Shown: in pieces, positions 1-64,000 of the stretch
How positions within the stretch are numbered: the stretch's first letter is position 1
Layout of the letters: the number at the start of each line of letters is the position of its first letter
From: Bifidobacterium sp. N4G05
Lineage (GTDB): Bacteria > Actinomycetota > Actinomycetes > Actinomycetales > Bifidobacteriaceae
Reading direction: 5' to 3'
Assembly: GCF_002742445.1 (NCBI RefSeq)
Contig: NZ_NJNQ01000003.1
Span: 1-64,000 of the forward strand
Length of the DNA stretch: 64,000 bases
Notes under the pieces: model-generated
What the model was told of the DNA's origin: nothing
Databases searched by the model: none
What the model saw: the letters and a program-made list of their open reading frames with translations, nothing else
Made by a program: the position numbers and the translations under genes

Positions 1-249
1 CAGCAGCTCACCCTCGAGTTCACCTTCATCATCACCGCCGAGCACGCCGGCAAGACCGGCCATCAACGTCGATTTTCCGGCACCGGAAGCACCCAACAGC
101 AACACACGCTCCCCCGGCTGTATGGTGAAGTCCACATGCCTTAACGCAAAATCCTTACGTGAGGCATGTCGCCATCCCCAATCGCGTGCGACCACCCCGG
201 CTGCGGAAAACGATTTTTCTGCATCAGTACCCATGAATCGTTCTTTCAT
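1..249 (-). CDS. ykoD: ECF/ABC transporter ATP-binding protein, YkoD-like (partial)
   Basis: This is the N-terminal ~83 residues of an ABC ATPase that runs off the left edge. A Walker A motif, GASGAGKST, is visible about 50 residues in. The gene lies just downstream of ykoE on the same strand, so it is most likely the ATPase that energises uptake of the thiamine precursor hydroxymethylpyrimidine. The order ykoE-ykoD is the known arrangement of this transporter family. The start is uncertain: the ATG at 249 sits directly on an AAAGGA, and a second in-frame ATG at 234 is possible. Membership of the family is clear; the YkoD assignment rests on the neighbour. Confidence 0.75.
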   Translation of the reverse strand, partial: MKERFMGTDAEKSFSAAGVVARDWGWRHASRKDFALRHVDFTIQPGERVLLLGASGAGKSTLMAGLAGVLGGDDEGELEGELL

Positions 250-290
250 TCCTTTTGCATTTGGCGTTCGTAAGGCGAACACGCATCAAA

Positions 291-332
291 GAAGTCCCGT
301 ATCCACCCACCGTGAATGCGATACGGGACTTC
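291..332 (-). terminator. Intercistronic hairpin between ykoE and ykoD
   Basis: A 13-bp perfect inverted repeat (GAAGTCCCGTATC and its complement) with a 16-nt loop lies 12 nt past the ykoE stop. On the minus strand it is followed only by TTTGATG, so it may be a partial terminator or an mRNA-stabilising stem rather than a full stop. Confidence 0.55.
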
Positions 333-344
333 ACAAACGAATCG

Positions 345-956
345 TCAGACCAGAGTCTGCGCACGACCGGATTCGAAACGGTCAAGCACGCCTGTTTTGG
401 CGATAGCCTGCTGCAGCAGATACATCAGGACTCCAGCCACCAAAGCGCCGGAAATAACGGAAGTGACGCAGTTGACGGCAATACGCAAGCCTGCCCAGGC
501 GGGGTTTACGGTCCAGTTGTAGAGGAAGCATCCCAAACCGGCGAGGGTGCCGGAAATGGTGGCCGACAGCAAATCCCAACGCTTGTACGCGAAAATCGCA
601 AAGCCGATTTCGGCAGTAAGACCTTGGCAGATGCCAATGATCAGGGAACCGCCGATGCCCCAGGGATTGCCCATGGCGAGTTCTATAGCGGCAGCAAGGG
701 TTTCGGCGAACAGCGCAGCACCAGGCTTTCGCACAATAAGGGCGGCCAGAGGTCCTGCAAATAGCCAGATGCCGTTCAGTAGGCCTTCGAAGCCAGGCGT
801 CACCGCTTCGAACAGCGTGATCGGAGCCGCGCAGATAACATCCCAGCCCCAGAAAATCACACCAGCTGCAACCGCGACGATGGCGGCCACAACGATATCA
901 ACGACTCGCCATTTGTTGTTGTGCTTCTTCACCGCGGAAGATTCATTTACGGTCAT
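345..956 (-). CDS. ykoE: YkoE-family ECF transporter S component (HMP/thiamine)
   Basis: This 203-residue protein is almost entirely hydrophobic helices and resembles YkoE, the substrate-binding membrane component of the energy-coupling factor transporter for hydroxymethylpyrimidine or thiamine. A short cytoplasmic N-terminus is followed by about six membrane segments. The length fits the family. An AAAGG lies 7 nt before the ATG. A TPP riboswitch and a promoter lie directly upstream, which independently supports the thiamine link. The ATPase gene follows downstream. Uptake would occur at the cytoplasmic membrane and be shut down when thiamine pyrophosphate is abundant. Confidence 0.88.
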   Translation of the reverse strand: MTVNESSAVKKHNNKWRVVDIVVAAIVAVAAGVIFWGWDVICAAPITLFEAVTPGFEGLLNGIWLFAGPLAALIVRKPGAALFAETLAAAIELAMGNPWGIGGSLIIGICQGLTAEIGFAIFAYKRWDLLSATISGTLAGLGCFLYNWTVNPAWAGLRIAVNCVTSVISGALVAGVLMYLLQQAIAKTGVLDRFESGRAQTLV

Positions 957-960
957 GAAT

Positions 961-984
961 GTGCCTTTCTTTATGTCAAGGCAC
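961..984 (-). promoter_or_regulatory. SD-sequestering hairpin of the ykoE riboswitch
   Basis: GTGCCTT pairs with AAGGCAC, placing the ykoE Shine-Dalgarno AAAGG in a stem. The 5' side of this stem (CCGTGCC) can alternatively pair with the GCACGG in the 3' end of the TPP aptamer, which suggests translational switching. The pairing is seen in sequence; the switching mechanism is inferred. Confidence 0.5.
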
Positions 985-999
985 GGGAAAAGAGAGACG

Positions 1000-1078
1000 T
1001 CCGTGCGCCGGCATTACCCGGTATACGTTCATACGGTCGAAGCGTTTGCTTCCTCTCAGCCATACGGCCCCCGTGTCT
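1000..1078 (-). promoter_or_regulatory. TPP riboswitch (THI element) upstream of ykoE
   Basis: Read on the minus strand, the segment holds GGCTGAGAGG (J2-3/P3 core) and, about 35 nt on, ACCGGGTAATGCCGGCG, the conserved pyrophosphate-binding P4/P5 part. The closing P1 stem pairs near GACACGGG and the 3' GCACGGAC. It ends 44 nt before the ykoE start and should repress transporter synthesis when TPP is bound. Confidence 0.92.
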
Positions 1079-1085
1079 GCGCTTG

Positions 1086-1114
1086 ATACTACACAAGGCA
1101 CAAGATTTTCACAA
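1086..1114 (-). promoter_or_regulatory. Promoter of the ykoE operon
   Basis: TTGTGA (-35) and TAGTAT (-10) are separated by exactly 17 nt. Transcription would begin just ahead of the TPP aptamer. Confidence 0.65.
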
Positions 1115-1234
1115 GGGCTGTTTCATTTTCGCTTCGTTTCCGGCATAGAGCACGCTCGGATTTTTGCAATGGCCTGTCTTCACGGGTTTCCCTCCCGTAC
1201 TGAATGCAGCACGGAAACACGGTTCCATAGAGTT

Positions 1235-2356
1235 TTACAGAGGTCTGCACATCAATGATTCAGCTAGGTTCCTGAATGTCTCGCCAATACCGTCGGCACG
1301 TAACGAGCCATCCTCATTCAGCACGGCCGGACGTCCGTCCTCACCAGTCTCCCGCAATTCCGGTTCCAGTGGAAGCTGAGCGAGCAAAGGAACGTCATAG
1401 CCGAGGCTTTCGGTCAGCTGTTCCGATACGCGCGTACCACCGCCTTCGCCGAAAATCCGCAGACGTTCACCCTTATGCTCGTAATAGCTCATGTTCTCTA
1501 CGACGCCGCGCACTTTCATCGGCACCTGCAGCGCCACCAAGCCGGAGCGTACTGCGATGTCGGATGCGGACGGCTGCGGCGTGGTGATCACCACCAGTTC
1601 CGCATTTGGCAGGGCCTGGGCCACGGAAATCGCCATATCGCCGGTGCCCGGAGCCAAGTCAAGCAGAAGCACGTCGGGCTCGCCCCACCACACATCCGAA
1701 AGGAATTGTTCGAGCGAACGCTGCAGTCTCGGCCCTCTCCAAAGGATCGCACGATCGGCGCCCGCGAACATGCCGATGGAAATCAGTTTCACCCCCCAAG
1801 CGGTGACGGGCATGAGCATACCATTCAGATTGGTGGGTTGCGCATGCACGCCGAACAGTCGCGGCAGCGAGAACCCGTAGATGTCGGCGTCAATGGCGGC
1901 CGTATCATAACCGAGCGCCGCGAAAGTGGCGGCAAGATTCGCGGTGACGGACGATTTGCCGACACCGCCTTTGCCGGATGCTATGGCGAAAATACGGGTT
2001 TTGATGCCCGGCTTATTAAAGGGGTTCTGCTTGCGATCGGCTTTGAGACCTGCAACGAGTTGGGTGAGCTTGTCTTGGCTCATGGATCCGACTTCGATAC
2101 GCGGCAGCAGCGTCGCATCCGGGTAGGATGCCACCGCTCCGTTGATTTGGTTGGTGATGGTCTGCGATAATGGGCAGCCTTCCACCGTCAGCTCGACTTC
2201 CACACGGACTTCGTAAGTGTTCGTTTTGCCTTCCACCGGTATCGCATCGATGGCTGCGATCATGCCCAGATCGGTCACGGACCGCCCCAGCTCGGGATCG
2301 ATCACTTTGCTGAGTCGCTCATAGATGCGTGCTTCAATGGTACGCTCGTCGGTCAT
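1235..2356 (-). CDS. mrp: Mrp/ApbC-family P-loop ATPase (Fe-S cluster carrier)
   Basis: The protein has an N-terminal MIP18/DUF59 domain (about residues 1-85) followed by a Mrp/NBP35-type deviant Walker A, SGKGGVGKS, at residues 117-125. The family binds and transfers iron-sulfur clusters in the cytosol. The C-terminal segment that carries CxxC in proteobacterial Mrp reads NMSYYEHKGERLRIFGEGGG here, so the cluster-binding cysteines are absent. I recall this being usual in actinobacterial members, but it leaves the cluster role open. The start at 2356 was chosen because AAGGAGG precedes that ATG; an in-frame extension to 2404 has no ribosome binding site. The gene is followed on the same strand by the ykoE promoter region. 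Confidence 0.85.
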   Translation of the reverse strand: MTDERTIEARIYERLSKVIDPELGRSVTDLGMIAAIDAIPVEGKTNTYEVRVEVELTVEGCPLSQTITNQINGAVASYPDATLLPRIEVGSMSQDKLTQLVAGLKADRKQNPFNKPGIKTRIFAIASGKGGVGKSSVTANLAATFAALGYDTAAIDADIYGFSLPRLFGVHAQPTNLNGMLMPVTAWGVKLISIGMFAGADRAILWRGPRLQRSLEQFLSDVWWGEPDVLLLDLAPGTGDMAISVAQALPNAELVVITTPQPSASDIAVRSGLVALQVPMKVRGVVENMSYYEHKGERLRIFGEGGGTRVSEQLTESLGYDVPLLAQLPLEPELRETGEDGRPAVLNEDGSLRADGIGETFRNLAESLMCRPL

Positions 2357-2449
2357 GGTTCCTCCTTTAACCGCGTACCAGACTAGCGTCTTGAGGCGCG
2401 GCATGCCAGAGCCTTCTTGCGATTATGTTGCCAGCTTGACGTTCCGACG

Positions 2450-5209
<2,760 letters not shown>

Positions 5210-5254
5210 CTAACGTGCCGTCGACGCTGAATTGTTCGCCCCGGATGGTGCCGG

Positions 5255-8200
5255 TCAGTTGTTCAACGACCTCAGGAACTGCATCTGCACCACATCGGCA
5301 CCGTCGCGCTCCTCATCATCCATCCTTGAAGCGGCAACCGAAAGCGTACGTGCCGGCACGAACATGCCCTCGTCCACGCAGACTCGCGCGGCCTTGCGTA
5401 CCAAGGATGCAACCTGTGTGTTGGGCCATACCGGCAGTCCAGCCTGCGTAAGCACATGCATGGCTTCCGACACATTGGTAGGCACCGGAATGCACTGCGA
5501 CTGCGCACGTCCGATCAATTCCTGAAGCTCACCCTCCAACATGGCGATACGCGCCGGTGCGATCTCCTCGCTCATGATATATGCGGCGGCCGCGATGTCG
5601 AAGTGATCGCACATCCATTCCGCGTAGGCAAGCCTATAGTAGGCGAACGATGCGTCCTCACGGTCAAGTGCGACATGCAACGCGTTGAGGCAAGCCGCTC
5701 TGGCTGGATCCCAATCCTCGGAGCGTGCCAACTGCACCGCCAGTTTGAGGTGCGAGAGCGGATAGGCCGGCGCGTATCGCACCATCGCGTTGAGATGCGG
5801 CAGCGCGGCCTTGACGCCTTTGACCTGTGCGAGCACGTCGGCTAGTTCCATATGCGCATAGAACAGGTTGTCAGGGATAAGCACGGTACGTTCGCCTTCC
5901 GTGGCAAACATACGGTTATAGATGACACGTTCCGCATACGAGTTGAAATACCGTGGCACGCCCGGATTCGAAGCGAACAGCTGATCCATTCGTTCCAGCG
6001 CTGCTTCGACCAATTCCACGCTCTGATCGACCTGCCCGGAAAACAGCAGGTCCCTCGCCTTGATGCGTTCCGCATCGAGCTCGTCGGCCACGCGGAACGA
6101 GAAATCCGGCGTGTCCTTGCCATCAATAAGAGCGCTTGTCACTTGCGGAGCCAAGGCCGTTAACTCAGGGTCGGCGATGGCGTTGATGATGTCCATGGCC
6201 TGCTTCGCTTTGGCTACCGACTCCAGAAGGGGATCCTGCGCGATCCTATGGAATTCACCAACCGCGCGCTGCAGCAGGTCCACACGCTGGATGGACAGCC
6301 CCGACATGTCGCGGCAGCCGAACAGTTGCGCCGTATCATGGTCGAATGTGACATCGGAAAGCTCGGGCTCCTCTTGGCTTCCCGCCGGAGAGAAACGGCT
6401 GTCACGCAGGTTGAGCGCGGCATCCACTGGTTTCAATGCGCCAAGACCATCCACATCCATTTCCGCGTCGAACATGCGGTACGTACCTGTCGGGTCAGAC
6501 AGTCCGCACTCACCTAACCGTTCCATGAACTCGCCTCTGGTAAAGGTGACCGTCACCAGATTGCGCACGGTCGGATTCTTGCGAAGCTGGCTCAACGGAT
6601 CGTCGCCATCCCCGTCGAAATCGTTATAGCCAATCAAACCAGCATCAAGACCGTCATGCGTGAAATGCTCGGAATCGCCCTCCTCTCCGGTGGACTCGTT
6701 TGCAGCTTCGTCAGGAACCGCAAACGTCATCTCGTCGAAGTCGATATCCTTTATCAAATCCTCGAACTGTCTGTTCAGCGAATCGTCCGCATCATCACCG
6801 TCACCGCCATCGACACCCAAGTCAGCGGTTTTCGGCGTCACCGGCCGAGACGGATCCCCATGGAAATCGCCGTCTTTCGGATCGGCTTTGGATCCGGAAA
6901 CGCCCATATCTCCGGTACGGATTCGTTCGAACGCGGCCAATGCCTCGCTCATCAGCTCGCTGATGGCGGAATCCTGCTCGACCACGGCCTCTTCCAAACC
7001 AATCGAATCGATATGCATCGATACGCGCTGGATGCCTGGATCGGCACCGAAACTCAACGCAGCCATCATCAGTCCGACACGCAGATTGTAGTCCGCGCTC
7101 ATGCGAGCGCGTTCGGCGTCCGTCATATCCACCCATGCATGGCGTGCCGCATCGTATCTGGTGGACGGCATCATGGAAACGCCTGCGGAAGTGAAGCCGA
7201 TCGCCATATTGCCGTCCTTGAGGCTGCATCGGAAATCCACGTCGAAACGGTACGGAAGGCGCATGCTGCGTAGCAGCCGAGACATTGTCTGGCGGTACAC
7301 CCATTCCGAACCGCCTTCGCTGCCGAAGGCGACGCTGTCCGTGCCGACCGTCGTGTTTTCGGCAATGGAACGCCTGGTTTCCGAGGCAATGTCCACCAAA
7401 CGCATGACGGCCTGCACGCCATCATCCTGTTGGGAGTCGAGGATTGCGCCGAATTCGTCATCCGGTTTCAATGCGATCAACGCCGGATTTTCCAGCAGCG
7501 CCATGTCGATCTGCGCCGCTTCGGCCCGTGTCACGGTGTCTTCCGTGGGGAGCTTGCCGATACGGGCGTTGCGTTCCAACCATGAGCTGACTGCGGCGAA
7601 ACGGTTGAGATTGCCTTCGATGTTCAACGCACGCAACGATGCTGAGAACGGCAACGTGGAATCCCATGCGAAGAAGTAGCAGCCGGAATAGCTGGACGTG
7701 TACAGGTGCAGCGGTTCCGCGCCATGCACGGCCTCAAGGCCTTGGTCTTTGTCGAGCGCCCCGGCCTCGCGCATGAGGTCGGCGAAATAATCCTCGAGTC
7801 CGGAGGCGCGCATGCCGTGCGAGCGGGCACTCATCGTATCTCTGATGGATCGGCGGATCGCGCCCATAGGCGCTTCTCTGTTGAGTCTGCGGAAGATGTT
7901 GCCAGTGCCGAATCCTACGAGTAGTCCGTTCATTTGCGGCAGCATGTAGGCCGCGAAGAACGCGATGGTGATGGCGTCACGGTATTCCAGGTCGAATCGC
8001 ATGGCTTCCGGCAGGTTGGCGCGCATCTGTTCGAGCGTGTAGCGGTTGCCGACTTTGAGCCAGGATGCGAGCCACATCATGCGTCCTCCGGGCATGCGCC
8101 CTACGACACCGCCTTGTGATGCGCGTACCATTTTTGGCGTGCCGTTCGCAGCATGCCCGAATCGTGGGCCGTCCGGCAGAGTGAGGGTCTCCTCTTTGAC

Positions 8201-8575
8201 GAAGATGAAGCGTGGATCCAGTTCCTGCACGTCCATTTCGGGATCGGTGCCTGCGAAGACGCGCGCTTTGCTGTCGGCGAGCGCGATTTGTGCGAAGTGG
8301 TTGGTGTCGGTGAATAGGCCGATGGAGAAGGCTTTGCCTTGGGTTTGCGGTAGTTGTGCCCAGCCGAGTTGGAGTGTGTTTGGTACGCCTTCGAAGCCTT
8401 TGATGATGTGCCGTTTGATGAGTGGGTTGAGTTTGATGGCGTTGCGGGTGAGTTCGGCGACGATGTCGTCTGGCGTGTTGAGGGCTTTGCCGAAGGGGTT
8501 GGTGTCGGTGGTGTTGTGGGGGTGTTTGTTGTGGTTGATGAGTTGTCGTACCCCTTGCATGGCGTGGTTGAGCAT
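5255..8575 (-). CDS. Large conserved protein with TPR-like C-terminus, unknown function
   Basis: I do not recognise this ~1106-residue protein beyond a probable bifidobacterial or actinobacterial hypothetical. The first 550 residues look like a compact globular region with no signal peptide. A strongly acidic, Asp/Glu-rich linker covers about 575-660. The last ~250 residues are helical with TPR-like spacing. It is probably cytoplasmic and may act as a scaffold. The ATG at 8575 is chosen because AAGGA precedes it at good spacing; an in-frame ATG at 8632 lacks one. It is divergent from the membrane protein at 8684. Its 5' third has a coding strand extremely rich in A and C, unlike the rest of the gene. 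Confidence 0.7.
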   Translation of the reverse strand: MLNHAMQGVRQLINHNKHPHNTTDTNPFGKALNTPDDIVAELTRNAIKLNPLIKRHIIKGFEGVPNTLQLGWAQLPQTQGKAFSIGLFTDTNHFAQIALADSKARVFAGTDPEMDVQELDPRFIFVKEETLTLPDGPRFGHAANGTPKMVRASQGGVVGRMPGGRMMWLASWLKVGNRYTLEQMRANLPEAMRFDLEYRDAITIAFFAAYMLPQMNGLLVGFGTGNIFRRLNREAPMGAIRRSIRDTMSARSHGMRASGLEDYFADLMREAGALDKDQGLEAVHGAEPLHLYTSSYSGCYFFAWDSTLPFSASLRALNIEGNLNRFAAVSSWLERNARIGKLPTEDTVTRAEAAQIDMALLENPALIALKPDDEFGAILDSQQDDGVQAVMRLVDIASETRRSIAENTTVGTDSVAFGSEGGSEWVYRQTMSRLLRSMRLPYRFDVDFRCSLKDGNMAIGFTSAGVSMMPSTRYDAARHAWVDMTDAERARMSADYNLRVGLMMAALSFGADPGIQRVSMHIDSIGLEEAVVEQDSAISELMSEALAAFERIRTGDMGVSGSKADPKDGDFHGDPSRPVTPKTADLGVDGGDGDDADDSLNRQFEDLIKDIDFDEMTFAVPDEAANESTGEEGDSEHFTHDGLDAGLIGYNDFDGDGDDPLSQLRKNPTVRNLVTVTFTRGEFMERLGECGLSDPTGTYRMFDAEMDVDGLGALKPVDAALNLRDSRFSPAGSQEEPELSDVTFDHDTAQLFGCRDMSGLSIQRVDLLQRAVGEFHRIAQDPLLESVAKAKQAMDIINAIADPELTALAPQVTSALIDGKDTPDFSFRVADELDAERIKARDLLFSGQVDQSVELVEAALERMDQLFASNPGVPRYFNSYAERVIYNRMFATEGERTVLIPDNLFYAHMELADVLAQVKGVKAALPHLNAMVRYAPAYPLSHLKLAVQLARSEDWDPARAACLNALHVALDREDASFAYYRLAYAEWMCDHFDIAAAAYIMSEEIAPARIAMLEGELQELIGRAQSQCIPVPTNVSEAMHVLTQAGLPVWPNTQVASLVRKAARVCVDEGMFVPARTLSVAASRMDDEERDGADVVQMQFLRSLNN

Positions 8576-8683
8576 GGTCCGTCCTTGGTGTGGATGGTGT
8601 GCTGATGGCGATGCTGGTGTGAGGTGTGACATGTGGGCTATTCTTTCAATTCAATGCGACATGCAGCCTTTAGAATAATATTT

Positions 8684-10873
8684 GTGGTTTTTTCGAAACA
8701 GCGTTTTCAGGCGCGTCATCGTGTGCGCGCAGCTATTGTAGTCGCTTTTGTTGTGGTGGCGTTGGTTGAGTGCGTGTTGTGTAATGTGCCTTTTTTCCAG
8801 TCGTTGGCGGCGTCGGGTGATTCGGCGGCTGCGTATAACACGTTGGGGCCGGGGCTTGAGCGTCGTGATGATGGGTTGTTGGAGGTTACTGATCCGACGC
8901 AGGCGTATTTGCAGGTGGCGGCGGATGGTTCGTCGGATTATGTGCGTGTTGTTCCTGTTTCTGATGAGGTGTTGCAGGGGGCTGAGCGGCAGGGTGAGCG
9001 CGTGTTGCGTACGGTGCGTGTGCGTCCTGATGCTGATCGTAGGGCGTGTGAGCTTACTTCGGTGTCGTTGGATTCGTCTCGTTCATTGTATGTGAGGGCT
9101 GCGGCTGGTCGTACGGTGCGTGTGCAGGTGGTGGAGCCGAAGGGGTCTTTGATTCCGTTTGAGGCGGTGCGTGCGAATGTGCGTGTGCCTTTTTCGGTGA
9201 GTCCGCTGCGTGTGGCGTTGTTGGTGTTGGTGATGGTGTTGGTGGCGTTGTGGCGTCCGGGTTCGCGCTTGTGGAAGGTGCCGTTGGATACGTCGAGTGT
9301 GCGTCAGCGGGTGGCGTTGGGCGTGTTGCTGACGGTTCCTGGGTTGGTGACTGCTGCGGTGGTGGTGTGGCAGTTGGTGTATGCCGTGCCGTTGAGCTTT
9401 CATACGGATGGCATGTATACGTATGATTACGATCAGTATGATCATGTGGCTCGGGCGTTGCTTGATGGTCATGCGTGGCTTGATTTGGATGTGCCCCAGG
9501 GGTTGCGTGATGCGGATGATCCGTATGATGTGGCGACCCGGCAGCAGTTGCTTGCCGATGGCGTGAGTCCTGTGTATTGGGATTATGCGTTTTTCAATGG
9601 ACGTTGGTATTCGTATTTTGGTGTGGTGCCGGCGTTGCTGTTGTTTGTGCCGTATCGTGCAATAACGTCGTTGTGGGTTGATGGTGGTCTGATGATGCCG
9701 TCGGGCGCTGCGGTGCCGTTGCTGATGTTTGGTTTTTTGGTGTTCGCGTGCCTGTTGACGATTCGTGTGATCAAGCGTGTGCGTCCGCATGTTTCGGTGG
9801 CTGCGGTCAGCATGTTGTGCGTGTTTGTGTTGTTGGCGTCGAATGCTCCGTATTTGTGGTATCGGACGAATTTCTATTCGGTGCCGATCGCGGCGTCTTT
9901 GTTGTTGAGCACGTTGGGCTTGTGGCTATGGTTGGGAGCCGAACGTCCATCCACGGCCTACGCTGGCGAGGACGGCGAGGGGAATGCGGTCGGATTGTTA
10001 TCGCTGCCTCGTTTGGCTGCCGGTTCGGTGTGCATTGCCGCAAATGTGGGTTGTCGTCCGTCGTTTGTGGTGGTGGCGTTCGCCGCGTTTCCTTTGTTCT
10101 GGCCGCAGATTCGTGCGATTGCCAAACAGTTGCGTGATGGCGTGTTCGCTTCCGGTAAGCATGGGCGTGCCTGCGCCATGTTGCATGCGTTGCGTGCGCC
10201 TTTGGCCGTGCTGGTATCCGCATTGGTTGTGGTGGTGCCGTTGTTCGCCTATAACATGGTGCGTTTCTCCTCGCCATTCGATTTCGGTTCGTCGTATCAG
10301 CTGACGGTCACGGATATGACGAGTTACCATCAATCGTGGTCGAATTTCATTTGGACGGTCGCATACTATCTGTTTTTGCCGTTGCGTTGGACGAATATGT
10401 TCCCGTTCCTTGCCGTCGAACCCGCCCCGTTGAAGGATTGGGGGTTCACGGAGGCGATGCCTGGAGGCTTGTTCGTCATGGCACCTCTCGCATTGGCTTC
10501 GCTGGCATGCCCATTCCTGCGCCGGCATATGCACGCTCGTGACCATGCCGTCATGTGGCGCACGCTGACGACATTCCTGCTGTTGGGTTTGCTGATTGTG
10601 GCGCTTGACGCGCGGCTGGGTGGTCTTGGATGGCGTTACATCGCCGATTTCGGTTGGCTGTTCGCCTTGGCTTCGTTGCCTCTGCTGCTCATTGCGCTGG
10701 ATTGCGATCGTCCGCGGCTGCGCTGGCTGTTGCGCGTACTGGTGCTGGCGCTGCTGCTGTTCATGTTGGCGGTGACAGTGTTGTCGTTGTTCCTATATGG
10801 TCGCGACGACGAAATGATACGCAATGATCCCGGTTTGTTCCACGACGTGCAGTCGTGGTTCACCCTGATATGA
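8684..10873 (+). CDS. Polytopic membrane protein, possible glycosyltransferase-like
   Basis: The ~729-residue product begins with a basic segment and a membrane helix. A ~140-residue extracytoplasmic region follows, then about ten further helices to the C-terminus. The layout resembles GT-C-type membrane glycosyltransferases, but I see no diagnostic catalytic motif, so function is unassigned. The start is inferred: TAGAAT at 8671-8676 looks like a -10 box and lies exactly 7 nt before the GTG at 8684, which would give a leaderless mRNA. In-frame starts at 8633 (GTG) and 8654 (ATG) are possible but lack ribosome binding sites. Codons up to about 9950 end almost only in G or T; after that C-ending codons return. 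Confidence 0.65.
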   Translation: MVFSKQRFQARHRVRAAIVVAFVVVALVECVLCNVPFFQSLAASGDSAAAYNTLGPGLERRDDGLLEVTDPTQAYLQVAADGSSDYVRVVPVSDEVLQGAERQGERVLRTVRVRPDADRRACELTSVSLDSSRSLYVRAAAGRTVRVQVVEPKGSLIPFEAVRANVRVPFSVSPLRVALLVLVMVLVALWRPGSRLWKVPLDTSSVRQRVALGVLLTVPGLVTAAVVVWQLVYAVPLSFHTDGMYTYDYDQYDHVARALLDGHAWLDLDVPQGLRDADDPYDVATRQQLLADGVSPVYWDYAFFNGRWYSYFGVVPALLLFVPYRAITSLWVDGGLMMPSGAAVPLLMFGFLVFACLLTIRVIKRVRPHVSVAAVSMLCVFVLLASNAPYLWYRTNFYSVPIAASLLLSTLGLWLWLGAERPSTAYAGEDGEGNAVGLLSLPRLAAGSVCIAANVGCRPSFVVVAFAAFPLFWPQIRAIAKQLRDGVFASGKHGRACAMLHALRAPLAVLVSALVVVVPLFAYNMVRFSSPFDFGSSYQLTVTDMTSYHQSWSNFIWTVAYYLFLPLRWTNMFPFLAVEPAPLKDWGFTEAMPGGLFVMAPLALASLACPFLRRHMHARDHAVMWRTLTTFLLLGLLIVALDARLGGLGWRYIADFGWLFALASLPLLLIALDCDRPRLRWLLRVLVLALLLFMLAVTVLSLFLYGRDDEMIRNDPGLFHDVQSWFTLI

Positions 10874-10993
10874 GGCACGGCGTTTTCAGGGTTATTTCAG
10901 GGTTTTGTTACGATCCGTCCAATAAAATCGCCGGTTTGTTCCGAGTTTTGCGGATAACAGTGGTGTCGTAACTGTTCGCTATGAGATGAACCC

Positions 10994-11953
10994 TTGTTAG
11001 AGACATCAGTTATGCAATCGCTTCCACTTCTGTCGAACCATATGGTGGCGATGAACCGTCTCGGCAAGTTGGAGAAGATCTATGATCTTGGATCCGACTA
11101 TATTCTGCACCACGATTACGCGATGGATTCCAATGGAGACATCGTGCTGTTGGCCACCGAGATAGGCCGCGATGACAATGCCGTGCAAGATCAGGTCATC
11201 AAGCTCAGCACCTCCACCGGCAGTGTGACGAGCTTGGTGGATTTCGGTGAACTGTTCGCCGACTATAAGGGCTCCACCACGCATGCGGGAACCGACGAGT
11301 CGGATTCGAGCGCCAAGAATCGTTGGGATTGGCTGCATTGCAACACCATCCAACTGTTGGATGATGGTTCCGCGTTGTTCTCCGCACGCGAAACGTCCAC
11401 CATCATCAAGGTGGATGATATGGAATCGGATCCGACGCTCGACTATATGATCGGCGAGCCGTCCGTGTGGGCAGGCACCGATGAGGTCAGCAGCTTCCTG
11501 ACGAAAAACGGAGATTTTTCCGATACCGGCGGACAGCATTCCATCACATACGTCGCCGATGATTCGCTGCCTGACGGCCAATATTACCTGTACATGTTCG
11601 ACAATAATTTCGGCACTTCACTGACGCGTCCTGATTTTGACTGGACGGTGATTGACGGCATCTCGACCGAACTGTCTTCCGACACGGCGGAGTCGCAGTA
11701 TCGCAAGTATCTGGTCGACGAGAATGCAGACACGTATACGGAAGTGTCATCGTTCGACGTGCCGTATTCACCGTATGTCAGTTCCGCACAGGAATTGGAC
11801 AACGGCCAGATTCTCATCGATTCGGGCATGAAGGGCCTGTTCGGCCAGTACGACGAGGATGGCGATCTGTTGGCGCAGTTCCATATGACGTTGAACAGCG
11901 CATACATCTATCGCGTGTACAAGTACGATTTCTCGGGATTCTATTTCGCCTGA
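10994..11953 (+). CDS. Aryl-sulfate sulfotransferase, N-terminally truncated
   Basis: The 319-residue ORF matches the C-terminal half of bacterial AssT (arylsulfotransferase family), a beta-propeller that moves sulfate between phenolic compounds through a sulfo-histidine. Equivalents of the catalytic residues can be read: HHD (39-41), WDWLH with His115, Arg132 in SARETS, and His182 in GGQHS. Usual family members are about 550-600 residues with a signal peptide. Here the N-terminal propeller and export signal are missing, an in-frame TGA lies at 10982, and the start (TTG 10994 or ATG 11012) has no ribosome binding site. I read it as a degraded gene that kept its active-site half. It could also be a shortened functional variant. 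Confidence 0.7.
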   Translation: MLETSVMQSLPLLSNHMVAMNRLGKLEKIYDLGSDYILHHDYAMDSNGDIVLLATEIGRDDNAVQDQVIKLSTSTGSVTSLVDFGELFADYKGSTTHAGTDESDSSAKNRWDWLHCNTIQLLDDGSALFSARETSTIIKVDDMESDPTLDYMIGEPSVWAGTDEVSSFLTKNGDFSDTGGQHSITYVADDSLPDGQYYLYMFDNNFGTSLTRPDFDWTVIDGISTELSSDTAESQYRKYLVDENADTYTEVSSFDVPYSPYVSSAQELDNGQILIDSGMKGLFGQYDEDGDLLAQFHMTLNSAYIYRVYKYDFSGFYFA

Positions 11954-12066
11954 CGCGTAGGCATTCGCGAATCTTGACGGGACTGGAATCTGAACTCCTT
12001 GTAGGGGTTTGGGTTTCTGTCCCCGTTTCGTATGTGGCGGGTTCGGCACGCCCGTAGAATGGGAGC

Positions 12067-12867
12067 ATGGGTTTTTTCGATTCGTTGTTCTCATCCAAGC
12101 GTCCCGAAGTGGCGCATAATGTCACGTTCACGCTCGACCAGGCTGGCCACACGTATGAGGATGGCAATATCGGTTTGAAGCCGACGTCGTTGACGATCAC
12201 TCCGGAAAGCAAGCGTGTGGCCGTGATTGGGTTGAATGGTTCTGGTAAGACCACGCTATTGCAGTTGTTGGATGGCACGTTGACAGCGACTTCCGGTTCG
12301 GTACGCATCGGTGCGAATGGCGTTGTATGCGATCCGTCGGTGAAGCGTGATCTGAAACGTATCGAGTCGATGATCGGTCGTGTTCGCCGCGAGGAGATTC
12401 CGAACAGTTATTACAAGGCGGATTCCATTCGTGATGCGATTGATGAGCCGTTGAAGAAGCATAAGGTGCCGGAAAGCGAACGTCAGGCGATTATCGGCAA
12501 TCTGTTCGCGCATTTTGATTTGGCTGCGGTCGCGCGCGACCCTGCTTCCGCGTTGGATAGCGAGAAGCGCCATCTGCTGGCGATTGCTTCCGCATTGAGC
12601 TTCTCTCCCGCGGTGATTGTTGCCGACGAGCCGACTAAGGGTTTGGATGAGGTGGCGTCCGCGCATGTGGCGAAGGCCTTGTTCAGTTACGACAAGCAAG
12701 TGGTGTTCGCCACGCATGACACGGAACTGATCACACGTGCGGAATATGCGATCGACCGCACACTGGTGGTCGACGACCATCAGGTGGTGTTCGACGGTGA
12801 TCCACATGAGGCTGTCGCCTTTTACACAGATCTCATCCGAGCCAAATACGAGGCTTCCAAAGCCTGA
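12067..12867 (+). CDS. ABC-type ATP-binding protein with degenerate signature motif
   Basis: This 266-residue ATPase has Walker A GLNGSGKTT at about residues 56-64, Walker B VIVADEP near residue 191, and an H-loop (ATHD). The ABC signature normally reads LSGGQ; here the corresponding stretch is SALDSEKRHLLAIA. That weakens the case for a standard transporter ATPase dimer. It resembles CbiO/EcfA-type subunits in size, but no S or T component lies next to it. It stands alone, convergent with the aminotransferase gene. The substrate is unknown. Confidence 0.75.
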   Translation: MGFFDSLFSSKRPEVAHNVTFTLDQAGHTYEDGNIGLKPTSLTITPESKRVAVIGLNGSGKTTLLQLLDGTLTATSGSVRIGANGVVCDPSVKRDLKRIESMIGRVRREEIPNSYYKADSIRDAIDEPLKKHKVPESERQAIIGNLFAHFDLAAVARDPASALDSEKRHLLAIASALSFSPAVIVADEPTKGLDEVASAHVAKALFSYDKQVVFATHDTELITRAEYAIDRTLVVDDHQVVFDGDPHEAVAFYTDLIRAKYEASKA

Positions 12868-12907
12868 TTCATATTCCGATCGATCGTATTGTCCGAATGG
12901 CGTCGTT

Positions 12908-12943
12908 GTGCCGCCTTTGGCGTTAATTGCGGAACAGCGGCAC
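12908..12943. terminator. Weak hairpin between convergent genes
   Basis: GTGCCGC pairs with GCGGCAC across a 22-nt loop between the stops of the ABC ATPase and the aminotransferase. There is no T-run, so it is only a possible bidirectional terminator. Confidence 0.3.
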
Positions 12944-12946
12944 GGT

Positions 12947-14110
12947 TCAAGCGATCATTGTGTTGACGGTGTCAAGCACCACTTGCACATTATGTCGGAA
13001 TTCGTTGGATTCCGGCAGTAGCGAAATCGCAAGATAGCCGTTCGACGTCATATCGAAGAAGTAGCCGGGTTGGCCTGAAATTCCATGGCGTTCGATCATG
13101 GCCAATACCAGCTCGTTCTCGTCAAGTACGCTCGGCACGCGCAACAGCACGTTCCATCCGCCCTCGGCACGCAATACACTGACCATGCCGTTTTCGTCGG
13201 CGTCCAGCATGGCATGCAATGCGGTGAGATTGGCTTGCACGCGGTTTTTTATGCGCGTAGTCTGTGCTGGAGCCGCCTGCAGCATGAGGGGAATCTGTTT
13301 GGCGATGATTTCGCTCATCGGCAGATAGTCGTCGGCGATCACGTCGAGCCGGCGCTTGGCTTCTTCCACCTCTCCTGCCGGGCCGGACACTTGGATCCAA
13401 CCGACTTTGGCGTGCGGCGCGGCCAACGTTTTCGAAAACCCGTCCAATGCGAAAGTCAACGCACCCTTCTCTCCCGCAAGACGCGCGTTGCCGTCGAACG
13501 GTTCCAGATCGTAATCGTAGAACACTTCGTCGGCGATGATGGCTACCTCATGGTCGTGGCAAAGCCGCACGATGGCTTCACGTTCCGATGGTTTGACATA
13601 TGAGCCAGTCGGATTATTGGGGTTAATGAGCACCAGTGCGCGGATACGTTCGCCTTCTTCACTTTCGAGTGCTTCGCGAAGCTCGGCCACGTCGATATAC
13701 CAGGATCCGTCGAATCGCTGCTGGTATTCGATCATGTCGATGCATTCGAGTCGTGCAATCGATTCGATGAGCGGATAGCCGGGTTTCGGCGCGAGCACGG
13801 CATCGCCGGCATCGCACAGGAGCTTGATCAGCCACGAGTACGCTTCGGACGTTGAGCTCAGTATGTACAGGTCTTCGACGGCAACATCATTGCCTTGCCC
13901 TTGAAGGAATGCGGCCAGCGCTTCGCGCGCATACTGTTGGCCGCGTGGCTCGGCGCCGTATATGTCTGGCAGAAATTCCGGCGCGAGCGCATGCTTGGTT
14001 GGATTGGAGTCGTTGAGTTTGCCGAGCGTGATGCCGTTTGTTTTGGCTTCCGCTTCCGCTTTGGCGATGAAATTGGGCTCGCTGATATCGACTCTGGAGG
14101 AAAAACGCAT
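12947..14110 (-). CDS. PLP-dependent class I/II aminotransferase
   Basis: The ~387-residue enzyme shows the fold-type I aminotransferase pattern: an SSTSEAYSWL loop, the NPNNPTGS motif, the ADEVFYDYD segment, and the PLP-binding lysine in DGFSKTLAAP. It would transfer amino groups between amino and keto acids in the cytosol; the substrate cannot be read from sequence. It is similar to the alanine/aspartate-type aminotransferases of actinobacteria. The start is ambiguous among ATG 14110, GTG 14119 and ATG 14122, all close behind one AAGGAG. The gene is downstream of ppgK on the same strand, but a strong terminator separates them. Confidence 0.85.
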   Translation of the reverse strand: MRFSSRVDISEPNFIAKAEAEAKTNGITLGKLNDSNPTKHALAPEFLPDIYGAEPRGQQYAREALAAFLQGQGNDVAVEDLYILSSTSEAYSWLIKLLCDAGDAVLAPKPGYPLIESIARLECIDMIEYQQRFDGSWYIDVAELREALESEEGERIRALVLINPNNPTGSYVKPSEREAIVRLCHDHEVAIIADEVFYDYDLEPFDGNARLAGEKGALTFALDGFSKTLAAPHAKVGWIQVSGPAGEVEEAKRRLDVIADDYLPMSEIIAKQIPLMLQAAPAQTTRIKNRVQANLTALHAMLDADENGMVSVLRAEGGWNVLLRVPSVLDENELVLAMIERHGISGQPGYFFDMTSNGYLAISLLPESNEFRHNVQVVLDTVNTMIA

Positions 14111-14194
14111 GGTCTCCACCATACTCCTTGGGTTGCGCAAGTCGTTGCGTCAAGCAAGATGGTATGCTTTCGCCTCACAATCATTAATGAAATG

Positions 14195-14232
14195 GCGAGA
14201 GCCGCCCGACGATGAAATCGGACGGCTCTCGC
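14195..14232 (-). terminator. Terminator after ppgK
   Basis: A GCGAGAGCCG stem with extended pairing forms a ~14-bp hairpin with one bulge, 36 nt after the ppgK stop. The minus-strand tail is CATTTCATT. Confidence 0.7.
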
Positions 14233-14268
14233 TTATATGAAGGTTGGGAACCTTAATGGTTCACGGAA

Positions 14269-15036
14269 TCACTTCTGCTTGGTGCTTGCGTAGTACGCGG
14301 CACCGATGATGCCAGCCTCATTGTGCAACTTGGCTGCAACGATCGGGGTCTTGATGTCGATGTACGGCAAGAACTTCTCGGACACGCGGGACACGCCGCC
14401 GCCGACGACGAACAGCTGCGGATCCAAGTAGAACTCCATCAGGGAATAGTACTTGGTCAGTCGCTTGGCCCACTTCTTGTAGCCCATATCAAGCTTTTCA
14501 CGGATGGAGGATGCCGCATACTTTTCGGCGTCGCCCTTGCCCTTGAGCAGTTCCAGATGCCCAAGCTCGGTGTTCGGAATGAGTTCGCCGTTGAAGATCA
14601 GCGCAGTGCCGATACCGGTGCCCAGCGTGGTGGCGACAACCAGGCCGTCCTGGCCCTTGGCTGCGCCGAACTGCTGTTCGGCAAGGCCGGCTGCGTCAGC
14701 GTCGTTCACCACGGTGACCGGACGGCCGCAAGCTTCGGAGAACACTTCGGTGACATCCACGCCGACCCAGGACTGGTCCAGATTGGCCATGTAGCCGAGC
14801 TTCTCACCCACGTGGATCGGAGCCGGGAAGGCGATGCCAACCGGAGCGGATTCGGGAACCTCGAAATGCTCGAGCTGCTGGCGAACGATTTCACCAACGG
14901 CCTTCGGGGTGGAAACTTCCGGGGTAAGGATCTTCAGACGCGGTTCGGCAAACTCGCCCTTTTCGAGGTTAACCGGGGCTGCCTTAATGCCAGAGCCACC
15001 AATGTCAACGCCAAACGCCTGTGCAGTTTCAATCAT
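14269..15036 (-). CDS. ppgK: Polyphosphate glucokinase
   Basis: This 255-residue ROK-family kinase phosphorylates glucose to glucose-6-phosphate using polyphosphate (and often ATP). The phosphate-binding motif is GVDIGGSGIK near residues 9-18. The catalytic region is VVNDADAAG (near 108-116), followed by TTLGTGIGTAL and the ROK-like ELGHLEL. The length matches actinobacterial PpgK. AGGAGAGG lies about 6 nt before the ATG. It would feed free glucose into the fructose-6-phosphate shunt. It is monocistronic, bounded by a terminator downstream. Confidence 0.93.
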   Translation of the reverse strand: MIETAQAFGVDIGGSGIKAAPVNLEKGEFAEPRLKILTPEVSTPKAVGEIVRQQLEHFEVPESAPVGIAFPAPIHVGEKLGYMANLDQSWVGVDVTEVFSEACGRPVTVVNDADAAGLAEQQFGAAKGQDGLVVATTLGTGIGTALIFNGELIPNTELGHLELLKGKGDAEKYAASSIREKLDMGYKKWAKRLTKYYSLMEFYLDPQLFVVGGGVSRVSEKFLPYIDIKTPIVAAKLHNEAGIIGAAYYASTKQK

Positions 15037-15202
15037 CTTCGACCTCTCCTATCAAGGTACATAGTGGGTGTTATCGAACCGGTAAGCGCCATAGTAACTC
15101 GCCCCATGCCCCAAAACGCGCCGGAAAAGCACAAATGGTGAATACGATTGCATAATTTTTCGCAATGAAATGATTTATTCTGCAACTTTTTTTCTGCAAA
15201 CG

Positions 15203-15243
15203 ATTCGCCCCATGTCAATTCAACGCATCGACATGGGGCGAAT
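15203..15243 (-). terminator. Terminator after the GT2 glycosyltransferase gene
   Basis: A perfect 14-bp stem (ATTCGCCCCATGTC and its complement) with a 13-nt loop starts 37 nt past the stop of the 15280 gene. There is no immediate T-run on the minus strand. Confidence 0.65.
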
Positions 15244-15279
15244 AGTAAGAAAATGACCGTCTGAAAACGGTGCGACCCA

Positions 15280-16293
15280 TCACTTGAGCGGCGGCATCGG
15301 CTTCCAATCCGGATCATGCAGCAGCTTGCGAGAATCCCACCAACCCTTGGCGATCTGCACCAAGCCGGTCTTCACATGCTCTCGGTCCACCATCACCAGA
15401 CGGATGACTTCCTTGGCGGCGGTCAGCAGCGTACCCAGACCGAACATCAGCGGACGGTAATCGCCGAACGCCATGAAATAGCGCGCCATGTAGCCTCGGT
15501 TACGCATGATGTGGTAACGGTTCATGTCGGAGGTGGAGTTGAGCTGGCGTACGCCGGCGATATCCCAATTGCCGATTTCACGAGTGCGGCGCAGAATCAC
15601 GTCGGGCACCACGATCGGGTTGGTGACTTTGCTGGCGCGATAGCCGTACATCGTGTCGTCCCAGTAGATGAAGAAACGCGGATCCGGCAAGCCGATCTGT
15701 TCGACGATGTTGCGGCGGAATAGCCCTCCTTCGAAACATAGGGTATCCATCACGCGGTAGCCGGGGCGTCCGAATGCGGCCGGAGCGATCGGATTGGGGA
15801 TGCCGAGGGGAATGATGAAATCGTATTGCCAGTAGAACGGACCGCCATCATAGTCGTATCGACTGCCCTGGATCACATCATGACTGCCGGTCCACTTGGC
15901 GAGTCGTTCGATGGCTTCAGGCATCACGGCCACATCGTCGTCCATCACCCAGAACCATTCGGCTCCCAGCTCATATGCCTTCTTCACACCCGCGGAGAAG
16001 CCGCCTGCGCCGCCGAGGTTGTCGGATTGCGGCGCGTACACCACGCGACTTTCGTTGCCCGACTGGTCGGCGATGGTATTGCCCCACTGCGCGGTGACCG
16101 CTTCACGGAAATCGTCGACCATGCCTTGGGTCGTATCGCTGTGCTCGTTGTCCACGACGATGATGCGCCACGGCGCCACAGTGAGTTTTTCGATGGACTC
16201 GAACAGGGTGGCGAGCAGCTGCTGACGCTTGTACGTCACCACGACGATAGCCAGCTTTCCGATGGTGTTCTTCGCAACTTGCTTTTCAGTCAT
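15280..16293 (-). CDS. Family 2 glycosyltransferase (galactofuranosyl/rhamnosyl transferase-like)
   Basis: The 337-residue protein has a GT-A fold: VVVTYKRQ at the N-terminus, VVDNE, a conserved GGAGGFSAG loop, and a MDDDV metal-binding DxD motif near residue 107. It resembles GlfT1-like enzymes that add a sugar to a lipid-linked acceptor, so cell-wall polysaccharide or exopolysaccharide synthesis at the membrane face is likely. The donor sugar is not readable. The ATG at 16293 is chosen because the Rossmann-like strand begins a few residues on; the in-frame extension to 16491 would run antisense through the tenA riboswitch. Confidence 0.85.
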   Translation of the reverse strand: MTEKQVAKNTIGKLAIVVVTYKRQQLLATLFESIEKLTVAPWRIIVVDNEHSDTTQGMVDDFREAVTAQWGNTIADQSGNESRVVYAPQSDNLGGAGGFSAGVKKAYELGAEWFWVMDDDVAVMPEAIERLAKWTGSHDVIQGSRYDYDGGPFYWQYDFIIPLGIPNPIAPAAFGRPGYRVMDTLCFEGGLFRRNIVEQIGLPDPRFFIYWDDTMYGYRASKVTNPIVVPDVILRRTREIGNWDIAGVRQLNSTSDMNRYHIMRNRGYMARYFMAFGDYRPLMFGLGTLLTAAKEVIRLVMVDREHVKTGLVQIAKGWWDSRKLLHDPDWKPMPPLK

Positions 16294-16376
16294 GCGTTCC
16301 ATTCTTGCACTCGCCCTCAACCGAACATCGACGGCGTTCGCATCGTGCGGCACGATTCCATTCTGCGAACAGGTCC

Positions 16377-16405
16377 TTGCACATTTCGGGCGGCTTTGCC
16401 ATAAT
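16377..16405 (+). promoter_or_regulatory. tenA promoter
   Basis: TTGCAC (-35) and CATAAT (-10) are spaced by exactly 17 nt. Transcription would start at the 5' edge of the TPP aptamer. Confidence 0.7.
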
Positions 16406-16417
16406 GTACGGCGTAAT

Positions 16418-16506
16418 GCAGGGGAACCCGTGTTTGTCGGGTTGAGATGGGCCAAGTGAGGTCTGAACCCTTTGAACCTGATGGCTAACACCAGCGTAGG
16501 GAGGCA
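16418..16506 (+). promoter_or_regulatory. TPP riboswitch upstream of tenA
   Basis: GGGTTGAGATGG and GAACCTGATGGCTAACACC followed by AGCGTAGGGAGGCA are the standard THI-box elements. The ribosome binding site GGGAGG (16498-16503) is part of the aptamer's 3' strand, so TPP binding would directly hide it. That is translational control. Confidence 0.95.
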
Positions 16507-16512
16507 TGTCTA

Positions 16513-17280
16513 GTGACTGCTGTGACATCAAAAACCGATTTCGATTATGCGTTCGACGCCACCAAAGGCATCCAACGCAACAATCTTCCGCCGTTCGCGC
16601 AGCGCATGCGCAAGGCCGCTGACCTGGTTTGGGAGGAAGGCTACCAGCAGCCGTTCATCCGCGAGCTTGGCGAAGGTACACTGCAACGCGAACGTTTCGC
16701 CTTCTATCTGCTGCAGGATTTTCGTTATGTGAACGATTACGCCAGAGTGCACGCTCTGGGATTGGCTAAAACCACCGACCCTGAAATCATGGCGTTCATG
16801 CTCAAGGTGCAAAACGGCGCCCTGCAGGTGGAGACCGAAGTGCACCGTTCCTACTTGGCCAGCTATGGCATCACCGAAGAGCAGATGAACAATGTACGTC
16901 AGTCGGCCTTCGCGCGCGCCTACACGTCGAATATCCTTTCCATCGCCTACGGCAAGGACATTCTCGACATTCTTGTGGCCGTGCTGCCGTGCGCCTGGGT
17001 GTATGCGGATTATGGCTACCGTCTTGCCGCCGAGTTTGCCGACACGCTTGACGACAATCCGTACAAAAGCTGGGTCGACATGTATAAGACCGACGAATTC
17101 TGGCAGGATTCCGTATGGCTGCTCGATCATATCGAAAAGCTGGTAGCCGACGCGAGCGAGGAGCGCAAGCGCGAGCTGATTGACATTTTCGTGACCGGCG
17201 TGGAGAACGAGTACATGTTCTGGGCCAGCGCGTACGACATGCAGTACACGTGGAAGTCCGAATGGAATCAGGAGCGCTGA
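16513..17280 (+). CDS. tenA: TenA-family aminopyrimidine aminohydrolase (thiaminase II)
   Basis: The 255-residue all-helical protein matches TenA, which hydrolyses aminopyrimidine breakdown products of thiamine so that HMP can be reused. The active-site cysteine is in LPCAWVYADYG, with conserved YARVHALG and YTSNIL earlier and a Glu-rich C-terminal helix (NEYMFWASAYDMQ). The start is GTG at 16513, 9 nt after GGGAGG within the riboswitch. It fits functionally with the ykoE transporter at the left edge: salvage of thiamine precursors. A bidirectional terminator follows. Confidence 0.93.
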   Translation: MTAVTSKTDFDYAFDATKGIQRNNLPPFAQRMRKAADLVWEEGYQQPFIRELGEGTLQRERFAFYLLQDFRYVNDYARVHALGLAKTTDPEIMAFMLKVQNGALQVETEVHRSYLASYGITEEQMNNVRQSAFARAYTSNILSIAYGKDILDILVAVLPCAWVYADYGYRLAAEFADTLDDNPYKSWVDMYKTDEFWQDSVWLLDHIEKLVADASEERKRELIDIFVTGVENEYMFWASAYDMQYTWKSEWNQER

Positions 17281-17333
17281 CACCGCTCCATCGCATGTCT
17301 TCTTGACTTCCGATTGTTTATTTTCATTGCAAT

Positions 17334-17376
17334 AGGGCGGATGCCTTCTGATTGGTTTTCAGAAAGCACCCGCCCT
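17334..17376. terminator. Bidirectional terminator between tenA and yhbY
   Basis: AGGGCGG...TTCTGA pairs with TTCAGA...CCGCCCT around a short loop, between the two convergent genes. A plus-strand GTTATGTTT tail follows. Confidence 0.7.
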
Positions 17377-17405
17377 GTTATGTTTGGTCGCGTCAGTTTC
17401 CCGCT

Positions 17406-17711
17406 TTATTCGCGTACGAGACGAATATGCTCCACGTCATCGCGGTGGGAGCGGCGATAGAGCACGAAACGGTTGCCGATAACCTGCACGAGTTCCGCGT
17501 TCAGTTCTTCAGCCAATCCCTCGCCTGCTTCCTTAGCCGTCAGTCCGGATCCGTCGAGCACAGAGCATTTGATGAGCTCACGCTTTTCGATGGTCTCGTC
17601 CGCCTGCTTGATGGCGTTTTCGCTCAAATCGTTCTTGCCGACCTGGATGAGCGGATTGAGCTTGGTGGCCAGGCCGCGCAACTGCTTGACCTGCTTCTTG
17701 GTTAATGCCAT
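17406..17711 (-). CDS. yhbY: YhbY-like CRM-domain RNA-binding protein
   Basis: This ~101-residue protein is a single CRM domain: LTKKQVKQLRGLA, then IQVGKNDLSENAI, and the GNRFVLYRR end strand. Such proteins associate with pre-50S ribosomal particles. ATG 17711 is chosen over 17723 because GGAA is 6 nt upstream and the domain starts at once. It is monocistronic. Confidence 0.9.
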   Translation of the reverse strand: MALTKKQVKQLRGLATKLNPLIQVGKNDLSENAIKQADETIEKRELIKCSVLDGSGLTAKEAGEGLAEELNAELVQVIGNRFVLYRRSHRDDVEHIRLVRE

Positions 17712-17782
17712 AACTAATTCCATTCTTATCTGTGATGCTTGCTCAAGAGTAGCGTGAGGACGGTAAAATCCGCCGACTGCCT

Positions 17783-20167
17783 TCAGTTTAGTCCAGCGAT
17801 CAGAGCCAACGCGGCAATGTATGACACACCCACACCGACTACGGCGATGTCACGTTTGGCGATCCGCATGATTCGCCAGTGCGTGCGCATGATGCCTTCC
17901 TCGTAACATCGTGCGTCGAGTGCAAGGCTGAGATTATCGGCATGGCGTATCGCTCCTGCGAATACCGGAATGATAATGGCGGTCATCGCTTTGATCCGCT
18001 GCACGAATGTTCCCGTTTCAATGCTGCCGCCTCGGACTGATTGCGCATCCACAATGGCTTTCGCTTCGCTTCCTAACGTGGGCAGGAACCGCAATGCGAG
18101 GCTCATCACCAACGCGATCTCCTGCGCATGCATGCCTAATTTTGCGAAAGGTTTGAGCAACGCTTCGAATGCGTCGGTGATGGCCGTGGGCGTGGTGGTG
18201 GCAAGGAATACCGCTCCGACGATAATGACCACGACGAATCTGCAGGCGTACAGTATGGCGATACGCACACCGTCGTCGGTGATTGGAATCGGCCCGATGT
18301 TCGTAAGAACGTTGCCGGATCGGACGAAGAATATATTGAGCAGTCCGCAGAACACGAACAATGCGAGGAACACGTGAACCGATTTGAACAGTTGTTTCAC
18401 GCCGATGCCTGATATCGCAACGATCATGCCGGTCAGCAGTGCGGCCACAAGCAACTGCCAGAAGGATCTGATGGCGAACGCGGAGAACATGATCGCCAAC
18501 GCACTCACCATCTTCACGCGCGGGTCAAGCCGTTCCATAAAACTGCGGTTTTCACGGACGTCTCCCTTTGCACGTCCGGAGTCAATCGCGTGCGGATTCT
18601 TCGAACCTGCCGTTTCGGAAGTGCCATTGGCTTCGATATTTCGAGTAGTGACATTACCGTTTTGTCTGCGATCAAGCGCAATCACTCGATCTGCGAGCAC
18701 GTCGATTTCCGTTTGTGAATGGGAAATGATGAGTACGGTGACGCCTTGTGCGTGGAGGGTTTGGATGAGATCGTGCACGCGGGTTGTAGCCGCCTCGTCA
18801 AGTCCTGCGGTCGGCTCGTCCATAATAAGGATCTGCGGTTGGCATGCGATGACGCCCGCTATGGCGGCAAGTCGTTGTTGTCCGCCGGAAAGGTCGAATG
18901 GCGAACGATCGGCAAGATGCTCGATATGCAGCAGCGTCATGGCTTGATTGACGCGTTCGGATACCTGCGTTTCGTCAAGATGTTGGTTGCGTGGTCCGTA
19001 GGCGATATCCTCGGCTACGGTTTCGGCGAAAAGCTGACGTTCAGGATGTTGCATGACGTAGCCGATGGTGGCGTGCAGTTTCTCACGGTCCGCACGTTTG
19101 AGCGACTGCATATTGCCGTTGGTGCGTTGGCGTGCGACGGGAATGGTATTGATGGTGATGTTGCCGGATTGCGGCTGGTCAAGCGCGCAGAGAAGACGCG
19201 CGAGGGTGGTTTTGCCTGCACCGTTATGCCCTGTGATGGCCACGGTTTCGCCCGCATTGATGGTTATGGAAAGCTTATCGAGCACAGGCTTGTTACTGTT
19301 TGGATATTGGTATGTCAGATTACGGATTTCAATGATTGGTACAGCCGATGCTGGCTTTGATGCGCCATTTGCGATATTGGATTTGGCAATTGGGTTGTCT
19401 TCTTGCGCCGTGTCTGATTCGTCCATTTCCGGAATACTTGCAGTATCACCGTGAGCGCTTTGCACGATACGCCCATTATCCAGGTGAATGATGCGGTCGG
19501 CATTGACGAATTCGTCACGATGGTGGGTGACGAGAATGATGGTTGTGCCGTGCTGCTGCAATTCGTCAAGAATATGCATGATGTCGGCACGGCCTTGCGG
19601 ATCGAGCATGGCGGTAGGCTCGTCGAGCACGAGGATTTCAGGATTCATGGCAAGCATGCCAGCGATGGCGACGCGCTGCTGTTGGCCTCCGCTCATTCGC
19701 GTGGGATCGTCTTCTCGTTGTCCGCTCATGTCGACTGCGTCAAGTGACATGGCGATGCGCATATCGATATCATCATGCGCAATGGCGAGGTTTTCCGGAC
19801 CGAAGGCAACATCATCCTCGGTGATGGTGGTGACGATCTGATCTTCCGGATGTTGGAAAACCGCCCCGATACCATGCCGGGCGCTGCGGTAAGCATCAGC
19901 GTGCGCGCCGGCGTCATCGAATACGTTGTTTCCCAACAGCGTGGCATATCCGGCATCGGGTGCGGCAAGTCCTGCGATGATGCGTGAAAGTGTGGATTTT
20001 CCTGACCCGTTTGGGCCTGCCAAGCATACACGTTCTCCTTGGCGGATGGTCAGGTTCACACCGTCGAGCGCCCAGGTCGCGCCGGCGTCATACGTGAAAC
20101 GAATATCACGCAATTCGACCGCAACGATGTTCGTGTCGCTATCAGGATTCATGGAATCGTCTTTCAT
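17783..20167 (-). CDS. Fused ECF transporter energising protein EcfA-EcfA-EcfT
   Basis: One 794-residue chain holds all three parts of an energy-coupling factor module. ATPase domain 1 (about 10-245) has GPNGSGKST, RMSGGQQQR and LVLDEP. ATPase domain 2 (about 285-495) has GHNGAGKTT, DLSGGQQRL and LIMDEP. The last ~250 residues are a six-helix EcfT membrane domain, with the two coupling motifs in variant form, AQSVRGG and DARCYE (canonical ARG-type). It would power ribU, encoded directly upstream, and possibly other S components such as those for B1. An FMN riboswitch sits at the head of the pair. The start is uncertain: the ATG at 20167 lies only 4 nt after a 12-bp hairpin containing the only GGAAGG, and ATG 20152 is an alternative. 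Confidence 0.9.
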   Translation of the reverse strand: MKDDSMNPDSDTNIVAVELRDIRFTYDAGATWALDGVNLTIRQGERVCLAGPNGSGKSTLSRIIAGLAAPDAGYATLLGNNVFDDAGAHADAYRSARHGIGAVFQHPEDQIVTTITEDDVAFGPENLAIAHDDIDMRIAMSLDAVDMSGQREDDPTRMSGGQQQRVAIAGMLAMNPEILVLDEPTAMLDPQGRADIMHILDELQQHGTTIILVTHHRDEFVNADRIIHLDNGRIVQSAHGDTASIPEMDESDTAQEDNPIAKSNIANGASKPASAVPIIEIRNLTYQYPNSNKPVLDKLSITINAGETVAITGHNGAGKTTLARLLCALDQPQSGNITINTIPVARQRTNGNMQSLKRADREKLHATIGYVMQHPERQLFAETVAEDIAYGPRNQHLDETQVSERVNQAMTLLHIEHLADRSPFDLSGGQQRLAAIAGVIACQPQILIMDEPTAGLDEAATTRVHDLIQTLHAQGVTVLIISHSQTEIDVLADRVIALDRRQNGNVTTRNIEANGTSETAGSKNPHAIDSGRAKGDVRENRSFMERLDPRVKMVSALAIMFSAFAIRSFWQLLVAALLTGMIVAISGIGVKQLFKSVHVFLALFVFCGLLNIFFVRSGNVLTNIGPIPITDDGVRIAILYACRFVVVIIVGAVFLATTTPTAITDAFEALLKPFAKLGMHAQEIALVMSLALRFLPTLGSEAKAIVDAQSVRGGSIETGTFVQRIKAMTAIIIPVFAGAIRHADNLSLALDARCYEEGIMRTHWRIMRIAKRDIAVVGVGVSYIAALALIAGLN

Positions 20168-20171
20168 AAAC

Positions 20172-20206
20172 GGAAGGAACCTTCCATACGTCGAAAGGTT
20201 CCTTCC
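20172..20206 (-). terminator. Hairpin between ribU and the ECF fusion gene
   Basis: GGAAGGAACCTT and AAGGTTCCTTCC form a perfect 12-bp stem with an 11-nt loop. There is only a short GTTTATG after it on the minus strand. It can act as an attenuator, or bury the ribosome binding site of the downstream gene. Confidence 0.6.
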
Positions 20207-20244
20207 TATTCATCAATATGCGGAATCGATATGGTGAACGAGGC

Positions 20245-20868
20245 TCAGCGGTTCAACAGGTTGGAGATCGGCTTGTAGATCAGGAAGGTGATCACGCCAT
20301 GGATGGTGAATTTCAACGCGTTGAACGGCAAAAGCGCCGGCACGATCAATGCCACGACCTGTGCGGTGGTCATGTGCGCGTAGAACGGCGTGACGATCAG
20401 GTTGCCCACAATCGCCACCACCAAAGCCACGATAGCACCGACGATGATGCCGATGACCGCGCCCTTGCGGGTCTTGTTCCTGCGGTAGATCAGTGCTGCC
20501 GGCACGGATAGCGCCAAAGCCACGAGTACGGCCATAAGCGTGCCCCATGGGTTGGTGAACAGGTGCGGCAGGAAACCGAGCACGCTGACGATTGCCGCCG
20601 CTGCTGGACCGTAGGCGAAACCTGCTACCAGGCTGACAATGCCGGACGGATCATATTTCAGCCATTCCACGCCTGGCATGATGGGAAAGTCCACGAAGCT
20701 GACGGCCATCGACAGCGCCACGAACAGCGCATACATGGCGATGCGTTTGGTGGACCAGCGTCCGGAATCGGCCACGCCTGTGGAATGCGCGTTGTCGGGA
20801 CGCGTCATGCTTTCGCTGGCGATTTCGGCGGTGTTGTTTTGGGTATTATTTGGTGAGGATACACTCAT
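20245..20868 (-). CDS. ribU: Riboflavin ECF transporter S component RibU
   Basis: The ~207-residue protein has an approximately 45-residue polar N-terminus followed by six membrane helices. It carries RibU/ECF-S signatures: RIAMYALFVALSMAVSFVDF, then VEWLKYDPSGIVSL (the riboflavin-binding loop region), and PFNALKFTIHGVITFLIYKP at the end. It binds riboflavin and docks on the EcfAAT protein encoded next. The ATG at 20868 is chosen because the in-frame ATG at 20889 lies inside the 3' strand of the FMN riboswitch. The pair forms a riboflavin uptake operon. Confidence 0.92.
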   Translation of the reverse strand: MSVSSPNNTQNNTAEIASESMTRPDNAHSTGVADSGRWSTKRIAMYALFVALSMAVSFVDFPIMPGVEWLKYDPSGIVSLVAGFAYGPAAAAIVSVLGFLPHLFTNPWGTLMAVLVALALSVPAALIYRRNKTRKGAVIGIIVGAIVALVVAIVGNLIVTPFYAHMTTAQVVALIVPALLPFNALKFTIHGVITFLIYKPISNLLNR

Positions 20869-20884
20869 GTTGAGCCCCGTTTCT

Positions 20885-21018
20885 TCCATCCGGACTTTAA
20901 CCGTTGGCCCCGGATTCTCACCGGATCAGCCGCTTTCGCGGGTCGCGGGCTTCGGCATGGGACTGTTATGAACGTCAGTCGTACCGTTACCGCCAGTAAG
21001 GATTTTCACCTTCCCTGA
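20885..21018 (-). promoter_or_regulatory. FMN riboswitch (RFN element)
   Basis: On the minus strand the element runs from AGGGAAGGTGAAAATCC through CTGGCGGTAACGG and GATCCGGTGAGAATCCG to GGTTAAAGTCCGGATGGAAG, which are the conserved FMN aptamer segments. It overlaps the region immediately before ribU, and FMN should switch off riboflavin uptake. Confidence 0.95.
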
Positions 21019-21032
21019 AACTTGCACGACAA

Positions 21033-21061
21033 TATATACGCCCACCATGCGATATTCGCAA
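21033..21061 (-). promoter_or_regulatory. Promoter of the ribU operon
   Basis: TTGCGA (-35), a 17-nt spacer, and TATATA (-10) lie just upstream of the FMN aptamer. Confidence 0.6.
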
Positions 21062-21116
21062 CCTATGTTCCGTTTTTATCTTGCGATTTGGAACGCAAGA
21101 TTCCTCCGACCGCACG

Positions 21117-24100
21117 TCACGACAACAGGCCGAGCAAGTCGTCCTTGCTGAGTGTGCCGACGCCTCCGGATGCGGTGCCGTCGGTGAACTGCTGGGCGAG
21201 TTCGCTTTTCTTTTCCTGAAGTTTGAGGATGCGTTCCTCGATGGTGTCTTTGGCTACGATCTGGTACACGTTCACATCCTGCGTCTGGCCGATACGATGC
21301 GCACGATCGGTGGCCTGGTTCTGCGCGGCCGCGTTCCACCACGGGTCGGCGTGCACCACTACGGATGCGCCCACAAGGTTCAGCCCCGTATTGCCCGCTT
21401 TGAGCGAGATGAGGAACACGGGAACATCGTTGCCATTGAATTCGTCCACCAGTTCCACACGGCGTTTCTTCGGTGTCTCGCCGGTGATGGTGTAGAAATC
21501 CACGCCCTGTTCAGCCAAACGTGCACCAATCAGGTCAAGGAATGAAGTGAACTGCGAGAATACGAGAACCTTCCTGCCTTCGTCCATGCACGTGGATACG
21601 AGTTCGCAGATGGCGTCAAGTTTGGCGGAAGCGTTTTTCGCATCCGCATAGACGAGTCTCGGATCGCAACAGATTTCGCGCAACAGTGTGAATTCCGCAA
21701 GGATTCGAATCTTCTTCGTATTGAAGTCGGCGTCCTTGGTTTTGGTAAGGGTGGCGCGCAACCGTTGCTCATGTGCCGCATAGAGTTTGCGCTGTTCGCC
21801 TTCCAATTTGACGGTGAGCACGTTTTCGAACTTGTCAGGCAAATCGGTAAGCACGTCTTTTTTCAGACGTCGCTTAATGAACAGTCCGACCAAAGCCTGC
21901 AGTTTGTCGGCCATGACGGAATGTTCAGAACCGGGTGCCATGATCGGCTGTTCGTATTTTTCTCGGAACTTCGTGTAGGTTCCCAGCAATCCGGGCATGA
22001 GGAAGTCGAAGATGCTCCACAGTTCGCTCAACCGGTTTTCGATGGGGGTTCCCGTCAATGCGAACCGGTGTTCGGCGGTGATCTGTTTGACGGCTTTCGC
22101 CAACTTCGTGGCATGGTTTTTGATGTATTGCGCCTCGTCGAGCGCCATCAATGCGAATCGGCAGGCGGCGTAATCATCCACGTCGCGGCGCAATAAATCG
22201 TATGAGGTGATCACCACATCGGTACGCTGCATATCGTTGGATTCCGAGGGGTTCTTCCATTGCTGCGCCACGGTTGCGATGAGTTTGCGACGTTGTGCTT
22301 TCGTGCCTGCCACGACTTCGATGGTGAGATCCTGCGTGAACTTCTCGCATTCGGCGGCCCAGTTGTATACCAGGGATGCCGGGCAGACAATCAACGCTGG
22401 GCCGCTCCCCTTGCGAGCTTCCACCAGTGACAGCAATTGCACGGATTTACCCAAACCCATTTCGTCGGCGAGAATGCCACCGAAGCCTTTGTCCCACAAG
22501 GTGGAAAGCCATTGGAAGCCTTCCACCTGGTATGGGCGCAGTACGTTTTTGAGGTTGCTGGGCACTTCGTATCGTTTCGGGTCGATGATTTTCACATCGT
22601 TGACATAGTCGACGAATGATTCGCTTTTGCCGTCGTCATCAACTTGAGCGTCCAAGAGGAACGCCTGATATCCGGGAATGGTGATTCTTCCGGAATCAAG
22701 CTGTTTCTCATTAAGGTCAAAATCTGCGGCAATCTGGTCAAGTTCATGCAGATCGGCATTCTTCAGATCAACGAACGTACCATCCTTGAATCGATGATAG
22801 CGGCGGTTCCTACGGTAGGAATTCAGCAACGCACCGACCTCGTTCATCGGCACTTCGTTGGCTATCGGCGAGATCTCAACCAGATTCGAGTCAATGGACA
22901 GTCCAACCTTCACTGTAGGGCTGCTTGGCATCATCATGCCGTCGAACGCGGCCGTGGAGAACGCCTGCCCGACCGAGCGCAAGATATCCACGCCCTCGGT
23001 AAGCAAGAGCAGAATCGTCTGTTCATCTTCCTCGCGAATCCGCGCCATGTCGATGGAACTCCATGTCGGGAAAAGCTGGCGAACCACCTGCACCACGAAT
23101 GATTCGCGAGCCGTATCTCGTTTGATGAGCGCCGCTTTCGACCGCGAATCCGGATTAATCACGCCTCGTAGTGCTTTAGCGGTCGGCACCAACTGGAACA
23201 CGAAATCGCCGTATCGTGCCACAGCCTCACAGGTGATGCCCTGCAGATCACGGTCCAAGTAGAATTCGATCTGGCAGTCGACTCCCATCCGTTCAGCGAC
23301 TTCCTGCGGAATATCGAAACCAATGCCCGCTTCGGTAAGTTTTGGCAGTATTGTTCGTGCGAACATGGGCCAGTCGTTTTCCGCGATGAACACACCATCG
23401 CTAACGTTCGACGCGCACAATGTCATCAACGCGTCCACTGCGGGAAGGATGCTGTCGGCGCAACGGAAGAGTCCGCTCACTGGCATCATATGGGAATCCG
23501 TCGGAGTGCCGTTATGTTCGGCACTCATGAGATATACACCCCGCTGCCCGACAATCCGATCCGTGATGGTACGGTTCGACGTGATACGCACGCCCGACGA
23601 AGCGCCTTCCTTCACATATTCGGCGATGAACCGAAATTGCGGATTGCCATCGAATATGGCGATAGCATGCGATTTGGGTTCCCCTGGCGTGGTCACTTCG
23701 ACATAGTCCGGAGCGGTGTCATCTGTATGGGCGAAATCATCCGGAGTGAGCTGCCGCGCCCTCTCACGTTCCTCATGCTTGGGAGCTTCCACCGGCCCAC
23801 GTGCTATCAGCACGTCTTCGATGTAGTCCTGTTGCGATTCCGCTCCGAACAGGTTCAGCAGATCGCACAATTCCCCATCGGTAAGCATGATTTCACGTTC
23901 GATACGCACGTCTGGCGCGTAATAGTAGTTGTTCTGCAGCTGTGCAGCGACACGTGATCCGACAACACCTTGCAGGAATCGGAACAGCTGCAGCGAGAAC
24001 GGTTCGAGCATGTCCGGAGTGTGGGTGAACGAGAGTTTCTGCCCGTATGACACGTATGCCCCGTTGTGCATGTCGGCTACGAATTTGGAAATGCTTTTGA

Positions 24101-24959
24101 TGATATAACTTGCGTCGCCGCAGCCGATTTTCAACGTCAGGCTCCACAGCTCACGGTTCATGATCAGCGTGGGCTTCAGACATACGCTTCCCGGTTTCAC
24201 TATGATGGAACCGCTCTTGCGTTTTGTTTTCGTGGCCCCTTGCGTAATGGCGCCTCGTTGTTCGTCGGCGAGACGGCTTTTCGCGTCGACGATGCGCTTG
24301 AGCACGTCAAGCTGCGCGCTTTGACCGGTATTGTCATTCTTCGCATTCAGCGCACGCATGTAGTCGGAGAGGATAGGCGAAGTCACGCCACTTTGCTTGA
24401 ATCCGCGGAACCGTTCGGGCTGGTCAAGAAACAGCAGCAGCATTGCGGCAACATGCTTGCACATGCCCGTATAGCGGCGCCTCCCAGCCGGCTCCGAATC
24501 GAACTCGTCATCGTCCTGCACATGACCGAACGTCGATCCTGACTCGAAATCATCATAATCGTCGACGTAATCGTATTCATCGTCATCATCGTCGAAACTG
24601 CGATAATTTGGATTGTTGCGGTAGCTGGGCGAATATGCCGACGAATACGTGCCATAACCGCGCTGCGAACCGTTGAACGCCGGGCACGAGCAATACCTGG
24701 CCAAGAAAAGCTCATCATGCAAATCGAGCGTGGCCTGCACTTCGTATCGGCTGGACGGTGAGGTGGTGCCCCGCATATTGGCATGCAGGGTGATGCGATC
24801 GGAATCGGAGTCGTTCAGGCAATGCAGATCCGACATTTTCGCACGCCACTGGTTGGCGATTCCACGGGCACGCTGCAATACAGGCTGACTGCATTCGCTG
24901 CGTAGTTCGTCGGAAAGCCATGACAAAGTATCCGCCAACTGAACCCCAATCGTTCGCAC
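21117..24959 (-). CDS. SWIM zinc-finger SNF2-family helicase
   Basis: This is a 1280-residue DNA translocase. A SWIM zinc ligand set CxC (Cys90, Cys92) and CxH (Cys167, His169) is split by about 74 residues of Tyr/Ser/Asp-rich sequence, longer than the usual spacing. The middle is a bacterial SNF2-associated region. The C-terminal ~480 residues are the SNF2 ATPase with ADEMGLGKSVQLL, DEAQ, ALTGTPIENR, and in the second lobe NLVGASVVVHADPWWN and DRAHRIGQT. It probably remodels protein-DNA complexes or RNA polymerase (RapA/HepA-like). The start is GTG 24959. It is monocistronic and core-like in composition. Confidence 0.88.
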   Translation of the reverse strand: MRTIGVQLADTLSWLSDELRSECSQPVLQRARGIANQWRAKMSDLHCLNDSDSDRITLHANMRGTTSPSSRYEVQATLDLHDELFLARYCSCPAFNGSQRGYGTYSSAYSPSYRNNPNYRSFDDDDDEYDYVDDYDDFESGSTFGHVQDDDEFDSEPAGRRRYTGMCKHVAAMLLLFLDQPERFRGFKQSGVTSPILSDYMRALNAKNDNTGQSAQLDVLKRIVDAKSRLADEQRGAITQGATKTKRKSGSIIVKPGSVCLKPTLIMNRELWSLTLKIGCGDASYIIKSISKFVADMHNGAYVSYGQKLSFTHTPDMLEPFSLQLFRFLQGVVGSRVAAQLQNNYYYAPDVRIEREIMLTDGELCDLLNLFGAESQQDYIEDVLIARGPVEAPKHEERERARQLTPDDFAHTDDTAPDYVEVTTPGEPKSHAIAIFDGNPQFRFIAEYVKEGASSGVRITSNRTITDRIVGQRGVYLMSAEHNGTPTDSHMMPVSGLFRCADSILPAVDALMTLCASNVSDGVFIAENDWPMFARTILPKLTEAGIGFDIPQEVAERMGVDCQIEFYLDRDLQGITCEAVARYGDFVFQLVPTAKALRGVINPDSRSKAALIKRDTARESFVVQVVRQLFPTWSSIDMARIREEDEQTILLLLTEGVDILRSVGQAFSTAAFDGMMMPSSPTVKVGLSIDSNLVEISPIANEVPMNEVGALLNSYRRNRRYHRFKDGTFVDLKNADLHELDQIAADFDLNEKQLDSGRITIPGYQAFLLDAQVDDDGKSESFVDYVNDVKIIDPKRYEVPSNLKNVLRPYQVEGFQWLSTLWDKGFGGILADEMGLGKSVQLLSLVEARKGSGPALIVCPASLVYNWAAECEKFTQDLTIEVVAGTKAQRRKLIATVAQQWKNPSESNDMQRTDVVITSYDLLRRDVDDYAACRFALMALDEAQYIKNHATKLAKAVKQITAEHRFALTGTPIENRLSELWSIFDFLMPGLLGTYTKFREKYEQPIMAPGSEHSVMADKLQALVGLFIKRRLKKDVLTDLPDKFENVLTVKLEGEQRKLYAAHEQRLRATLTKTKDADFNTKKIRILAEFTLLREICCDPRLVYADAKNASAKLDAICELVSTCMDEGRKVLVFSQFTSFLDLIGARLAEQGVDFYTITGETPKKRRVELVDEFNGNDVPVFLISLKAGNTGLNLVGASVVVHADPWWNAAAQNQATDRAHRIGQTQDVNVYQIVAKDTIEERILKLQEKKSELAQQFTDGTASGGVGTLSKDDLLGLLS

Positions 24960-25088
24960 ATTTGTTCTTATGAAAGAGTATCAGCACAGCGGAACAGGAA
25001 AGCTGTGGCTGCAATCCCAGCCACGGCTTCGCTCCATACAGGTTATATCAGCGGCAACGCTTGGTGAGCGGCTGCCATGGATCGAGTT

Positions 25089-25289
25089 CCACCGGTTCGG
25101 CTTGCCTTGTTCATCAAGGTTTACGCCGGTAATGGTCATGGCATGGTTGCTCGGGCTGTCGCCGTATTCGAGGCCGTGCGCCTTGTCGAAATCAAAATCA
25201 GTGGCAGCTTCTAGCACGCCCGCAGATACCGCCGCGTTGGCCGCCACGAGATTGGCGCGGTCTGCGTTGAAGTCCTTGGCGTATTGCAT
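25089..25289 (-). pseudogene. Remnant of aminopeptidase C (bleomycin hydrolase family), C-terminal fragment
   Basis: About 67 residues are recognisable, including NHAMTITGVNLDEQGKPNRW, the strand carrying the catalytic His of C1B peptidases. The catalytic Cys domain and the following ENSWG segment are absent, and sequence after NRW is unrelated. It is a dead fragment. Confidence 0.7.
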
Positions 25290-25397
25290 GAGACGTTCCG
25301 ATTTGATTGCCTTGCTACTGTTTGTTATATCGCCGATATTCGCCGTATGCCTTGACAGAAAGGCACGTTTCAGCCCCCATTTCGTCCTGTCCCAATT

Positions 25398-25592
25398 CCA
25401 TTTCGCTTATATGTGGCAGATTCAGCCACTTGCGAAAAACCATTTCGCTTATATGTGGCACTTTCTTCCACGCCAGCACCTCCATAACCTCGGGAAAATA
25501 CCCCCTTGTACGGTTTTCCCCAAAAGCATCTGCCACATATAAGCGAAATGACATCAGGCGGAATGGGAAATCTGCCACATATAAGTGATTTG
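25398..25592. repeat. Inverted array of a 20-bp TATATGTGGCAGA motif around a hairpin
   Basis: Four copies of TTTCGCTTATATGTGGCAGA or close variants occur. Two are forward (25401-25420 and 25443-25460) and two inverted (25531-25549 and 25573-25592). Between them GGGAAAA and TTTTCCC bracket a loop. The 25290-25649 interval holds no convincing gene. Related motifs recur at 50.5 kb, so this is a dispersed intergenic repeat of unknown role. Confidence 0.75.
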
Positions 25593-25649
25593 ACTTCGAT
25601 TTGCGGGTACGCTGATAGCGTGTGAGAGTTTGGAGATAAGGAGCATATC

Positions 25650-26675
25650 ATGCGTCGTCACAATCCGATGATGTCCGTATTGTCCGGATTGCTGGCCGTG
25701 GGGTTGGTTGTCGGCTTATCGGCTGGATCCGCGTTGGCCGTGGAACCGACCGATAATACCGGTGCCGGCCAGAGCGCCACTCAAGCGCTGGATTCGTTGG
25801 AGGTCAAAGGCCGTGCCCCGAAGACGGGGTATAAGCGCACGCAATTCGGCAAGGCATGGGCCGATGTAGATCGCAACGGTTGCGATACGCGCAACGACAT
25901 CCTCAACCGTGATCTGACTGACGTGAAGCATAAGGTGCGTACGCACGATTGCGTGGTGAAATCCGGCCAACTGCATGATCCGTATACCGGCAAGGACATC
26001 GCGTTCAAGAAGGGATGGAAGACCTCCACAGCGGTACAGATCGACCATGTGGTGGCGTTGAGCGACGCATGGCAGAAGGGCGCGCAGAAACTCAGCCAGA
26101 CGAAGCGTACCGAACTGGCGAATGATCCGTATAATCTGCTGGCGGTACAGGGAAAGGCCAACCAGAAGAAGTCGGATGGCGATGCGGCCACGTGGTTGCC
26201 GTCCAACAAAAGTTTCCGTTGCGAATATGTGGCACGTCAGATTGGTGTGAAGCACAAATATTCGCTGTGGATCACACAGGCCGAGAAAGAGGCCATATCC
26301 AAGGTATTGTCCTCCTGCCCGACGCAGACCGTGCCCGATTACACGGGAGTCAAGGATTCCACCGCCGAGAAGACCACCGAATCCGAGCAGACAGAACAGA
26401 CGCAGACCGAACAGCAGACCGAACAGCAGACCGAACAGCAGACCGAACAATCAGCTGAGCAGGCCCAGCAGAATCAGCAAACGACACAGGCACCTGTGCC
26501 CGAACCCGCTCCGGCTCCAGCTCCAGCTCCCGCGCCCCAGCCAGCGCCACAGCAGGATGTCTACTACCAGAACTGTACCGCGGCACGAGCCGCTGGCGCC
26601 GCGCCTATCTACCAGGGTCAGCCGGGCTACCGTTCACAACTGGACCGCGACCATGACGGAGTCGCCTGCGAATAA
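25650..26675 (+). CDS. Secreted HNH nuclease with Excalibur domain
   Basis: The 341-residue protein begins with a signal peptide ending near SALA (residues 1-31). Residues ~60-225 are a GmrSD-C/DUF1524-like HNH nuclease domain, with the catalytic IDHVVALSDAW and NDPYNLLAVQGKANQKKSD. Then come tandem TEQQ repeats, a Pro/Ala linker, and a C-terminal Excalibur calcium-binding motif (DRDHDGVACE). Such exported nucleases degrade extracellular DNA for nutrition or competition. AAGGAG lies 6 nt before the ATG. It is monocistronic, with a strong terminator after it. Confidence 0.88.
   Translation: MRRHNPMMSVLSGLLAVGLVVGLSAGSALAVEPTDNTGAGQSATQALDSLEVKGRAPKTGYKRTQFGKAWADVDRNGCDTRNDILNRDLTDVKHKVRTHDCVVKSGQLHDPYTGKDIAFKKGWKTSTAVQIDHVVALSDAWQKGAQKLSQTKRTELANDPYNLLAVQGKANQKKSDGDAATWLPSNKSFRCEYVARQIGVKHKYSLWITQAEKEAISKVLSSCPTQTVPDYTGVKDSTAEKTTESEQTEQTQTEQQTEQQTEQQTEQSAEQAQQNQQTTQAPVPEPAPAPAPAPAPQPAPQQDVYYQNCTAARAAGAAPIYQGQPGYRSQLDRDHDGVACE
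26389..26450 (+). repeat. In-gene tandem 12-bp repeat encoding TEQQ
   Basis: CAGACCGAACAG-type units repeat about five times in the linker between nuclease and Excalibur domains. Slippage could change linker length in frame. Confidence 0.8.
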
Positions 26676-26718
26676 ATCCAATACAGTGTCTCCGCCTTTC
26701 CGGTTGCGAGACGTATGG

Positions 26719-26776
26719 TGCTGAGGCATAGGAAAAGCGCCGGATTATCATCTGGCGCTTTTCCTATACCTCAGCA
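26719..26776. terminator. Strong bidirectional terminator
   Basis: A stem of roughly 26 bp (TGCTGAGG...AAAAGCGCC with its complement) with a 6-nt loop sits between the convergent nuclease and channel genes. TTTT follows on the plus strand. Confidence 0.85.
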
Positions 26777-26811
26777 TTTTCCGTATTTCCGCGGTGCAGG
26801 CATGAGAACCG

Positions 26812-27537
26812 CTATAACCTGCGCAGTTGCGCGATATCATCGCGCAACTGGTTGACGGTGTCCGTCAGTTCCCGCACATTGTGGCGCAACTGTTCCGTTT
26901 CCGATTCCGCCTCATCCGCGCGCTTGTCGGTCTCGTCACGAACACGGTCGACGATCCATGAAGCCAGCGTCGCGGTGACGATGCCAATCAGGGCAACGCC
27001 GGTTATCATCAGTCCGATGGCGATGCATCTTCCTTGCCATGTCACTGGGGACAAATCGCCATAACCGACTGTGGTGACGGTCACGAACGACCACCATATC
27101 GCTTCACCGAAATCGGTGATGGAAGCGCCTGGAACCCCACGTTCCACATCCAATTCGGCAAGGGCGCCGATATACATCAGTAGTGTCACGCTGCAGCATG
27201 TGTACAGTGTGATGCGCCCACGCACCGCCATGCCACCGGTACGATTGAGCACGTCGAGCACTGCCACCAGACGCAGCAGTCTCAACGGTCTGAAGACGGG
27301 CAATGCGATGGACACCAGCATCAGCAGATTGTCTTTGAACCAAGTTTTCTTATCTTCTGCCAGCAGGATCGAAACAACGCAGTCGGCGATGAACACCATC
27401 CAGATGATGTTGATCACCATTTCACACAACAGGATATGCGTCCTCGCCAGAACTTCCCACGAATACGCGAACAGGAACACCAACGCCAATGCCGTCATGA
27501 ACCATTCCGTCGCACGACGCCATTTGTTCAATGTCAT
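26812..27537 (-). CDS. Voltage-gated-type potassium channel
   Basis: This 241-residue membrane protein has six predicted helices, an arginine-bearing S4 (RPLRLLRLVAVLDVLNR), a pore helix and the selectivity filter TVTTVGYGD. The last ~45 residues form a charged coiled coil, likely for tetramer assembly. It would conduct K+ across the cytoplasmic membrane. The ATG at 27537 follows AAAGGAAAGGG and is preferred over 27567. Confidence 0.9.
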   Translation of the reverse strand: MTLNKWRRATEWFMTALALVFLFAYSWEVLARTHILLCEMVINIIWMVFIADCVVSILLAEDKKTWFKDNLLMLVSIALPVFRPLRLLRLVAVLDVLNRTGGMAVRGRITLYTCCSVTLLMYIGALAELDVERGVPGASITDFGEAIWWSFVTVTTVGYGDLSPVTWQGRCIAIGLMITGVALIGIVTATLASWIVDRVRDETDKRADEAESETEQLRHNVRELTDTVNQLRDDIAQLRRL

Positions 27538-27592
27538 ACCCTTTCCTTTCTTCCCGACTGCCATCATACGGGTCTCCCCGCACGCGCGACCG

Positions 27593-28585
27593 TCAGCTTT
27601 TGATGGGCATGCGATTGTCGAGCGACTGACCGTTGGCGTAGCAGCGGACGTTGCCTAATGCAATGGAGATGATACTGCGTTCGGTGATCTCAAGATGGTT
27701 GCCTCCCGCCACATGTGGGGTGATGAGGCATTTCGGCTCGCACCACAGCGGTGAGTCGGCCGGCAGCGGTTCCGGTTCGGTCACATCGAGCGCGGCGCCA
27801 CGGATTCGTCCTTCCGCGAGCGCGTCGGCAAGCGCTTGGCTTTCAATGGCGTTGCCGCGGCCCGCGTTGATGATGATGGCGTCAGGTTTGAGAGATGCGA
27901 TGCGTTCCGCACTGAGCAGATGGCGCGTTGCCGGGGTGGATGGTACGCACATGGCGATCACATCGGCGTATTGCAGGACGTCGTCGAGGGAATCGAAACC
28001 GACCATATAATCGATGCCCGGCGCTTCGACGGCGGGATTACGGCGAATGCCAATGGTTGTCATTCCGACGTTTTTGCAGAGTCGTGCGAAGTGTGATCCG
28101 ATGTCGCCGGTTCCGATGACGAGCGCCGTTTTGCCGTCGGGGCTGATGGCGCGGCCCGCGTCCTGCCACATGGCGTTCGGGTTGCTTGCCGCGTAGATGT
28201 GCAGGTTCTTCATGATGGCCCACATCATGGCGAACATGTGTTCGGAGACGCTTTGTCCGTAGGCTCCGGTGGCATTGGTGAGCATGGATCCGGGCTGTAG
28301 GATGCCGGGTCGCTGGTATTTGTCGACGCCAGCGCTCCAAGTTTGAAGCCATTCGAGCTTGGGGCATTGCGCGCATTCCTCGGGCGCGATGTTGCCGATG
28401 ACCGCGGTGGCTTTGGCTTTGAGTTCCTCCGGTACTGCGGCGGTCCAGCTCATGCTTCCCCGTTGGGTCGAATCGCCGACGAATTCCTGTGGTATGTCTT
28501 TCGCGGCACGTATGAATTGCGCACGTTCGGATTCGGTCAACGGCAGGCAGTTGACGATCAGTTTGCGGTCGTTCCATATTCCCAT
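27593..28585 (-). CDS. D-2-hydroxyacid dehydrogenase family protein
   Basis: The 330-residue protein has the NAD-binding GTGDIGSHFA motif near residue 158. The catalytic Arg is in NAGRGNAIE, the Glu in DVTEPEPLP, and the His in TPHVAGGNH. It reduces a 2-keto acid or oxidises a D-2-hydroxy acid in the cytosol; the substrate is unknown. The start ATG 28585 opens MGIWNDRKLI. A broken duplicate of its N-terminal third lies at 49579-49885. It precedes the potassium channel gene by 55 nt and may be co-transcribed with it. Confidence 0.87.
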   Translation of the reverse strand: MGIWNDRKLIVNCLPLTESERAQFIRAAKDIPQEFVGDSTQRGSMSWTAAVPEELKAKATAVIGNIAPEECAQCPKLEWLQTWSAGVDKYQRPGILQPGSMLTNATGAYGQSVSEHMFAMMWAIMKNLHIYAASNPNAMWQDAGRAISPDGKTALVIGTGDIGSHFARLCKNVGMTTIGIRRNPAVEAPGIDYMVGFDSLDDVLQYADVIAMCVPSTPATRHLLSAERIASLKPDAIIINAGRGNAIESQALADALAEGRIRGAALDVTEPEPLPADSPLWCEPKCLITPHVAGGNHLEITERSIISIALGNVRCYANGQSLDNRMPIKS

Positions 28586-28638
28586 GCGTTTTACCCTATG
28601 GCAATCGTCGGATATAGGGTTTCACGTTGGGTTCTGGG

Positions 28639-29118
28639 TCAGACGCCGAGTTCGTCGGTGTCAAGGATGATGGTGACCGGACCGTCGTTGGCGAGCCGCA
28701 CGCGCATGTGGGAGCCGAATCGTCCTTCTTTTACTTCGAGTCCTTGTGAGCGCAGGGCGTCGTTGAATCCGTGCCATGTCTGTTCGGCGTGCGCGGGCGC
28801 TCCGGCTTTCACGAAGCTTGGGCGGTTGCCTTTGCGCACGTCCGCGTATAGCGTGAATTGGGAGATGGACAGCACACTGCCGTTCACGTCGTGGATGGAA
28901 CGGTTCATTTTGCCGTTCTCGTCTTCGAAGACGCGCAGGTTGGCGATTTTGCGGGCAAGCCAGTCGATTTGCTTCGCTCCGTCCGTGTCTTCCACTCCGA
29001 CAAGCAGCACATAGCCGATGCCTATATGCTGTGGTTCGAATGTGGTGTCGACTTCTCCGCTTGTCTCGTCGACCACGTCGACGGTTCCTTCGCTGACTTT
29101 CTGCAATACGATGCGCAT
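28639..29118 (-). CDS. dtd: D-aminoacyl-tRNA deacylase
   Basis: The 159-residue protein is DTD: MRIVLQKVSEGTV at the start, the catalytic SISQFTLYAD motif near residue 86, and a C-terminal DGPVTIILDTDE corresponding to the cross-subunit Gly-Pro motif. It removes D-amino acids (and glycine) mischarged on tRNA. It lies 53 nt upstream of the dehydrogenase gene on the same strand, and 16 nt after the hydrolase gene. Confidence 0.95.
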   Translation of the reverse strand: MRIVLQKVSEGTVDVVDETSGEVDTTFEPQHIGIGYVLLVGVEDTDGAKQIDWLARKIANLRVFEDENGKMNRSIHDVNGSVLSISQFTLYADVRKGNRPSFVKAGAPAHAEQTWHGFNDALRSQGLEVKEGRFGSHMRVRLANDGPVTIILDTDELGV

Positions 29119-29134
29119 ATTCCGTCCCGTTTTT

Positions 29135-29794
29135 TCAGCCGGCGTAGTCGACGATGGCCTGCGTGACCTGTTTCAGGTAGTCGAGCGACGTCTGCCAATC
29201 GTCCGGCACTTCGATGGAATGGTTGGCACCAGCGTACGTGCGCACATGGTCGGTGAGCAGATGCGCTTTGGCGTCATCGTAGTATGGGTCGGCGTCACCT
29301 GCGCAGATTAGCGGCATCGGGCTGCCGGCAGTTCCCGGCAGCGGCGCGGGAATGACCGACTTGTGCCTGTCGAATGGCGGCGGATTGAGTACCGGGGTGA
29401 GCAGCACCACGCGCAATCCTAGTTTTGCGGAATGCGGATATGAGAGTGTGGAGAGCGATTTGGTGACAACCAGCAAATGCGGCTCCTCACCCGATTCGGC
29501 AGCATGTTCGAGCGCCGCCTTGCGCCATTCGTCGACCACGCGTTCCATGCAGGCGATCATTTCCGGAAACTCGACACTTTCCGTCAGTTTCAGGTCGAGC
29601 CGGTCCACGAACCATCCGTTGGCCGCAAGCGCCTGCGCTGCCCAGTACAGCAGCGGTCGGTCTACGGTGTATCCAATGCCCGGCATGATGAGCACGTGCT
29701 TGCCGGTTTCGGTGTTCTTCACACGGTTCTTACCCCATGGTGTGACCGCCGGCGTCACGTTTTTCGTTGTTAGTTGCGTGCCGTTCTTGCCCAT
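29135..29794 (-). CDS. Alpha/beta hydrolase-fold protein
   Basis: The 219-residue protein resembles small alpha/beta hydrolases. It shows an LIMPGIGYTVDRPLLYW oxyanion-side strand, a candidate nucleophile in VTKSLSTLSY, Asp in CAGDADPYYD, and His in AGANHSIEV. The nucleophile elbow is not a textbook GxSxG, so the enzyme class is tentative. It forms a probable operon with dtd. Confidence 0.75.
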   Translation of the reverse strand: MGKNGTQLTTKNVTPAVTPWGKNRVKNTETGKHVLIMPGIGYTVDRPLLYWAAQALAANGWFVDRLDLKLTESVEFPEMIACMERVVDEWRKAALEHAAESGEEPHLLVVTKSLSTLSYPHSAKLGLRVVLLTPVLNPPPFDRHKSVIPAPLPGTAGSPMPLICAGDADPYYDDAKAHLLTDHVRTYAGANHSIEVPDDWQTSLDYLKQVTQAIVDYAG

Positions 29795-29903
29795 GCTGTG
29801 TTTGATTCGCCTTTTCGTGTGTTCCGTCCGTCTTGGCCGGTCGTTGTGGCCGGCGTCGTTTCCCGTATTGCATGCTAGGCGGCGCCGGCTACAATCGTTT
29901 CCG

Positions 29904-30002
29904 TCAGTTCACCATGCATTGGTTGTTGTAGATTTTCGTGGCCATGTCGTTCGTTTCGGCGTCGTAGATGTTCCAGCTAGGTTTTCTCATCCCATATTTC
30001 AT
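29904..30002 (-). CDS. Small 32-residue ORF
   Basis: An ATG at 30002 follows AGAGG at good spacing. The product starts MKYGMRKPSWNIYDAE. The first eight residues resemble a family of small basic proteins often seen near phage-related genes, but the rest does not match. It could be a degraded copy. Confidence 0.3.
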   Translation of the reverse strand: MKYGMRKPSWNIYDAETNDMATKIYNNQCMVN

Positions 30003-30075
30003 GGCGGCCTCTTTTCGGATGACTACGTTCATTGTATGAAGCATTGAACGCACAGCAGTCGAAATGGCCAAAACA

Positions 30076-30478
30076 TCAGCCGAGCAGCTCATACACATTG
30101 CGCATGGCGAGCAGCCCGTCCGTCATCCACCGGTAGGCTTCCGTCATGTCACCGGAGAAAATCCACATCACGACGCACCCAAAGATGCCAGTTTTTCTTG
30201 TCGGCATCCGGCTCGTCCCAACTCACCGCACCAAGATCAGACAGTATCCGTTCAATGGAATCCCTCATGGTGTAGAGCTTCGCGTACTGGAACGTGTCGG
30301 TGAAGTACAGGTCGACCGTAATATAGCCGCCACGGATATTCAGCGTCCCATCTGGGTGGCAGATTTCCGAACCCACGCCGAAACTTGTCCATGTGTCGCT
30401 GTTTGTTTTGCGGCCGGATGGATCGCCATACACGTCGACAAAATCAGCCCGTGTTGCGGCATATTCGTACAATCCATT
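30076..30478 (-). pseudogene. Detached DUF4268-like tail of the GmrSD gene
   Basis: The reading frame of the upstream GmrSD gene continues past its TGA for about 95 codons. It then shifts at an A5 run (30192-30196, minus-strand AAAAA) and goes on to a TGA at 30076. The interval is 403 nt, i.e. 134 codons plus one base, consistent with a single inserted base. The joined sequence (YEYAATRADFV..., SFGVGSEICHP, GDMTEAYRWMTDGLLAMRNV) fits the DUF4268 pattern, in which the domain begins with Phe-Trp. The stop codon occupies that Trp position. Confidence 0.6.
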
Positions 30479-32542
30479 TCAGAAACTACGCCGCAGCGAG
30501 ATATTACCGCTGACTTGCCGCAGTTCGTCTAAGGTTCTGCCGTCCGCAACTTTCCATACTATCCAACCGTTGATCTGCTTATTCTCGCCGGTTTCGAGCA
30601 TTCTGGCGCGGCGGAATGCGCCGGATGGGCTGTCGAATATCTCGCCATTGGACAGGCGGATGCGGTGGTCTTCGGTTACGGTTGCCGTGGCGGTTATGCC
30701 GGCATACCGGCTTTCCAGCACATCTCCGGCCGCGAGGACTCCGCGTTTGCACAAATCGGCGAAATCAACGGCATTCTGTTCACGTTCCCCTTGGCGCGCG
30801 TTCCGATTACGCAAAGTCCACATAACCTGTTCCCCTGCCGTGGGACGTACCCACACCTGCAGTGCGAGATCGGCAAGTCTGGCTCCGCGCTGCGCGATCT
30901 TCTGTTCATCCCATTGCGAAGCATCGTGCAGTTCCGCGGAAATGGATAGGTATTCGTTATCGTATCCGCCGACCGCACGGTTCTTCTTCTGTTCGAACGT
31001 TCCGTCGGAAAGCTCCGAATTGTATGCGGTCAGGGTCAGATTACCCAGACTGTTCGCCAATAGCGGGAATCGGTCGAGGTCTGCGAGCATATTGCGCCAT
31101 TCGGCGTGCGCCATGGCGTTCTGCGGCATAATGTGTTCGATGGTGTATTCGCTGAAGGACCGCGGATCCTTGGGGTGGTTATAGTTCTCCATGCCGGCAA
31201 GCAGATACTTGCATCGCCAGGCCGGCCGGTACAGGTTCTCGCCGAGCAACGCCTGTCTGAATTCACTGTCCGTAGGCATGCGTGTGGCTTTGGCGGTTTC
31301 GGTGATGAGTAGTGCGGCGAAGGTTTCGGCCAAATCATCTTCAGCCGAATCAAGTCTGACGATCAGCGACGGAACGAGCTTGTTCAATCCGTTGCTGGAT
31401 ACCGAGCAGATCATTCTGCGGAACAGATACGATTCAAGATCCGCAAGCATGCGCAGCAGTCCATCACAACTTACGCGATCACGCTTCCATGCCGCGAACA
31501 TGTACATAACCAACGGGTCCGTAACCTTGCTGCCCAGTTTTTGAATTGATTCGAGACGGCGGTCCACGTTCATATCGCAGCTGCCAGCGGCGGCAACGCC
31601 TTTGATAGCGGCATAGTATTTGGCGTATTCCAGCATGTTCGCCAGAAGATTACGCGTGCGTTCCATGCGCGGCAAGGAACTGTCGGCCGCGAAACGTTTG
31701 AATTCCGCGTACATGACGTGGCCTTTGAGCACGGGCTTTTTCAATGTAACGACCATCCAGTCGTGCAGGAACACATCGAATGAGAGGTTGCCGAGAACAC
31801 GTTCCATAGGCAGCCAATAGTCTTCGTATAAGGTTTTCTGCTCGGCCATGGAGCAACCCATGAGCATGTAGTTGCGTACCAGGTCGGAAGTCTCCAGATC
31901 AAGCCCGGTGGAATTCATTGATTCGAATACCAGTTGCGGTTCGTCACGATCTTGGTCCAAGGTGACAGACACGACTTCGAGACGCTGCAGACCGTTCCAT
32001 ACCACGTTTGCATCATCGATTGCGGCGACCAGAGAACGGAACAAATCAAGATTTGCTTCCAGCCGGGAACCCGTATTGGCATGGTTCGGCCGATCAGGGG
32101 CGACCACATGGTCGCACATGCCGTGCAACACTTCCCTATCGTCGCCGGAAAGCGTCAGCTTGTAGCGGCCTTCGCCGGTTGCATACTTGTCGACAAGATA
32201 GCCACGGTCGATGAGCATGTCTGCGGAGAATCGCAGGTTTTCAGGGCGCTCTCGAGCATATTCGGCCAGTGCAATAAGCAGCAGGGTCACCGAGGTGAGA
32301 CGCTGCTGGCCGTCAATAAGCTGGCATCGGCTGACGCCGTCCGGGCCGATGCCGCCTTCCTGCATCCATACGACCGACCCGGTGAAATGCGTTCTCTCAG
32401 GGTGCCTGCCAGCCGTTACAATGTCGGACCACAATTGCCGGCACTGCGCCTCGCCCCATGAGTATCTGCGCTGATACACCGGAACCACGAACCGAAGCGA
32501 ACCGGTCAATAAGTCCAGCAGGATTTTCTTGCCAGCGTCCAT
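30479..32542 (-). CDS. GmrSD-type restriction protein (DUF262-DUF1524-RAMA), C-terminally cut
   Basis: The 687-residue protein has a DUF262 (GmrS/ParB-like) NTPase domain with QRRYSW (residues 24-29) and DGQQRLTS. A DUF1524 HNH nuclease domain follows, with EYTIEHIMPQNAM around residue 470. Next is a RAMA-like modified-DNA reader (about 590-675: FADLCKRGVLAAGDVL, DSPSGAF, INGWIVWKV, TLDELR). The family cuts DNA with modified cytosines or other modified bases (type IV restriction). AGGGG precedes ATG 32542. A TGA at 30479-30481 removes a DUF4268-like tail, so activity may be altered. It is next to the ApeA-like gene, same strand. Confidence 0.85.
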   Translation of the reverse strand: MDAGKKILLDLLTGSLRFVVPVYQRRYSWGEAQCRQLWSDIVTAGRHPERTHFTGSVVWMQEGGIGPDGVSRCQLIDGQQRLTSVTLLLIALAEYARERPENLRFSADMLIDRGYLVDKYATGEGRYKLTLSGDDREVLHGMCDHVVAPDRPNHANTGSRLEANLDLFRSLVAAIDDANVVWNGLQRLEVVSVTLDQDRDEPQLVFESMNSTGLDLETSDLVRNYMLMGCSMAEQKTLYEDYWLPMERVLGNLSFDVFLHDWMVVTLKKPVLKGHVMYAEFKRFAADSSLPRMERTRNLLANMLEYAKYYAAIKGVAAAGSCDMNVDRRLESIQKLGSKVTDPLVMYMFAAWKRDRVSCDGLLRMLADLESYLFRRMICSVSSNGLNKLVPSLIVRLDSAEDDLAETFAALLITETAKATRMPTDSEFRQALLGENLYRPAWRCKYLLAGMENYNHPKDPRSFSEYTIEHIMPQNAMAHAEWRNMLADLDRFPLLANSLGNLTLTAYNSELSDGTFEQKKNRAVGGYDNEYLSISAELHDASQWDEQKIAQRGARLADLALQVWVRPTAGEQVMWTLRNRNARQGEREQNAVDFADLCKRGVLAAGDVLESRYAGITATATVTEDHRIRLSNGEIFDSPSGAFRRARMLETGENKQINGWIVWKVADGRTLDELRQVSGNISLRRSF

Positions 32543-32748
32543 GGTGCTTTCCCCTCTCTTAAATGATTACTTGCTCGAAAAGAGTTTTACTGGACTTTTT
32601 ATTGGCCACAGTTGCCATCGTCACACTATAAAGCTTTGGATACTCCAATTAGTTGTATCTGTCCAATTAGATGCACTTCTCTCCAAAGCAAGAAGCCTGA
32701 CTTGATGTCCGTAGAAGCATGCTACAAAGCAGCTTCCGACTCGGCGCA

Positions 32749-34095
32749 CTACCATGCAATAAACCGACTAACCCTCTTACCAATTTCATCAGAAGAGACA
32801 CGTTCCTTCAACGTATTCCCGTCAGCACCTAATTGCAGACCTACCCACATTCGCGCAATGACCAATGATTGCATTGTCACGTCATACATTGTTTGGAAAT
32901 CTACGCCTTCCGCATCGCCATGCTTATTTCCGACGAATGCCTTTCTCATATTCCTTCTCCAATCTTCTGGATCAGTAAATGGAAAGACATCTCCTAATTC
33001 CTCTTGTACAGCCTCAAGCATTTGGTAAAAACCGGCAGATTGCATTTCACCGGTTTTGGAATTCCGTTTCATACGCTTTATCTGGTTCTTTGTCTTTACG
33101 ACATACCATCCAATGCAGTCAAGCATGGTCCCCGTCAGCATATTCAACGTTTCAAGGGCAAGATGTTCCTGTTCCTTCGCCACGTAGGCAAGAAGAGTCA
33201 TTCCTTGTTGACATCTATCTACTAGTTCAAGCCATTTCCGAATTCCTTCTTCACGGATGTCGGAAAAGCAAAAGAGATACTGAGACTCAGGATTCTCAAA
33301 ATGGGAACGGTCGACTCGCGGCATATATGACAAAACAGGATGCCACATCTCTCTCTTTTCCCCATCTAATTCGTAGAAATCCTCGTCCCGAAGAACCTCC
33401 AAGTCAGCAAACGTTCTTGGAACCCAATCAGAAATAGTAAGCAGGTTCATCAACGAGCGATGATAAAACAAATGCCATGTCCAATCCCGCAATTCATCTG
33501 TCCTAGTTTCGATGAAGACCATTTGTCGAGCAGTAACCTCATCTCTCCTCAAAGAAGTCTTTACAGAGCAACCAGGCCGCAGCTTCAATCCCACTGACGC
33601 ATCGACCACGATCTCATTGCGCGGTTCCGCAATCACTTCAGTTTTCTTTGAAGAACCGTCACCAAGAGAAAGCGAAAGTGAGGAAATTCCCGACCACGGT
33701 GACAAACCTGGAATGCCAGAACGCATCGCATGTATTTTTCCGAAATTCGTTTTACTATTCCCGAAAACTACGTATGTCGGAACGACAACTCCCGTCCCAG
33801 TTCCCGCAGATACAGAACCACTCACGCGACATCCCACAAGGGTATAAAACCTGCCATTCGATACTGTACGAATTATGTTCGGCAATTCCACTGGCTCAAG
33901 GGGCTTATCGTGGAGAACAACCATTCCACTCGATAAAAACCATTGCTGGTATTTGTCAAAATTGTCTCTGAATGGAACAGTGAGTTCGAAGCGTTTCCCT
34001 GTATCACGCAACATGGCTGCTACTTCTGCACAATTGCTATCAGGTTTTAATAGCCATGCAATAATCGGTTCCGTCAAATCTAATTTCTTGTCCAT
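32749..34095 (-). CDS. ApeA/HEPN-like defence protein
   Basis: The 448-residue protein has a beta-rich N-terminal half and a helical C-terminal half. The layout fits ApeA-type abortive-infection proteins, with an N-terminal sensor domain and a C-terminal HEPN RNase-like domain. A candidate HEPN site is KAFVGNKHGD near residue 395. The Arg normally paired with the His in Rx4-6H is not at the usual spacing (Arg lies 8 residues before His), so catalysis is uncertain. The gene is visibly AT-richer than its neighbours, a sign of transfer. It is divergent from the type III restriction operon and upstream of the GmrSD gene. It could also be a HEPN protein of another group. Confidence 0.55.
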   Translation of the reverse strand: MDKKLDLTEPIIAWLLKPDSNCAEVAAMLRDTGKRFELTVPFRDNFDKYQQWFLSSGMVVLHDKPLEPVELPNIIRTVSNGRFYTLVGCRVSGSVSAGTGTGVVVPTYVVFGNSKTNFGKIHAMRSGIPGLSPWSGISSLSLSLGDGSSKKTEVIAEPRNEIVVDASVGLKLRPGCSVKTSLRRDEVTARQMVFIETRTDELRDWTWHLFYHRSLMNLLTISDWVPRTFADLEVLRDEDFYELDGEKREMWHPVLSYMPRVDRSHFENPESQYLFCFSDIREEGIRKWLELVDRCQQGMTLLAYVAKEQEHLALETLNMLTGTMLDCIGWYVVKTKNQIKRMKRNSKTGEMQSAGFYQMLEAVQEELGDVFPFTDPEDWRRNMRKAFVGNKHGDAEGVDFQTMYDVTMQSLVIARMWVGLQLGADGNTLKERVSSDEIGKRVSRFIAW

Positions 34096-34210
34096 TTTGG
34101 TCTTCCTCTTCGCGCTGATTACTCACTCATGAACAATCGTATATACTCACACGATGCAATACCCTGACAAATGTTAAGGCGTCGCTACTGCCCCTTGGCC
34201 CCTCCTCCAC

Positions 34211-34216
34211 TAGAAT
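34211..34216 (+). promoter_or_regulatory. -10 box for a leaderless restriction operon mRNA
   Basis: TAGAAT lies exactly 7 nt before the GTG start at 34224 and no convincing Shine-Dalgarno is present. The -35 side is weak. Confidence 0.45.
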
Positions 34217-34223
34217 AGGCGCT

Positions 34224-37200
34224 GTGACTCAGGGCTTTATTGATAACAGGACCTCGCTGGTCAAGGATGACCTTGTCCGTACGATACGCGAAGGCGACAG
34301 GATATCCATCGCGGCGGCATCGTTCTCGATGTACGCGTATAGGGAGTTGCGCGAGCAATTGGAGAGCGCAGGCTCATTCCGTTTCATTTACACGTCGAAG
34401 ACGTTCACCGAGGATGCCACCCCGAAGGAGCAACGCGAGTTCTACATCCCTCGCCTGGAACGCGAACAGAACCTGTACGGCACTCCGTTGGAAATTCGCC
34501 TACGCAACGAGCTCACGCAGAAGGCCATCGCCACGGAATGCGCCGATTGGATCCGCCGTAAGAAGGCACGGTTCATGTCGTTCGATGAGGGGTCGGACAT
34601 CACTCCATCCCTCATCGTGGAACATGACGATGAGAAAACCGCGTACATGCCGTTCAACGAGTTCACGACTACACAGCTGGGCGTGAGCCGACACGCCGCC
34701 TCATACCAAGGCGTCGCCAAGATGGAAGACTTCATGGCGGAGGGATTTCTGGACAAAATCAATGAGGCATGGAACAGCGGAGACTTGCATGACGTGACCG
34801 ACAAGGTCATCGACGGCATCGAGCGCATGTACCAAGAAAACCCGCCCGAACTCGTCTACTACATGGCCCTGTACCGTATCTTTAGCGAGTTCCTTGATGA
34901 CATCTCCGAGGATGTGCTACCGAAGGAAGGCACCGGTTTCCATGAAAGCCTGATCTGGAACAAGCTGTACGACTTCCAGAAGGACGCGGCCCTCGCAATC
35001 ATCAACAAGCTCGAAACATACAACGGCTGCATCTTGGCCGATTCGGTCGGTTTGGGCAAGACGTTCACCGCACTGGCCGTGGTCAAGTACTTCGAGGCCC
35101 GCAACCGCAACGTGCTTGTTCTGTGCCCGAAGAAGCTCAAGGACAACTGGGTCACGTACCGGTCAAACGCAACGAACAATCCAATCGCCGGCGACCATCT
35201 GCGTTACGATGTGCTGTTCCATACGGATCTGAGCCGCACGCGGGGCGATACGATTATGAACATCCCGATTGAACGGATCAACTGGGGCAACTATGATCTC
35301 GTCGTCATCGATGAGTCGCACAACTTCCGCAATGGCGCAGACAGCGCCGCCAAGGCCGACGACAAAGAAAACCGATACCAGAAGCTCCTCAACAAGGTCA
35401 TCCATTCCGGCGTGCCTACAAAGGTGCTTATGCTCTCCGCCACCCCGGTGAACAATCGTTTCCGCGATCTGCAGAACCAGCTCGAACTGGCCTACGGCGA
35501 CAAAGGCGATGAATGGTCCAGGAATCTCGGGCTTTCCACCAATATCGATATGGTGTTCCGTAACGCGCAGAAGGCTTACGGTGTCTGGTCGAAACTCGAA
35601 CCGGAGGAACGCAACACCAAACGTCTGATGGACATGCTCGACTTCGATTTCTTCCGTATCCTCGATCAGGTCACCGTTGCGCGCAGCCGCCGCCACATCC
35701 GTAACCATTACGATATGGATGCGATCGGCGGCTTCCCTGAACGTCTCCGCCCGCAGACCATCCGCCCGGCGCTGTCCACGGAAAGCGACTGCGTGTCTTA
35801 CGACGAGATCTATGACGAGTTGGAAAGGCTCACCCTCGCGTTGTACACCCCGTCCGAGTTCGTGCTCGAATCGCGCATGAGCAAGTACTTCGACGATGAC
35901 AAAATCGAAGGCCTGACCATCCGGGGCCGGGAGACTGGTGTGCGTAAGCTCATGGCCACGAACCTGCTCAAACGTTTCGAGAGCAGCGTCCACTCGTTCC
36001 GCATGACGTTGGATCGTGTGCTCGGCTACATGTCGGATACGGTCGGCACGATCGACTCGTATGAGGAATACCGTGCCAAACATTACGACACCGGCGTGCT
36101 TGAGCAAATTGATATTGATCGTTTCGACGACGGATTCGACCTAGACCAGGATGATACGGAGAGTATGGATCCGGACGAGTTCGCTACCAAAGGCAAGACC
36201 AGATTCCTGCTGTCCGACATGGATTGGCGCACCTGGCGCGATTGCATTCTTCGCGACATGGATGTTATCCACCGCCTGCTGGACATGGTTGCCGGCATCG
36301 ACGCAGCGCACGACGCGAAACTGCAGCGTCTGTACCGGACCATCAGCGACAAGCAGAACCAGCCCATCAACCCCGGCAATCGCAAGCTCCTCATCTTCAC
36401 CGCGTTCGCCGACACCGCCGACTACCTGTACGAACACGTCAGCGAGTATGCCGGCATGCTGGGCCTGAACACCGCGGAGGTGACCGGCACGAATCCGGGA
36501 CGCTGCACGGTCAGGAAGGTCGGCGGACACATGTCCGACATCCTTGCCTGCTTCTCTCCGGTCTCGAAGGAACGCAACCTGACCGCGCCCCGTCTGAAGG
36601 ACACGGACATTGACATTCTGATCGCCACAGACTGTATCTCCGAAGGGCAGAATCTGCAGGACTGCGACATGATGGTCAACTACGACATTCATTGGAATCC
36701 TGTGCGTATCATCCAGCGTTTTGGCCGCATCGACCGTATCGGCTCGACGAACAAACGTATCCAACTGGTCAACTACTGGCCCGACGTGGATCTCGACAAG
36801 TACCTCAGGCTCAAGGACAGGGTCGAGGCACGCATGAAGGTCGCTGTGATGGCTTCCACCGGCGACGATGACTACATCAATCTCGACGAGAAGGGAGATT
36901 TGGAGTACAGGGAACGTCAGCTCAGGCAGATGCAGGACGAGACACTTGATCTTGAAGATGTGGACGGCGGCGTCAGCATCACTGATCTCGGTCTCAATGA
37001 GTTCCGCATGGATCTAGTCGGCTATCATCGCGACAACCCTGACATAGAACGCACACCTACGGGCATCAACGCTGTGGTCGAGGGCAACGAGCCTGTCATC
37101 CTGTTCGTGCTGCGCAACACGAACAAGGACGTGAAGGCCGTGGGCCGCAACCCGATCCACCCCTATTATCTCGTACATGTCGGCGACGACAGAAGGATCC

Positions 37201-37511
37201 TGCACGGGCATCCGAATGCCAAGGACTGTCTCGACGTGATGCGCAAGCTGTGCAAAGGCAAGGATACATATGATCCGCGCCTATGCCGCGCATACAATCG
37301 GTTCACCCATGACGGCAGAGACATGCGCCACGCCTCCGGCCTGCTGCGCGACGCGGTCGGAAGCATCATGGACCAGGACGACATGGATGCCGCGGACGGG
37401 TTCTTCACCGGATCCATGGGGAATTTCCTTGACGAGAATGTGAAGGGGCTCGACGATTTCGAACTAGTTTGTTTCCTCGTCATCCGTCCTGCAACGGAAG
37501 GTAAGTCATGA
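34224..37511 (+). CDS. PLD-like/SNF2-type helicase of a type III restriction cluster
   Basis: This is a 1095-residue protein. Residues ~1-160 match the phospholipase D-like domain seen at the front of restriction-associated helicases (GFIDNRTSLVKDDL, IAAASFSMYAYREL, MPFNEFTTTQLG). The His-Lys of the HKD catalytic pair is not visible. The helicase core follows: DSVGLGKTFTALAV near residue 275, VVIDESHNFRN, LMLSATPVNN, and later ATDCISEGQNLQ and QRFGRIDRIGS. It should translocate on DNA. The stop overlaps the next start as ATGA, so it is the first gene of a translationally coupled operon. Composition is GC-rich, like the operon's other flanks. Confidence 0.85.
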   Translation: MTQGFIDNRTSLVKDDLVRTIREGDRISIAAASFSMYAYRELREQLESAGSFRFIYTSKTFTEDATPKEQREFYIPRLEREQNLYGTPLEIRLRNELTQKAIATECADWIRRKKARFMSFDEGSDITPSLIVEHDDEKTAYMPFNEFTTTQLGVSRHAASYQGVAKMEDFMAEGFLDKINEAWNSGDLHDVTDKVIDGIERMYQENPPELVYYMALYRIFSEFLDDISEDVLPKEGTGFHESLIWNKLYDFQKDAALAIINKLETYNGCILADSVGLGKTFTALAVVKYFEARNRNVLVLCPKKLKDNWVTYRSNATNNPIAGDHLRYDVLFHTDLSRTRGDTIMNIPIERINWGNYDLVVIDESHNFRNGADSAAKADDKENRYQKLLNKVIHSGVPTKVLMLSATPVNNRFRDLQNQLELAYGDKGDEWSRNLGLSTNIDMVFRNAQKAYGVWSKLEPEERNTKRLMDMLDFDFFRILDQVTVARSRRHIRNHYDMDAIGGFPERLRPQTIRPALSTESDCVSYDEIYDELERLTLALYTPSEFVLESRMSKYFDDDKIEGLTIRGRETGVRKLMATNLLKRFESSVHSFRMTLDRVLGYMSDTVGTIDSYEEYRAKHYDTGVLEQIDIDRFDDGFDLDQDDTESMDPDEFATKGKTRFLLSDMDWRTWRDCILRDMDVIHRLLDMVAGIDAAHDAKLQRLYRTISDKQNQPINPGNRKLLIFTAFADTADYLYEHVSEYAGMLGLNTAEVTGTNPGRCTVRKVGGHMSDILACFSPVSKERNLTAPRLKDTDIDILIATDCISEGQNLQDCDMMVNYDIHWNPVRIIQRFGRIDRIGSTNKRIQLVNYWPDVDLDKYLRLKDRVEARMKVAVMASTGDDDYINLDEKGDLEYRERQLRQMQDETLDLEDVDGGVSITDLGLNEFRMDLVGYHRDNPDIERTPTGINAVVEGNEPVILFVLRNTNKDVKAVGRNPIHPYYLVHVGDDRRILHGHPNAKDCLDVMRKLCKGKDTYDPRLCRAYNRFTHDGRDMRHASGLLRDAVGSIMDQDDMDAADGFFTGSMGNFLDENVKGLDDFELVCFLVIRPATEGKS

Positions 37512-38224
37512 GCGGCATCGAATCATGCGGACCTGTGACCGCACTCACGTTGGGACTGCCCAGCACCACCGCGGTCATGCATCCGAGGGGACGGCTCGCC
37601 AAAGAACGCTTCTATACGAACACCAAAGTAGGCAAACGCTTACGGCAGCATTTCATCGAGGACATCGACTCAATCACCATGCTCGCCGTAATCCGCGAGC
37701 AGGAGACCGGCATACCGACAGGACCGTTCACCAACGAAATCAACGTGATTGGCCTAGAGCAATCCACAGAACATCCGCCGCTGGAGGTCATGGAGCACAT
37801 CGCCCGCACCCGTGATGAACTGACCCATCACAGGTCGCGTATCCTGTTCGTCTGCGTGAATGGCGGCATGACAAGATTCGCGGTGTTTCGCAACGCGAAC
37901 GTGGCCGAAGGGCTCATGGAGGGCTCGGTTCATATGGGAGAACCGGTGGAATGCGAATCCGCACTCATTCGTCTGAGTGGAACCAATCTGGACACTGTAT
38001 GGGAGTCGTTGTGCGCGGAGACCATCCTCAGCGCGTCGGATCCGACGCGCGTCGACCGACGCATCGTGTCCCGCACGCGCATAATGAGACTTATCAAAGA
38101 AATAGACCAGCTGGAACGACGCCACGCCAGGACCGTCCAGATAGGCCAGCGGAACAGGCTATGGGACGATCTGCAGGCCAAGCGGCACGAGCTCGAACAG
38201 GAACAACAAGGAGAAACACTGTGA
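37508..38224 (+). CDS. DUF4391 domain protein
   Basis: The 238-residue protein matches DUF4391, a family found with restriction-modification helicases and Mod genes. It has a conserved KERFYTNTKVGKRLRQHFIEDI-type N-terminal region and a C-terminal coiled coil (about 190-235, KEIDQLERRHARTVQ). Its biochemical role is unknown; position suggests a bridge between the helicase and the Mod-Res complex. It overlaps the helicase by 4 nt (ATGA) and mod by 4 nt (GTGA). Confidence 0.75.
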   Translation: MSGIESCGPVTALTLGLPSTTAVMHPRGRLAKERFYTNTKVGKRLRQHFIEDIDSITMLAVIREQETGIPTGPFTNEINVIGLEQSTEHPPLEVMEHIARTRDELTHHRSRILFVCVNGGMTRFAVFRNANVAEGLMEGSVHMGEPVECESALIRLSGTNLDTVWESLCAETILSASDPTRVDRRIVSRTRIMRLIKEIDQLERRHARTVQIGQRNRLWDDLQAKRHELEQEQQGETL

Positions 38225-40302
38225 GTGACATCGAGAAGATCCACGGCATCACACCGGATTTGACCAGGGAGAACGTGGACAGACTGCTCGCCCTGTTTCC
38301 AGACGTGACCACCGAGATTACCGACCCGAAGACCGGCAGGACCGAACGCACGGTGGACTTCGACGCGCTGAAAGAGCGACTTGGTGATGTGGCGGAAGGC
38401 AACCGAGAACGCTACCAGTTCACTTGGCCCGGCAAACGCGAGGCGAAACGCCTCGCCCGCGAACCCATCGCCAAGACCCTGCGACCCGTCAAGGAACGCA
38501 GCAAGGACTGGGACACCACCAGGAACCTGTACATCGAGGGAGACAACCTCGACGCGTTGAAGCTCCTGCGCGAGAACTACGCCGGCAAAGTCAAGCTCAT
38601 CTACATCGACCCGCCCTACAACACCGGCCACGATTTCGTCTACGACGACGACTTCTCCCAAACCCATGACGAATTCAATGCCGAAAGCGGAGAATACAAC
38701 GAGGAAGGCGGCCGCCTGGTCGCCAATCCGGAAAGCAACGGGCGTTTCCATTCCGACTGGTGCTCGATGATCTACCCACGCCTCCTGCTTGCACGTGATC
38801 TGCTCACCCAGGATGGTGCCATTTTCATCAGCATCGACGACAACGAATCAAAGAATCTGCGTGCAATCTGCGATGAAATATTCGGCGAATCAAATTTCGT
38901 GGGTGACGTGATTTGGCAGAAAACATATTCGCCAAGAAACGATTCCAAAGGTATTCCAACTGAGACAGAACATATTTTAATTTATGCAAAGCAAGATGGC
39001 TGGACTCCAAAAAGATTAAAACGCACTACAGAAATGGACGATCGCTATGCAAGTTCTGATGGCGATCCAAGACCATGGTCTTCAGGAGATGCGGCAGCTC
39101 CTGGTGCCGCAACCCATCAGGGCATGGTCTATGCGATTCAGCATCCTATTACTGGAAGCATGCTTTACCCTCCGAACGGGCGGCACCGCCCGTTCGGAGG
39201 GCAAAGCATGCTGGAAATAATGAATGAATGGGCGGAATATGAGTTCCGTGATATTCATGATGAAGCAAGGCGTGCTGAAATCTGCGGAGTATCCCCTGAA
39301 GATGTGCGCAAAGGAGTTAAAGCACTCGTTCTTAAAAATCCATGCGAGGCTACTTTCAAGGCAGCACAGGAAAGATATGACAAAGGTCATTGGCCACGGC
39401 TGTACTTTACCAACAAAGGTAAAGGCGGAATGCGTCTTAAACGTTACCTTGATTCCATGGATGGGAAAATGCCAACCAATCTTTGGCCTTATTCTGAAGT
39501 GGGCCATACAGATGAGGCGAAAAAACAGCTTAAAACACTTTTTAACGATTCGGCACCTTTTGATACTCCCAAACCGACGCGTTTGATGAAACGCATGCTT
39601 GACATCGCCTCCGATAAGAACTCTCTTGTTCTGGATTTCTTTTCCGGCTCGGCGACCATGGGCGAAGCCGTCATCCAGAAAAATGCCGATGATGAGGGAC
39701 AGCGTAAATTCATCCTTGTTCAGCTGCCTGAAGAGACAACAGGCCAATACTCGACCCTCACGGACATCGGCGAGGAACGCATCCGCCGTGCCGGCGAGAA
39801 AATCAAGTCCGAGATTGAAGCGGAGAATGCGCAACTGACACTCGACGGCACTCCCAAGAAGGTGCCGGACATCGGCTTCCGTGTGCTCCGCGTGGATGAT
39901 TCGAATTACGAGGACAGGCGCAAGCTCGTCGACGAGTATTCCCAGAAGGACATCGACGACGACGTGGACATCACGAAAATGGACCGTTCCGATCTGGATC
40001 TGCTGTTCGAGGCGCTGCCGAAGTTCCAGTTGCCGTACGGCTCGAAGATCGACGTCCTGTCGGGAGGCGAGTTCGACGGCCACACCGTGTACAGCGTAAA
40101 CGACGGCCAGCTGCTCGCATGCTTCGAGGACAGTATCCCCGAATCGCTGGTCCGCGCGATGGCGGCGTTCAGTCCGCGTCCGTCCTATGTGCTGGTCTCC
40201 GAGAACGGTTTTCTGAACAGTGCTGCGCGTACGAACTTCACCGAGATCTTCAAGCAGTCCGCCGACGAGAAGACCGGCGCCACGCAGATCCGCATCATCT
40301 GA
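38221..40302 (+). CDS. mod: Type III restriction-modification methyltransferase Mod
   Basis: The 693-residue protein is a beta-class N6-adenine methyltransferase. The catalytic DPPY (YIDPPYNTGHDF) is near residue 132 and the SAM-binding FFSGSATMGEAV near residue 472. The target-recognition region sits between them. GTG 38221 is the start; AAGGAG lies 7 nt upstream, and the first protein segment VSDIEKIHGITPDL is typical of Mod. The segment from about 38860 to 39620 is clearly AT-richer than both flanks, indicating exchange of the recognition domain. It contains a 56-bp near-perfect palindrome (39157-39212). It overlaps the DUF4391 gene and is followed by res after 10 nt. Confidence 0.93.
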   Translation: MSDIEKIHGITPDLTRENVDRLLALFPDVTTEITDPKTGRTERTVDFDALKERLGDVAEGNRERYQFTWPGKREAKRLAREPIAKTLRPVKERSKDWDTTRNLYIEGDNLDALKLLRENYAGKVKLIYIDPPYNTGHDFVYDDDFSQTHDEFNAESGEYNEEGGRLVANPESNGRFHSDWCSMIYPRLLLARDLLTQDGAIFISIDDNESKNLRAICDEIFGESNFVGDVIWQKTYSPRNDSKGIPTETEHILIYAKQDGWTPKRLKRTTEMDDRYASSDGDPRPWSSGDAAAPGAATHQGMVYAIQHPITGSMLYPPNGRHRPFGGQSMLEIMNEWAEYEFRDIHDEARRAEICGVSPEDVRKGVKALVLKNPCEATFKAAQERYDKGHWPRLYFTNKGKGGMRLKRYLDSMDGKMPTNLWPYSEVGHTDEAKKQLKTLFNDSAPFDTPKPTRLMKRMLDIASDKNSLVLDFFSGSATMGEAVIQKNADDEGQRKFILVQLPEETTGQYSTLTDIGEERIRRAGEKIKSEIEAENAQLTLDGTPKKVPDIGFRVLRVDDSNYEDRRKLVDEYSQKDIDDDVDITKMDRSDLDLLFEALPKFQLPYGSKIDVLSGGEFDGHTVYSVNDGQLLACFEDSIPESLVRAMAAFSPRPSYVLVSENGFLNSAARTNFTEIFKQSADEKTGATQIRII
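39157..39212. repeat. Near-perfect palindrome inside mod
   Basis: Two 27-bp arms (39157-39183 and 39186-39212) are complementary at 26 of 27 positions and are separated only by CA. The arms begin AGCATGCTTT and end CGAACGGGCGG. The segment is in frame and encodes part of the target-recognition region. Confidence 0.95.
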
Positions 40303-40312
40303 GGTCACCGAT

Positions 40313-43300
40313 ATGCAATTCAAATTCTCGCAATACCAGTACCAGACCGATGCTGCGGACGCGGTATGCGACGTGTTCGACGGCCAGCCGCTGCAGGATG
40401 GCGTCTCCTATATCCGCGACACCGGTATCCGTAAGCCCGCATCCCAAGTGCTCAATCCCGCTCAGGACACTTTCGATATCCCCGAGTTGAGGCCGGCGCA
40501 GGAGATGCTCGGCCATTTCGACGCGGATGACGACACGGGCTACCGCAACGCGGACCTGCTGCTGGACGGCGAAAGGCTGCTCGCCAACATCAAAAACGTG
40601 CAATGCCGGCAGAACCTGACGGAATCCCCGAAGCTGTACACGGATCCGGCCGGTGCCGTCGAACTGGACGTGGAGATGGAAACCGGCACGGGCAAGACTT
40701 TCGTATACACGAAGACCATGTTCGAATTGAACCGCAGGTATGGCTGGTCGAAGTTCATCGTCGTGGTCCCGTCCATCGCCATCCGCGAGGGCGTCGCCAA
40801 ATCGTTGGACATGACAGGCGACTATTTCTACACGTCCGGCCGCGACGGCAACGAGGGCTATGGGAAGAAACTGCACTCCTTCATCTACGACTCGTCGAAT
40901 CTGAACCGGCTGGACGAATTCGCCCAGTCCTCGGACATCCAGGTGATGGTCATCAACATGCAGGCGTTCAACACGTCCATGAAGGAGAACGGGCGTAGCA
41001 GGGACGCGAGAATCATCTTCTCGGAACGTGACGATTTCGGCTCGCGCCGCCCGATCGACGTGATCAGTGCGAGCCATCCGATCATGATCCTGGACGAGCC
41101 GCAGAAGATGGGAGGCAAGGCCACGCAGGCGGGCATACGCCTGTTCAAACCATTGTTCACGCTGAACTATTCCGCCACGCACAAGATAAAGCACGACCTC
41201 GTGTATGCACTGGACGCGCTGGACGCGTACAACCAGCGTCTGGTCAAGCGCATCGAGGTCAAAGGCTTCGAGCTGAACAACATGCGCGGCACCGACGGCT
41301 ACCTGTATCTGCAGGACGTCATCGTCAGCAAAAACAGGGCGCCGCAGGCCCGTATCGAATACAAGAAGCTGTCCTCGGCCGGTAAGGTCGTGACCACGTC
41401 CGGACTGTTCGACGAGGGCGACGATGTCTACACCGCGTCCGGCGGGCTAGAGGCGTACCGCGACGGCTGGCGCATCGCTCCGGACGGCATCGTGCCCGAC
41501 GGCCTGGAGCCGGGCCGGACCGGCTACGTGCGGTTCATGAATGGCGAGACGCTCGGCAAGGGCCGTATCATGAACGACGGATCCGAGGCAGACATGCGCC
41601 GCGTGCAGATCCGCGAGACCATCCTCTCCCACCTGCACAAGGAGGAGCACCTGTGGGCGCGAGGCATCAAATGCCTGAGCCTGTTCTTCATCGACGAGGT
41701 CGCGAAATACCGACAGTACGACGATGACGGCGAGCCGTTGAACGGCGAGTACGCGAACATGTTCGAGCAGGAGTACGACCGTTGCGTGCATGATTTCGTC
41801 GAGAACCGTCTCGACGACGGGTCCAGCTATCTCGACTGGCTACGCACCACACACGGCCGTTACGTGCACAAGGGATATTTCAGCATCGACAAGCACGGTC
41901 ATTCCATCGACTCGAAAGTCAAACGCGGGTCGGAAGACAGCGACGACATCAGCGCATACGACCTGATTCTGAAAAACAAGGAACGACTGTTGAGCTTCGA
42001 CGAGCCCACGAGGTTCATCTTCAGCCATTCCGCACTGCGCGAGGGATGGGACAACCCGAACGTGTTCCAGATCTGCACGTTGAAGCATTCGGACAACGAG
42101 GTCGGCAAACGCCAGGAGGTCGGACGCGGCCTACGCCTGTGCGTGAACCGCGAGGGCGTGCGTCAGGATCGTAACCTGCTCAGCGACGCGGACTTCCTTG
42201 ACGTGAACCTGTTGACCGTTATCGCGTCGGAAAGCTACGAAAGGTTCGCCGAAAGCCTGCAGAAGGACATCGAGACCGACCTGCGAGAGCGGCCAATCGT
42301 CATCAACGATGCGTTCTTCGCCAAGACATGCGTTCCGGCCGACAAGCTCGGTCCAGAGTATGCGGGCTTGGGAGACGTGTCGTTCAGCAAGGACGAGGCG
42401 CGTGACATCGTGTACGCGCTGACCGTGGACCGGCTCATCGACCGCGACGGCAAGCTGACCGGCAAGTACAAGGAAGAGCGTTTCGGCAAGGATACGGTGG
42501 AACTTCTGCCAGAACCCTTGCGAAAGAAGGTCCCGGCAATCCGTCTCGTGCTGGACAGCGTGGTGGAAGGCACCACCAAGGTGCTGATCGGCAACGCATT
42601 GAAGCGTAAGGTACATGGCAATCCGCTCAATGCCAACTGGCAGAAGAAGGAGTTCCAGGAGCTCTGGAGGCGCATCAACCACAAGTATGCGTATACCGTC
42701 AGCTTCGACGACGACGAACTCGTCAAAAACGCAGTCAAGGCAATTGACGAGCGTCTGGTCGTATCGAAACTGTCCTACACGGTCACGCGCGGCATCCAGA
42801 AGGAGAACGCTTCACGCAACGAGCTCGCGGACCGCACCCACTTCCACAGGAACGACTCCCATACCGACGACTTGGATGTCGACGCATCCAACGGCGTGAA
42901 ATATGATCTGCTTGGCGAGATCGCGCAGGCTGCGACCATCACGCGTCGTTGTGCGGCACGCATCCTCAAGAGCATTCGGCCGGACCGGTTCCTCATGTTC
43001 AGAGACAATCCAGAGCAGTTCATCGCGAGGGTCGGCCGTCTGATTGTTCAGGAGAAGGCGAACATGGTCGTTGACCATATCTGCTACGACCGGATCGAAG
43101 GCGGATACGATTCGAGCATCTTCACCAAGGGCGGCAACAATCGTGATGAGGCCGAAGGCTATCAGGCGTCTAAGTGCGTGCAGGACTGGGTGTTCCCCGA
43201 TGGCAGGATCGAAAGCGATTTCGCCAAGGACCTCGATAACGCGGCGGAAGTCGCGGTGTATGCGAAACTGCCGCGTGGATTCCAGATTCCGACCCCGGTC

Positions 43301-43537
43301 GGCAACTACGCCCCTGACTGGGCCGTGGCCTTCCGCGACGACAGCGGTCTCAAGCACCTGTTCTTCGTCGCCGAAACCAAGGGCAGCCTGGAATCATTCG
43401 ACCTGCGTGGAATTGAGAACAGCAAGATAGCCTGCGCGAAACGACTGTTCAACCAACTCGATCTCGCAGATGGAACCCGTTACGAGCAGGCCACCACCTA
43501 TCAGACCCTGCTTGACGAAGTGAAAGCATTGCAATAA
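40313..43537 (+). CDS. res: Type III restriction endonuclease Res subunit
   Basis: The 1074-residue protein pairs an SF2 helicase with a C-terminal nuclease. Walker A is METGTGKTFVYTK (about 122), the Walker B variant ILDEPQKMGG (about 260), and helicase motif VI lies around EVGKRQEVGRGLRLCVN. The nuclease has a PD-(D/E)xK signature, YAPDWAVAF (about 1000) and VAETKGSLES (about 1020). With Mod it would cut unmodified DNA after ATP-driven sliding between inversely oriented sites. ATG 40313 follows GAGG; the in-frame extension to 40220 overlaps mod. The gene appears intact. Confidence 0.93.
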   Translation: MQFKFSQYQYQTDAADAVCDVFDGQPLQDGVSYIRDTGIRKPASQVLNPAQDTFDIPELRPAQEMLGHFDADDDTGYRNADLLLDGERLLANIKNVQCRQNLTESPKLYTDPAGAVELDVEMETGTGKTFVYTKTMFELNRRYGWSKFIVVVPSIAIREGVAKSLDMTGDYFYTSGRDGNEGYGKKLHSFIYDSSNLNRLDEFAQSSDIQVMVINMQAFNTSMKENGRSRDARIIFSERDDFGSRRPIDVISASHPIMILDEPQKMGGKATQAGIRLFKPLFTLNYSATHKIKHDLVYALDALDAYNQRLVKRIEVKGFELNNMRGTDGYLYLQDVIVSKNRAPQARIEYKKLSSAGKVVTTSGLFDEGDDVYTASGGLEAYRDGWRIAPDGIVPDGLEPGRTGYVRFMNGETLGKGRIMNDGSEADMRRVQIRETILSHLHKEEHLWARGIKCLSLFFIDEVAKYRQYDDDGEPLNGEYANMFEQEYDRCVHDFVENRLDDGSSYLDWLRTTHGRYVHKGYFSIDKHGHSIDSKVKRGSEDSDDISAYDLILKNKERLLSFDEPTRFIFSHSALREGWDNPNVFQICTLKHSDNEVGKRQEVGRGLRLCVNREGVRQDRNLLSDADFLDVNLLTVIASESYERFAESLQKDIETDLRERPIVINDAFFAKTCVPADKLGPEYAGLGDVSFSKDEARDIVYALTVDRLIDRDGKLTGKYKEERFGKDTVELLPEPLRKKVPAIRLVLDSVVEGTTKVLIGNALKRKVHGNPLNANWQKKEFQELWRRINHKYAYTVSFDDDELVKNAVKAIDERLVVSKLSYTVTRGIQKENASRNELADRTHFHRNDSHTDDLDVDASNGVKYDLLGEIAQAATITRRCAARILKSIRPDRFLMFRDNPEQFIARVGRLIVQEKANMVVDHICYDRIEGGYDSSIFTKGGNNRDEAEGYQASKCVQDWVFPDGRIESDFAKDLDNAAEVAVYAKLPRGFQIPTPVGNYAPDWAVAFRDDSGLKHLFFVAETKGSLESFDLRGIENSKIACAKRLFNQLDLADGTRYEQATTYQTLLDEVKALQ

Positions 43538-43629
43538 CGAGAAGAATTAGCTGGCAGACCTTCAATTATCAATGACTACCAATCAAGTGACGTTTAACGT
43601 AGCCAGACGCATCCCAAGGGAATAATGCA

Positions 43630-44136
43630 ATGGACATATGGGGAATAGCGGTACCATCAGTAATCAGTGTTGTCAACATTTTCGTGACGATTCACGTTGC
43701 GCGCATGACAAAACAAACGCAAAAATTACTCTCTTCAAACGAGAAAGAAATCCAACAAATTGATTCGAACCTTGAGCATTTGCGAGAAGATCTCGTACGA
43801 TTCTATTCTGCATTTAGCACCAGTCCTAAAGAAACCATGGCAGATGTTCTTGTCGCTTATGAGATTCTGATGGCGAATCCCCTAACCACTGATGAACTGA
43901 GAAAAGCCGCATATAAAGTACGAGAATTTACCACGGTAGAGGCTATGAGCATGTTCGGGATTCCCATCAAAAAAGATGCTGCAATTGAACCAGAAGATAC
44001 CTATCAATCTTCGATAGATGAATTAGGCAAGGCTTACCGCCAAATAGTGGAAGAACAGAATCAGAAAAGGGCAAACTTGTTAAACGACAAGTCAAGGAGA
44101 AAATTATTCAGAAGGATAGCAGACTCTTCGAAATAA
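43630..44136 (+). CDS. Small membrane-anchored coiled-coil protein, unknown
   Basis: This 168-residue product has one N-terminal membrane segment (about 5-24) and long charged helices (30-65 and 125-160). I do not recognise it. AAGGGA lies 9 nt before the ATG. The gene is AT-rich in contrast to res and stands 92 nt behind it on the same strand. It may be a cargo gene of the defence island. Confidence 0.6.
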   Translation: MDIWGIAVPSVISVVNIFVTIHVARMTKQTQKLLSSNEKEIQQIDSNLEHLREDLVRFYSAFSTSPKETMADVLVAYEILMANPLTTDELRKAAYKVREFTTVEAMSMFGIPIKKDAAIEPEDTYQSSIDELGKAYRQIVEEQNQKRANLLNDKSRRKLFRRIADSSK

Positions 44137-44160
44137 TTTTTTATACTTATTTTGCCCCAG

Positions 44161-44256
44161 ATGGATATATACACGAATTTCGCGATGGCCGACACCGCCC
44201 AGCTCGCAAAAGAAGGCAAACTCGCCGAATTCGTAGACAAGGCGTTCGAAGAATAG
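44161..44256 (+). other. 31-codon ORF, probable gene remnant
   Basis: A GC-rich frame ending FVDKAFEE and a TAG follows the AT-rich 43630 gene. No ribosome binding site is visible. It looks like the tail of an older gene truncated by insertion of the AT-rich segment. Confidence 0.3.
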
Positions 44257-44285
44257 CGATCTCTTCAGCCAGCTACAACGATGAT

Positions 44286-44332
44286 GGGACTGGGTTGCCG
44301 GCAGATTATTTATCCGTCAGCAACCCAGTCCC
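44286..44332 (-). terminator. Hairpin after the 44340 gene
   Basis: GGGACTGGGTTGC pairs with GCAACCCAGTCCC, a 13-bp perfect stem with a 21-nt loop, 8 nt past the minus-strand stop. There is no clear T-run. Confidence 0.65.
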
Positions 44333-44339
44333 CCGCTTC

Positions 44340-45203
44340 TCAGTTGTCTATCTCAATCGCATGGATCGTGACTTCGCCATCTTCCGAAGGTTCGGCTTGT
44401 CTGAATTCCGGGCGGAGTTCCATGCCGGCCTGGTCGAACTCACCGTTCAAGTTGCGTACCAGCGTATCGGCCAATCGGCCACCCATGGGTTTGAACGTCG
44501 CATAGGTTATCACCCCGGAAATAGCACCGCCGACAATGGGCACAACCTTGGTAACGGCCTTCCCGACCGATTCCTTCACCACCTGTTTGCCGACCAGTGC
44601 ACCGATTTTCTTGAGCAGTGGATACCAGGTCGTTTTCATCAGAGCCTGCTGAGCGACCTTCTTGCCCATATTCTTGCCGACTTCCCTGGCGACTTTTCCT
44701 ATCAGCATCGCCGCACCCGACGCGCCGAACATTACGCCCAAATAGACGAGAATGCGCACTTTAGCATCTTCGCTCAGCTCCGACTCGTCGGACAACAGAT
44801 CATCCTCACCAAAAAGATAGGCGATTTTCTGCGCCAGATTGATCGCGAAACCAAAGTATTGGGCCACATCGGCACTTCCAGCGGCAACGGCGGCAGGGCC
44901 ACCGGGAATTCCTGCCACAAAGGCGGCGAGAGTGGTCTGATTCGTTGATTTCTTGATCACCCCATCCGCCTTTTTCCGCAACGACTCCACCGTATATACA
45001 TGTTGCGGGCCATGCTCCAGAATCTCATCGAGATATTCCGAATCGGCGAAGTGCTGTCGCAGGAACGCTTCCCTATCAACTCTAATAACCGGAAGCTTCG
45101 CAACGCTTCCGATCATATTTATCGCCACATCGTAAAGCTCTTCGTCGGTTTTCTTAGCCATGTTCTCTCCACTCCGATAAGACGCATCGTGCTTAATGCC
45201 CAT
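44340..45203 (-). CDS. EcsC-like conserved protein, unknown function
   Basis: The ~287-residue protein has a polar N-terminal domain (VDREAFLRQHF, GPQHVYTVES). Glycine-rich hydrophobic helices follow (AAFVAGIPGGPAAVAAG, LGVMFGASGAAMLIGKV, VVPIVGGAISGVITYATF). It recalls EcsC-family and related membrane-associated proteins, but this is tentative. AAAGGAG lies 8 nt before ATG 45203; a second ATG at 45161 with GGAGAG is also plausible. Its last ~40 residues are duplicated as a fragment at 45845-45967. Confidence 0.6.
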   Translation of the reverse strand: MGIKHDASYRSGENMAKKTDEELYDVAINMIGSVAKLPVIRVDREAFLRQHFADSEYLDEILEHGPQHVYTVESLRKKADGVIKKSTNQTTLAAFVAGIPGGPAAVAAGSADVAQYFGFAINLAQKIAYLFGEDDLLSDESELSEDAKVRILVYLGVMFGASGAAMLIGKVAREVGKNMGKKVAQQALMKTTWYPLLKKIGALVGKQVVKESVGKAVTKVVPIVGGAISGVITYATFKPMGGRLADTLVRNLNGEFDQAGMELRPEFRQAEPSEDGEVTIHAIEIDN

Positions 45204-45785
45204 GGTATCTGCTCCTTTATTTGTTCGATGGATAACATGCGGGCGATCCCGCATTCACCATGGGCCATGTTTTCTCCGCGAGCGCGACGGGGCTCCGGAG
45301 ATACTGCCTGCACTCAAGTCAGCAAATCAGTCAAGGCATGCTTGCGCATGTGCGCGCGCTCAGTATCTTGATTACTACTTCGTCATTCGTGTGGCATGTT
45401 CAATCGCCAAGGAAATCAACGATGCTCCTCCTAAAACTCTTTGTCAGTAAAACACACAACAAGGTATGGGATCAGGAAATAATCAAACTACAATCGCGTC
45501 ATCAGAAACCGAATCCCGTCGCAATCCCATCATAAGCAGGTAATGTCCGAAAACCATAACCGTAATGAAAAAGATTCTTCCAACACCATGAGTCGACAGA
45601 ATACAGAGCATCGCTTCTTCAACCGGTTTTCAGCAAGCTCGTAAGTTCGCAGGCTGTGAGGAAGATCCAGGAGACAAGGAAGTTTTCAAATGGAAACGAT
45701 TGAAAAAACGTTCTATCGTCGTGTGACGTTGAGTTTCATGCTAAATTATTCAGTCAATTGCGATGGAAACCTTCGGGCGACACCT
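45204..45785. other. Intergenic stretch without a supported gene
   Basis: Reading frames here lack ribosome binding sites and have gene-unlike composition. The segment next to 45203 carries the promoter of the EcsC-like gene. The remainder is AT-rich and ends in a plus-strand terminator hairpin. Confidence 0.5.
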
Positions 45786-45817
45786 AGGAGGAGTCGATGC
45801 GTCGACTCCTCCTTTTT
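45786..45817 (+). terminator. Orphan rho-independent terminator
   Basis: AGGAGGAGTCGA and TCGACTCCTCCT form a perfect 12-bp stem with loop TGCG, followed by TTTTT. No plus-strand gene precedes it within 1.5 kb. Confidence 0.85.
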
Positions 45818-45844
45818 AATATCTTCCAGCCCATCGGTTTTCCA

Positions 45845-45967
45845 GTCGTCAATCTCAATCGCGTGAATTGTAACGACTCCGCCATCTTCCGAGGACTCGA
45901 CTTTTCTGAATTCCGGGCGGAGCTCCATGTCGGTCTCGTCGAATTCACCGTTCAAATTACGTATCAG
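45845..45967 (-). pseudogene. Duplicate of the C-terminus of the EcsC-like gene
   Basis: About 41 codons (LIRNLNGEFDETDMELRPEF, VTIHAIEID) closely match the end of the 44340 gene. The remainder of a gene is absent on both sides. Confidence 0.8.
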
Positions 45968-45994
45968 TGCTGGTGTATAGTCCTGTGTATCAGC

Positions 45995-46035
45995 GCCCAC
46001 CCAAGGCTACGTTTACGTCCTGAAATGCGGTGGGC
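45995..46035 (+). terminator. Possible terminator hairpin
   Basis: GCCCACC pairs with GGTGGGC, followed by CTCTTTAT on the plus strand. The loop is long. Confidence 0.35.
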
Positions 46036-46070
46036 CTCTTTATCTATCTGCTACTACGAGCAGTAACAGC

Positions 46071-46114
46071 AGCCTCCAGGCCTCTTAACAATGCTCAATC
46101 CGGAGGCTCTTTTT
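46071..46114 (+). terminator. Possible terminator hairpin with T-run
   Basis: AGCCTCC pairs with GGAGGCT, followed by CTTTTT on the plus strand. There is no plus-strand gene upstream. Confidence 0.5.
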
Positions 46115-46159
46115 GCTCATCAACCAGTATGCAACGAGGCATGCAGTCATCCCGCACAG

Positions 46160-46387
46160 CTACTGCCCCACCTCTTCAGCGATCAGCCCAAGTTCGCCAA
46201 GCATATCGTTGGGAATGATGCTCGCATCAACGGCATCATCTGGCAGTAACCCGTATTCCTGAGCCTCCGCACGAAGCAAATCACTACGAACGCCCTGAAA
46301 CAACTTGTAGTCAGGCTCGTGTGAACACAACCCAGCAAAAACTGGAATGTCATATTCAGAGCCTTTCCCCTCAGATCCGCGGCACAT
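46160..46387 (-). CDS. Small acidic ORF overlapping hepT
   Basis: The 75-residue frame begins at an ATG with AAGGA 8 nt upstream, inside the end of hepT (17-nt overlap in another frame). The product is acidic and plausible in composition (GLCSHEPDYKLFQGVRSDLL, DDAVDASIIPND). I do not recognise it. It could be a third member of the toxin-antitoxin operon or a remnant. Confidence 0.4.
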   Translation of the reverse strand: MCRGSEGKGSEYDIPVFAGLCSHEPDYKLFQGVRSDLLRAEAQEYGLLPDDAVDASIIPNDMLGELGLIAEEVGQ

Positions 46388-46763
46388 CAAAAGGGTCCTT
46401 CCCCGTAAGCTGTACCTGTGCTTGTTGTTCCACATATGGTTGCAGAACCGCCAATACCTGCGGTATTTCATGAGTTACGGCATAATATAGGCGGTCAAAA
46501 TCAAGCCCGTCATAATCATGGGCAATCCAATCGCGCATGCCGCTCACACCACGCCATGGAACACCGGACTCTGACTCGCGGAATTCTTTCGAAAGCTTCT
46601 TGACATGCTCCCCCGCTCTGGCAATCGCCATAGCCACGGCATTCTGCTTCTCATCATTCTCAGCGAATTCCTCAGAGCTCAGCTCTCCTAGGAATCGTTG
46701 CGCATCATGAAGCGCGCGAACTATCGCGACGATATGCAGGACGTCTTTTTCAGTCGTTTTCAT
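46371..46763 (-). CDS. hepT: HepT-like HEPN toxin
   Basis: The ~130-residue helical protein carries the HEPN RNase motif Rx4HxY as RDWIAHDY (Arg77, His82, Tyr84). In HepT-MntA systems HepT is an RNase that is silenced when MntA adenylylates its tyrosine. ATG 46763 follows GAGGT. It lies 9 nt after mntA on the same strand. Length and motif spacing are normal, so the toxin looks intact. Confidence 0.88.
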   Translation of the reverse strand: MKTTEKDVLHIVAIVRALHDAQRFLGELSSEEFAENDEKQNAVAMAIARAGEHVKKLSKEFRESESGVPWRGVSGMRDWIAHDYDGLDFDRLYYAVTHEIPQVLAVLQPYVEQQAQVQLTGKDPFDVPRI

Positions 46764-46772
46764 AAGCACACC

Positions 46773-47270
46773 TCAGATAATGCGGAACATCGGTTTGGAG
46801 GTTATGGAATTGACGAATATCACCCGTTGCATCTCAGCAAGTCTATCTTGCAATTCAGTGGTGATGTATCGCTTTTTCACCAAGTCAATCTCCCGACCAA
46901 AAGTCGATGCGAGTTCATCGCGCAAAGCCCACTCATCAATCATTGGATTAGCCGTGTCATCAAACTGGTAGATGAAATCGATATCTGAATCCGCACGTCC
47001 CTCGCCGCGAGCCATGGAACCGAACAGGTACAATTCATTGACATGATGCCTCAGCGCGATAGGACGAGCAATGTCCGCTATCTGCTGCGGTGTAGTGGCC
47101 CGCGAAATCGCATCAAGCGCATTTTTATAACGCTGAATAAAAGCCTGCGTTGGATTTCCTCTCACCGCACGCGACAGAACAGGATCAGTCACGCCCATGG
47201 ATTCAGCCACACTTTTCTGCGAGAAACCCAATCGCTTGCGTTTTTCATTAAGCTCGTGCATTACTTCCAT
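46773..47270 (-). CDS. mntA: MntA-like nucleotidyltransferase antitoxin with N-terminal HTH
   Basis: The 165-residue protein joins an XRE-type helix-turn-helix (about 10-40, RLGFSQKSVAESMGV) to a minimal nucleotidyltransferase domain. That domain has the exact GSx10DxD motif (GSMARGEGRADSDID, 84-98). It should adenylylate HepT and probably repress its own operon through the HTH. Stand-alone MntA proteins usually lack an HTH, so this is a fused form. A palindrome lies 8 nt upstream of the start. Confidence 0.85.
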   Translation of the reverse strand: MEVMHELNEKRKRLGFSQKSVAESMGVTDPVLSRAVRGNPTQAFIQRYKNALDAISRATTPQQIADIARPIALRHHVNELYLFGSMARGEGRADSDIDFIYQFDDTANPMIDEWALRDELASTFGREIDLVKKRYITTELQDRLAEMQRVIFVNSITSKPMFRII

Positions 47271-47278
47271 ACCAACAT

Positions 47279-47296
47279 ATTAGCTTACAAGCTAAT
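47279..47296. promoter_or_regulatory. Candidate MntA operator
   Basis: ATTAGCTT-AC-AAGCTAAT is a perfect palindrome (8-bp arms) immediately before mntA, of the kind XRE-type regulators bind. It also touches the stop of the remnant to its right. Confidence 0.55.
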
Positions 47297-47620
47297 TACA
47301 GCGCAAACCTTTTGAACGGAACGTCGAATGCCATATCTAAGAAATTAGTCCGCTCCTTCGCATATCTCCGCAAGCTTTCGGCTGAAGTCCAGTTTCCCTT
47401 GGCATGCGCAGTCTGCAGAATGCGTATGTGTTCTCGACGGGTGGCCTTATCCGTGATATTCAAATCCTCCAGTTTGCTCACCACGGTATTCATATCAAGT
47501 CCCATGCATAGCGGATGATCGAGAACCACGGATCTCAAATCGTCCGTATGCACCACGAATTCGCGGCCGGAATGCGTCTTCACCTTGAATTTGGTGCGGT
47601 TCGAAAAGCAGTCGATGGAA
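47296..47620 (-). pseudogene. 3' fragment of an unrecognised gene
   Basis: About 105 codons look protein-like (KFKVKTHSGREF, NITDKATRREHIRILQ, DMAFDVPFKRFAL). The frame loses coding character where the oppositely oriented 47625 fragment begins, and there is no start. It is probably a gene cut by recombination. Family unknown. Confidence 0.5.
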
Positions 47621-47624
47621 ATGA

Positions 47625-48528
47625 AGGCCAATACTGCGAGACATCCTCGAACGGTATTTCGGGCTCGGCAACATCGACACCGCGCTGCAATACGAAATCG
47701 AACGCATGCACGACGGCCTACCGTGCAATCCCGGCTTGAGCACATACCAGTTCGACATCGACGACCAGGTCCGGCGCAAACGCGCCGGCAACGACTCGGA
47801 AAAGGGAAACGACGTCTTCGGAGACGACGAAAACCTCTCTTTCGGGGAGAGCCACCCTCCCCGCCGAGCGCAACTTCCCGCAGGATGGCTGAATATCCTG
47901 GAAGCCGCCTACGAGCATCAGGACGACACGCAGGCTCTGCTACGGCTCGCCATGTACGCGATCCTTTCGGACATCCCGCCCGCGGACCGGTACCTTCCCA
48001 TGGCAAAGGCGCTTGCCGCCGACGACTGGCCGAATATCCTCACGCGTATCACAGAACTGTTCGGCCAATACGGCGACAGGCTGTTCTCGCTTGCGCGCAA
48101 CCGCATGATGGAACGGCTGATCATCCAGGAACAGCTGAGCGAACAGGCATGGCAATACCTGCAGGCGCGTACGGACATCAACAATTCCGATGCGGTGTTC
48201 TTCGGCACACGGGAGCCGCAATGGCAATTCATGTTCGACGAATTGGCGCCGGTCGCCATGCGCACGCACGCGGCGGACATCAGAACTTGTGCGACCGCTG
48301 CAGGATGCGGATGCCGAACCATTGAAAACCGACACCGCCGAAAACCGCATCGTCATCGCGAGCATCATCAAACGCTGCATCGATTCCGGTGCGAAGGATC
48401 TGGCGGAACGGCAACGAGACAGGCTTCGTCTTATGTACCCGAAACGCCGCATGTTACAGCGGATGCTCGATGCGGTCATGGCCGGTGACTTCAACCAGTA
48501 CGATCCGCAGTGGCAACACGAAGAGTGA
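47625..48528 (+). pseudogene. Frameshifted, 5'-truncated large protein (unknown)
   Basis: One frame reads from about 47640 (ILERYFGLGNIDTALQYEI) to about 48285. The coding signal then passes to the +1 frame (ELVRPLQDADAEPLKTD) and ends at the TGA at 48528. No start is present. The end (LMYPKRRMLQRMLDAV, WQHEE) is a natural C-terminus. It resembles bacterial proteins of several hundred residues with a tally-like helical C-terminus, possibly SWIM-associated, but I cannot name it. Confidence 0.65.
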
Positions 48529-48659
48529 ATCCCGATGGGCCGTCCCAAACATCGACCGCCGACACGAATCCAAAGTGGGAATCCAAAGTGGTACTGGCCA
48601 TTGCGGGATCTTGAAACGGCCGCTTCGCTTGCTTGAGGCATACGAACGCCGAAACACGA

Positions 48660-48691
48660 AGTATGAGCGTTGGAATTCCAACGCTCATACT
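48660..48691. repeat. Perfect 32-bp palindrome
   Basis: Two 16-bp arms (AGTATGAGCGTTGGAA and its exact complement) meet with no spacer. It lies 122 nt upstream of the metallophosphoesterase start. There is no T-run, so it is not an ordinary terminator. Confidence 0.95.
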
Positions 48692-48813
48692 CGCCATAAT
48701 CGGCAAACGGTGCCACAAACAAGCCAACAAGCATTTTGGGGAGGGCTATTCGTGCGATGTTGCGCTCTATCATTGATAAAGGCATCCAGCAACCGCATAT
48801 CGTAAGGAATCAC

Positions 48814-49569
48814 ATGCGTTATTTCACTTCGGACACGCACTTTGGCCACCCACTGGTCACCGCGCTTCGCGGGTTCCTGAACAATGGCAGGCTACGTGCT
48901 GAGTACCTCGACATCTGGCAGACGCAGGCCCGCACCGCCGCACACGCGTGGATCAAACAATATGTGCACGACAATCAGACATCGTTCAAAGCGATCTGCG
49001 ACATCGCACGCCACGAGAACACCATCATCGACAATATCAACGAGATCGTCGGACACGACGACGAACTGTGGATTCTCGGCGACCTCTCCTACCGTTGCAC
49101 CGTCGAGCACACGCTTGAATGTCTGCGCCGAATCAACTGCCAACATCTGCATCTGATCATCGGCAACCACGACCGCAACTTCCGTCTCCGCTCCAACGAC
49201 GCGCTGTACGGGGACGTGTTCGAGACCATCGACGATTACCGCGAAATCGACATGGAACTTCCCGTTCTCGATGAATCCGGCAAAATAACGGTGGCGACCA
49301 CGCAGCAAAGCATCGCCATGAGCCACTTCCCCAGACTCTCGGCATTGGCCGAAGAACACGGCGATTGGCCGAGCAACTGGAACGAGTTCGCCGATATGGC
49401 GCCTACCACCGAAGGCTGGCTACTCTACGGCCACACGCATCAGGACGTTCCCGACGGCACCGATCCGCGAAGTGTGAACGTGGGGCTCGACGCATGGGAT
49501 TTCAAGCCCGTCAGCGAACAGCAAATCCTCGCCTGGCTTGCATCCCGGTGCGCCGACCAATCAAAGTGA
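48814..49569 (+). CDS. Metallophosphoesterase
   Basis: The ~251-residue protein shows calcineurin-like metallophosphoesterase motifs: SDTHFGH at the start, GDLSYR, GNHDRNF, SHFP and GHTHQD. It would hydrolyse a phosphoester using two metal ions; the substrate is unknown. ATG 48814 follows AAGGA by 5 nt and starts directly at the metal-binding strand. A ~65-residue insert lies between SDTHFGH and GDLS. It is an intact gene among fragments. Confidence 0.85.
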   Translation: MRYFTSDTHFGHPLVTALRGFLNNGRLRAEYLDIWQTQARTAAHAWIKQYVHDNQTSFKAICDIARHENTIIDNINEIVGHDDELWILGDLSYRCTVEHTLECLRRINCQHLHLIIGNHDRNFRLRSNDALYGDVFETIDDYREIDMELPVLDESGKITVATTQQSIAMSHFPRLSALAEEHGDWPSNWNEFADMAPTTEGWLLYGHTHQDVPDGTDPRSVNVGLDAWDFKPVSEQQILAWLASRCADQSK

Positions 49570-49578
49570 ATTCCACCC

Positions 49579-49885
49579 TGAGCATGGATCCGGGCTGTAG
49601 GATGCCGGGTCGCTGGTATTTGTCGACGCCGGCGCTCCAGGTTTGCAACCATTCGAGTTTGGGACACTGTCGGCATGTTCCCGGATCAACATTGCCGACG
49701 ATGGCGGTGACTTGAGCTTTGAGCTCTTCGGGGATGATGGCCGTCCATGCCATGTTGCCACGCTGCGCCGGATCGCCTACGAATTCTTACGGCACGCTTT
49801 TGGCTGCACGCATGAACTGCGCTTGTTCGGATGATGTCAACGGCAGGCAATTGACAATAAGTTTGCGATTATTCTCGATTCCCAC
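49579..49885 (-). pseudogene. Broken partial copy of the D-2-hydroxyacid dehydrogenase gene
   Basis: The segment aligns with codons 1-102 of the 28585 gene. It starts with GTG 49885 (KLIVNCLPLTSSEQAQF), has an in-frame TAA at 49787-49789 where the parent has a Gln codon, and breaks off after PGILQPGSML. About 50 bases at the 3' end are identical to the parent, while the rest is clearly diverged. Confidence 0.92.
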
Positions 49886-49940
49886 CCATCCCACCTTAGG
49901 ACAGACATGAGATAAGCCTTTCGCATGTGAGTGGCGAATA

Positions 49941-49975
49941 GATTCAGCCGAGTCTGACTTGGCCCCGGCTGAATC
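49941..49975 (-). terminator. Hairpin with nested outer pairing
   Basis: GATTCAGCCG pairs with CGGCTGAATC. Outside it CATGTGA and TCACATG also face each other. It lies just past the short minus-strand remnant ending at 49996. Confidence 0.55.
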
Positions 49976-49995
49976 ACATGTATGCGCCCGTCTGT

Positions 49996-50085
49996 TCAGG
50001 CAAGGGACTCGTACGCTTGCGCATCGACCGGTTCAAGCCATTCGTTGCTCATCGCGCCAGGGTCTCCTGCCGGAACCATGAACGC
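49996..50085 (-). pseudogene. C-terminal scrap of an unidentified gene
   Basis: About 28 codons (FMVPAGDPGAMSNEWLEP) end in a stop followed by a terminator-like hairpin, as a natural gene end would. Nothing upstream continues it. Confidence 0.3.
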
Positions 50086-50094
50086 ACGGCATGA

Positions 50095-50384
50095 GATTCG
50101 AATTCCACCCGCAGCACCACTGACGGCATCATGCGCAACAAGTATGATCAGGCGCAAGACCAAGACATGCCCATCGTCGAACGTGTGCTTGAAGTAGCCG
50201 AACACCACGGAGTGCCCATGGCTCAGGTTGCGCTTGCATGGCACTGGGCCAAGGGCGTGACCGTACCTATCTCGTGGGCTGTTCGCAGCCAGAACGCGTG
50301 GATGATGCCATCGCCGCGCTAGGCGTGCAGCTTACGGAAGATGACATAGCCCACATCGAAGAGCCGTATACCGCGCAGAGCTAG
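50095..50384 (+). pseudogene. Aldo/keto reductase C-terminal fragment, frameshifted
   Basis: TRSTTDGIMRNKYD, VAEHHGVPMAQVALAWHWAKGV and, after a frameshift near 50270, GCSQPERVDDAIAALGVQLT and the end EEPYTAQS are typical of the reductase barrel's last helices. The catalytic Tyr/Lys half is missing. Confidence 0.85.
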
Positions 50385-50490
50385 TCGGTCCGCTTTCTCG
50401 CCCAGGAGAGAAGGCCTTGGCCGGCACTTTGGCTCCCACGCTCAAGGAAACCACTCGAAACTAGCTTCTCTTGACTCCGCGGGGTGGTAT

Positions 50491-50665
50491 CCGCCCTTAC
50501 GTATGGCAGATTTCACCCCGCGTCCCCATGCATCTCGCCTATATATGGCAGGTCTTATAGATAAAAAGAGGGTTAGAGGGTACGAAACATACCCTCTAAC
50601 TCGCTTTTGCTCCTGTGTATAAGGCAGATAGCATCGGACAGCCTCGTGAATCTGCCCTATATACA
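50491..50665. repeat. Second cluster of the TATRTGGCAGA motif around a hairpin
   Basis: Direct copies occur at 50496-50510 (CTTACGTATGGCAGA), 50536-50552 (CGCCTATATATGGCAGG) and 50615-50628 (GTGTATAAGGCAGA). One inverted copy is at 50651-50664. GTTAGAGGGTA and TACCCTCTAAC (50572-50600) form an 11-bp hairpin in the middle. The design mirrors the 25.4 kb array. The 50385-50760 interval holds no gene I can support. Confidence 0.65.
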
Positions 50666-50764
50666 TATATAGCTGAGTTAGAGGTCGAGGCTCTCCACCC
50701 AAGAGGAGACTTCACCGGCCGAGGCGTTGGACGAGAGCCGTTGTCCTTCCTGCCAATCACCGGT

Positions 50765-50813
50765 GCCGACCATGGTCGGCAAGTCATCACCGCTGCTGCC
50801 CAGCGGTGATGAC
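50765..50813. repeat. Two adjacent palindromes
   Basis: GCCGACCATGGTCGGC (50765-50780) is a perfect 16-bp palindrome. GTCATCACCGCTG and its complement (50783-50813) form a 13-bp stem with a 5-nt loop only 2 nt further on. Confidence 0.85.
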
Positions 50814-50940
50814 GAAGAAGCGGCGAATAGATGACTTTCTTGCTGATGAAGTCATGGTCGGTCACAAAGTGATTGGCCAGCCATGCGGCTCCGCCCCACC
50901 AAATCGGATAGCCGATGAACTCAGCGATTCAATCACTCGC
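50814..50940 (-). pseudogene. Flavodoxin fragment
   Basis: Minus-strand codons read AEFIGYPIWWGGAAWLANHF and DFISKKVIYS, the conserved GYPIWW region of flavodoxins. Both ends are missing. Confidence 0.7.
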
Positions 50941-50965
50941 CTTTCACAGTGATGGGCAGAAACGT

Positions 50966-51679
50966 TCAGCAGCGCCCCTCGTACAGGAAGAAGGAAAGCG
51001 AACCGTCTTCCAAACCACCTTGAGTAAAGGAATCCCTGCGTATGGTACGTTCCGCTTTACGCGTCAAACCACGGTAATCATAAAAACCGTAATCGCAGGT
51101 AGTGTCAGTGAAGAGGAAATACTCGTTCATTCCAGCATCACGAAACACGTCAAGCATGTGATTGAACAGCTTACGGCCGACACCCATGCCCCGCGCTTCC
51201 GGAGAAACCACGAACAGCGTTACCTCAGCCTGATAGCTTTTGCCAGCATCTCGCTTCAATACTTCATCGGCCTGCAAAATCGCAATCTGATCGGCAAGTC
51301 CTCGACGACCATCCTTGCTTGCCAACAAGGGCAACGCCAAGCAATTTCGCGCAATAGCATGACGTATCCTCTGCGCTGTGGTAACACGGGACCTCAACGA
51401 TCCCAATACCACGCCAAGCACCCGACCATCATGTTCAGCGACCGTAGCCTCGGTGGTGCGAGAAAGAAAATCATGCATGTCGATTGCCGCAAGTCGGTGC
51501 ATATTGCGCAGACGAATCGCCTTGCGCAGCTTATACTTACGCAACCCGCGCTCATCGTTCGGAACGTTCCCATTATCATCCGACTCATCATCCACATACC
51601 AAGCCTGATGGACAAGCTCTTCAAGCGCGGGAAAATCCGTGCGACGCATCGGTCGGAGCATAATCATTTCTGAAGTCAT
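50966..51679 (-). CDS. GNAT-family N-acetyltransferase
   Basis: The ~237-residue protein has a GNAT core: MIMLRPMRRTDFPALEELV at the start, VLGVVLGS, and the acetyl-CoA-binding VSPEARGMGVGRKLFNHML near residue 170. A ~60-residue helical insert lies between the first helix pair and the core. It would acetylate an amine; the acceptor is unknown. ATG 51679 is chosen because GGGGGAG precedes it and the fold begins there; the longer frame to 51862 is unlikely. Confidence 0.85.
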   Translation of the reverse strand: MTSEMIMLRPMRRTDFPALEELVHQAWYVDDESDDNGNVPNDERGLRKYKLRKAIRLRNMHRLAAIDMHDFLSRTTEATVAEHDGRVLGVVLGSLRSRVTTAQRIRHAIARNCLALPLLASKDGRRGLADQIAILQADEVLKRDAGKSYQAEVTLFVVSPEARGMGVGRKLFNHMLDVFRDAGMNEYFLFTDTTCDYGFYDYRGLTRKAERTIRRDSFTQGGLEDGSLSFFLYEGRC

Positions 51680-51862
51680 GCTCCCCCATCCTAGCCGCAG
51701 CCATACCAAAACTCCGCTCACGGATGACATAATGCGCATGGTATTGAAATAACAGGAATGCGTAGGATTTGTTGGCATTGGCATGTGAAGCTTGGGGGTC
51801 TGGGGGCACAAGTTTAGGATGAGACAGGATTGCGTGTGACGAGCAATGAATGAGAGGTTCAT

Positions 51863-52612
51863 ATGGCAACGTTGGTTAGACGAATTGCGGGCGCGCTATG
51901 CATAGTGCTCGCCGCGGTATGTGTTTGTTACGCTTTCGCAGTGCGTAACACGCATTCCGGCACAGTATTCTGGATTGTCTGGCTAGCATTCGCGGCGCTG
52001 TTCGCCGTGCTTGGATTCGGAGTGCTCTTCCAATGGTGGGCGATGCTGCCAAGACTAGTCAGAGGTGTGGCGATCGCAGTCGCATGCGTCGGTCTGGTCG
52101 CATTCGGCACGGTGGAAGGTTGCATTGTCAGCAAAATGCATGCGCAAGGTGAACCAAATCTCGATTATGTGGTGGTGCTTGGAGCTCAGGTGCGCAAGTC
52201 CGGGCCAAGCCTTGTGCTTCGTTACCGTCTTGACAAGGCTATTGAGTATTTGGACGCGAACCCGAATACCACATGCATAGTCTCCGGTGGAAAGGGACCG
52301 AACGAGCCGTTCCCCGAAGCCCAAGGCATGGCTGATTATCTTAAAGAACATGGCATTGACGAGCAGCGCATTCTTGAAGAGCCGGATTCGAAGACCACTG
52401 AGGAAAACATTGTCAACAGCAAGAAGCTGATCAGTGACGATAATGCTTCCGTAGGGGTAATCACCAATAATTTCCACATGTTCCGCGCGTTGCAGATTGC
52501 CGACAAATATGGTTTGGACAACGCCCAAGGCATTGCGGCTGGCTCTCCCCCGAACATGCTCGTCAACAATATGGTTCGCGAGTTTTTCGCCGAAATCAAA
52601 TTCCTGCTGTAA
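51863..52612 (+). CDS. YdcF-family (DUF218) membrane protein
   Basis: The 249-residue protein has three N-terminal membrane helices (about 5-28, 33-55, 65-85). An extracytoplasmic DUF218 domain follows: DYVVVLGAQV, CIVSGGKGPNEPFPEAQGM, TTEENIVNSKKL and VITNNFHMFRAL. Members act on envelope or vitamin-related substrates, but no specific reaction can be claimed. GAGAGG lies about 5 nt before the ATG. It is divergent from the acetyltransferase. Confidence 0.87.
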   Translation: MATLVRRIAGALCIVLAAVCVCYAFAVRNTHSGTVFWIVWLAFAALFAVLGFGVLFQWWAMLPRLVRGVAIAVACVGLVAFGTVEGCIVSKMHAQGEPNLDYVVVLGAQVRKSGPSLVLRYRLDKAIEYLDANPNTTCIVSGGKGPNEPFPEAQGMADYLKEHGIDEQRILEEPDSKTTEENIVNSKKLISDDNASVGVITNNFHMFRALQIADKYGLDNAQGIAAGSPPNMLVNNMVREFFAEIKFLL

Positions 52613-52677
52613 CTCATGTTTCGACAATCTCTGTCTTGCCCTGTTTAAGGATGCCGAAACCGAATACGAAATAAATT

Positions 52678-52710
52678 GAGGGGTGGAATCCCATATGGAT
52701 TTCACCCCTC
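52678..52710. terminator. Bidirectional terminator between ydcF-like gene and tig
   Basis: GAGGGGTG(G)AATCC pairs with the GGATTTCACCCCTC side around a short loop, between two convergent genes. Confidence 0.75.
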
Positions 52711-52754
52711 AACGCTTTAGAAAGGACTCTCGCGAGTCAGGCATTAAGCGAAGC

Positions 52755-54116
52755 TCACTCTTCGGAAGCAAGTTCGTCAGCCACAGCGGCGGCTGCGGAA
52801 GCAGCTTCAACGCTCTCGGCTTCTTCATCTTCAGCGGCTTCGCCAAGGAAGGCGCTCAGGTCCAGGGTTTCACCCTCGGACTTGAAGGTCACGGCACGCA
52901 TGCCGGCGAGCAGGCCCTTGGAACGGCCGACTTCCTGCACTGCGGAGCCGAGCTGGCCGTTGCGCATGATGGCCTGGATGAAGGCGTTCGGATCCATGCC
53001 GTACTGCTGGGCGATGGAAGCGAGGAAGTTGAACACGTCGGCCTGGGAGACCTTGACATCCAGCTTCTCGGAGAGCACGTCGAGCACCATCTGGTCGCGC
53101 AGTTCCTTTTCGACGGTTTCTTCGGCTTCTGCCTTCTGCTCCTTGGTGGCGTTGGCCGGATCAGCGGTCACACCCTTGAGCTGCTGCTCAACCATTTCAG
53201 CCTTGACGCCCTTCGGCACCGGAATCTCCAGGCCTTCTTCGAGCTTGGCGATGAAAGCGTCGCGGGCTGCGGTGGCCTGACGGCCTTCGGCATCCTGGGA
53301 AGCGGCCTTCTTGAGGTCTTCCTTCAGCTCGTCGAGGGTGTCGAACTCGGAGGCTTCGGAAGCGAAGTCATCGTCGAGTTCCGGCAGCTCTTCAGCCTTG
53401 ACGGAGTTGACCTTGACCTTGATCTGGGCCTTCTCGCCTTCGTGCTCGCCAGCTTCCAGCGTGCCTTCGAAGGTGGTCTCTTCGCCGGAGGACAGGCCTT
53501 CGAGGGCCTCATCCAGACCGTCGAGCATGGTTTCGGAGCCGAGCTCGTAGCTCACGCCTTCCTGGGAGTCGACCACTTCACCGTTGATTTCGGCGGTCAG
53601 GTCGATGTTGGCGTAGTCACCCTTGGCGGCCGGACGGTCCACACCCACGAGGGTGCCGAAACGCTGGCGCAGGGCTTCCAGACGGTTGTTGATGTCTTCG
53701 TCGGTAATTTCAGCCTTGGCGACCTCGATCTCCATGCCGTCGATTGCCGGCAGCTCGATGTCCGGGCGGCGCTCAACGGTGGCCACGAACTTCAGCTTGG
53801 TCTCGTCCTTAGCGGATTCCGGCACTTCCTGAACGTCGATTTCCGGCTGGGCCATCGGATGGATGCCCTTTTCTTCGAGAGCCTTGGAGTACAGCTCCGG
53901 CACACCGTTGTTCACGGCTTCGCCAGCAACGGCACCGAAACCGATGCGCTGGTCGATAATCTTGCCGGGCACGTGGCCCTTACGGAAGCCAGGCACGTTC
54001 ACCTGCTTGGCGATTTCCTTGCGAGCATTGTCGAGATACGGGTTGAACTCTTCCGGATCAACGGTGATGGTGAGCTTCACCTTGGTCGGCTCAAGATTCC
54101 TGACGCTGATTTTCAC
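52755..54116 (-). CDS. tig: Trigger factor
   Basis: The 453-residue ribosome-associated chaperone has the ribosome-binding signature VPGFRKGHVPGKII (about residues 41-54). A PPIase domain follows (KGDYANIDLTAEINGEV) and then long chaperone helices. The tail is Ala/Glu-rich and acidic. It shields nascent chains at the exit tunnel. The start is GTG 54116 with AGGAG upstream. It is monocistronic. Confidence 0.96.
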   Translation of the reverse strand: MKISVRNLEPTKVKLTITVDPEEFNPYLDNARKEIAKQVNVPGFRKGHVPGKIIDQRIGFGAVAGEAVNNGVPELYSKALEEKGIHPMAQPEIDVQEVPESAKDETKLKFVATVERRPDIELPAIDGMEIEVAKAEITDEDINNRLEALRQRFGTLVGVDRPAAKGDYANIDLTAEINGEVVDSQEGVSYELGSETMLDGLDEALEGLSSGEETTFEGTLEAGEHEGEKAQIKVKVNSVKAEELPELDDDFASEASEFDTLDELKEDLKKAASQDAEGRQATAARDAFIAKLEEGLEIPVPKGVKAEMVEQQLKGVTADPANATKEQKAEAEETVEKELRDQMVLDVLSEKLDVKVSQADVFNFLASIAQQYGMDPNAFIQAIMRNGQLGSAVQEVGRSKGLLAGMRAVTFKSEGETLDLSAFLGEAAEDEEAESVEAASAAAAVADELASEE

Positions 54117-54168
54117 GCTTGCGCTCCTGAAAAATACGGTTCTTCACATTTCTGCCGTTAGGCAACCT

Positions 54169-55464
54169 CTATATAATAGCGCGACTCACGGACTCTGCAA
54201 CAAGCGCGACCTGCCACGCCCTAGCGCCCTGCTCAGTGAGGAATTGCGCGACATCACGTTCCTGTGGCTCATCCGTCCAGCAGAGGTTACGCAAATACTG
54301 CGGTTTGATGATGACTTCCGCGGGTGTACGCGTGTCTTCCGCTATCTGTGCCACCACCTTGCGTACCTTGTCAAGTGTGGCGAGACGTTCCGGATAGCGT
54401 TCCCTCCAGGCTCGTGTCGCACGTGGGGCAGATGTGGTTTGCGCCTCTTGGTTCTGAGGATTGTGGTTGTCTATGACCGGCCACTCGCTTTCTGGCAGAT
54501 CAAGCGCCTGCTGGATTATTTTCTTCCACATGCTTGGCTTGATTTTGCGTTGTATGGGCGCGTAACGTTCGAACATTTTCTCCTGTTCGGCGTCGGCCTG
54601 GATGCGCACACGTTCGTTGATGGAACGCACCGCCCTGAATTGTGCGGCATTGTGCGGCTTGCGCTCCGCCACTTCGATGATGGTTCTGTCGGCAAGCAGC
54701 AACGTCGGTGAGATATCGTATTGGCGCGCCAGTTCGTCTCGCTTGGTCCATAGTGCTTTCGCCACAGCCAAGGCCTGACGATCCTTCATGATTTCGGTGA
54801 TATGCGAGATGCGCAGCCATGGAACGGGATGCTCTTTGCGTGGCGCGGTTCCTTCGCGCAGCGCGTAATCGAATTCCTCCTCGGCCCATTCGATTTTGCC
54901 TTGACGGCGCAGTTCGGCGCGCATGATCGTTTCCAGCTCGATCAGCAATTCAACATCCAACGCCGCATAATTGCGCCAGTCACGCGGCAACGGACGGTAT
55001 GACCAATCGGCTGCGGAATGCTCTTTGGCAAGTGTCAATCCCAAGTAATGCTCAGTGACGGCGGCCAAACCGAACCGTTTCATGCCGAGCAGTCTCGCGG
55101 CGATCTCGGTGTCGAACAACCGCTGCGGCTTCAATCCAAGGTCATTGAATCCTGGCAGATCCTGCAGAGAATCATGCAGAATCCATACCGCGTCGCCTAC
55201 GGCAGCATTGAAATCGTTCCAATCAACACCTTCGGCAGTCAATGCCTGCGGGTCAAGCAATCCTATGCCGGCACCGTCCCTTTTGAACTGCACCAACCAA
55301 TCGTCATGACCGTATCGGAAACCGGATGCTCGCTCCGCATCGGCAGCAAGAGACCCGTGTGAGGACGCCAGAGCGCTGCAGTACTCGCGAAATGCCGGTA
55401 GGGTGTCGATCACATCGGGCACGCCCTCACGCGGCTCGGCCTGCAACCTTGGCTCGTCAGTCAA
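54169..55464 (-). CDS. rnd: Ribonuclease D
   Basis: The 431-residue 3'-5' exonuclease has the DEDD core: LAADAERASG, ILHDSLQDLPGF, FDTEIAARLLG, YAALDVELLIEL. An HRDC-like helical region follows (about 215-290) and an actinobacterial C-terminal extension. It trims tRNA and other RNA 3' ends. The start is TTG 55464, 9 nt after GAGGAGG. It overlaps the DUF3000 gene by 8 nt, the standard actinobacterial arrangement. Confidence 0.92.
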   Translation of the reverse strand: MTDEPRLQAEPREGVPDVIDTLPAFREYCSALASSHGSLAADAERASGFRYGHDDWLVQFKRDGAGIGLLDPQALTAEGVDWNDFNAAVGDAVWILHDSLQDLPGFNDLGLKPQRLFDTEIAARLLGMKRFGLAAVTEHYLGLTLAKEHSAADWSYRPLPRDWRNYAALDVELLIELETIMRAELRRQGKIEWAEEEFDYALREGTAPRKEHPVPWLRISHITEIMKDRQALAVAKALWTKRDELARQYDISPTLLLADRTIIEVAERKPHNAAQFRAVRSINERVRIQADAEQEKMFERYAPIQRKIKPSMWKKIIQQALDLPESEWPVIDNHNPQNQEAQTTSAPRATRAWRERYPERLATLDKVRKVVAQIAEDTRTPAEVIIKPQYLRNLCWTDEPQERDVAQFLTEQGARAWQVALVAESVSRAII

Positions 55465-56089
55465 CGGAATAATCCTCCTCGGATTGCGTCATGGACTGGA
55501 GGAATTCCGCCCATGCACCTACCTGAGCGCCTGCGTCAAGACCTCCATCGGCATAGTCTAATGGCGTCCAAGACACACGAATCTCACATCCGGTTTCTGG
55601 AGCGTCGGATTGCCCGCCAAATACCGTGCTTCTTGTAACGGTGACGGTTCCTGAAACATGTTCGACACCGTATGCGCCGATCTGGTCCGCCATCGCATCC
55701 CAATACATGGATGGCGTCAGGCAATCCCTTTCGTTGCCAGGCAATGGCAGCGCGGCGAATGCGGCGCAACGCCAATGCGAATGCCAGTCGTTTCGGTATT
55801 TATGCGAATACAACACCATGATCCAACCGGTGGAACGCGTCTCATCGCAGTCCATTTCGACGCCGATGCCGAAACTCGCCATGGCGCATGGTACTGGAAT
55901 CTCACGATATGACACACCTGATAATCGTGGCATGCGTTCCACGGAAAGTACGGCATCCCACACTTTGTCTGGCACACCGGAGGGTCGAGTCAACATTGAT
56001 TCAGGAGGGGCTGCGCAGGCGCACGATCCCCTACCTGTGGTGCGCGCTTCGTTGGGTGCACCTTGAGGAAAAGCATAGATGTCCGCCAT
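55457..56089 (-). CDS. DUF3000 family protein
   Basis: The 210-residue protein matches actinobacterial DUF3000, usually encoded just upstream of ribonuclease D. Conserved parts include VWDAVLSVERM, GWIMVLYSHKYRNDWHSHWRCAAFA, and VTRSTVFGG. No biochemical role is known. The overlap with rnd implies translational coupling. Confidence 0.88.
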   Translation of the reverse strand: MADIYAFPQGAPNEARTTGRGSCACAAPPESMLTRPSGVPDKVWDAVLSVERMPRLSGVSYREIPVPCAMASFGIGVEMDCDETRSTGWIMVLYSHKYRNDWHSHWRCAAFAALPLPGNERDCLTPSMYWDAMADQIGAYGVEHVSGTVTVTRSTVFGGQSDAPETGCEIRVSWTPLDYADGGLDAGAQVGAWAEFLQSMTQSEEDYSVD

Positions 56090-56137
56090 GATTCAAGACT
56101 ACGGCAGCGACACCGTTTCCATGGTATTTCACAGCAT

Positions 56138-56178
56138 TTCGCCACGCGTCAAATGTGAAGATTTTTCCGCGTGGCGAA
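56138..56178. repeat. Inverted repeat upstream of the DUF3000 gene
   Basis: TTCGCCACGCG and CGCGTGGCGAA form an 11-bp stem with a 19-nt loop containing TTTTT, between pflA's end and the DUF3000 start. It may terminate pflA mRNA. Confidence 0.5.
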
Positions 56179-56283
56179 CGCCGGTTCAACAGTTGCGCGA
56201 ATATTCCTTTTTTCGATCGCCGAGGCATTTTCAAACGATTGATCTGTCTGGGATCGTTGGCTGGAATATGCGAGTCCTCCCGT

Positions 56284-57165
56284 TTAGTAGACGGTGAAGC
56301 CGTGCGATTGGAATTGTTCCACTACACGCTGTTTCATTGCCGCGGACGGCCCTTTCTGATCTTCCAGCGGGTAGGGAATGTCGAGCATATGCCATTTTGG
56401 GCGGCCCAGCTGGTGGAATCCGAGCACGTCGATATGTTCCACGGCGTCGCCGAACGATTCGCAGATCTTCGCCACGTTCTCAACGTTTTCCTCGGACGAG
56501 GTGAGCCCTGGTACGAGTACGAAACGCACCCAGATCTTCTTGCCTGCTTTGGCTAGTCGTTGTCCGAAATCGATTGTCGGCTGCAAAATGCCTCCGGTAA
56601 CCTTCTTGTAGGTTTCCTCGTCACCGGACTTGACATCAAGCAGACACAGGTCGATATCGTCCACCATGTCGTCGGTATAGCTTGCGCCAAGGAATCCGGA
56701 AGTGTCGAGGCATGTGTGCACGCCCATCTCCTTGGCCGCATGGAACACGCGGGAGACGAATGCTGGTTGCATCATGGATTCGCCGCCTGAGAAGGTGATG
56801 CCGCCATGCGTCGCCTTGAAAAGGTCAGCATAACGTTCGATCTTTTTGACCATGGCTTCGTAGTAGACGGGTTTGCCATCACGCATTTTCCACGTGTCTG
56901 GATTCTGGCAGTACTGGCAACGCAATGGGCAGCCGCTCATGAAAATGGTCATACGTGTTCCCGGACCGTCGACGGACGTGTTAATGTCCCAAGAATGCAC
57001 GAAACCGATATCGCCGCTTTTCAGCGCGTTGATGCGATCACGACGGTCTAATCCGATCGGCGATTCAAAGCCTGACAATCCTCCCATAAGCGTCTGGTTG
57101 ACGTAGCTTTGCGATTCTCTAAGCATGTGCCTGGTTGTGGAGCGAAAATGTACGTTCTCAGACAT
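56284..57165 (-). CDS. pflA: Pyruvate formate-lyase activating enzyme
   Basis: The ~293-residue radical SAM enzyme places the glycyl radical on PflB. It has SxxxxDGPGTR (INTSVDGPGTRMTIF), the cluster motif Cx3Cx2C as CPLRCQYC, and GGITFSGGE. ATG 57165 follows AAAGGA and is preferred over the frame opening at 57246. It is downstream of pflB on the same strand, separated by a terminator-like hairpin. Confidence 0.95.
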   Translation of the reverse strand: MSENVHFRSTTRHMLRESQSYVNQTLMGGLSGFESPIGLDRRDRINALKSGDIGFVHSWDINTSVDGPGTRMTIFMSGCPLRCQYCQNPDTWKMRDGKPVYYEAMVKKIERYADLFKATHGGITFSGGESMMQPAFVSRVFHAAKEMGVHTCLDTSGFLGASYTDDMVDDIDLCLLDVKSGDEETYKKVTGGILQPTIDFGQRLAKAGKKIWVRFVLVPGLTSSEENVENVAKICESFGDAVEHIDVLGFHQLGRPKWHMLDIPYPLEDQKGPSAAMKQRVVEQFQSHGFTVY

Positions 57166-57220
57166 CCGTGTCCTTTCGTTGTATCTCTCCAATGGTTTTC
57201 CCATATTGCACGGGGAAAAC

Positions 57221-57252
57221 AATGGGGCGGAGCTTTCACACTCCACCCCATT
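57221..57252 (-). terminator. Hairpin between pflB and pflA
   Basis: AATGGGG(C)GGAG pairs with CTCC(A)CCCCATT around an 8-nt loop. It may attenuate read-through so that activase is made in smaller amounts than the lyase. Confidence 0.65.
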
Positions 57253-57285
57253 GTCGTCTACCGTTTCACGCGGTGCCGTTCAGTC

Positions 57286-59661
57286 TCAGTCGACGACGGC
57301 GCCCTGGTGGAACGTACGGGAAATCACGTCGAGCTGCTGTTCCTTGGTGAGCTTGACGAAGTTCACCGCATAGCCGGAGACACGCACGGTCAGGTGCGGG
57401 TACTTCTCCGGGTGATCGACGGCATCCTCGAGCTGTTCCTTGCGCAGCACGTTGATGTTGGCGTGGTACAGACCATGGCCATTGCCGGCATCCAGAATGC
57501 CCACAAGGTTGCCGATGCGCTCGTCCTCATCGCGACCCAGACCGTCAGGGGTGATGGTGTTGGTCAGCGAAATGCCGTCAAGAGCGTCGTTGTAGTCGAT
57601 CTTGCCGACGGAGAACATGGACGGCAGCATACCGTGGGAGTCCATGCCGTTCTCCGGATTTGCGCCCGGAGCGTACGGGGTGCCCTTCTTGTGGCCGGAC
57701 GGGAAGGCACCGGTGGCCTTGCCATATTCCACGTTGGAGGTGATGGTCAGGATGGACTGGGTCGGGACTGCTCCGCGGTACACCGGCAGGCGCTTGACCT
57801 GGCCCATAACGGTGGAGACGACCCACTTGGCGATCTCGTCGGCACGATCATCGTCGTTGCCGTACAGCGGGAACTCGCCTTCGGTGCGGTAGCCGACAAT
57901 CAGATCGTCATCGGCACCTTCAACGTACTCCGCCTCGTGACCCGGGGTGGTCTTGGCGTCCTTGTTGTAAATCGGGTAGACCTTGGCGTACTTGCATGCG
58001 GACAGGGAGTCGGCTGCGATGGACAGACCGGACATACCGCAACCGAGGGTGCGGTACACTTCCTTGTCGTGCAGAGCCATCTCGATGGACTCATATGCAT
58101 ACTTATCGTGCATGTAGTGGATGATGTTCAGAGCCATGACGTAGGTCTCGGACAGCCATTCGAGAGCCTTCTCATAGTTGGCCTTGACCTTCTCGTAATC
58201 CAAGGAGCCGTCGGCTTCCGGCTGAACCGGCTCGATAACGCCCTTGTCGATGACCTGCATGCCCGTCATCTCGTCGCGGCCGCCGTTGATGGCGTACAGC
58301 AGGGCCTTGGCGGAGTTCACGCGGGCTGCAAAGAACTGCATCTGCTTGCCCACGCGCATCGGGGAGACACAGCATGCGATGGCGGCGTCATCGCCCCAGT
58401 GGGAGCGGATTTCCTTGTCGGACTCGTACTGGATTGCCGAGGTGTCGATGGAGATCTTGGCGCAGAAACGCTTGTAGGCTTCCGGCAGCTTCGGATCCCA
58501 GAAGATGGTGATGTTCGGCTCCGGGCCAGGTCCAAGGTGCTCGAGGGTCAGGGTGTCGAGCAGACGGAAGGAGGTCTTGGTGACCAGCGTACGGCCATCA
58601 TCGCCGAAGCCTGCGTCGGACCAAGTCGCCCAGTACGGATCGCCGGAGAAGATCGCGTCGTAATCCTTGGTACGCAGGAAGCGCACGATACGCAACTTCA
58701 TGACCAGATTGTCAATGATCTCCTGTGCGTCGGTCTCGGTGATCTTACCGGACTTCAGGTCACGCTCAAAGTACACGTCGAAGAAGGTAGAGACGCGGCC
58801 GAACGACATTGCGGCGCCATCCTGGCTCTTGACGGAAGCGAGGTAGCCCATGTAGGTCCACTGCACTGCTTCCTGAGCGGTCTGTGCCGGACGGGACAGG
58901 TCAAGACCATATTCGTTGCCGAGGTTGATCAGCTGCTTCAGGGCCTTGATCTGCTCGTCATGCTCCTCGCGGAAGCGAATCCAGTGCTCGATCTCCGGCT
59001 CGGTGAAGTCGTTGCGGTACGGCACGGAGTCCTTGTCACGCTGCTTGAACTTGATCAGGGTGTTCACACCATACAGTGCCACACGACGGTAATCGCCGAT
59101 GATGCGGCCACGGCCGTAGGCATCCGGCAGGCCGGTGAGGATCTTGTTGTGGCGGGCAACCTTGATCTGCTTGGTATACACGCCGAAGACGCCGTCATTG
59201 TGGGTCTTGCGGTACTTGGTGAAAATCTTCTTGATTTCCGGATCCGGCTCCTTGCCGGCTTCCTTGATGGCCTGCTCGACCATACGCCAACCGCCATTCG
59301 GCATCATGGCGCGCTTGCAAGGAACGTCGGTCTGCAGGCCGACAACCACATTGTCAACTTCCGGAGAGTCGATGTAGCCGGCGCCGAATGCGTCGATGCC
59401 AGCAGGGGTGTGGGTGTCGACGTCGTAGACGCGCTGCTTGCGCTCTACTGCCAGATAGTTGTCATCGAGGTACTGCCACAGGTGCTTGGTCTTCTCGGTG
59501 GCGTCAGCCAGGAAAGACTCATCGCCCTCATAAGGCGTATAGTTCTTCTGAATAAAGTCACGGACATCAATGTCCTTCTGCCAGTTGCCCTCAGCGAAGC
59601 CTTCCCAAGCCTTAGCCTGAAGCTCTTCCGGGGAGACTGCCGTCGCATCAACTGCTGCCAT
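57286..59661 (-). CDS. pflB: Formate acetyltransferase (pyruvate formate-lyase)
   Basis: The ~791-residue glycyl-radical enzyme converts pyruvate and CoA to acetyl-CoA and formate. It has the adjacent catalytic cysteines in IACCVSPMR and the radical glycine in [10 protein letters not shown] close to the C-terminus. In bifidobacteria it supplies formate, ethanol precursors and extra ATP from the fructose-6-phosphate shunt. ATG 59661 follows AAGGAG. Codon use is strongly C-biased, as in highly expressed genes. A CRP/FNR-like palindrome lies 109 nt upstream. Confidence 0.97.
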
Positions 59662-59769
59662 TTCCACTCCTTCTGGGTGTTGGTTTGGCGACGCATCGTT
59701 ACGTCGTCGCTAGTTATCGATTCTAGCTGCATAAACCTGTATAGAACCTGAGTTTACGAGGAAATAAAA

Positions 59770-59783
59770 GTGACATATGTCAC
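59770..59783. promoter_or_regulatory. CRP/FNR-like palindrome upstream of pflB
   Basis: GTGACATATGTCAC is a perfect 14-bp palindrome. With flanks it reads AGTGA-N6-TCACA, one base away from the TGTGA-N6-TCACA consensus of CRP/GlxR-type regulators. Confidence 0.6.
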
Positions 59784-59799
59784 AATTGCGAAGTATGAA

Positions 59800-59833
59800 A
59801 AATCGCGGTGCCGTAATCCGGACACCGCGATTT
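59800..59833. terminator. Terminator between the 60043 gene and pflB
   Basis: AAATCGCGGTG pairs with CACCGCGATTT around a 12-nt loop. It is just past the stop of the small minus-strand gene. Confidence 0.75.
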
Positions 59834-59848
59834 CATATATCGAATCAA

Positions 59849-60043
59849 CTACTTTTCATCGGAAGACCAGCGTTTCCATTCACGATCCTGTTCTTCCCAT
59901 TTGATGTTGCGTTCCTGCACGATCTTCCATGCATCGAGCGCGTCTTCCCTGGTTTTGTATGGTCCCATACGATGGCTCGCCGGTGAGATCATACCCAGTT
60001 CAGGCTGTTCGGTGACCGTATTGAAATACCATTGCTTTTCCAT
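59849..60043 (-). CDS. Small conserved protein, SPOR-like
   Basis: The 64-residue product (MEKQWYFNTVTEQPELG, MGPYKTREDALDAW) resembles the short actinobacterial proteins with a SPOR-like fold (xxGPYxTxxEA). Role unknown. AAGGAG lies 4 nt before the ATG. It follows nadE on the same strand. Confidence 0.8.
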   Translation of the reverse strand: MEKQWYFNTVTEQPELGMISPASHRMGPYKTREDALDAWKIVQERNIKWEEQDREWKRWSSDEK

Positions 60044-60089
60044 ATCACTCCTTACGAAGCGTGTAACGAAACAATAGTTCGTCGCTGTT

Positions 60090-61787
60090 TTATTCGCGGA
60101 ACGCGTTGGTGATCGGCAAGCGACGATCACGACCGAACGCCAATGCCGTCACTTTCGGACCAAGCGGGTACTGACGTCGCTTCCACTCGGCGCGATCCAC
60201 CAATCGCATAACCGTGTCGACGGTGGTCTCATCGAAGCCGTCGGCCAGAAGATCCTCGCGACCATGCGCATGTTCAATGTACATTGCCAACACCTGATCG
60301 AGCAGCTCATATTCCGGCAGCGAATCGGAGTCTTTCTGCCCCGGGCGAAGTTCGGCGGATGGAGCCTTTTCAATCGAATTGACGGGAATCATCACGCCGT
60401 CCGGCAACGGCGTTCCCGCAGACCCCTGCTCGTTGCCCACGATATGCAGTCCGCCAATGCCCATGCCTTCGGCGGCAGCCTTGTTGCGCCAGCGGGAGAT
60501 CTCCCACACACGGGTCTTGAGCAGATCCTTGATCGGAGCGTATCCGCCGACCGCATCGCCGTAAATCGTGGAATAACCGCAGGCAAGCTCCGACTTGTTG
60601 CCCGTGGCGACAGCCAGAAGCCCCTTGGAATTCGAATATGCCATGACAATCACACCGCGAATACGCGCCTGCAGGTTCTCAGCGGCCACACCTTCAAGAT
60701 CGAGCTGCTTCTGGAAGGAGACGAACAGCGGTTCGATGGGCTGAATGTCGTAGTGCGCTCCAATATTCTTCGCCAGATCGGCGGCATCATCTTTCGAACC
60801 GTCAGACGAGTACATGCTCGGCATGGAAATGCCATACACGTTAGCTCCTCCCACGGCGTCCGCGGCCATGGCCGCCACCAATGCGGAGTCGATGCCGCCG
60901 GAAAGGCCAAGGCACACGCCCTTGAAATGGTTCTTGGCCATATAATCCTTCAAGCCAAGCACGCAGGCGGTGTACACCTCTTCGTCCGGATCGGGCTTAG
61001 CTGCGATAGATCCAGCTTTCTGGCGTTCGGCAGTGGTGTCGAGGTCGAAGAAGCTCAGATCCTCCATGAACATCGGCGAACGTTCCAGCAGCGTGCCATC
61101 GGCATCGACCACGAAGCTGCCACCGTCAAACACCAGATCGTCTTGGCCTCCCACCTGGTTGAGATAGATCATCGGCGCGTTCACTTCGGCCGCACGGCGT
61201 ACTGCAAGGTCGATGCGGGTGTCGGTTTTGCCTTCCTCATATGGCGAACCGTTCATGGTGAGCAGCAGATCGATGTTCTGCTTGGCGAGCTCCGCCACGG
61301 GACCGCCATCCTGCCAGATGTCTTCGCAAATGGCCACGCCGATGCGTGCACCGTTCACGTCGAGTACCATGGATTTGTTGCCGGGGCTGAAAATGCGGAA
61401 TTCGTCGAACACACCATAGTTGGGCAGAAAGTGCTTGTCGTAGCCGGCCCAAACCACGCCGTCATGCAATACGACGAGTCGGTTGCGTGGCTTGGATGTC
61501 TCGCGATCAGTGCCGACCGTGCCGACCACCACAAACAGGTCGCCAAGCCCATCGGCAGCCAGTTCGGCGGCAAGCCAGCTGGCTTTGTTCCACGCGGATT
61601 TACGGAAAGTGGCCCGCAATGCGAGGTCTTCAATCGGATATCCGGTAAGCGTCATTTCAGGAAAGACCACGACTTGTGCGCTGTTGCTGGAAGCGAGATG
61701 CGCATAGCGCATGACTTTGTCTGCGTTGGAGTCGAGGTCTCCCACGCAAGTGTCGATTTGGGCGAGGGCGAAACGAATGTCTGTCAT
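60090..61787 (-). CDS. nadE: Glutamine-dependent NAD synthetase
   Basis: The 565-residue enzyme has an N-terminal nitrilase-type glutaminase with its Glu in FPEMTLTGYP (about 44), Lys in YDKHFLPNYG and Cys in AICEDIW. A C-terminal synthetase domain carries LGLSGGIDSALVAAM (about 300). It makes NAD+ from deamido-NAD. No ribosome binding site precedes ATG 61787, and TACACT 8 nt before it could be a -10 box, so the mRNA may be leaderless. Confidence 0.95.
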   Translation of the reverse strand: MTDIRFALAQIDTCVGDLDSNADKVMRYAHLASSNSAQVVVFPEMTLTGYPIEDLALRATFRKSAWNKASWLAAELAADGLGDLFVVVGTVGTDRETSKPRNRLVVLHDGVVWAGYDKHFLPNYGVFDEFRIFSPGNKSMVLDVNGARIGVAICEDIWQDGGPVAELAKQNIDLLLTMNGSPYEEGKTDTRIDLAVRRAAEVNAPMIYLNQVGGQDDLVFDGGSFVVDADGTLLERSPMFMEDLSFFDLDTTAERQKAGSIAAKPDPDEEVYTACVLGLKDYMAKNHFKGVCLGLSGGIDSALVAAMAADAVGGANVYGISMPSMYSSDGSKDDAADLAKNIGAHYDIQPIEPLFVSFQKQLDLEGVAAENLQARIRGVIVMAYSNSKGLLAVATGNKSELACGYSTIYGDAVGGYAPIKDLLKTRVWEISRWRNKAAAEGMGIGGLHIVGNEQGSAGTPLPDGVMIPVNSIEKAPSAELRPGQKDSDSLPEYELLDQVLAMYIEHAHGREDLLADGFDETTVDTVMRLVDRAEWKRRQYPLGPKVTALAFGRDRRLPITNAFRE

Positions 61788-61828
61788 AGTTGACTAGTGT
61801 ATTGCGATTTGCGTATCAGATATGCAAA

Positions 61829-61865
61829 CGGCACGCATATGGCGAGAAAAACCACATGCGTGCCG
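61829..61865 (-). terminator. Hairpin downstream of the M20 gene
   Basis: CGGCACGCAT pairs with ATGCGTGCCG with an inner GG/CC pair. It lies 76 nt beyond the stop of the M20 amidohydrolase. Confidence 0.6.
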
Positions 61866-61940
61866 AATGATCATCGTGCATATCACATATATCTTCAGCT
61901 ATCTTCGATCACAGGAGAATTGGGCCGAAGATCGACCAGC

Positions 61941-63089
61941 TTACGCAAGTTCGTTCAACACGGTAAACGCTGCGTTGGCATAGAATTCCACGCCCGCCTG
62001 TAAAGATTCGTCCAATCCCACGAAGTTCGGGCTGTGCCAGTCGGGGCATCCTTCCTCACCATTGGAGCCGATGAAGGCGAACACGGGCAACGCAACCTCG
62101 GTGTATTCGCAGAAGTCCTCCCCCGCCATCGACGGGTGGATCGGCTCAAGTTGCGCATATTCCCGCACATCATCGGCCACGATCTTCGACAGTCCCTCGT
62201 CGGAGACCAGCGGATCCTGGAAATCGTCCCAGTCGATGTCGGCGGTGATCCCGTAGCCAGCTGCGATGGCGTTGACCTGTTCCTTGAAGCGTTCACCGAC
62301 CATGATGCCGTCTGACTTGTGGAAGTAACGCACGGTACCTTGGAAACTTGCCTTGGCCGGCACCACATTCCATACATGACCGCCATGCAGTTCGGTGATG
62401 GAAAGCACCAATGGATGGAATGGCGACACATTACGGCTCACGATGGTCTGCAACGCGAGAATCATCGTGGCGAGCGCTTCGATAGGGCCGGTGCCCTTGT
62501 GCGGGTAGCCGGCATGCGTGCCCGTAGCGTGGAGCGTGACATGGAATTTCACGCATCCGGCCATCATGGGGTCAGGGCCGATGGCAATCTGCCCAGGCGC
62601 ATAGTTGGGGTTGTTGTGCGCGCCGATGATGGCGGAGACGTCGGCCAGCAGTCCCGCGTCGATCATGGCGCGTGCGCCGGTGCCTGTTTCTTCGGACGGC
62701 TGGAACAGCAGTTTGATGGATCCCTTGATTTGTTTGCGGTGTTTGGCAAGCCAGAATGCCGCTCCCAGCAGATATGACATGTGCAGGTCGTGGCCGCAGC
62801 CGTGCATGACTCCATCGTTGACCGAGGAGAATGGCAATCCCGTGTCTTCCTGAATGGGAAGACCGTCGATGTCGGCGCGCAATGCGATGCGCGGTCCGGG
62901 TTGTTCTCCACGGATCAGCCCGACCACACCCGATTCGAGCGGATTGTTCAGGATTTCGATGTCGTGCGCTCTGAGCAGTTGCTCAATGTAGGCGCTTGTT
63001 TTGAATTCCTTGAAGCTGCGCTCCGGATGGGCGTGCAGGTAATGGCGGATTTCGATGAGTTCCGGCGTGATTTCGACATGTTCAGTCAT
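61941..63089 (-). CDS. M20-family amidohydrolase
   Basis: The 382-residue metallohydrolase has the M20D pattern: LHAHPERSFKEF, LRADIDGLPIQE, the metal-binding HGCGHDLHMSYLL, and FQPSEETGTGARAMIDAG. It removes an acyl or amide group from an amino acid derivative (hippurate hydrolase-like); the substrate is not determined. It is followed upstream by the methionine transporter genes, same strand, 62 nt apart, so a role with sulfur amino acid derivatives is possible. Confidence 0.88.
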   Translation of the reverse strand: MTEHVEITPELIEIRHYLHAHPERSFKEFKTSAYIEQLLRAHDIEILNNPLESGVVGLIRGEQPGPRIALRADIDGLPIQEDTGLPFSSVNDGVMHGCGHDLHMSYLLGAAFWLAKHRKQIKGSIKLLFQPSEETGTGARAMIDAGLLADVSAIIGAHNNPNYAPGQIAIGPDPMMAGCVKFHVTLHATGTHAGYPHKGTGPIEALATMILALQTIVSRNVSPFHPLVLSITELHGGHVWNVVPAKASFQGTVRYFHKSDGIMVGERFKEQVNAIAAGYGITADIDWDDFQDPLVSDEGLSKIVADDVREYAQLEPIHPSMAGEDFCEYTEVALPVFAFIGSNGEEGCPDWHSPNFVGLDESLQAGVEFYANAAFTVLNELA

Positions 63090-63151
63090 CTTGCGTGAAT
63101 CCCCCTTGGTTGCTTCTCTCCATTAAGATTAAGCGGCTTTCATCGTTGCTG

Positions 63152-63844
63152 TCAGCGTTTCAGCAGGTGCTTCGCGATGGCATTGGCGACGCCCTGCACC
63201 ACCTGAACAAGTACAATCATAATGATTACCGCCGTCCAAGTCACAGTCTGGTCGAATTTCTGGTATCCGTAGGCGATGGCGAAATTACCAAGACCGCCGC
63301 CGCCGATGTATCCGGCCATGGCCGACATGTCGAGCACGCCGATGAACAGGAACGCGTAGGCGAGAATCAGCGGCGCGAGCGCCTCCGGAATAAGCACGGT
63401 ACGCACGATGGTGAATTTCGAGGCTCCCATGGCTCGTGCCGCTTCGATCACACCGGAGTCGACGGGAACCAGATTCTGTTCGACAAGCCTGGATGTGGCC
63501 ATGGTGCACATGATGATCATCGGGAAGATCGCGGCGGCCGTACCGATGGAGGTGCCGATGACTTTGATGGTCAACGGTTGCATGGCTGCGAGGAAGATGA
63601 TGAACGGTATCGGTCGGATGATGTTCACGATCACGTCGAGGATGCGGTAAACGACCGCGTTTTCGAATAGGTTGCCAGGACGCGTTCCGTAGAGTACCAC
63701 GCCGAGGACCAGTCCGAGAATACCGCCCACGATCATGGTGACGAACACCATTTCCAAGGTTTGCCCGATGGATTCAAACAGGAGCGGTCGTAGTACCGTC
63801 CAGTCGCTACGGCTTGCGAGGGTTACGCCTTCAATCTGTGTCAT
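63152..63844 (-). CDS. metI: Methionine ABC transporter permease MetI
   Basis: The 230-residue permease has five or six membrane helices and the EAA loop EAARAMGASKFTIVRTVLIPEA. The N-terminal FESIGQTLEMVFVT and the end GYIGGGGLGNFAIAYGYQKF are typical of MetI. It forms the D-methionine/L-methionine channel with MetN. Its ATG overlaps the metN stop as ATGA. Confidence 0.95.
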   Translation of the reverse strand: MTQIEGVTLASRSDWTVLRPLLFESIGQTLEMVFVTMIVGGILGLVLGVVLYGTRPGNLFENAVVYRILDVIVNIIRPIPFIIFLAAMQPLTIKVIGTSIGTAAAIFPMIIMCTMATSRLVEQNLVPVDSGVIEAARAMGASKFTIVRTVLIPEALAPLILAYAFLFIGVLDMSAMAGYIGGGGLGNFAIAYGYQKFDQTVTWTAVIIMIVLVQVVQGVANAIAKHLLKR

Positions 63845-64000
63845 GCCTGCTCCTGTCCGGCCTTGATAAGGGCCTGTTCATATGGTGTCGGCTGTGCCGC
63901 GGTACCGAAATCGACGATATCGCTGTTTTGCGCCAGTTCGTTCAGGAACGATTCGACATTGTCTCCGCCGAATTCGTAGGTGATCGCTCCGATGGCCACG
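63841..64000 (-). CDS. metN: Methionine ABC transporter ATP-binding protein MetN (C-terminal part)
   Basis: About 52 codons at the right edge encode the end of a NIL regulatory domain (ITYEFGGDNVESFLNELAQN, ALIKAGQEQA), which binds methionine and inhibits transport in MetN proteins. The gene starts outside the window. Confidence 0.85.
   Translation of the reverse strand, partial: VAIGAITYEFGGDNVESFLNELAQNSDIVDFGTAAQPTPYEQALIKAGQEQA

What the first reader, a model, noticed from the sequence alone, without database searches (positions are those of the whole stretch)
34224..43537. Four-gene coupled operon: PLD-like helicase, DUF4391, Mod, Res
A classical type III system needs only mod and res. 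Here a PLD-like/SNF2-type helicase and a DUF4391 protein precede them. ATGA and GTGA overlaps join helicase to DUF4391 and DUF4391 to mod, and 10 nt separate mod from res, so the four products are made together. The PLD-like domain lacks a visible HKD catalytic pair, suggesting it binds rather than cuts. The set may be an expanded type III defence system in which the helicase and DUF4391 add a function such as loading, inhibition of self-damage, or extra interference. Gene families are established; the joint function is inference.
Basis: partly seen in the sequence, partly recalled or inferred. Interest (0 to 1): 0.72.

Follow-up and report, generated by a model that had tools for sequence, protein, structure and literature searches.

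The report
Four-gene type III restriction module
A Bifidobacterium genome carries a DNA-cutting defence system in which the usual two genes (mark own DNA, cut foreign DNA) come with a motor protein and a small unknown protein, and the same four genes in the same order turn up across bacteria and at least one archaeon, so many type III systems appear to have two overlooked parts.

Summary
In detail: helicase (34224-37511), DUF4391 (37508-38224), mod (38221-40302) and res (40313-43537) are intact, co-directional and joined by ATGA, GTGA and a 10-nt gap. The helicase's N-terminus is predicted as a PLD fold (best match SauUSI) without any HKD motif in 46 relatives; its SNF2 ATPase motifs are intact. 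The order helicase-DUF4391-mod-res is conserved: of 80 related helicase loci from many phyla, all 51 with at least 9.5 kb downstream sequence hold all four genes, and DUF4391 follows the helicase with a median 1-nt gap. Modules also lie on plasmids (E. coli, Acinetobacter, Listeria, Enterococcus, an archaeon) and one phage record. Classical P1/StyLTI-like systems have two genes and a different Res branch. A helicase-like ATPase 5' of mod was already published for some type III systems (Murray 2021); DUF4391, the PLD fold and the four-gene unit were not in the literature I could search. Function is inferred: most likely an accessory DNA-translocating complex that helps restriction in cells. New variant of type III restriction-modification.

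The parts
34224..37511 (+). HEL: SNF2-family ATPase with N-terminal HKD-less PLD-like domain, 1095 aa, GTG start
   Evidence: motifs GLGKT, DESH, SATP, QRFGR invariant in 11 relatives
34224..34817 (+). PLD-like domain of HEL (about residues 1-198), no HKD catalytic motif
   Evidence: AlphaFold2 model (mean pLDDT 72) matches SauUSI Z 12.4, NgoAVII R protein Z 11.4, pseudo-PLD FAM83B Z 11.7; no HKD in 46 sequences
34956..36833 (+). SNF2 helicase core of HEL (about residues 245-870)
   Evidence: Pfam SNF2-rel_dom and Helicase_C; nearest solved relative RapA
37508..38224 (+). DUF4391 protein, 238 aa: alpha/beta N-terminal part and C-terminal helical hairpin
   Evidence: PF14335 84.6 bits; AlphaFold2 model mean pLDDT 92.6, pTM 0.87; no confident fold match
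38221..40302 (+). mod: type III beta-class DNA methyltransferase, 693 aa, GTG start, DPPY at residue 130, FSGS at 474
   Evidence: nearest solved relatives are type III adenine Mods 6k0w and EcoP15I Mod 4zcf
40313..43537 (+). res: type III restriction subunit, 1074 aa, GTGKT, DEPQ, C-terminal PD..ETK nuclease
   Evidence: nearest solved relative EcoP15I Res 4zcf
43178..43492 (+). RE_endonuc domain of Res (PD-(D/E)xK type, residues 956-1060)
   Evidence: PF19778 96.3 bits; PDWAV...ETKG in sequence

Best explanation
It is a four-gene type III restriction-modification system. SHOWN by sequence: an intact type III Mod (beta-class methyltransferase) and Res (SF2 motor plus PD-(D/E)xK nuclease) in one co-directional cluster with an SNF2 ATPase carrying an HKD-less PLD-like domain and a DUF4391 protein, all four conserved together across phyla. 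INFERRED from EcoP15I-type enzymes: Mod marks one strand of an asymmetric site, and on unmarked DNA Mod-Res uses ATP to slide and cuts when two complexes meet. INFERRED and uncertain: HEL and DUF4391 form an accessory motor complex that acts on the same foreign DNA in the cell. The PLD-like domain and DUF4391 serve as DNA- or partner-binding parts, and the SNF2 engine moves along duplex DNA, clearing bound proteins ahead of sliding Mod-Res or reworking cut ends. Cleavage by Mod-Res alone would remain possible in vitro, but restriction of real phage DNA in cells would be weaker without HEL-DUF4391.
For: Order and linkage: all 51 loci with enough downstream sequence are complete; HEL-to-DUF4391 gap median 1 nt, 65 of 78 at 30 nt or less. 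Same unit on plasmids, E. coli chromosomes, an archaeal plasmid and a phage record. Pairwise distances of the four proteins correlate in 90 modules, highest for HEL with DUF4391 (rho 0.76; permuted maximum 0.16). HEL is the most conserved of the four (median identity 54%, against 48% Res, 43% Mod, 24% DUF4391), so it is under selection. ATPase motifs are invariant. Nearest solved relative by sequence is RapA, an SNF2 ATPase that acts on DNA-bound RNA polymerase (RapA's role is from general knowledge). PLD fold with the catalytic residues gone. DUF4391 lacks a nuclease signature: only P18, K32 and Q211 reach 99%. Published relatives carrying an extra ATPase methylate with Mod alone and cut in a preparation without that ATPase (PMC8259958), which fits an accessory role.
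Against: No functional data exist for HEL or DUF4391. It is not established that the ATPase of PMC8259958 is this HEL. The distance correlations could come partly from shared descent. Modules without one part occur: L113 has DUF4391-mod-res without HEL, L112 lacks res nearby, and phage pCD1602_4 (L255) has mod-res of this clade without HEL or DUF4391 in the 7 kb upstream, so mod-res may work alone.
Confidence: 0.5

Rival explanations
1. HEL-DUF4391 guards the host: it prevents or removes Mod-Res action on the cell's own newly replicated or damaged DNA (a built-in restriction-alleviation device), rather than helping attack.
For: Placing HEL and DUF4391 first in the operon would have them made before Mod and Res. 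A type III nuclease must be kept in check on hemimethylated DNA (general knowledge). Strict linkage fits an antidote as well as an effector.
Against: Classical two-gene type III systems live without it. Mod-res of this clade without HEL or without the pair exists (L113, L255).
Confidence: 0.15
2. HEL-DUF4391 is an integral part of the restriction holoenzyme that changes its cutting rule, for example letting it cut at a single site or in cis over longer distances.
For: All four proteins co-vary in 90 modules; the Res of these systems forms a branch apart from P1- and StyLTI-like Res.
Against: In published relatives with an extra ATPase, the partially purified enzyme contained only Mod and Res peptides and still cut partially (PMC8259958); identity of that ATPase with HEL is not shown.
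Confidence: 0.2
3. HEL-DUF4391 is an independent defence pair that merely travels with type III genes in defence islands.
For: The neighbourhood is a defence island (ApeA-type and GmrSD/RAMA genes beside it); unrelated cargo genes lie between DUF4391 and mod in some relatives.
Against: HEL of this family was not found without DUF4391-mod-res when the contig was long enough; in the phylum sample all HEL relatives above 450 bits lie at DUF4391 loci, and the next hits drop to 222 bits.
Confidence: 0.1
4. DUF4391 is a general cellular protein borrowed by type III systems, and the linkage in the window is incidental.
For: 74 of 112 genomes of the genus carry DUF4391, mostly without type III genes within 8 kb.
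Against: The stand-alone copies are one clade (support 100) beside the genus's module copies, with other module copies outside both; the direction of change rests on midpoint rooting. Outside the genus DUF4391 is rare (12 other genomes of 396) and next to type III genes.
Confidence: 0.05

Closest known systems
Classical type III restriction-modification (EcoP15I, EcoP1I, StyLTI-like)
   Same: Mod and Res subunits with the same domains and order; EcoP15I subunits are among the nearest solved structures
   Different: Two genes only; their Res forms a separate branch; no SNF2-PLD helicase or DUF4391
Type III systems with an extra helicase-like ATPase 5' of mod (Eco86II, BspHIV; Murray et al. 2021, PMC8259958)
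   Same: An SF2 helicase-like gene precedes mod-res, in more than 500 genomes according to the authors
   Different: Described as immediately 5' of mod, with about 140 bp of non-coding DNA in BspHIV, so no gene between; DUF4391 and a PLD domain are not mentioned; these systems make m4C. I could not locate the Eco86II locus to compare the helicases
DrmD-type SNF2 helicase with mod-res, some with AIPR, Abi or AAA-peptidase genes between (L244, L245, L231, L248-L250)
   Same: SNF2 helicase first, then mod and res; L244/L245 Res lies inside the Res clade of the four-gene systems
   Different: Helicase scores 580-680 bits to a PADLOC DrmD model and starts almost directly with the SNF2 core; only 24% identity to HEL; no DUF4391
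BREX-related type 2 systems (HKD-Snf2 helicase + N6-MTase + DUF499 + DUF3780; PMC12839542)
   Same: PLD/HKD domain fused N-terminally to an SNF2 helicase beside an adenine methyltransferase
   Different: Its HKD is taken as the nuclease effector; has DUF499 ATPase and DUF3780 instead of Res and DUF4391
DISARM (DrmD)
   Same: SNF2 helicase DrmD is a distant relative of HEL (NCBIfam 139 bits, far under the 610 cut-off); methylase-based defence
   Different: No DrmA or DrmB among the window proteins scanned; has type III Res
SauUSI type IV restriction enzyme
   Same: PLD domain at the N-terminus of an SF2 helicase; best fold match
   Different: HEL has no HKD and stands with its own Mod and Res

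Membership tests
Type III restriction-modification | Mod: beta-class amino-methyltransferase of type III family | tested here: met
   PADLOC MTase_III 637 bits over residues 6-683; DPPY and FSGS motifs; EcoP15I Mod homology
Type III restriction-modification | Res: SF2 motor with C-terminal PD-(D/E)xK nuclease | tested here: met
   ResIII and RE_endonuc, REase_III 878 bits, GTGKT, DEPQ, PDWAV..ETK, EcoP15I Res
Type III restriction-modification | Adjacent mod and res in one operon | tested here: met
   10-nt gap
Type III restriction-modification | One-strand methylation of an asymmetric site; ATP-dependent two-site cleavage | not testable with these tools
   needs long-read methylome and enzyme assays
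Helicase-associated type III systems of Murray et al. 2021 | Same extra ATPase family directly 5' of mod | tested here: inconclusive
   Here DUF4391 lies between; the Eco86II locus was not found
Helicase-associated type III systems of Murray et al. 2021 | m4C modification | not testable with these tools
   nearest solved Mods are adenine type, but sequence alone does not settle the base
DISARM | DrmD above the family cut-off | tested here: not met
   139.5 bits against a cut-off of 610
DISARM | DrmA and DrmB present | tested here: inconclusive
   none among the seven window proteins scanned; the rest of the window was not scanned
PLD/HKD nuclease | PLD fold | tested here: met
PLD/HKD nuclease | HxK(x)4D catalytic motif | tested here: not met
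   absent in the window protein and not conserved in 46 relatives
BREX-related type 2 | DUF499 and DUF3780 | tested here: not met
   no such domain in the four genes or the three neighbours scanned

The most novel reading that the evidence does not exclude
The four genes are one machine: a distinct, very widespread subtype of type III restriction in which a second, SNF2-type motor bearing a dead PLD domain, together with DUF4391 of a fold without a known match, is a required part of restriction in cells, and in which helicase types and middle genes (DUF4391, AIPR, AAA-peptidase, none) have been exchanged during evolution.
Probability: 0.35. Interest if true: 0.72.

Novelty: new variant of a known kind. 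Interest (0 to 1): 0.52.

Why it matters
Type III enzymes are taught as two-subunit systems. If the helicase and DUF4391 are working parts, many annotated 'DEAD/DEAH helicase + methyltransferase' loci are incomplete as described, in vitro work on Mod-Res alone may miss how they act on phage DNA in cells, and defence-finding software overlooks DUF4391 (no PADLOC or NCBIfam model hit it). The strict four-gene linkage makes the question testable by simple gene deletions.

Tried and rejected
Eco86II (E. coli NCTC86): three 49-kb stretches chosen by guess held no type III genes; DNA searches with three E. coli helicases did not list the strain (not all rows shown); the genome was not searchable by protein. 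So identity of the published ATPase with HEL stays open. BPTD_3080-type Res was followed as a possible Murray family: rare (4 of 146 over cut-off), no HEL relative found in the stretches read. DUF4391 fold: no PDB or viral match with E at or below 0.001; VIA-align rows cover mainly the helical hairpin (185-238), so the alpha/beta part was barely tested; weak Holliday-junction-resolvase rows (E 0.19-0.33) were not taken as evidence because no PD-(D/E)xK residues are conserved. tblastn with the window DUF4391 found nothing in plasmids or phages: a false negative from divergence, since DUF4391 is there. Phase-variable repeats in the window's own module: none. Promoter-like sites: no more than in shuffled sequence. 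The idea that DUF4391 usually stands alone was rejected after the tree.
Full report
Observation. The four ORFs exist at the stated coordinates on the + strand. HEL and DUF4391 overlap by ATGA (37508-37511) and DUF4391 and mod by GTGA (38221-38224); mod and res are 10 nt apart. Profile searches give SNF2/Helicase_C for HEL (and PADLOC 'HKD+Snf2' at 371 bits), DUF4391, a type III Mod (637 bits) and a type III Res with RE_endonuc nuclease (878 bits). Motifs: HEL GLGKT, DESH, SATP, QRFGR; Mod DPPY and FSGS; Res GTGKT, DEPQ, PDWAV...ETKG. Nearest solved relatives are EcoP15I Res, type III Mods 6k0w and 4zcf and, for HEL, RapA. Host: the assembly is 2.07 Mb, and a DUF4391 of Bifidobacterium pluvialisilvae lies among the module copies of its genus, so the host is taken to be a Bifidobacterium (inference).

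PLD-like domain. An alignment of 46 HEL N-termini has invariant N8, F34, S35, E72, E81, E90, N95, Q99, C106, W109, F147, T148 and G153, among others, but no conserved H-K-D set. The AlphaFold2 model (mean pLDDT 72; residues 64-90 and parts of 205-236 poor) matches PLD folds: SauUSI Z 12.4 (rmsd 4.1, 154 aligned), FAM83B Z 11.7 (3.1, 141), NgoAVII R protein Z 11.4 (4.1, 157), BfiI Z 10.5. Binding rather than cutting is an inference.

DUF4391. The model is confident (mean pLDDT 92.6, pTM 0.87; an alpha/beta part and a C-terminal two-helix hairpin) but has no confident match in PDB or BFVD. Only P18, K32 and Q211 reach 99% identity, and E is at 92% at position 209. I see no nuclease signature.

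Is the set a unit? In 396 genomes of the phylum, 12 genomes besides the window's have DUF4391. All 12 have mod adjacent, 11 have HEL, and 9 hold all four; the other three are cut by the contig end (L110), lack res within 8 kb (L112) or lack HEL (L113). A scan of GTDB genomes with the HEL alignment returned 80 loci from Actinomycetota, Bacillota, Bacteroidota, Pseudomonadota, Verrucomicrobiota, Planctomycetota and others. This list is the best 80 of 580 relatives, so it says nothing about distant helicases. Of these, 64 hold all four genes, including every one (51) with at least 9.5 kb downstream; the incomplete ones are on short contigs. In L153 only a broken DUF4391 remnant is found, and L176 ends 342 nt after HEL. 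The gap HEL to DUF4391 has median 1 nt and is 30 nt or less in 65 of 78. The gaps DUF4391-mod and mod-res are often wider (29 of 70 and 31 of 64 over 300 nt). Fifteen of the inserted ORFs form one cluster that looks AlbA/Schlafen-like by eye, and others look like DUF262 or RhuM; these names were not tested by profile. In 22 HEL genomes DUF4391 was found in 21, mostly once. In 146 Pseudomonadales genomes DUF4391 occurs in 8: the six strong hits lie in modules, one of them on a short contig without res, and the two weak ones in decayed loci.

Mobile elements and E. coli. Plasmid records with HEL: 101. Annotated examples from Mycolicibacterium, Listeria, Acinetobacter, E. coli, Weissella, Vibrio, Enterococcus and the archaeon Methanomethylovorans show the four genes in order; in Listeria and Vibrio the DUF4391 gene bears another name but matches the profile. 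E. coli chromosomes with it include CFT073, MB64 and H6; helicase DNA relatives occur in 68 to 88 of 5426 E. coli genomes, by query. The record of Erysipelothrix phage phi1605 carries the module. By contrast P1 and a Salmonella StyLTI-like locus have mod-res only, and phage pCD1602_4 has mod-res of this clade with no HEL or DUF4391 in the 7 kb upstream.

Evolution. In a Res tree of 34 sequences, the 22 four-gene Res and two with a different helicase (L244, L245) form one group (support 95), next to P1 and StyLTI-like Res. L244 and L245 carry a DrmD-type SNF2 helicase (581-678 bits) directly before mod, only 24% identical to HEL. AIPR-containing operons (L231-L236, L249) branch deeper; long branches make that placement unsure. 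So association of type III mod-res with an SNF2 helicase arose or was exchanged more than once. Pairwise distances of the four proteins over 90 modules correlate (0.57 to 0.76; permuted maxima 0.16 to 0.26), highest for HEL-DUF4391; HEL is the most conserved protein.

In the genus, 74 of 112 genomes have DUF4391, and 60 of the loci read have no type III genes within 8 kb. A tree puts the 27 of these that were sampled in one clade (support 100) beside the genus's module copies, with module copies of other families outside: most simply one escape from the module, rather than the ancestral state, although the rooting is by midpoint. It does not refute the composite-system idea, but shows that DUF4391 can have a life of its own.

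Literature. DUF4391 occurs in one open-access paper of the library, in a table of host-range traits; its Pfam and InterPro numbers in none. Subscription papers, preprints and supplements were not searched. Murray et al. 2021 (PMC8259958) reported two type III m4C systems, Eco86II and BspHIV, with an extra helicase-like ATPase 5' of mod, close to mod-res in over 500 genomes, not needed for methylation and not seen by mass spectrometry in a partially purified, partially cutting Eco86II preparation. That predates and overlaps this finding. Its description (immediately 5' of mod; 140 bp non-coding gap) fits the DrmD-type arrangement better than HEL-DUF4391-mod, but I could not fetch the loci. A 2026 BREX survey (PMC12839542) describes BREX-related type 2 systems with an HKD-Snf2 fusion taken to be active, DUF499 and DUF3780, a different set.

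Mechanism and verdict. Mod-Res supplies marking and cutting by homology. HEL-DUF4391 is most likely an accessory ATP-driven DNA-remodelling pair that helps restriction in cells: active motor, dead nuclease fold, tight coupling of the two genes, strict linkage, highest conservation. No functional data were available, hence confidence 0.5. The genomic unit itself I regard as near certain. Novelty: a new variant of type III restriction-modification whose helicase part is in part already known.

Noticed in passing
L044-L108 (stand-alone DUF4391 loci, genus of the window): About two thirds of the genus carries DUF4391, mostly without type III genes, as one clade beside the module copies: apparent one-time escape or domestication of a restriction-module gene. 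Three loci have EF-Tu just upstream; others have different neighbours.
   Followed up: partly
window 32749-34095 (-) and 30479-32542 (-): Beside the module lie an ApeA_NTD1 protein (PF18862) and a GmrSD-type protein with a RAMA domain: a defence island.
   Followed up: partly
L100:8671-13026 and L104:8671-13059: In two relatives the HEL ORF continues in frame upstream into a domain with an HELGH motif like ImmA/IrrE metalloproteases, suggesting a protease-helicase fusion.
   Followed up: no
L111:10381 and L137:9127, 9289: Heptanucleotide repeats inside mod (18 x CAACGAT; 8 x and 7 x AAGCTCC), as expected for phase-variable type III mods; the window's module has none.
   Followed up: partly
L101 (G415), mod: Near-identical module whose mod has a 1-bp deletion against the window: inactivation or an assembly error.
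   Followed up: no
L250:7905-17700 (E. coli BMH-17-0027): SNF2 helicase, AAA ATPase, S8 peptidase, methyltransferase and DEAD/DEAH helicase in one row: another helicase-led type III-like operon with a protease.
   Followed up: no
L249 and L231-L236: SNF2 helicase, AIPR protein (with an Abi gene in L249), mod and a shorter Res (about 905-915 aa): a further helicase-led arrangement without DUF4391.
   Followed up: partly
L253:6374-7087 (phage phi1605) and L215:4960-5943: The DUF4391 protein is annotated as a 'chemotaxis protein', probably because of its helical hairpin; text searches by name will miss it.
   Followed up: yes
L213:12925-16217 (E. coli H6): An OLD-like ATP-dependent nuclease gene and a DUF2130 gene sit between DUF4391 and mod; the spaces on either side of mod are cargo sites in many relatives.
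   Followed up: partly
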